Below are positions 1 through 21,848 of a stretch of DNA of 21,848 nt, piece by piece. The notes beneath the pieces were generated by a model. It had not been told where the DNA came from, did not search any database, and was given only the letters and a program-made list of their open reading frames with translations. Each line of letters starts with the position of its first letter. The stretch's first letter is position 1. Origin of the DNA: a virus; IMG/VR virus record IMGVR_UViG_3300013132_000293, positions 1 through 21,848 of that record; one strand, 5' to 3'. A program made the position numbers and the translations under genes.

Positions 1-671
1 GCCGTGCTCATCGTGCGCGCGCCCGCAGCGGCCCCGCCCGCACCGTTCCGCAGCCGCACGAGCGCAGACTCGCCCTCGCGGATGCCGCGCTCGAGCTGCT
101 CGATGCGCACGCGGTCGAGGCCCTCGACAGCGGTCCCGGCCTGCGCCGCAGCGCCCCGGAGTCGCTCGACCTCCGCGCGCGCCCGCCCGATCTCGACCTG
201 GAGCGGCACGAGCGACACTTCGGACCCGAGGCGCTCGAACGCCTGCTCGGCCTGCGCGACCTTGCGCGAGATGTCGATGTCCACGCTGCCGACGCCGATC
301 AGCGCGTCCTCGGTCCGCCGCGCCTGCTCTTCGAGGTCGGCCATGCGCTGGACGGCCTCGGGCGACACGGGCGCGGTCGCGGCGATCTTGTCGATCTCGA
401 CGCGGGTAGCGGTCAGGGCCACACGGAGCGGGTCCACGTTGACCGTCCCGAGCTTCGCGGCCCCCTGCGCGGCCGCGCTGGCCTGCGTGCCAAAGGTCCC
501 CGCCGCCGTCCCCGCTCCGGCCAGACCGAGGGCGACCTGATCGACGGCACCCCCGGCGGCGTCGAACTCGGTGCGGACCTGTTGCGCGAGACGGTCCACG
601 GCGGTCCCCATCGACCGAAGCGCGCTGGTGAGCTGGTCCCTGGCCCGGACGACGATTTCGAGTTCCGCCAT
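1..671 (-). CDS. Tail tape measure protein, N-terminal part (runs off the window)
   Basis: An open frame starts at ATG 671 and reads without a stop to the window edge, giving about 223 residues. The N-terminus begins MAELEIVVRARDQLTSALRS, which resembles the opening of siphovirus tape measure proteins. The rest is rich in Ala, Val, Arg and Glu with a helical, coiled-coil-like pattern. The protein would set tail length and sit inside the tail tube. The call also rests on position, since it is the next tail gene after the chaperone pair. An AGGAG lies only a few bases before the ATG, which is tight for a ribosome binding site. No catalytic domain is visible in the part shown. A long helical minor tail protein remains possible. 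Confidence 0.72.
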   Translation of the reverse strand, partial: MAELEIVVRARDQLTSALRSMGTAVDRLAQQVRTEFDAAGGAVDQVALGLAGAGTAAGTFGTQASAAAQGAAKLGTVNVDPLRVALTATRVEIDKIAATAPVSPEAVQRMADLEEQARRTEDALIGVGSVDIDISRKVAQAEQAFERLGSEVSLVPLQVEIGRARAEVERLRGAAAQAGTAVEGLDRVRIEQLERGIREGESALVRLRNGAGGAAAGARTMST

Positions 672-683
672 AGGCTCCTGGGG

Positions 684-712
684 ACGCTAGCGGATCCTTG
701 GGGAGCGGCCTA
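684..712 (-). promoter_or_regulatory. Candidate promoter C, upstream of the tape measure gene
   Basis: Reading the minus strand, TAGGCC (712-707), a 17-nt spacer containing CTCCCCAAGG, and TAGCGT (689-684) precede the tape measure ATG by 12 nt. The same block with the same 17-nt spacing occurs before the protease gene (11177-11205). A partial copy lies before the portal gene (13521-13561). The hexamers match sigma-70 boxes poorly, so the call rests on repetition and position. Transcription from here would give an almost leaderless mRNA. It sits between the tape measure gene and the opposing moron, where a restart of transcription would make sense. Confidence 0.4.
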
Positions 713-802
713 GAGGGACGGCCCGGTCAAGTCCAGCGGATTCCGGCTTGCGCGGAAGGAGGGAGCGGGGCTAGGGTCGGGGCGGAAGGACCCACCTACC
801 AC

Positions 803-1393
803 ATGAAGGCAGTCGCAGGTTTTTTCGCCGGTTTGCTCGTCGCCAGCCTGGCGGTCGTAGCCACGAGGTTCCGCAGCTCACAGGAAGAGGAGCGTGCAGA
901 CCAAATCACGTCCATTGCCTTGCCTGTTGTTGCGGAGCCGACTTCCGAAGATGTGCATGAATCGCAGCTCCTCGATCTTGCCAAGAAGGCCGAGGACAAC
1001 CTGGTTCGGTTTCAGGCTCGCGGAGTACCCGCCTACACGGTCAGAGAGTCGGACTCTGCGAGAGATCGGCTGAGGAGAGCGTCAGGATGCTTGATCGCAA
1101 TCGCATGCTTCAGCGCCTGGGATGAGGTTTGCGACGCAGAGGAGTACGTTCACATACCGGAGTCCATTTGGAAGTACGAAGAGTTCGGAGAGCGCGTCAT
1201 CTCGTCGAACGGAACCACGGTCGCTTGGATGCGGTGCAAGGCCGAGATCCGCCCATACGTCAAGGCATCCGTACGCGGTCAGGCGCTTCCCGACATGGCC
1301 GAGACGGTCGGATTGATGCAGTGGGAGGCCGCCGCTCGATCCATGGCGTCTCCCCTCCTGTCCAGCTTCTACGGGTCGGGCCTGTTCGACTAG
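803..1393 (+). CDS. Moron-like membrane-anchored or exported protein, function unknown
   Basis: This 196-residue protein is the only convincing plus-strand gene. Residues 1-20 (MKAVAGFFAGLLVASLAVVA) form a hydrophobic segment with an early Lys, so it is probably a signal anchor or signal peptide. A charged region and a Cys-containing domain (CLIAIACFSAWDEVC and one later Cys) follow. An in-frame start at 698 would put an unlikely 35-residue Gly/Arg-rich leader before the hydrophobic segment, so ATG 803 is preferred. GGAAGGA lies about 13 nt upstream, a weak Shine-Dalgarno match. The DNA is visibly less GC-rich than the flanks. Its position and opposite orientation within a tail operon fit a moron, such as a superinfection exclusion or lysogenic conversion gene. 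I do not recognise the family. Confidence 0.75.
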   Translation: MKAVAGFFAGLLVASLAVVATRFRSSQEEERADQITSIALPVVAEPTSEDVHESQLLDLAKKAEDNLVRFQARGVPAYTVRESDSARDRLRRASGCLIAIACFSAWDEVCDAEEYVHIPESIWKYEEFGERVISSNGTTVAWMRCKAEIRPYVKASVRGQALPDMAETVGLMQWEAAARSMASPLLSSFYGSGLFD

Positions 1394-1893
1394 CCAGGCG
1401 GCGCAACCTGCCCGCGCCGCGACGCCTTAGACTGCCCGCCGCGCCTCGACATCACGTCGGCCCGCTTCGTGTCCGTCTTCGCCTTCTCGCGCGCCTCCGC
1501 CTCCAGCGCCAGCGACTCGGAGCGGAACACCTCGAACGCGCCAACGAGCGAGGCCGTCTGGTCCATCATCCCGCCATCGCTCGGCAGCACCCCGTGCTCC
1601 TTGAACCAGCAGAACGCGCGGAACGCCCGCTCGATGTCGGGCCTCTCCTTGCACATCCGGCGCGGACAGCGGTAGACCGCCGCCCACCCGTTCATGCATC
1701 GCCGGTCGTACGGCGTCGGGTCGCCCTTCGGGTACTCGCACCCGGCACCCCCGCACGCATCGCACACGATCCGGTACAACGGGCGCGGAGCGGGCTCGTC
1801 GAGACAGCCCAGCTCGCGCGCCACGTCCGGGTCACGCTTGCACCTCGTGCAGTCCGGTACGCCCTCGTGCCCGAGATGCACGAGGGCCCGCAT
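1390..1893 (-). CDS. Cysteine-rich protein downstream of the tail chaperone (possible GT-type partner)
   Basis: The 167-residue frame starts at ATG 1893, which overlaps the TGA of the preceding gene by one base (TGATG). It contains many Cys pairs: CTRC, CDACGGAGC, then two more including CPRRMC, so it probably binds zinc. The C-terminus is a charged helix rich in Ala, Glu, Lys and Arg. Its place between the G-like chaperone and the tape measure gene is where lambda-like phages encode the T part of a G/GT frameshift pair. The frame stays open far upstream of 1893 in the -1 register, but I see no slippery heptamer near the junction. Translational coupling is the simpler reading. Its stop shares CTAG with the converging plus-strand gene. 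Confidence 0.65.
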   Translation of the reverse strand: MRALVHLGHEGVPDCTRCKRDPDVARELGCLDEPAPRPLYRIVCDACGGAGCEYPKGDPTPYDRRCMNGWAAVYRCPRRMCKERPDIERAFRAFCWFKEHGVLPSDGGMMDQTASLVGAFEVFRSESLALEAEAREKAKTDTKRADVMSRRGGQSKASRRGQVAPPG

Positions 1894-2294
1894 CAGTCCA
1901 GTGCGTCTACCTTCACCCGACCGCTGATCGCGTTGGACAGTTCCACGCGGTGACGCGAGCTGAGCCGGTCGAGGAAGTCGAGATCGGCCACGTCCTTGCC
2001 GCCCGCGCTCGTGCGGCGACGAATCGAGATCTCGTTGCCCTTCTCGTCGCGCCAGTTCTCGACGCTCACCACGCCGTGCTCGAGCACAAGCCGCTCGATG
2101 GTGCCTCGGTTGGCGTGGACGAGCTGGCCGTCGCCGGTCAGCTCGAAGCGGATGAGGTCTTGGACCTGCGCCTCGATGAAGGCCGGGAGTGCGCGGAGGA
2201 CCCACCACGTCCCGTTCGGGTCGGGCTTGCCGTCCTTGTAGTCGTCCTGGAGCTGGAAGCGCCAGGTCTCGTGCGGAGTCAGAGCGATAGGCAT
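1893..2294 (-). CDS. Tail assembly chaperone-like protein (G-like)
   Basis: A 133-residue protein starting MPIALTPHETWRFQLQDDYK. It has acidic, Trp-containing and helical segments, and ends with an aspartate-containing tail. The size, the lack of any catalytic motif, and the position between the tail tube and tape measure genes fit the tail assembly chaperones that bind the tape measure during tail assembly. No family-defining motif is visible, so the assignment is mainly by synteny. It is separated from the tail tube gene by about 80 nt that hold inverted repeats, and it is coupled to the next gene by TGATG. It could instead be a minor tail protein. Confidence 0.6.
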   Translation of the reverse strand: MPIALTPHETWRFQLQDDYKDGKPDPNGTWWVLRALPAFIEAQVQDLIRFELTGDGQLVHANRGTIERLVLEHGVVSVENWRDEKGNEISIRRRTSAGGKDVADLDFLDRLSSRHRVELSNAISGRVKVDALD

Positions 2295-2316
2295 GAAGGT
2301 GAAGGGGGCTATGCCT

Positions 2317-2367
2317 GCCCGGCTCTGTTCGAGTCGCGCGCGCCGCCGGGCAAGAGCGACGCGCGAC
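2317..2367 (-). other. Overlapping inverted repeats between tail tube and chaperone genes
   Basis: GTCGCGCG (2333-2340) pairs perfectly with CGCGCGAC (2360-2367) across 19 nt. The arm GCCGGGC (2345-2351), which lies in that loop, is also complementary to GCCCGGC (2317-2323), so two exclusive hairpins or a pseudoknot could form. There is no T tract, so this is not a standard intrinsic terminator. It lies directly after the second tail tube gene and could stabilise that message or reduce read-through to the chaperone. Confidence 0.35.
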
Positions 2368-2375
2368 CGTGTGCG

Positions 2376-3713
2376 TCAGCGGTGGACGATCACGAGCTCG
2401 TTGTCCGTGCCCGGAGCTTCCTCGATGCCCGATGCGTAGTCCGTGCCCGTCAGGTCGAAGCTCGCATCCCACACGTTGATCCCGTCGCGGTCCGCGTCAG
2501 CGAGGCCGCTGAACACCATGCCGGGCATGATGAAGTCGAAGCCGTTCTGGTTCTGCGTGCTCGGATCGTCGTAGGCCCAGGTGGTCGAGCCGGGGCCGAC
2601 CGCCCAGATGCGCCCACGGATGGGCGTGCCGGCGATGAAGCGCGAGACGAAGGCGAACTCCGTCGAGTTGGCCATTTCGTCCGGGTTGAACTTGCCCTTG
2701 GGCTGGCGCGCCGTGATCTGGCCGAAGCCGACGCCGTTCGCGTCGAGCGAGTTCTCGTGGAAGATGATCGAGTTGCCGCTCTCCACGTCGATCTGGTTCA
2801 GCGCGCCCGTGATGACGCCCGTACCGCCGCCGTCCGAGCCGTACTTGTTGGCCAAGGTCGGGGCGTTGATGGCCTGGCGGAACGTCGCGCGCGTGCCGAG
2901 GAACGTCGGCGGGAACTTGTGCGCTTCGTTCGGGCTCGTCGGGAGCGCCACGTCGCCGTAGTCCACCACGACGCCCGTGAAGTTGCAGACGACCACGATC
3001 GCGTCGCCGTGCCGGAACTCGAAGCGGAAGTTGCCGACCGCGCCCTTGACGCGCAGCCGCTTCCCGTCCGCCCAGACCGAGATCGAGAGCGAGGTCAGCG
3101 TGCTCGTCGTGGCGTGGGCCGAGTTGGGCGTCCAGCCGAAGCACTCGGTCACGTTGCGCGAGCCGAGACCGAACACGCTACCGCTGGTCGCGCCGGTGAT
3201 GTTCGTGCTCACCCAGGCCGTGCTGTTTGGCTGGTCGATGAAGACCGCGCCGTCATCCGCGAATGTGTCGCCGATGACGATGCCGGTGCCGCTGGTCGAG
3301 CCAGTGACGGACTCGCCGTGGCGCAGCGGGCCGTTGTCGGTCGTGATCGCCCCGGTCAGGTCGTAGGCGTACACGTTCGAAGACTCGGACAGGTGCCCGT
3401 AGCCGCAGCCCTGCATGATGCGCGTCAGGTGCGGGCGCATCGCCGAGGTCACGCCCGCGCCCGAGACGTACGTCGAGTTTGCGTGCAGCTCGAAGCTGAA
3501 CTCGATGTCTGCCAGGGACTTGCCCGGGTAGATGTCGGGCATGTCCGTGAGGGACAGGCGCAGCGTAGGCCGGTCCACGCTGGTCGGCCGGACGGTGAAC
3601 TTGGCCGACCGCAGCAGCGGAAGGCAGTCCGACGCGCCCGGGTCCGAGTGCGTGCCGCGCGTCGATTCGACGACGACGCCGACGACGCGCTTCTGAGAAA
3701 GGGAGATGGCCAT
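2376..3713 (-). CDS. Tail tube protein, second copy
   Basis: A 445-residue protein starting MAISLSQKRVVGVVVESTRG. It aligns along its whole length with the next upstream gene (3735-5105). Shared blocks in the same order are MPDIYPG, LRHGE, GDTFADD, TGATSG, DGKRLR, the YGDVA-PT region, PPTFLG, FNPDE, MVFSG, DRDGIN, DASFDLTG and PGTDNE. The Gly/Ser/Thr-rich beta composition and the place between the tail terminator and chaperone genes fit a major tail tube protein, probably of the Phage_tube_2 type. The tube forms the DNA channel of the tail. A GAGG lies about 10 nt before the ATG. Which of the two copies is the main tube subunit cannot be told from sequence. Confidence 0.75.
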   Translation of the reverse strand: MAISLSQKRVVGVVVESTRGTHSDPGASDCLPLLRSAKFTVRPTSVDRPTLRLSLTDMPDIYPGKSLADIEFSFELHANSTYVSGAGVTSAMRPHLTRIMQGCGYGHLSESSNVYAYDLTGAITTDNGPLRHGESVTGSTSGTGIVIGDTFADDGAVFIDQPNSTAWVSTNITGATSGSVFGLGSRNVTECFGWTPNSAHATTSTLTSLSISVWADGKRLRVKGAVGNFRFEFRHGDAIVVVCNFTGVVVDYGDVALPTSPNEAHKFPPTFLGTRATFRQAINAPTLANKYGSDGGGTGVITGALNQIDVESGNSIIFHENSLDANGVGFGQITARQPKGKFNPDEMANSTEFAFVSRFIAGTPIRGRIWAVGPGSTTWAYDDPSTQNQNGFDFIMPGMVFSGLADADRDGINVWDASFDLTGTDYASGIEEAPGTDNELVIVHR

Positions 3714-3734
3714 GCGGGCGCGTCCTCGTTGGGA

Positions 3735-5105
3735 TCAGCGGTAAATGAGCGTGATCTCGTTGTCGGTGCCCGGGATCTCGGTCGTGGCCGAGCTGTCGTA
3801 GTCGCCGCCCGTCAGGTCGAACGAGGCGTCGAAGATGTTGATGCCGTCACGGTCGCCGTCGGCCATGCCGGAGAACACCATGCCCGGCGTGATGATGTCG
3901 ATGGAGTTGCCGTCACCGGTCGAGTTCGAGCCGAAAAGCGCCTTGCCGCGAATCGAGCGGCCGTTGATGAAGGCGTTGATGAACGAGAACTCGGATTCAC
4001 TCACCTCGTCGGGGTTGAACGAGCCGCCCGGCTTCCTGTCGGTGATGTAGGCGAAGGAGTACCCGCTCGAACTGAGCGAGTTCTCGCGCATGACGATGTT
4101 GTTGCCCGACGAGTATCGGACGTTGTTCAGGGCACCGACGTTGACCGACGAGCCCGTGTCCTTGCCGTACGTCTTCGACCCGTCGATCTCGCGGAAGCGG
4201 ATGTCCTTGCCGAGGAAGGTCGGCGGCAGGTAGTGCGACTCGTTCGCGTTGGTCGGCATGGCCACGTCGCCGTAGGATTCGACGATGCCGGTGAACTTGA
4301 ACTCGGCGTGGAGCACGTCGCCGTGGACCATGCGGATCTCGAAGTTGCCCATGCACCCCTTGAGGCGCAGGCGCTTCCCGTCGAGGTACGCCTCGAGCGA
4401 GATCGTCTCCATGAGGTTGAGGTCGCTCTGGAGCTTGAGCGCGACGACGACGGTCGTATCGCGGGTGGGCGCGGTGCCGCTCGTGGCGCGCCCGGACGTT
4501 GCGCCGGTGATCGTGATGGCACCGGTGCCAGCCGTTCCGCTCGTCTCCTGGACGCAGAGCAGGTCGTCATCGGCGAAGGTGTCGCCCACCATGACGCCCG
4601 CGATGGGGCCGCCCGTGGTGGCGTAGGCAACGCTCACCGTCTCGCCGTGACGCAGGGCCGAGCCCGTGCCGCCCGTCTGGTTGGCGAAGGTGTAGATGCG
4701 GGGCGAACTTGCCACGGCTGCGCCAGTCGGAGCCGAGGTGGGCGAGCCCTGGTTCGAGACCTCGACGTACCCGCACGCGCGGATGAGGTCGGTCCACACC
4801 GGCGAGGTTAGGGTCGCGCTGCCGGCCGCGTTGCTCGGCACGCCGCCGATCTCCGCGACGAACGTAAGCTCGGCGATGGCCACACCGGGGTAGATGTCGG
4901 GCATCCCAGTCAGCGAGAGGCGCAGAGTCTCGCGCTCGACCTTCACCGGCTCGAAGCGCGTGATCTTCGCTTCGCGGATGGTCGGGATCGCGTCAGCCGC
5001 GACGTTGGGAGCGCGGAAGATGCCCCGGTCGATGACGTTCGGCGTGCCGCCCAGGGCTTCCAGATTGCACGCGACGATCCGACGCTTCGAGAGTGAAATG
5101 GCCAT
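3735..5105 (-). CDS. Tail tube protein, first copy
   Basis: A 456-residue protein starting MAISLSKRRIVACNLEALGG. The opening (lysine/arginine-rich start, then a variant of ExxxGTP) is typical of siphovirus tail tube proteins. It shares its full domain layout with the downstream paralog. The regions that differ most are the middle insertions after residue 80 and around 180-215, while the C-terminal 100 residues are the best conserved. It starts 9 nt after the stop of the preceding small gene, and 21 nt separate it from the paralog, so the pair is cotranscribed. At about 450 residues both copies are longer than many tube proteins, so one or both could carry an extra surface domain. Confidence 0.78.
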   Translation of the reverse strand: MAISLSKRRIVACNLEALGGTPNVIDRGIFRAPNVAADAIPTIREAKITRFEPVKVERETLRLSLTGMPDIYPGVAIAELTFVAEIGGVPSNAAGSATLTSPVWTDLIRACGYVEVSNQGSPTSAPTGAAVASSPRIYTFANQTGGTGSALRHGETVSVAYATTGGPIAGVMVGDTFADDDLLCVQETSGTAGTGAITITGATSGRATSGTAPTRDTTVVVALKLQSDLNLMETISLEAYLDGKRLRLKGCMGNFEIRMVHGDVLHAEFKFTGIVESYGDVAMPTNANESHYLPPTFLGKDIRFREIDGSKTYGKDTGSSVNVGALNNVRYSSGNNIVMRENSLSSSGYSFAYITDRKPGGSFNPDEVSESEFSFINAFINGRSIRGKALFGSNSTGDGNSIDIITPGMVFSGMADGDRDGINIFDASFDLTGGDYDSSATTEIPGTDNEITLIYR

Positions 5106-5114
5106 GGGTTGAGA

Positions 5115-5330
5115 TCAGGCGGAGGGCTTGAGCTTGTGGGAGTAGGCCGACGTGCCCGTGGCCGTGTATGCGGACTGGTCGAACGCCGCGTCCTGCGCAG
5201 CGTCCGACAGATCGACCTCGACGACCTCGCCATGGCGCACGCGCAGGCGGATCTGAGTCGAGCCGTCGAGGAAGGTCAGCAGGTCGGAACCTGCGGCGTC
5301 GCCGTTGCGGCGGTAGGAAGCGTTGGCCAT
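5115..5330 (-). CDS. Small tail-operon protein, unknown function
   Basis: A 71-residue protein starting MANASYRRNGDAAGSDLLTF. It has alternating charged and hydrophobic residues that suggest a small beta protein, and it ends in a basic tail. The ATG is preceded by AAGGAG, which also forms the last codons of the upstream gene, a good ribosome binding site. It lies immediately before the tail tube genes. I see no known motif. It may be a tail completion or structural accessory protein, but that is only position-based. Confidence 0.6.
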   Translation of the reverse strand: MANASYRRNGDAAGSDLLTFLDGSTQIRLRVRHGEVVEVDLSDAAQDAAFDQSAYTATGTSAYSHKLKPSA

Positions 5331-5337
5331 GTTCGAG

Positions 5338-5553
5338 CTACTCCTTGGTCGTCTCGGGTTCGGTCGTCTTGGGCGCGGCGGGTTCGGCTTGCTCGCCTTC
5401 GGGCGGGCGGATCAGGCGCAGCGAGGGGTCCGGCGCGTCGCGGTACACGATGCGCCCGGTCGTCTCCGCGTACTTCCAGCGCGCGAGGTGCGCCGGGCGG
5501 GTCGAGACCACGCGCGTCTGCGACTGCCACTTGCTCGGTTCTTTCGCGCTCAT
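5338..5553 (-). CDS. Small hydrophilic protein, unknown function
   Basis: A 71-residue protein starting MSAKEPSKWQSQTRVVSTRP. It has a basic N-terminal half and a Pro/Glu/Thr/Lys-rich, probably disordered C-terminus ending in TKE. Its ATG overlaps the stop of the preceding gene as ATGA, so it is translationally coupled. It precedes the other small gene before the tail tubes. No family was recognised. Confidence 0.58.
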   Translation of the reverse strand: MSAKEPSKWQSQTRVVSTRPAHLARWKYAETTGRIVYRDAPDPSLRLIRPPEGEQAEPAAPKTTEPETTKE

Positions 5554-6047
5554 GTGGGCGTCACCATCTCCGTGTCCTTCGTTCTGAAGATGATCCGCAC
5601 GATCACTGCCACCCAGGGCCGACCTTGCGTCTCACTCTGCGGGCCGAGGATTGTCCACCCTTGGGGAGCGGTCAATACCGCCAGCCCGCCGCGCGTGTAA
5701 TCGACCATCACCGCGCGGTAGATGTCCGCCGCGAGCCGCTGGAGCTGCCGGTACGCATCGGACCCGCCGCCCACGTCCTGAATCACCCCGAAGATCGGGA
5801 TGTCCCAGTACCATGTGCCGTGCCACAGGACGCGCCGATTCTCCGCCGTCTCCGAGTAGTGGCCGATCTCGCCCGGCTCGCCCAGGAACACGGCGGGATA
5901 GCCGTTGATCGCCGGGGCCGTGATGTCCTTGCCCCACCCGGCGACATGCACCGCGTGGTAGTAGTCCGCCCCGCCGTCGGGCAGAGCGAGCGCCGTCTCG
6001 AGGTTTTCGAGGATGCGCAGCGGGACCGGATCCGTCGCGGGAGGCAC
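5550..6047 (-). CDS. Probable tail terminator protein
   Basis: A 165-residue protein that starts at GTG 6047, directly after the TAG of the preceding gene. The sequence GAGGAGG lies 8 nt before the GTG, inside the last codons of that gene, and fixes the start. It opens with a helical segment (LRILENLETALAL), followed by beta-rich stretches and a long helix (RQLQRLAADIYRAVMVD). It ends with a strand containing PWVAVIVRIIF and a short tail. This helix-strand order, the length and the place between the gp10-like gene and the tail tubes fit tail terminators, which cap the tail tube at its head-proximal end. No single diagnostic motif is visible. Confidence 0.52.
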   Translation of the reverse strand: MPPATDPVPLRILENLETALALPDGGADYYHAVHVAGWGKDITAPAINGYPAVFLGEPGEIGHYSETAENRRVLWHGTWYWDIPIFGVIQDVGGGSDAYRQLQRLAADIYRAVMVDYTRGGLAVLTAPQGWTILGPQSETQGRPWVAVIVRIIFRTKDTEMVTPT

Positions 6048-6416
6048 CTAGCAGACCTCCTCGAGCATGACCTCGGCTCGGAACTGCGATCCGCCGCGCT
6101 TCTGGACGCGCAGGGTGCCTTCCATGAAGCGCACGGGGATCGCCGAGTTGTCCGGTGCGGGCGGCGTCCATTCGAGCGGGAGCGCGTCGCCCTTGGCCGC
6201 GTCGAATGCGGCGAGGAGCGAGCTGAGCCCGTCCGGTCCGAACACGACGCGCCAGACCCGAGTTTGCGGCTGGCCGCTCTGGCGAGACACGTTCTCGCGC
6301 ACGTTGCGGAAGGCCACCATGCCCGTCTCCGAGTCGGTCGAGCGCATGTCCCGCACCAACTCGACCTCGACGGGGAAGCCGATGACGCCGCTGAGCGTGC
6401 CGTAGGTGGTCGTCAC
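6048..6416 (-). CDS. Small neck or tail protein, unknown family
   Basis: A 122-residue protein starting at GTG 6416, whose GTGA overlaps the stop of the 24-codon gene before it. A longer in-frame start at 6458 would run through that small gene with an unlikely Gly/Arg sequence, so 6416 is preferred. The fold looks mainly beta: TYGTLSGVIGFPVEVELV at the start, RVWRVVFG in the middle and a final strand pair ending in EEVC. Its place between the gp10-like protein and the probable tail terminator suggests a role at the head-tail joint or tail end. I do not recognise a family. Confidence 0.55.
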   Translation of the reverse strand: MTTTYGTLSGVIGFPVEVELVRDMRSTDSETGMVAFRNVRENVSRQSGQPQTRVWRVVFGPDGLSSLLAAFDAAKGDALPLEWTPPAPDNSAIPVRFMEGTLRVQKRGGSQFRAEVMLEEVC

Positions 6417-6487
6417 GCGGCACCCCCAGCCGGGCGCGCCCTGCCCCGCTCGATCCACGCCAGGACTGCGCGCACGAGTTCGGTCAC
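6413..6487 (-). CDS. 24-residue peptide gene wedged by two GTGA overlaps
   Basis: This frame starts at GTG 6487, which overlaps the TGA of the gp10-like gene (GTGA). It ends at TGA 6413-6415, which overlaps the GTG of the next gene (again GTGA). The peptide opens with an amphipathic segment (TELVRAVLAWIERGRARP) and ends in GGAA. The same overlap at both ends suggests a translated link that keeps ribosomes coupled across the gap. It could be a real micropeptide or only a ribosome relay. No homology is claimed. Confidence 0.4.
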   Translation of the reverse strand: MTELVRAVLAWIERGRARPAGGAA

Positions 6488-7092
6488 CCCAGCACGCTCC
6501 CGCCGAGCTCGCCCTTGGCGAACGGGACGGACTTCTCCAGCTCGCCCATGATGAACGGCGCGGTCTTGTCCGCGAAGGTCGCGCGGAACCCGAGCTTGGC
6601 CTTGAGCGTGACGCTGGTCTTGAGCGTGTAGAGCAGTTTCCGCCGGCCGTTCTGCGCCTCGGAACCGATCAGTAGGTTCCCGCGCTTGGACCGGAAGATG
6701 AAGGTCGGATCGCCGTCGGCGGTGAAGTACCGCGAGCCCCGCTGCACGAGCCGCGCGCCGCCCTTGAGCGCGCCGGCCGGCGTCTTCGCGTCCGGGAGCG
6801 GGACGGTCAGGAACCGCTTGGTCTTGGGCTTGATCGTCCCGCCGTACTCCTGGATGGCCGCATAGGGCGTGCCCTGCGAGAACACGCGCAGCTCCGAGGT
6901 CAGACCCTGGCCGCGAACCTCGTGGCCGAACGAGCGGCGCAGCGTGCCGGTGCGGACCGGGGCCTCGCGCGCCATCTGCCTGACGTGGAACAGGCCCCCG
7001 CGCTCGAGCGACTGCCGCACGCCAGCCGACGCGCGCGCGATCAGGTCGTTCAGGGCCTTCTGGGTGCCAGACGGGTCGGCCTCGGCGTACAT
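6484..7092 (-). CDS. HK97 gp10-like neck/tail completion protein
   Basis: A 202-residue protein starting MYAEADPSGTQKALNDLIAR at ATG 7092, which overlaps the preceding stop as TGATG. It has the hallmark region of the HK97 gp10-like family: a helix, then APVRTGTLRRSFGHEV, then a strand and PYAAIQEYGGTI near residue 95. The C-terminal half continues with several charged strands. These proteins act at the head-tail joint or in tail completion. Longer in-frame starts upstream would overlap the connector gene and give an unlikely Arg-rich leader. Confidence 0.8.
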   Translation of the reverse strand: MYAEADPSGTQKALNDLIARASAGVRQSLERGGLFHVRQMAREAPVRTGTLRRSFGHEVRGQGLTSELRVFSQGTPYAAIQEYGGTIKPKTKRFLTVPLPDAKTPAGALKGGARLVQRGSRYFTADGDPTFIFRSKRGNLLIGSEAQNGRRKLLYTLKTSVTLKAKLGFRATFADKTAPFIMGELEKSVPFAKGELGGSVLG

Positions 7093-7676
7093 CAGACCGC
7101 CAGCCTTCGGTAGCGGCTGAGCAGCTCGACCACGCGCGGCATGAAGCGCACGGGCGCGGCGAGAGTCTTCGCCCCTTTCGGCCCGGGGATGCTGAGCGCG
7201 CTCGGGTCGAACCGACGCCGCCAGTCCTCGGCCACTTGCAGGTCGCACGCGAGCGCCAGGTCCGGGGCTGCCACGATAACCGCCGCATCGTCCGAGCCGA
7301 GCCCAGCAGTGTAGGTCACGCGCGCGTTCTCGAAGCCCTTGCGCGTCGGGAAGTTCCAGTAGATCAGCCCGCTACCGCCGACGTGGTAGTCCGTGTCGGC
7401 GGTGAGCGCGTCGATGCTGGCCCAGTCCCACGAGCCGAGCGCCGAGACCTTGACCTCGGCGACGCTCACGACGGGGATGACGTTCAGGAACAGGAATCGG
7501 TCGTTCTGTCCGAGCGAGTAGAGTTCGGTCCGCGCCGCCTGCGTGACGGGGTAGCCGATCCACGCCTCGATCTCCTTCGACACGCTGCCGATCAGCGAGG
7601 TCAGGAGCGTCTCGTTGGCAGTGCCAGTGTCGCCGAGCAGCGCCTTGACGCGCGCGAGGGTGGTGCAGTTCGCCAT
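7092..7676 (-). CDS. gp6-like head-tail connector protein
   Basis: A 194-residue protein starting MANCTTLARVKALLGDTGTA. It has the usual gp6 layout. An N-terminal helical pair ends in EIEAWIGYPV, a beta segment contains NVIPVVSVAEVKV and YHVGGSGLIYW, and a C-terminal helical segment contains LALACDLQVAEDWRRRF. Family members form a ring under the portal that closes the packaged head and receives the tail. The order capsid, decoration proteins, this gene, gp10-like protein is the standard HK97-like neck order. Confidence 0.75.
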   Translation of the reverse strand: MANCTTLARVKALLGDTGTANETLLTSLIGSVSKEIEAWIGYPVTQAARTELYSLGQNDRFLFLNVIPVVSVAEVKVSALGSWDWASIDALTADTDYHVGGSGLIYWNFPTRKGFENARVTYTAGLGSDDAAVIVAAPDLALACDLQVAEDWRRRFDPSALSIPGPKGAKTLAAPVRFMPRVVELLSRYRRLAV

Positions 7677-7684
7677 CTACTCGA

Positions 7685-8164
7685 TCACGAGAATCCGATG
7701 TGCGCGACCTTGCGCGTCGCGGTAACGTCAGCCGAGGCGAGCGGCGCGACGTAGCGGTCGGCCACGCGAGTCGGGGCCGAGTCGCGGAAGCCGAGCACGA
7801 TGACCGTGTAGGAGTTCGTGCCGCCCAGCACTTCCTCGAAGCCGAGCCACTGGCCCGGAAGCCCCTTGGTGCGGATCTCGATGCACGCGCCGAGGTTGTC
7901 GTTCGTGCCCGAGTAGGCGATGGTCAGGTCCGGGTTGCCGTTCGTGCCGTCGCAGCGCGTGCCGGTGCCGCCGGTTGCCGCCGCGTACATGACCGGCGTG
8001 AGCGTGGCCGTACCGCCCAGCGCGGCCGCGCTGATAAGCACGAGAATGTAGTCGTAGACGCCAACGTCGATGCGCGTGCTTTGGTTGCGCGTCGCAGCCG
8101 TGGCCGAGGTCGGGCGGCGGACGTGGTGAAAGTCGATGTAGTCGGAAGGCGCGAGCATCGGCAT
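7685..8164 (-). CDS. Virion surface or decoration-like protein B
   Basis: A 159-residue, beta-rich, Gly/Thr/Ala-rich protein starting MPMLAPSDYIDFHHVRRPTS. The segment VGVYDYILVLISAAALGG resembles ASAYEYLLFVVVSAKLA in the upstream neighbour, and both continue with a strand rich in Thr, so the two are probably distant paralogs. Position directly downstream of the capsid gene suggests a capsid decoration or stabilising protein. No ribosome binding site is evident. An internal ATG two codons later is also possible. Confidence 0.5.
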   Translation of the reverse strand: MPMLAPSDYIDFHHVRRPTSATAATRNQSTRIDVGVYDYILVLISAAALGGTATLTPVMYAAATGGTGTRCDGTNGNPDLTIAYSGTNDNLGACIEIRTKGLPGQWLGFEEVLGGTNSYTVIVLGFRDSAPTRVADRYVAPLASADVTATRKVAHIGFS

Positions 8165-8189
8165 GGTGCGGGTCGTGGTTGAAGGGACA

Positions 8190-8223
8190 GGCGGCGCGCC
8201 GGGGGTTTGCCCAGCGCGCCGCC
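8190..8223 (-). other. Strong GC-rich hairpin between two decoration-like genes
   Basis: GGCGGCGCGC (8190-8199) pairs perfectly with GCGCGCCGCC (8214-8223). Three more G-C pairs can form inside the 14-nt loop. No T tract follows on either strand. It lies in the 69-nt gap after the first decoration-like gene and could protect upstream mRNA ends or lower expression of the second gene. Confidence 0.45.
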
Positions 8224-8233
8224 CTTGGCGTCA

Positions 8234-8707
8234 CTACGCCGTCGCGATGCCAGCCACGGACGCACCGGCCTCATCGGTCCAGTGCGACCTGATCTCGGAC
8301 GTGTCGCGCGGGCCGACGCCGTAGACCGCAATCGAGCACGTCACCACGGCACCGGTAGCCGCCAGCGTCGGGGAGACGTACTTCTTCCGGCCACGGCAGC
8401 GGACCTGCATCGAGACGCCCTGGCCCGCCGCAGCGGAGTTGCCGAGCGCCACGGACAGGGCCGAACCAGAGGGGTCGTTCACGGCGGAAGGCGAAGAGCC
8501 GTTCGACTCATCCGACTCGCGGCAGGTCAGCGTCACGTCGGTACCCGTCTCGGCGGCGAGCTTGGCGCTCACGACGACGAAGAGCAGGTACTCGTAGGCG
8601 CTGGCGTCCACGAATGTCGCCAGGTCCTCGGCGATCGTGTCGATGGGCTGGTTCGACGAAGCGAGGAGCTTCATCGACGAAGAGGGAGCCTTGCTGTAGT
8701 TGCTCAT
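8234..8707 (-). CDS. Virion surface or decoration-like protein A
   Basis: A 157-residue protein starting MSNYSKAPSSSMKLLASSNQ, with two Cys in the middle and late region. It is beta-rich, with the central pattern YEYLLFVVVSAKLA that is matched by the next gene. It lies 14 nt after the major capsid gene, where many HK97-like phages encode head decoration proteins. A weak GGAG precedes the ATG. Function is inferred only from position and composition. Confidence 0.52.
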   Translation of the reverse strand: MSNYSKAPSSSMKLLASSNQPIDTIAEDLATFVDASAYEYLLFVVVSAKLAAETGTDVTLTCRESDESNGSSPSAVNDPSGSALSVALGNSAAAGQGVSMQVRCRGRKKYVSPTLAATGAVVTCSIAVYGVGPRDTSEIRSHWTDEAGASVAGIATA

Positions 8708-8721
8708 TGGTCAGGCTCCGG

Positions 8722-9984
8722 TTAGAGGGTCGTCGGGATGGCCGCACCCGAGTTGAACCCGGACGCCTTCGTGAATGCGGCGGCCTGAAGCACGCCCGCG
8801 TCGTAGTCGAAGAGCCCGCGAACGGTGCCGCGCGCCTTCATGAAGTTCGTGTCCGACTCGGTGTTGAGCACGAGTTCGAGCGTGCCCCACTCGCCGATCA
8901 GACCGCTCGACCACGGACCGAACGCGAAGACGCGGTTGGCAGCGTCGCTCGACGTGATCTGCGCCGTGTCTTCGAGCTGATAGCCCATGATCTGCTTCGG
9001 GATGCCCGTGCTCGAAGCGCTGCCGTTCATCAGCGTGTCGAACAGCGGACGACCGTTCAGGTCGAGGATGCGGGCCAGCCAGAATCGCGCAGCGGGCTCG
9101 CACACCCAGCCCAGGCCGTCGAGGTCGAGAGCGAAGGCGTTGCGCACGTCTTCGACCGCCTCGATCAGCGATCCCCACACGCCCGAGATGCTCGCCTCGG
9201 CGAACGTGAAGGTGCCGACGCTCGGGTGGTTCAGCACGCCGCGAGGCGCACCAGCCGTGCCCGTGCCGACGAAGAACTGCTTGTCCTGGAGCAGAGCGAT
9301 CTGCTTCGCGATCTCGCCGCGCACCCACGGCTCGATGGCTTCCGCGCTCTGGTTCATCATCCCGCGCGTCATCGGGACGAAGGCCGCAGCGGTGCGCGGC
9401 GAGAGCGTGATCTGGTCGAACGTCGGAACCGACTCGGTTCCCGACTGCTCTTCCTCGGTGTTGATGTGAACGGCGGTGATGCCGCCACGCGACTTCGCGA
9501 ACTGGTGCGCGCCCGGCGTCAGGCCGGTCAGCACCGTCGCGCCCAGCTTGCGCGCCACCGACCGCTCACGCAGCTCCGGCACGATGCCGGCCATGAGCGT
9601 CGTTGGGACGAGGAAGCCACCAGCCGCGCCCGTACCGGCGTTGATCGCCGTCTTGCGCGCGTACTCGATCGCTTCCTTCTCGGGACCGTAGTCCTTGTGG
9701 TTGAGGCGCTGAGGTTCCGCGACGGCCTGAATCAGGCGCGTCCACGTCACCTTATCCTTCTCGCCCTTCGCCCCGTACTCGATGCCGGTGATGGCATGCT
9801 TCTGGTGCGTCGCGAGCTGCGCCTTGACCTCGCCGAGCTGGGTTTCCAGCTTGGCCAGCGTCAGGTCGATCTCCTTCTTGCGCGATTCGTCGGCCGTCGC
9901 GCGTTCGGCCTTGTCCTTCGAGATCTGGTCGGCGAGGCTCTTCACCTCACCGGCGATCAGCTCGCCGTAGTTGATTTCGGGCAT
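8722..9984 (-). CDS. Major capsid protein, HK97 fold
   Basis: A 420-residue protein with the HK97 layout. Residues 1-60 are a charged helical, coiled-coil-like delta region that would serve as an internal scaffold. A variable segment follows, and the conserved entry AINAGTGAAGGFLVPTTL (113-130) leads into the shell domain. The middle and C-terminal parts contain features typical of the family: the NTEEEQSGTESVPTFDQITL region, FVGTGTAGAPRGVLN, an N-terminal arm-to-E-loop stretch and a C-terminal beta segment with FDYDAGVLQAAAF. The delta region would be removed by the upstream protease. No Shine-Dalgarno is visible before ATG 9984, which is odd for what should be the most expressed gene. A small hairpin (CCCGG/CCGGG) lies upstream. 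Confidence 0.9.
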   Translation of the reverse strand: MPEINYGELIAGEVKSLADQISKDKAERATADESRKKEIDLTLAKLETQLGEVKAQLATHQKHAITGIEYGAKGEKDKVTWTRLIQAVAEPQRLNHKDYGPEKEAIEYARKTAINAGTGAAGGFLVPTTLMAGIVPELRERSVARKLGATVLTGLTPGAHQFAKSRGGITAVHINTEEEQSGTESVPTFDQITLSPRTAAAFVPMTRGMMNQSAEAIEPWVRGEIAKQIALLQDKQFFVGTGTAGAPRGVLNHPSVGTFTFAEASISGVWGSLIEAVEDVRNAFALDLDGLGWVCEPAARFWLARILDLNGRPLFDTLMNGSASSTGIPKQIMGYQLEDTAQITSSDAANRVFAFGPWSSGLIGEWGTLELVLNTESDTNFMKARGTVRGLFDYDAGVLQAAAFTKASGFNSGAAIPTTL

Positions 9985-10047
9985 TGATGATGCGGGCCCG
10001 GTTCTTATCCGGGAAGCCGCGTTCGGGTTGTCGGAGCGGGTGCGGCC

Positions 10048-11166
10048 CTACTTGGCCTTCATGCCTTGCAGAGCCTGGCGGATCTTCTCGGCGTCCGATG
10101 CCGTCAGTCCCCCCTCCGCACTTGCCGGCCGCTGCACGGAATCCACCGTGGCGAGCCTCGCGCTGAGGTCGGTGATCGCGGAAGTCAGGCCACGAGCGGC
10201 GCGCGCGTAGGCGTCCTGCGCCGCAGCCTGAGCGGACAGCGCCTCGGCGAGCTTGCCGATGCTGTCCGAGAACGCACGCGCATCCTCGGCGCGCACGATT
10301 GCAAACGGGGCGCTCCCTGCATCGTCCCCTGCGTTACTTGCTGAACGCCCTTCATGTCTGGACGCGGGAGCGCCCCGATCCGGAACGGCAGACAGCGCCA
10401 CCCACGAGCGCGCGCGGCGACGGAGATACTTCTCCATCTCGCGCTCCGTCGGGTCGCTGAGGGCCGCCAGGAGGTCCGCATCGGCCTCCTCGATCTTGCG
10501 CGACTTGACCGAGTTCTGCACCGCGTTCGGGTTGCACGGGATCGCGCACAGGCTGAACTCGAGCAGCTCGTTCCGCTCGTACACGGCCCCCCACCGGCCA
10601 AGCCCGAGCTTCTCGCGCTCGGCCTGGTCCTCGACGAATCGGACCTCCATCGGGCGGAAGCCGACCGATCCGGCCTTGATGTACCCGGCGGCGGCAAGGC
10701 GATGGATTCGCGCCGCGCGTTCCGACTCGGCCACGGCGAACTCGATGGTGCCGACGAGCTTCTTCGACGCGACGGCCAGTTCGACGGTGCGCCCGATGGG
10801 CTCGTCCGCGATGCTGTCCGACCCGAAGGCGTGCCCCCACAGGATGACCGGGTTCTGCTTGTAGTTCTCCAGCTCCCAGTTCTGGCGCACGATGTCGCCC
10901 GCGCGGTCCACCGTCTCGTCGGAGTAGACCCAGCGGATTCGGTTCGAGCCTTCCTCGGCCTCTTCGGCCTTGCCGAGCGTGCCCCAGCCGAGACGGCCCA
11001 GCTTCGACGCCTTGACGCCGCGCACGAAGTCGGCACCGGCCGCCTCGAGCTCGCGGTCGGCGCGTACGCCCGTGGCGATCAGACCGACGGCGCGGCGCTG
11101 CTCGGGCGTGAGGTCTTCGAGCGGCTCCCCGCGAAGAAAGGCGTCGGCGATGGCGTCGAACTTCAT
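10048..11166 (-). CDS. Prohead protease with C-terminal helical extension
   Basis: A 372-residue protein. The herpesvirus-like prohead protease domain spans about residues 70-220. His112 sits in ILWGHAFGSDS, Ser167 in AGYIKAGSVGFRP, and the ELLEFSLCAIPCNPNA block (200-215) is also characteristic. It would cleave the capsid delta region after assembly. An N-terminal segment of about 70 residues precedes the domain. The last 80-90 residues are Ala/Arg/Asp-rich and helical, ending in ASDAEKIRQALQGMKAK, and could act as a scaffold or tether. The gene is preceded by candidate promoter B and followed 63 nt later by the capsid gene. Confidence 0.85.
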   Translation of the reverse strand: MKFDAIADAFLRGEPLEDLTPEQRRAVGLIATGVRADRELEAAGADFVRGVKASKLGRLGWGTLGKAEEAEEGSNRIRWVYSDETVDRAGDIVRQNWELENYKQNPVILWGHAFGSDSIADEPIGRTVELAVASKKLVGTIEFAVAESERAARIHRLAAAGYIKAGSVGFRPMEVRFVEDQAEREKLGLGRWGAVYERNELLEFSLCAIPCNPNAVQNSVKSRKIEEADADLLAALSDPTEREMEKYLRRRARSWVALSAVPDRGAPASRHEGRSASNAGDDAGSAPFAIVRAEDARAFSDSIGKLAEALSAQAAAQDAYARAARGLTSAITDLSARLATVDSVQRPASAEGGLTASDAEKIRQALQGMKAK

Positions 11167-11176
11167 CGTGCTCGTA

Positions 11177-11217
11177 GGTCTAGGGGTACCTTGGGGAGGT
11201 GTCCACGGGTGCGGGTC
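11177..11217 (-). promoter_or_regulatory. Candidate promoter B, upstream of the protease gene
   Basis: On the minus strand TGGACA (11205-11200) is followed by a 17-nt spacer containing CTCCCCAAGG and then TAGACC (11182-11177). The protease ATG is 11 nt further on. TGGACA matches the sigma-70 -35 box at five of six bases, while the -10 match is weak. The 29-nt stretch 11189-11217 matches 13533-13561 at 25 of 29 positions. The far end just touches the last codon region of the portal gene. Confidence 0.42.
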
Positions 11218-13501
11218 AGGCGTCGGGAAGCACCGGGGCAGTCAGGCACCGGCAGTTGATGACCTGCCCGGCGGGCGCGCCGTCGTCGTGCGGCTTGCGC
11301 ATCCCGTTCGAAAAGCTCTCCCCGATGACCGCCTTCTCACCGTCGATCTGGTGTCCGTCGCGCACGAGGTCATCCCCGGCGGTGATCCACTCGTGCTGCA
11401 CGACACCGCCCGATCGGAACTGCTCGACCCGCGCCGCGTTGGAAGCGCCGGCAGACTCGGTTCGGGCAATCATCATCGAGCGCGTGCCGAGTTGGTCGCG
11501 CAGCGCCTGGAGCGATCCTTCCAGGTCTTCCAAGACATCCCGCACGCGGTCGGCCAGCGAAACAGCCGTGCTCGTGCCATCCGCCATCGTCTGAGCGAGC
11601 ACGCGCTTGATGCGCGCCGCGACGATGGACGTTGGGCCCTCGACGATCTGGATCTGTTTCCGCGCCATGTAGCGCACGACGGCGGGGTGTGTCGCCTTGA
11701 CCAGCTCGCCGCCCACCGCCTTCTGCGCAGCCTTGGCCGCGTCTTCGAGCGCGCCCGTGATCGCGCCCTTGATGGCGTTCCACAGCTCATCGCCCCACGC
11801 CTTCTGTCCGGTCACGAGGAGCCGCTCGAGCTCGTCCTCATCGATGCCGCGCACGGTGACGATGCCGGCCTTGCCTAGGTGCGGCACGAGGTCGAGCTCG
11901 CGCGCGTAGGCGTGGGTCGCCTTGGACCAGTGCGCGAAGGTCGGGAGCAGGTCCCACTCGCCGACGCTGCGTGGCTCGATGTCATCCGGCTCGGCGCTGT
12001 CCGCTATCTCGCGCAGTTTGGCGAGCTGAGCGTCCACCATCTCGTGGAAGACCTTGCGGGCCCCGGCGGCGATGCGGTTGTCGGCGCGGCGGAGGCGCTT
12101 CTCCTCGGCCTCGGCGATGGCGCGCCGCCGCGCGTCGGCTGAGCGCGTGACGGACTTCTCCGGCTCCTCCGCGTCGGCCTCGGGCGCGTCCGGCTCGCCC
12201 TCGGGATCCTCCTCGGCGTCCGGGTCATCCTGTTCCGGGTCGGCCTGGTCGAGGCCGGCCTGAGCCGCGTCGGCAGGGCGCAGCGACCCGCCGATCCAAC
12301 GCTCGCCCTCGGGAACGCCCTCGATGGAGATGCCGGCGATTCGCGCCGCTTCGTTCGTCGGCACCCCGAGCGCCACGAGCTTCTCCATGCGCCCGATTTG
12401 CGCGTCCGCGTCCTCGCGCATCGCCGCCGTGCTCGCGTAGTCGAGCTGCACCTGGACGCGCGCCGCCTCGGCAGGCAGGCGCGGCATGAGCTGCGTCGCC
12501 AGCTCCTCCACGATGAAGTCGGCGCGCGGGATGACCGTGTTCTCGTAGTAGACCCGACGCAGCTCGCGCAGGCTCGAGCGGTTCGCGTCCTCGAGGTGCC
12601 CAAGCATCACGGGCGGCACGCCGAAGGTCCGCGCGATCTCGTCGCGCTTCTCCCGGCGCATCTTCTCCGCCTGCATATCCACCGGAGACCAGCTCGTCTG
12701 AGTGAACTGGACCCCGGCCGGCAGGATGATCTTCTTGCGGTCGTTCTGCGGGCGCGAGTGGTTCTGATGGATGCGGGCTTCGAGCGCCTCGCGGTCCTTC
12801 GGATCCATCGCCTTGTTGTCGTGCGTGAAGACGCCGCCGATCTGGCCGCCGTTCTCGACCAGGCCGTCATCGAACGCCTCGACGCGGAAGAGGTGATCGG
12901 CGGAGCGCCACGCGGCCTGCATCGGCCCGCATCCACGGAACGGGTCTGCCGGGTCGGGCCAGTAGACGTGGACCACGGCGTGATCAGGGAACTCGATCTC
13001 GGCGTTCCCGTTGCGCGTCTTCCATGCGACGGGAACCGGGTTCTGCCCCACGCGCACCGGCTCGACGAGCTCGTCCCGGATCGGCCAGATAGCCTCGGGC
13101 CACTTGCCCGACGAGATCGGATCACCCCCCTTCGTGGCCAGGAACAGGAAGACGCCGCCCGAGTAGTCCAGGGCGGAGCTGATCGCGCGGCGGAACTTCG
13201 CCCCGCCCATGAGCGGGTTCGGGCGCTCCAGGAGCTGCCAGAGCGGGTGGGCGCGGTCGGCCTCGGTCTCGGCGTCGTCGGCCAGCGCGACCCGCCACGG
13301 GATCGCGGCGAGGCTGTCCGCGTTGACCCGGACGCAGGCGTAGACGATGGGGCTCTGGACGTGCGGATGGGTCAGGCGCGCCGACTGGGAGAGCCGGATC
13401 GCCTGGCCGAAGAGCCGACCTGAGCCGAACGAGAACTCACCTGCGACCTTCTCGACGTAGGTCTCGCTCGCCATTGCCCGGTAGTCCGGGCGCTTGTCCA
13501 C
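11216..13501 (-). CDS. Portal protein fused to a MuF-like head morphogenesis domain
   Basis: A 761-residue protein. Residues 1 to about 410 form an HK97-family portal, with HVQSPIVYACVRVNADSLAA near 47-66, DYSGGVFLFL near 112 and TFGVPPVMLGHLEDANRSSL near 292-311. An acidic linker (418-449) follows. A second half of about 310 residues ends with the MuF pattern: RSMMIARTES (674-683), a His-containing core and INCRC (748-752). The portal forms the DNA entry ring. MuF proteins are minor head proteins packed inside, sometimes carrying effector domains, but no toxin domain is visible here. The start could be GTG 13501 or ATG 13474. A GCCCGG/CCGGGC hairpin (13476-13491) lies between them and neither has a good ribosome binding site. 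Confidence 0.85.
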   Translation of the reverse strand: MDKRPDYRAMASETYVEKVAGEFSFGSGRLFGQAIRLSQSARLTHPHVQSPIVYACVRVNADSLAAIPWRVALADDAETEADRAHPLWQLLERPNPLMGGAKFRRAISSALDYSGGVFLFLATKGGDPISSGKWPEAIWPIRDELVEPVRVGQNPVPVAWKTRNGNAEIEFPDHAVVHVYWPDPADPFRGCGPMQAAWRSADHLFRVEAFDDGLVENGGQIGGVFTHDNKAMDPKDREALEARIHQNHSRPQNDRKKIILPAGVQFTQTSWSPVDMQAEKMRREKRDEIARTFGVPPVMLGHLEDANRSSLRELRRVYYENTVIPRADFIVEELATQLMPRLPAEAARVQVQLDYASTAAMREDADAQIGRMEKLVALGVPTNEAARIAGISIEGVPEGERWIGGSLRPADAAQAGLDQADPEQDDPDAEEDPEGEPDAPEADAEEPEKSVTRSADARRRAIAEAEEKRLRRADNRIAAGARKVFHEMVDAQLAKLREIADSAEPDDIEPRSVGEWDLLPTFAHWSKATHAYARELDLVPHLGKAGIVTVRGIDEDELERLLVTGQKAWGDELWNAIKGAITGALEDAAKAAQKAVGGELVKATHPAVVRYMARKQIQIVEGPTSIVAARIKRVLAQTMADGTSTAVSLADRVRDVLEDLEGSLQALRDQLGTRSMMIARTESAGASNAARVEQFRSGGVVQHEWITAGDDLVRDGHQIDGEKAVIGESFSNGMRKPHDDGAPAGQVINCRCLTAPVLPDA

Positions 13502-13520
13502 GGGGGAAGCTATGCCGTGG

Positions 13521-13561
13521 AAGGTGGAGCGGCCTAGGGGAGATGTCTAGGGGTGCGGGTC
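13521..13561 (-). promoter_or_regulatory. Candidate promoter A, upstream of the portal gene
   Basis: On the minus strand TAGACA (13549-13544) is followed by a 17-nt spacer with CTCCCCTAGG and then CACCTT (13526-13521). The upstream flank GACCCGCACCC is identical to that of block B before the protease. The -10 element is poor, so this copy is the weakest promoter candidate even though the sequence repeat itself is clear. Confidence 0.33.
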
Positions 13562-13648
13562 GAGGTTGCCGGCCGCCGTGGATAGGCTCTCGCGGGCCGG
13601 CTCGCGATGGGAAAGGAGGGTTTCTGCCTCGGCTCTCACGGCTTACCG

Positions 13649-13668
13649 CCGGAGCGGTGAAGCTCCGG
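13649..13668 (-). other. Hairpin after the ParB-like gene
   Basis: CCGGAGC (13649-13655) and GCTCCGG (13662-13668) form a perfect 7-bp stem with a 6-nt loop, about 30 nt after the stop of the ParB-like gene. There is no T tract on the minus strand, so termination would have to be weak or factor-dependent. The rest of the 195-nt gap to the portal holds block A and no convincing gene. Confidence 0.35.
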
Positions 13669-13696
13669 GTTGATCGGGGTCGAGCTACGCACGCCG

Positions 13697-14560
13697 CTAG
13701 TCTTCGAGTGGAAGCTCGACCTCTTGATTCTGGCCGAGGCGAAGAACCGACACACTGAGCCCCTTCACAGTCAGATTCCACGCCTTCCATGCCAGCGCAC
13801 ACGCCATCGGCGTATCGAGGCGCATAGAGTCGTAGCCCGAAAGGACGCGCTCGCGCAACGCAAACGCCGGATCTCCCTTTCGTCCGCCCTCTCCAGTCTC
13901 CAGATACGCGAGGAACGGGGTGAGCTTCGGGCTCGTCGCGGCGCGGTAGGAGATGAGGGCGAGCGACAGGCACGGCATGCGCGTGACTCGCAGTGCGGGC
14001 CGGACAGCGGAAACCGCCCGTTCCAGGTTGTCCTTGTCCTGCTCGATGCACAGCACCATCTCGGAGATGTCGGTGAACCGCTCCTTCATCAGTCGAGCAG
14101 CGGGAAGCCCGCGCCGCAGCAGTATGAGCGCCTTGACGAGGGTAGACACGCCATGGGCCTCCTTCGTGCCAGATGCCCTCACGACCTGAGCCGCGGTGCG
14201 GCGACGCTGGCCGGAATCGACGGCCATGACGTTCCTGCGCGGAAACCCATACACAACCAGAGTTCCGAACGCGACTTTAGCGTTCACGCAGGCTCGAAGG
14301 CGATGCTCTCCGTCAACGACGTAGCCATCTTCGTCGATCAGGACAGTAGCGCCGTTCGGCGTCCACGTCCCGTTCTTCATCGCGCGAGACATGCCCGCGA
14401 CGTGCTCTCTATTCACTTGCCGCACGTTCGAGCAGCGCTTGAGCATCTCTTCCGCACGCGCGGGCGTGATGGTCTCCCACACGGAATGGAACGGCTCCAC
14501 GCTGGCCGTTCGCGGCCTAGTTGAATCAGTAGAATTCCCTACGGGCATGGTAGTTAGCAC
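13697..14560 (-). CDS. ParB-fold phage protein
   Basis: A 287-residue protein starting at GTG 14560, chosen because AGGAG lies 9 nt upstream. An ATG four codons later is less well placed. Residues 25-125 show the ParB/sulfiredoxin-like N-terminal fold as found in many phage proteins: ITPARAEEMLKRC, then VNREHVAGMSRAMKNGTWTP, then VVDGEHRLRACV (DGEHRL at 83-88), then FPRRNVMAVDSGQRRRTAAQ. The rest is helical. ParB-fold proteins can bind DNA, hydrolyse CTP or ATP, or act as nucleases, and I cannot choose among these. No partner ParA is visible, so a role in partition is unlikely to be shown by this window alone. It ends an accessory block between terminase and portal. Confidence 0.75.
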   Translation of the reverse strand: MLTTMPVGNSTDSTRPRTASVEPFHSVWETITPARAEEMLKRCSNVRQVNREHVAGMSRAMKNGTWTPNGATVLIDEDGYVVDGEHRLRACVNAKVAFGTLVVYGFPRRNVMAVDSGQRRRTAAQVVRASGTKEAHGVSTLVKALILLRRGLPAARLMKERFTDISEMVLCIEQDKDNLERAVSAVRPALRVTRMPCLSLALISYRAATSPKLTPFLAYLETGEGGRKGDPAFALRERVLSGYDSMRLDTPMACALAWKAWNLTVKGLSVSVLRLGQNQEVELPLED

Positions 14561-14566
14561 TAGTTT

Positions 14567-15181
14567 TCACTCCTGTTTTGCCCACGACACGACGGACTCC
14601 AGCACGCGCTCGTAGGCTTCCAGCGTGCCAGGGTTGACGATCTCCAGCGTGCTCCGCTCTGGGCCGTGCGGCGCGCGCCAGTTCCAGTAGTCCCGAGAGT
14701 CGCCCTCGAACGTGCAGCCCTCGCGGTGAATGTGGACCAAGAGGCACCGCTCCGCCATCGCCGCCAGCGGTTCGGACTCCGCGCGGAATCCCGAGTCGGT
14801 CACGATCACCGCGCGCGGCTTCGGGTAGGCCGGATCGTTCAGCGTCGCCGCCACGTCATCGGCCAGCATCTTCCCAAGCACGTCCTCACCGTGCATCGGC
14901 TTCAGGTAGCGCTCCGAGACGGCGATGTACGCCTGGCGCGGGGTCAGCCCGAGGAACTCCGGGCGAGGCGAGTCCTTCGAGGTCTCGTACTCCGCGTGCC
15001 CCTTCGGCGCTCCGGTGCGGTCCACGATGCCGTAGAGCGCGTGGGTCCGCTCCTTCAACAGCCGAGACATCTTCTCGACCCAGACAACCGAGCCGTCGCC
15101 ACCGATGCGCCGCTCAAGCACGAATCCCGCCGTGTCCTTCCCGCACCGGGGCGGGCCGTTCAGGAGGATGAGGGACTTCAC
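14567..15181 (-). CDS. P-loop kinase, deoxynucleoside monophosphate kinase-like
   Basis: A 204-residue protein starting at GTG 15181, which overlaps the preceding stop as GTGA. The first strand and Walker A are immediate: KSLILLNGPPRCGKDT (GPPRCGKDT at 9-17). That GxPxCGKD pattern is seen in phage deoxynucleotide monophosphate kinases. A later segment, RAVIVTDSGFRAESEPL, fits the nucleotide-binding core strand, and the next strand LLVHIHREGC is followed by a short Arg-containing lid-like stretch. It would phosphorylate dNMPs to supply phage DNA synthesis. Another P-loop kinase of the same superfamily is possible. An in-frame extension to 15238 lacks support. Confidence 0.68.
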   Translation of the reverse strand: MKSLILLNGPPRCGKDTAGFVLERRIGGDGSVVWVEKMSRLLKERTHALYGIVDRTGAPKGHAEYETSKDSPRPEFLGLTPRQAYIAVSERYLKPMHGEDVLGKMLADDVAATLNDPAYPKPRAVIVTDSGFRAESEPLAAMAERCLLVHIHREGCTFEGDSRDYWNWRAPHGPERSTLEIVNPGTLEAYERVLESVVSWAKQE

Positions 15182-15384
15182 GACGCCCGCACCGGAACGC
15201 GATGCGTCCACGGCCCCTGCCTGCTCGTCTCGACCCACTGCGCCACCGCGCTCGGGCGGAAGAAGTACCGCCAGCGCCGACGCTGATTGCCAGCGAGACG
15301 CCAGTCAGCGCCGAGCTTCGCCAGCCCCGCACGGTTCCGCCAGCGCAGCTCGCGCTTCTCGTGCCTCGTCTTGAGCTTCAACAT
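15178..15384 (-). CDS. Small very basic protein, unknown function
   Basis: A 68-residue protein starting MLKLKTRHEKRELRWRNRAG. It is rich in Arg, Lys and Trp and probably binds nucleic acid. AAGGAG lies about 8 nt before ATG 15384, a good ribosome binding site. Its stop overlaps the kinase start as GTGA. The segment LGADWRLAGNQRRRWRYFFR is strongly positive. No family was recognised. Confidence 0.6.
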   Translation of the reverse strand: MLKLKTRHEKRELRWRNRAGLAKLGADWRLAGNQRRRWRYFFRPSAVAQWVETSRQGPWTHRVPVRAS

Positions 15385-15400
15385 GCGTCGTCTCCTTCGT

Positions 15401-15493
15401 TCAAGCCCGAGCGGTCCGGTGTTTCATGCGGCCACCAATCAAGGCCTGTCGCGGGATCTCCCCGCGCACCATGCCGGACCGCTCGGTGTTCAT
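15401..15493 (-). CDS. 30-residue peptide gene between small accessory genes
   Basis: The frame starts at ATG 15493, overlapping the preceding stop as ATGA, and ends at TGA 15401-15403. The peptide starts MNTERSGMVRGEIPRQ and is basic. A perfect 13-bp inverted repeat spans most of the frame, so the peptide may be secondary to an RNA structure. Translation is suggested only by the overlap. The next gene has its own strong ribosome binding site 8 nt from its start, so it does not need coupling. Confidence 0.38.
   Translation of the reverse strand: MNTERSGMVRGEIPRQALIGGRMKHRTARA
15407..15486. repeat. 13-bp inverted repeat enclosing a nested hairpin
   Basis: CCGAGCGGTCCGG (15407-15419) is the exact reverse complement of CCGGACCGCTCGG (15474-15486). 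Within the 54-nt gap, CGCGGG (15450-15455) pairs with CCCGCG (15461-15466) across a 5-nt loop. Together they predict a long structured RNA in the accessory transcript. It could regulate or process the message, or be a palindromic protein site. Confidence 0.55.
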
Positions 15494-15831
15494 CGAATCC
15501 CCCGCGTCTCGTTCCACTCGCGACGCTTCTCCTCGGTCCGCATTGCGTCCGGAAGCCACCGCGCGACATCCTCTTGCAGAGCCAACAGCCCCGAGAGGAT
15601 CCACTTCCGCGCTTCCGTCTCGTTCCGAGTCGTGCGGCGCTCGTCCCCCTCGTCGTACTCCATCGCCTCCAACGCGGCCTTGAACGCCATGCGCTGCCGG
15701 GTCAACAGCACCAGCACGAGGTCGCCCTCCTTGATCGACGGGCCGACATCCGGCGGCTTGCGCTGCCGTAGACGGAGCGGCGGAATCTGCCCCGTGCGAC
15801 GCATACCGCCGCTGGATCGGTCGAGGTTCAC
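15490..15831 (-). CDS. Small helical protein downstream of the co-chaperonin, unknown function
   Basis: A 113-residue protein starting at GTG 15831, which overlaps the co-chaperonin stop as GTGA. A longer in-frame start at 15918 would overlap that gene with an unlikely leader. After a basic N-terminus it shows a short beta-hydrophobic segment (EGDLVLVLLTRQRMAFK). A Glu/Arg-rich, helical remainder follows, with ARKWILSGLLALQEDVARWL. It ends in TRGIR. Tight coupling suggests it is made in proportion to the co-chaperonin. No family was recognised. Confidence 0.6.
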   Translation of the reverse strand: MNLDRSSGGMRRTGQIPPLRLRQRKPPDVGPSIKEGDLVLVLLTRQRMAFKAALEAMEYDEGDERRTTRNETEARKWILSGLLALQEDVARWLPDAMRTEEKRREWNETRGIR

Positions 15832-16682
15832 GCGGCACTCGGCTCCGCCCCGGGCAGTATCACCCCGCGAATGCATGGGTACTCGCGGATCATCAGCACG
15901 CGGCCCGGAGCGTTCCACCCCTCGTCCATGTCGATTGGCTGAGCGTTCGGCGCGGTGCCCTTCGCGATGGCGCGATCCCCCACCTTGACGATGTGCGGCG
16001 CGCGGCCCATCCGGTCACCGTCGAGGCATCGAGTGATCGTGTTCAGCCCCGGCCCGCGCTTGAGCACCTGAACCGTCCAAGTGTTCTCGCGGCGCTCCTG
16101 GTCGCGGTCCGGGCCAAGGTGGATCCGCAGCGGCCGGCCCGACAGGTCCACGAGGCGCGGACCGGCGCGGACGACGTGCTCGCTCTGCCGCTCGTCCATC
16201 CGCACGAGTAGCCAGTCCTGCACCGGCTCGAGCCGATCAGCCCAGCCCGGCACGTCGTACCGCCCGCGAATCGACACCGGCACGGGTCCGGGCGCGGGTG
16301 GGAGTTCCTCGTCGCCATCTTCGGCCTCGCCCGCGCCGGCCACGGTCGCGATGACCGAGCCGTCGCGGATGAGCTTGTAGCCGTACCCCGTCGGCGTCGT
16401 TTCGCGCGGCACCAGCGGCAGGAAGTCGCCCGCGCCGACCTCGAACAGGACGCGATGCCCGACCTCGCACGTCGTGGGCATCCGCGTGCGCCCGTCATCG
16501 GAGAGCTTGCCCGGACCGCGCTGCACCACGAGTCCCGTGCGCGAGCTCGGCTTGATCGTCCCGGGGATCTCGATGCCGCCCTTTGTGCGCGCAATCGGCG
16601 GGTCCAGGCGGATGAGGATGAAGTCCTCGTGCAACGTCACGTGCGTCTCGAGCTTTTCGTAGCTGATTCCGACAGTAGCCAT
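15828..16682 (-). CDS. Tandem two-domain GroES-like co-chaperonin
   Basis: A 284-residue protein with two GroES-fold domains. Domain 1 (about 15-115) has the first strand HEDFILIRLD and a GroES-like mobile loop with GGIEIP (35-40). It continues with VVQRGPGK (52-59), a CEVGHRVLFEVGAGDFLPL core and YKLIRDGSVIATV at the end. A Pro/Glu linker leads to domain 2 (about 150-276), which has DRLEPVQDWLLVRMDE, KRGPG (208-212), IVKVGDRAI (231-239) and VLMIREYPCIRGVI. Domain 2 lacks a GGI-type mobile loop. GroES caps GroEL, and T4 gp31 is a phage equivalent needed to fold its capsid protein. By analogy this may cap host GroEL for virion proteins. A 164-nt gap to the terminase gene precedes it, and no clear ribosome binding site is seen before ATG 16682. 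Confidence 0.82.
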   Translation of the reverse strand: MATVGISYEKLETHVTLHEDFILIRLDPPIARTKGGIEIPGTIKPSSRTGLVVQRGPGKLSDDGRTRMPTTCEVGHRVLFEVGAGDFLPLVPRETTPTGYGYKLIRDGSVIATVAGAGEAEDGDEELPPAPGPVPVSIRGRYDVPGWADRLEPVQDWLLVRMDERQSEHVVRAGPRLVDLSGRPLRIHLGPDRDQERRENTWTVQVLKRGPGLNTITRCLDGDRMGRAPHIVKVGDRAIAKGTAPNAQPIDMDEGWNAPGRVLMIREYPCIRGVILPGAEPSAA

Positions 16683-16846
16683 GTGGTGGGTGACGGTCGC
16701 GCCGCCGGGGGTGCGGGAGAACTGAGTAGCGGGTCAGTTTGGCGACGCGACCGTCGAAGGCGCGTGCTATGCGCAGGACCATGCGCCATCAAGCACAATC
16801 CCGCGAAAGCTTGGCCCTTCGTTCAGGCCCGGGCGGGCTCGCCCGA

Positions 16847-18172
16847 TCAGAACTCCACGACCTCGAAGCCACGGCCCGCGTCCTTCGCCGCCCACGCCGC
16901 AAGCATCAGCGCGCACACACAGTCGTCATGCTGGCCGTTCGGCGCGCTGGTCTTGACCGCGCCGGCCTCGGTCACCGTGAACTCGAACGCCTCAAGCTCC
17001 TCGATGCCCTCCGGCCACAGCTCGTACCGGGGCAGCGCGATCTCGCCACGCTCGCACAGGAGCGCCAGGTTGTTCACCAGAGCGGCCTTGCTCGCCGCCG
17101 TGAACGGGTATCCGTCCGCGCGAATGCCCGCCTCGAGCAGCGCCTCGTATACCGGCTCGCCCGCGCCCGTCGAGTCTACGAGCGTGTAGCAGTGCCCGAA
17201 GCGCTCCGTCGTGGCGTGGATCCGCGAGACCTGGACCTTCCAGTCCACGCGCGTGAACCGCTCGACGTGGACAACCCGCCTCGCCCGAGCGTCCATCACC
17301 ACGAGCACCGTGTAGTCGTTCACGCGCGCGAGGTCGAGGCCCGCGACGTAGCGGACATCCGGCATCGGTGCCGACCACGCATCGACCGTCGCAAGGTCTC
17401 GCACGTTGCGGAACACCGCACCCGCTCCCTCGATGAACTCGGCCAGGTACTCCTGGCGGAAGATCGCCTCGGGGATGCGCTGGCGGATCGCCTCGAGCTC
17501 GGCAGGGTCGATCTTCGGATTCGTGACAGTCGGGCTGTTCCACGACTCGAAGCCTCCGAGCTTTTTTTGTCCCATGCGCCACGCCTCGTAGAACCAGCCC
17601 TTGCCCTTGGGGCTCGATATCAAGAGCGCCCAGCCCTTCTTATCGAGCAAGCGCGCCGAGAGGAACCTCTCCCATGTGTCGGCCTTGACTCGGCTGGCCT
17701 CGTCGATGATGAGGAAGTCGAGGCCCTCGCCGAGCAGCGAGACCGGGTTATCCGCCGACTTCCCGCGCAGCTCGGTGAAGCCGCCCCCCATGTTCCGCAC
17801 GATGATCGTCCGCTCGTGCTCGGACACCCGCACCACGAACGGCATGAGCTGGCTCTGGAAGATCAGGGCCAGCTCGCGGAACACCTTGTCGCAGAGGTCG
17901 TAGAACGGCGCGGCGATCCACCCGCGACGGAACGTGTCCGGCGGGCTCGGCTGGAGCGCGGCGGCGACAGCCTCGCCGGCGGCGCATGTCGTTTTCCCCC
18001 ATCGCACCCCGCAGGCCAGCACGCGCCTCGGCGCAAGCGACTCATGCACCGGACGCTGCCCCGCGTGCGGCTCGTAACCGATGCTCCGGAAGATGCGGAA
18101 CTTGTCGAGCGGATCCGGCGCGCGAATCAGCGCAGGGACACTACCCATCCGCGCACGACGCTTCGCCAGCAC
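16847..18172 (-). CDS. Terminase large subunit
   Basis: A 441-residue packaging motor. The ATPase domain has Walker A ACGVRWGKTT (53-62), with Walker B LDFLIIDEAS (151-160; D157, E158) and coupling motif LLISSPKG (183-190). The nuclease domain has an RNase H-like acidic set: VAGLDLARVNDYTVLVV (D280), TLVDSTGAGEP (D333) and QHDDCVCAL (D416 and D417). It cuts concatemeric DNA and pumps it through the portal. The start could be GTG 18172 or ATG 18148. Both have poor ribosome binding sites, and the longer one is given. It lies 66 nt after the small subunit. A GC hairpin follows its stop without a T tract. Confidence 0.92.
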   Translation of the reverse strand: MLAKRRARMGSVPALIRAPDPLDKFRIFRSIGYEPHAGQRPVHESLAPRRVLACGVRWGKTTCAAGEAVAAALQPSPPDTFRRGWIAAPFYDLCDKVFRELALIFQSQLMPFVVRVSEHERTIIVRNMGGGFTELRGKSADNPVSLLGEGLDFLIIDEASRVKADTWERFLSARLLDKKGWALLISSPKGKGWFYEAWRMGQKKLGGFESWNSPTVTNPKIDPAELEAIRQRIPEAIFRQEYLAEFIEGAGAVFRNVRDLATVDAWSAPMPDVRYVAGLDLARVNDYTVLVVMDARARRVVHVERFTRVDWKVQVSRIHATTERFGHCYTLVDSTGAGEPVYEALLEAGIRADGYPFTAASKAALVNNLALLCERGEIALPRYELWPEGIEELEAFEFTVTEAGAVKTSAPNGQHDDCVCALMLAAWAAKDAGRGFEVVEF

Positions 18173-18238
18173 GCGAGCGGGAACCGCTGCGCGGTCGTGA
18201 GCGTATCCTGTCCGTCAAGCGAGCGGAAGAGCCGCAGG

Positions 18239-18634
18239 TCACGGCCTACCCTCTGGCTGGCCGTCCTTGTCCGGCTTCGCCACGAACTCGGCGTCCTCCA
18301 CCGGACCAGCACCAGGCCGAGGCGATGCCCACTCGCGCCACAGTCGAGCCATCAGCGCCGACACGTCCTGCTGAGCGTCCGGCGGGGCCGGCACGGCCTT
18401 GCCCATCATCCGGTCCAGGAACTCGTGGATCGCCCACGGCTCGCCGCCTTTCGCGTTGCGGATCAGCTCCGCCCAGACCTCCAGCATGTCCTGGTCGGTC
18501 GTCGCGTCAAATGCCAACGCGCGCCACCTCGACTGCGTTTTCGCCGCCCCGCCGACCCCTACCGCAGCCTGATTGCCTACGACGAAGCGGCCCTTGCCGT
18601 CCCTGCCGTCATCTTTCCGTGCATTCGGTTCCAC
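18239..18634 (-). CDS. Probable terminase small subunit
   Basis: A 131-residue protein starting at GTG 18634. The N-terminus has GKGRFVVGNQAAVG, a basic 'G-x-F-x-x-G-N' pattern common in small proteins encoded just before terminases. A helical centre follows, with DATTDQDMLEVWAELIRNAK and AIHEFLDRMMGKAVP, and then a Pro-rich acidic tail. It would recognise phage DNA for packaging. The assignment combines the sequence pattern and the position directly upstream of the large subunit. No helix-turn-helix is certain by eye. Confidence 0.65.
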   Translation of the reverse strand: MEPNARKDDGRDGKGRFVVGNQAAVGVGGAAKTQSRWRALAFDATTDQDMLEVWAELIRNAKGGEPWAIHEFLDRMMGKAVPAPPDAQQDVSALMARLWREWASPRPGAGPVEDAEFVAKPDKDGQPEGRP

Positions 18635-18695
18635 GAACGGATGGATACTCGCCTATGCGCGGCGAGCAATAGCGGCATGGATAGATCCGGGGTTG

Positions 18696-18908
18696 CTACG
18701 CGCCCGGTCGCTTCGACTTCGGCCAGTCGAAGATGCGATTCAGGATGACGCTCTGGACCCGTCGGTTGCACGGCGCGCACAGCGTCGGCGCTCGAGACGA
18801 CCCGGGCGGCGCGGAGCTGGTGCGGACCGCGCCACACTGGCATACGTAGGTGTAGGTCCGATCCTTCGATGGTTCGGTGGGGTACTTGTGGCGTCTTGCG
18901 CGGGTCAT
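18696..18908 (-). CDS. Zinc-ribbon microprotein B
   Basis: A 70-residue protein starting MTRARRHKYPTEPSKDRTYT at ATG 18908, overlapping the preceding stop as ATGA. Cys ligands are YVCQCGAVR and, after a Pro/Ser/Gly spacer, CAPC, so it likely binds one zinc ion. A basic helix follows, with VQSVILNRIFDWPKSKR. It aligns with the upstream neighbour over KYPT, VC-CG-VR, APxxCAxC and QxxxLxRI, so the two arose by tandem duplication. A role in nucleic acid binding is plausible. Confidence 0.65.
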   Translation of the reverse strand: MTRARRHKYPTEPSKDRTYTYVCQCGAVRTSSAPPGSSRAPTLCAPCNRRVQSVILNRIFDWPKSKRPGA

Positions 18909-19138
18909 TGCTTGGCCATGGGTTGATGGAGTCCTGCTTTTCGGCCCTTGCGTGGTCGCTTCGCCATGATCCGCTTCAGCGCCATGCGCTGCGCGTTGTT
19001 GTGACAGGTCGCGCACGTCTTTGGCGCGTAGTGCGCATCGGGCCTGCAAGCGTGGAGTCGAACCGATCCGCATCGGTTGCAGACGTGCTCATGTTGCGCG
19101 GCTCGAGGCGGCGTGGTCGGGTACTTGAAGCGCGGCAC
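18905..19138 (-). CDS. Zinc-ribbon microprotein A
   Basis: A 77-residue protein starting at GTG 19138 with PRFKYPTTPPRAAQHEHV. It has a four-Cys ribbon (CNRCGSVR, then CATC after a spacer) and a basic helix and tail (RMALKRIMAKRPRKGRK). It is the first gene after the terminator, 17 nt downstream of its T tract, leaving no room for a normal promoter. No clear Shine-Dalgarno is present, so the start rests partly on alignment with the paralog at 18696-18908. Confidence 0.63.
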   Translation of the reverse strand: MPRFKYPTTPPRAAQHEHVCNRCGSVRLHACRPDAHYAPKTCATCHNNAQRMALKRIMAKRPRKGRKAGLHQPMAKQ

Positions 19139-19154
19139 GGGTCAGATCTGGCGG

Positions 19155-19195
19155 AAAAGAAGGAGGCCGACCCGCCCCTGCGCGGATCGGCCTCC
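19155..19195 (-). terminator. Intrinsic terminator between the replication and packaging blocks
   Basis: GGAGGCCGA (19162-19170) pairs exactly with TCGGCCTCC (19187-19195). Four more pairs and one T-G wobble extend the stem around a 6-nt loop. On the minus strand the stem is followed by TTCTTTT. It should stop transcription coming from the replication genes. Confidence 0.82.
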
Positions 19196-19256
19196 AGGAA
19201 GCGATGGATCGGCCATGCAAACCGAGCCGCGCTTCACACCGGGAGAGTGCATCGGG

Positions 19257-19412
19257 TCACGCCAGCGTCAGGATGACGGCGGCGATGATGGGGACGGCGA
19301 TGAGGCCAAGGAAGAACCGCGCGTCTTGAGCGCGGGTCTGGAACATGCCGGGCGTCTCGGCACCGTGGTAGGTGTGGACGATGCGTCCGTTGCGGAGGAC
19401 GTGGTTAGCCAC
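19257..19412 (-). CDS. 51-residue single-pass membrane peptide, unknown function
   Basis: The frame starts at GTG 19412, overlapping the preceding gene by 8 nt, and ends just before the terminator. The N-terminal part is polar (ANHVLRNGRIVHTYHGAE). The C-terminal 19 residues are hydrophobic (FFLGLIAVPIIAAVILTLA), a tail-anchored membrane segment. The size would suit a holin-like or other small membrane protein, but no lysis genes are nearby. The hydrophobic stretch and operon overlap support it as a real gene. Confidence 0.55.
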   Translation of the reverse strand: MANHVLRNGRIVHTYHGAETPGMFQTRAQDARFFLGLIAVPIIAAVILTLA

Positions 19413-19653
19413 GGGTGGCCTCCGTGGATACGTACGGCGCTACGTTGTCCGGGCCCCAGATGCGACCGTTGTAGCTGACGTGCGCTACGGTTTGCCACGT
19501 CACGGAGTCCACCACAGTGAGGCGCGGGAACTTGCTCGCGCCGACGTTGAGCTTCTTGCGCAAATCGGCGCAGAAGTCGGATGCGTCCTCGACGCGCTCC
19601 AGCGGGATCATCTCGGGCCGCTTTCCGACGCGGAGAGCGTACTTGGCCTTCAC
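19405..19653 (-). CDS. Small protein of the replication block, unknown function
   Basis: An 82-residue protein starting at GTG 19653, overlapping the previous stop as GTGA. It starts with KAKYALRVGKRPEMIPLERV. A helix (DASDFCADLRKKLNVG) and a strand-rich C-terminal part follow, with LTVVDSVTWQTVAHVSYNG. It looks like a small alpha/beta domain. No family was recognised. Confidence 0.6.
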   Translation of the reverse strand: MKAKYALRVGKRPEMIPLERVEDASDFCADLRKKLNVGASKFPRLTVVDSVTWQTVAHVSYNGRIWGPDNVAPYVSTEATRG

Positions 19654-20216
19654 GCCAACCTCCGCAGGCTGGCGCGACCGTGGCGCAGCAGGAACGCGCC
19701 GACCTCGGTCGCGCTCCCCGTCTTCGTCTCGGCGATAACGCGCTTCACCAGCTCGCCCAGCGCGAGCGTGCGCAGCGTCTCGACCGTGAATCGCTCGTCG
19801 CACTCCTGGCACTCCGCCACGCGCGGCTCCTTGTGCGCCCACTTGAGCTTCCCGGTGCAGCCCTCGACCAGGCACGCGCCCGGACGGCTACCCAGCGCGC
19901 GGCAGCCCTCGCAGTCGTGGCCCGGCGCGTCCGTGAAGTGCTCGCGCCCGCACTCGGTGCAGCTCTCGCGGCGCTCCGGCGCGAAACGGCCAAGCTCGTC
20001 GCAATCCATGTCGTAGCCCTCGTGATCGGTGTGCATGTCGTTCATGGAGCACCCTACACTCCGCCGCGCCCGATCCTTCACGCCCGATTGGGATTTTTTC
20101 TGCGGGCGTGAACTTCCGGCCTTTGGGCACCCCGGGCAGGTCCACGCGCGCCCGGGCAGCCACGGGAAAGGGCTGGCCGTCTCGCGCATCCGGCGGCGGC
20201 ACGCTGGGCACCTCAC
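19650..20216 (-). CDS. Multi-zinc-ribbon protein
   Basis: A 188-residue protein starting at GTG 20216, overlapping the previous stop as GTGA. An in-frame start at 20288 would overlap that gene and is less likely. It contains three Cys-pair modules: RCPAC with CPGC near the N-terminus, CTEC with CEGC in the middle, and a third with C-x4-C and CQEC. The last 55 residues form a helical segment (TLRTLALGELVKRVIAE). It probably binds three zinc ions and acts on nucleic acid or as an adaptor. An ATG inside (MNDMHTDHEG, near 20045) could start a shorter form. A 10-bp inverted repeat lies within the gene. Confidence 0.6.
   Translation of the reverse strand: MRCPACRRRMRETASPFPWLPGRAWTCPGCPKAGSSRPQKKSQSGVKDRARRSVGCSMNDMHTDHEGYDMDCDELGRFAPERRESCTECGREHFTDAPGHDCEGCRALGSRPGACLVEGCTGKLKWAHKEPRVAECQECDERFTVETLRTLALGELVKRVIAETKTGSATEVGAFLLRHGRASLRRLA
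20077..20112. repeat. 10-bp inverted repeat with an A/T tract in the loop
   Basis: TTCACGCCCG (20077-20086) is the exact reverse complement of CGGGCGTGAA (20103-20112). The 16-nt loop includes a run of six T on the plus strand. It lies inside the multi-zinc-ribbon gene. The run sits in the loop, not after the stem, so it is not a terminator. It may be an operator or RNA hairpin. Confidence 0.5.
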
Positions 20217-20512
20217 CGTCGCGCCCTCCCGCACCCCGCGCAGACCGTCCAGGACGGCACGTTCCGCTTGTGTCCACAAGCTGGACACTCCGCGCCTTGC
20301 CTGTAAACGCTCCCAGATGCGCCAGGAGACGACTTCGGCGCGCGGGGGTCCGGACGGTCGGCCACGCGGCGATCTTCGCCTGGCGTGGCCTTTCCGGAAG
20401 CGCCCGCCCGTTCCGGCCCGTTCAGCGCATCCCCAGCGCGCGCCAACACCTGGGCGGGCAGGATCGGGCGGGGCTCCCCGTCGTGCTCCGGGCGGATTTC
20501 AGCGCGTGCCAT
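20213..20512 (-). CDS. Small protein with C-terminal zinc ribbon
   Basis: A 99-residue protein starting at ATG 20512, overlapping the end of the initiator gene by 14 nt. The first 70 residues are Pro/Gly/Ala-rich and probably disordered. The C-terminus has CPACGHKRNVPSWTVCAGCG. This closely matches the C-terminal ribbon of the upstream initiator (CRACG, six to ten residues, VCASCG), so it may be a detached copy of that module. Confidence 0.55.
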   Translation of the reverse strand: MARAEIRPEHDGEPRPILPAQVLARAGDALNGPERAGASGKATPGEDRRVADRPDPRAPKSSPGASGSVYRQGAECPACGHKRNVPSWTVCAGCGRARR

Positions 20513-21404
20513 TCAGGCTCGTCTCGCTGGTGGCAGCGTGCAGGGGGCGTCCACAGGATGCGCAGACGATTGCCGTCGGTGCGCTGACATGCCCGCATGC
20601 TCGACACCCGGCATCAGCCTTCCATGCTTCGTGGCCTCTAGCGCGAGAAAGGCTTAAGGCCGGACGACCAGGCCGGCCAAAGGATCGAAGATCATCGCCA
20701 GTAGGCTCGACCAGGTTTTTCCAGCCGCGCGCGATGGTGTGGTCGATGGCGGCAAGCGCCCGGGGTATGCCCCACGATGCGAGTTCGGCGAGGGACTGGT
20801 CGCCGCTGGACTGAGTGACCGGCTTCTGGATTTCGACCCGGTGCTTGAGCCAGCGGTCCCACGCTGCGGCGAATGAGTTTCCGGAAAGCGCGTCCGGGAT
20901 CGTTCCCTTCCAGACCCGTTTTTTCCTGCGCTCGGCCGGAGCCGGCACAGCCGGCGGAGGAGGGGTCCCCGCGCCAGCGGGGGGCTGTACAGGGGGATCT
21001 TCTTCTCTTCTCTCCTCTCCTCTCCTCTGGTCACGCTCGACCGTGACAGGCCCGTCACGCTCGACCGTGACGCGCTTTTTGCGCTGCCGTTCAGATGCGA
21101 GCGCCCGCGCTTTCGCGCCGGCCTCGTTGTGCCTATCCCATTTCGGGAACACGAGATAGGTGTCGCCGACCTCGAGCCATCCGGCCTCCTTCATGGCGGC
21201 GGCAAGGCCGGGCGTCTGCGTGATCTTGTCGAGCAGCGCAGGCGTGGCGAGCGGCACTTTCCCGTCGTCAGAAAGGCGACCCGCCCAGCTCCACGCGGCG
21301 GCAAGCGCGCCGACAACGTGTAGGGCTGTCACGCTGCACCGTGACGCGATGAAGTCCACCGCCGGATCGGCGTGGATGTCGTCCCGGACCTTGATCCAGC
21401 TCAT
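20499..21404 (-). CDS. Replication initiator, winged-helix/DnaD-like with zinc ribbon
   Basis: A 301-residue protein starting MSWIKVRDDIHADPAVDFIA at ATG 21404, coupled to the previous gene by ATGA. Residues 1-105 look like a winged-helix domain of phage replication proteins, with WSWAGRLSDDGKVPLATPAL and EAGWLEVGDTYLVFPKWDRH. A charged, Pro-rich linker (105-165) follows, including the repeated peptide VTVERD. Residues 178-235 resemble the DnaD-like C-terminal module (FAAAWDRWLKHRVEIQKPVT through IARGWKNLVEP). A Cys4 ribbon (C267, C270, C281, C284) ends the protein. It probably binds the origin and recruits a helicase. The gene contains candidate iterons, as lambda gene O does. Confidence 0.75.
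   Translation of the reverse strand: MSWIKVRDDIHADPAVDFIASRCSVTALHVVGALAAAWSWAGRLSDDGKVPLATPALLDKITQTPGLAAAMKEAGWLEVGDTYLVFPKWDRHNEAGAKARALASERQRKKRVTVERDGPVTVERDQRRGEERREEDPPVQPPAGAGTPPPPAVPAPAERRKKRVWKGTIPDALSGNSFAAAWDRWLKHRVEIQKPVTQSSGDQSLAELASWGIPRALAAIDHTIARGWKNLVEPTGDDLRSFGRPGRPALSLSRARGHEAWKADAGCRACGHVSAPTAIVCASCGRPLHAATSETSLNGTR
20998..21028. other. 31-nt homopyrimidine/homopurine tract beside the iterons
   Basis: Every plus-strand base from 20998 to 21028 is C or T. The part TCTCCTCTCCTCTCCTCT is a mirror repeat, a form that can adopt triplex (H-DNA). It ends one base before the first iteron. Nearby, CTGTACAG (20985-20992) is an 8-bp palindrome between two G runs. It may serve as an unwinding or structural part of an origin. 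Confidence 0.55.
21030..21071. repeat. Two 18-bp palindromic iterons (origin candidate)
   Basis: GTCACGCTCGACCGTGAC occurs at 21030-21047 and again identically at 21054-21071, 24 bp start to start. Each copy has GTCACG and CGTGAC as inverted half sites with a 6-bp centre. They lie in the initiator gene and encode its repeated VTVERD peptide. They are probable initiator binding sites. Confidence 0.6.
21328..21345. repeat. Third iteron copy in the initiator gene
   Basis: GTCACGCTGCACCGTGAC keeps both half sites of the other two iterons and differs only at two central bases. It lies about 260 bp away, in the part of the gene encoding the N-terminal domain. Conservation of the half sites in a different peptide context argues for a DNA-level function. 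Confidence 0.55.
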
Positions 21405-21616
21405 GCCTCTCCCGCCCCCCTCTTCCGCTCTGCGAGCATCGCGTCGGCGAACCCGTAGGCGTCGCTGGCGGCATCCTCGAACTTCCGGCACCCGTACGCG
21501 CAGATTCCAGCGAGCGCCTGGGACGCGAAGTAGTCGCGGAGCGTCATGCCCTTGAACTGAGAGCCCAGGTCGGGAGGGAACGCCGGCCCGCCGTCGTCGA
21601 TGGGTTCGCCACTCAC
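21401..21616 (-). CDS. Small conserved phage protein (MTLRDYFA family), unknown function
   Basis: A 71-residue protein starting at GTG 21616, overlapping the previous stop as GTGA. It has an acidic, Gly/Pro-rich N-terminus (IDDGGPAFPPDLG), the core KGMTLRDYFASQALAGI and a helical end with AYGFADAMLAERKRG. I recognise this pattern from many small uncharacterised phage early proteins. Its function is not known to me. It is coupled to the initiator by ATGA. Confidence 0.7.
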   Translation of the reverse strand: MSGEPIDDGGPAFPPDLGSQFKGMTLRDYFASQALAGICAYGCRKFEDAASDAYGFADAMLAERKRGAGEA

Positions 21617-21843
21617 GCCGCACCGCCCATCTTCCGCTCGACCACGAGCGAGGACTCGCGCGCGGCGTCGTTGCCCTGCTTGATCTTTGCCTGGCCCATC
21701 TTCGACAGATCGACGAAGCGCGACCCGCAGGCCGTGCACTTGACTCCGCCGGCCCGAAGCGTCTCGTGACGCATCACGCAGAACCGCGTCGAGCACTCGG
21801 CGCAGGTGAACACGACCGAACCGGTGGGGCGGCGACGGCTCAC
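21613..21843 (-). CDS. Small zinc-ribbon protein
   Basis: A 76-residue protein starting at GTG 21843 at the very edge of the window. The start may overlap an upstream stop (GTGA), so the gene appears complete but could begin further out. It has FTCAECSTRF, a short spacer and CTACGSRFVDL, a Cys4 ribbon. A Lys/Glu-containing helical C-terminus (KMGQAKIKQGNDAARE) follows. Such ribbons are common in small nucleic acid binding proteins. Confidence 0.6.
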   Translation of the reverse strand: MSRRRPTGSVVFTCAECSTRFCVMRHETLRAGGVKCTACGSRFVDLSKMGQAKIKQGNDAARESSLVVERKMGGAA

Positions 21844-21848
21844 GGCGC

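Follow-up and report, generated by a model that had tools for sequence, protein, structure and literature searches.

A phage gene next to the terminase gene encodes a co-chaperonin with one canonical GroES domain and a likely, strongly diverged second one

The GroES lid of GroEL is a seven-fold ring built from identical single-domain subunits, and the T4 protein gp31 assists GroEL in folding the T4 capsid protein. A gene in an IMG/VR viral record of 21,848 bases (the whole stretch analysed, here called the window) was described in an initial annotation as encoding two successive GroES repeats in one phage protein, and we asked whether both repeats are present and how such a chain could act together with GroEL. 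The underlying ORF is real, as had been claimed, but it lies on the minus strand: the region forms a single open frame of 284 codons, read from position 16682 down to 15828. Its codon-position GC (0.72/0.50/0.87) resembles that of the TerL, portal, and major capsid protein (MCP) genes of the same phage, and the coding-like pattern continues across both halves of the ORF. A contig of 29,349 bases, IMGVR_UViG_3300014720_000126, carries the window sequence at about 99.98%. GroEL was found neither in the window nor in this longer copy. The features discussed below are collected in Table 1.

Table 1. Coordinates of the co-chaperonin gene, its parts, and its neighbours in the window
Feature	Residues	Position	Strand	Characteristics	Basis
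Co-chaperonin gene, two GroES-like domains (second one likely)	1-284	15828..16682	-	ATG at 16682, TGA ending at 15828; 284 aa, about 31 kDa	
Domain 1, Cpn10/GroES	14-115	16338..16643	-		PF00166, phrog_3188, alignment
Mobile-loop motif	33-40	16563..16586	-	TKGGIEIP, canonical	sequence and alignment
Linker	119-150 (~32)	16233..16328	-	acidic and proline-rich, net charge about -5	composition
Domain 2, diverged, likely GroES-like	151-277	15852..16232	-	without family match	hhalign, alignment, model
Extended loop of domain 2	165-202	16077..16190	-	at mobile-loop position, without GG[IL]	alignment, model
Terminase large subunit (TerL)		16847..18172	-	immediately upstream of co-chaperonin	phrog_2
Next gene after co-chaperonin		15490..15831	-	113 aa, no assigned function; GTG start	

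Judged by its sequence, domain 1 is beyond doubt a complete GroES domain with the docking motif intact. Residues 19 to 86 exceeded the cut-off of the Pfam Cpn10 family (PF00166), with 33.4 versus 21.1 bits and an E value of 4.7e-8, every NCBIfam GroES match of the 284-aa protein fell within residues 14 to 87, and phrog_3188, annotated as co-chaperonin GroES, matched the same domain. With GPG at 56-58 and VGHR at 74-77, the loop, GPG, and VGxR of domain 1 aligned with those of 17 GroES sequences, and its mobile loop, GPG turn, VGHR, and last strand matched viral, plasmid, and host GroES in the alignment. Of the further viral GroES proteins related to domain 1, all 24 turned out to be single-domain proteins of 91 to 122 aa, counted from the first possible start.

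The second repeat is likely only. Nothing between residues 137 and 279 was recognised by Pfam, PHROG, or NCBIfam, and domain 2 searched alone against Pfam at an E value of up to 10 gave no match, so that it stayed below the PF00166 cut-off which domain 1 had passed. The GroES elements nevertheless follow each other in the correct order in domain 2, as the initial annotation had stated for both domains: GPG lies at 210-212 and VGDR at 234-237, and the MAFFT alignment (A3) spans the first to the last strand. The succession of a strand, GPG, and a VGD motif was found in 4 of 20,000 shuffled versions of domain 2, the form of the motif having been set after the sequence was seen. Scored with a plain HMM, the domain 2 core reached 4.5 bits, and a few of 2000 shuffles scored higher. 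Profile-profile comparison was more telling. With hhalign and a small GroES profile from which domain 1 had been left out, domain 2 scored 23.2 in local mode (exceeded by 1 of 500 shuffles) and 14.6 in global mode (0 of 500). Against a broad profile built from 32 GroES sequences, planctomycete paralogues included, the scores rose to 31.2 and 21.1, respectively, and domain 2 surpassed all 500 shuffles (maxima of 19.3 local and 11.8 global) and all 629 decoys, which were segments cut from long ORFs (maxima of 23.9 and 13.4).

We also modeled the structure of the protein. A single-sequence AlphaFold prediction of the entire 284-aa protein was uninformative (pLDDT 30.8). When the alignment supplied for domain 2 consisted of GroES rows, AlphaFold returned a GroES-like barrel with a pLDDT of 67.7 and a pTM of 0.63, the core strands being near 80, and a Foldseek search with this model placed GroES and T4 gp31 (1g31) on top in the PDB and among viral models, the probability of the match to GroES being 1.00. 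Since GroES rows had been supplied as the alignment, the model is partly circular and indicates compatibility with the fold rather than independent proof of it. Taking the profile-profile scores and this model together, we consider it quite probable that the protein has a second GroES-like domain; with neither a match above a family threshold nor homologues, the assignment is likely but unproven.

The two domains differ in the region by which GroES contacts GroEL. The GGI loop is confined to domain 1, as noted initially, and domain 2 carries no GG[IL]. The suggestion that domain 2 has no mobile loop did not hold, since the segment that links strand 1 to the following strand is in fact longer there (38 residues, 165-202) than in domain 1 (22 residues, 28-49), and only the contact motif is missing. 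Parts of this stretch had a pLDDT below 50 in the model. The roof region is enlarged in domain 2 as well as the loop.

A search of IMG/VR proteins with the whole protein, domain 2, the portal, the ParB-like protein, and the MCP retrieved only the identical contig mentioned above. Domain 2 had no homologue beyond this contig. TerL relatives with 52 to 58% identity turned up in about 17 of the 393 Planctomycetota genomes searched and may point to a planctomycete host, but portal relatives in Planctomycetota reached at most 29% identity. No TerL relative in viral contigs or Planctomycetota had a GroES-like neighbour, and no GroES was found near two portal relatives in Planctomycetota. The matches of domain 2 in the 393 genomes were weak, and those inspected were R-rich reading frames or short matches, which we took as chance. 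One planctomycete groES within a 768-aa frame turned out to be an ordinary host gene embedded in a long open frame.

The loci compared yielded some observations in their own right. Beside their usual GroES genes, Planctomycetota genomes also carry a family of divergent GroES paralogues in which the stretch after GPG is extended (about 18 to 25 residues, often with EPWK) and an FFRKAAVEI segment is conserved; considered as a source of domain 2, this family was rejected, as on its own it fails to match the domain. At two planctomycete loci the TerL-like gene (52 to 58% identical) has a large primase- or helicase-like gene after it instead of a portal gene, and such loci may be parts of satellites or of degenerate prophages. 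Two other loci have a tandem pair of TerL-like genes downstream of a ParB/DNA-methyltransferase fusion gene.

On the minus strand, the order of genes is TerL, the co-chaperonin, the 113-aa protein, a dNMP kinase-like protein, a ParB-like protein (phrog_5931), a portal-MuF fusion, the head maturation protease, and the major capsid protein, followed by head-tail and tail genes. The GTG start of the 113-aa gene shares four bases (GTGA) with the TGA stop of the co-chaperonin gene, an arrangement as in translational coupling. The portal fusion is a single 761-aa ORF (11216-13501) that joins the portal to a Mu F-like head morphogenesis protein. Further on, two adjacent large genes (2376-3713 and 3735-5105) encode products that start alike (MAISLSKRR and MAISLSQKR), both end in DASFDLTG, and match no family; they are probably paralogous tail proteins.

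The initial annotation placed the co-chaperonin gene beside packaging genes, and it does lie directly after TerL in a structural operon, but this location should not be regarded as unusual, since several other phage groES genes were seen to adjoin TerL, portal, or capsid genes. Such genes lie near head or packaging genes in Xanthomonas phage PBR31, Alcaligenes phage QDWS535, DSL-LC04, and Roseobacter phage CRP-902, and siphovirus B8b has a GroES gene in its tail module (PMC4294664). The GroES proteins of these five phages belong to the family of domain 1 and have a comparable genomic setting, but at about 107 to 150 aa they leave no room for two full domains, unlike the 284-aa protein.

Among known co-chaperonins, the closest in layout are plastid Cpn20 and Cpn23, in which one chain holds two GroES-like domains, as is likely for the phage protein. 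The analogy to Cpn20 drawn in the initial annotation is fair at the level of layout, and the top solved-structure match by sequence was indeed the tandem Chlamydomonas chloroplast Cpn23 (PDB 7ekq), but both Cpn23 domains match domain 1 and neither matches domain 2. In the alignment, both domains of Cpn23 can be recognised as GroES, each has a GGI or GGV loop, and they lie close together, whereas the phage protein has the contact motif in domain 1 only; its domain 2 has diverged strongly, has no GG[IL], and is set off by an acidic linker of about 32 residues. T4 gp31, a phage-encoded GroES counterpart that was among the best Foldseek matches, differs in being a single-domain heptamer. With Cpn20 the problem already arose of reconciling two-domain chains with the seven-fold symmetry of a chaperonin, and mixed or even-numbered rings have been discussed (PMC5780408).

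Another long phage protein invites comparison. The product gp096 of Cellulophaga phage phi18:3 (NC_021794, 41458-42060) has 200 aa, is annotated as co-chaperonin GroES, and belongs to phrog_13932. Its clear Cpn10 half is C-terminal (116-198), and its N-terminal half looks GroES-like by eye, yet is not significant against GroES profiles. One gene separates gp096 from terL, and the other member of phrog_13932, a 187-aa protein of MW202828 (3896-4459), is also one gene away from TerL. Phage phi18:3 additionally encodes a separate single-domain GroES, gp080. Like the window protein, gp096 combines one clear Cpn10 half with one divergent half near terL, but in the reverse order, the divergent half coming first. 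No sequence relation between gp096 and domain 2 was detected. It is possible that gp096 is a tandem GroES and hence an already deposited, earlier example.

How would such a protein work? Our preferred reading, to which we assign a probability of roughly 0.6, is that of a phage co-chaperonin laid out like Cpn20: domain 1 would bind to the host GroEL, and domain 2, a diverged GroES-like subunit, would probably not dock. The intact docking motif and the location in a morphogenesis operon without a GroEL of its own suggest that the partner would be the GroEL of the host. The GGIEI loop of domain 1 would dock on the apical domains of GroEL, and domain 2 would occupy a ring position or lie on the dome without docking by a GGI-type motif. 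The resulting lid would either have fewer contacts per chain or form a ring mixed with host GroES, and by analogy with T4 gp31 it may help GroEL to fold phage capsid, portal, or tail proteins. If domain 2 is indeed a barrel, it could be a lid subunit within a mixed or even-numbered ring, or be held outside the ring on the acidic linker; capping GroEL with fewer subunits, as proposed in the initial annotation, would be one possibility among several, and the altered chamber proposed there is likewise hypothetical.

In a different explanation, domain 1 by itself is a working phage GroES and assembles into the usual lid of seven subunits, and domain 2 is an appended domain, GroES-like or other, that stays outside the ring on the flexible linker and either recruits a client (capsid, portal, or terminase) or decorates the dome. 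An acidic, proline-rich linker of this length would let domain 2 sit apart, and the missing docking motif and the enlarged loop and roof are in keeping with such a role; a graft that binds clients would, on the other hand, have no need to score as GroES-like from end to end, and we regard this explanation as somewhat unlikely. It is also conceivable that domain 2 is a beta-rich domain of other descent whose GPG and VGDR resemble those of GroES by chance. The absence of a family match and of homologues and the low confidence of the single-sequence fold agree with this, as does the weak direct similarity between the two domains (BLASTP E value of 0.015; 81 of 4000 shuffles reach as high a score, p about 0.02). 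What makes a chance resemblance quite unlikely is that the profile-profile scores exceeded every shuffle and every decoy in both local and global mode and increased, from 23.2 to 31.2 and from 14.6 to 21.1, when the GroES profile was broadened. The strong divergence and the lost contact motif could finally be those of a functionless, decaying duplicate, but the 127 codons of domain 2 are open and show a strong codon-position bias, and an operon with a four-base gene overlap leaves little space for dead DNA; decay is therefore most improbable.

We conclude that the protein is a genuine and unusual phage co-chaperonin whose second domain is likely but unproven. A wider proposal, which we put forward tentatively and consider possible at best, is that asymmetric tandem co-chaperonins have arisen independently in phages, encoded next to the terminase genes, and that a docking GroES domain fused to a non-docking lid subunit would break the seven-fold symmetry and change the chamber for phage proteins; the protein in the window and gp096 of phi18:3 would then have been invented separately. 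Long phage entries annotated as GroES, such as those of phrog_13932, are worth checking for a hidden second domain. If the preferred reading is true, this phage protein, which pairs a docking domain with a non-docking partner in each chain, would offer a natural way to ask how many loops must dock for a lid to work, and whether phages remodel the GroEL chamber to suit their virion proteins.
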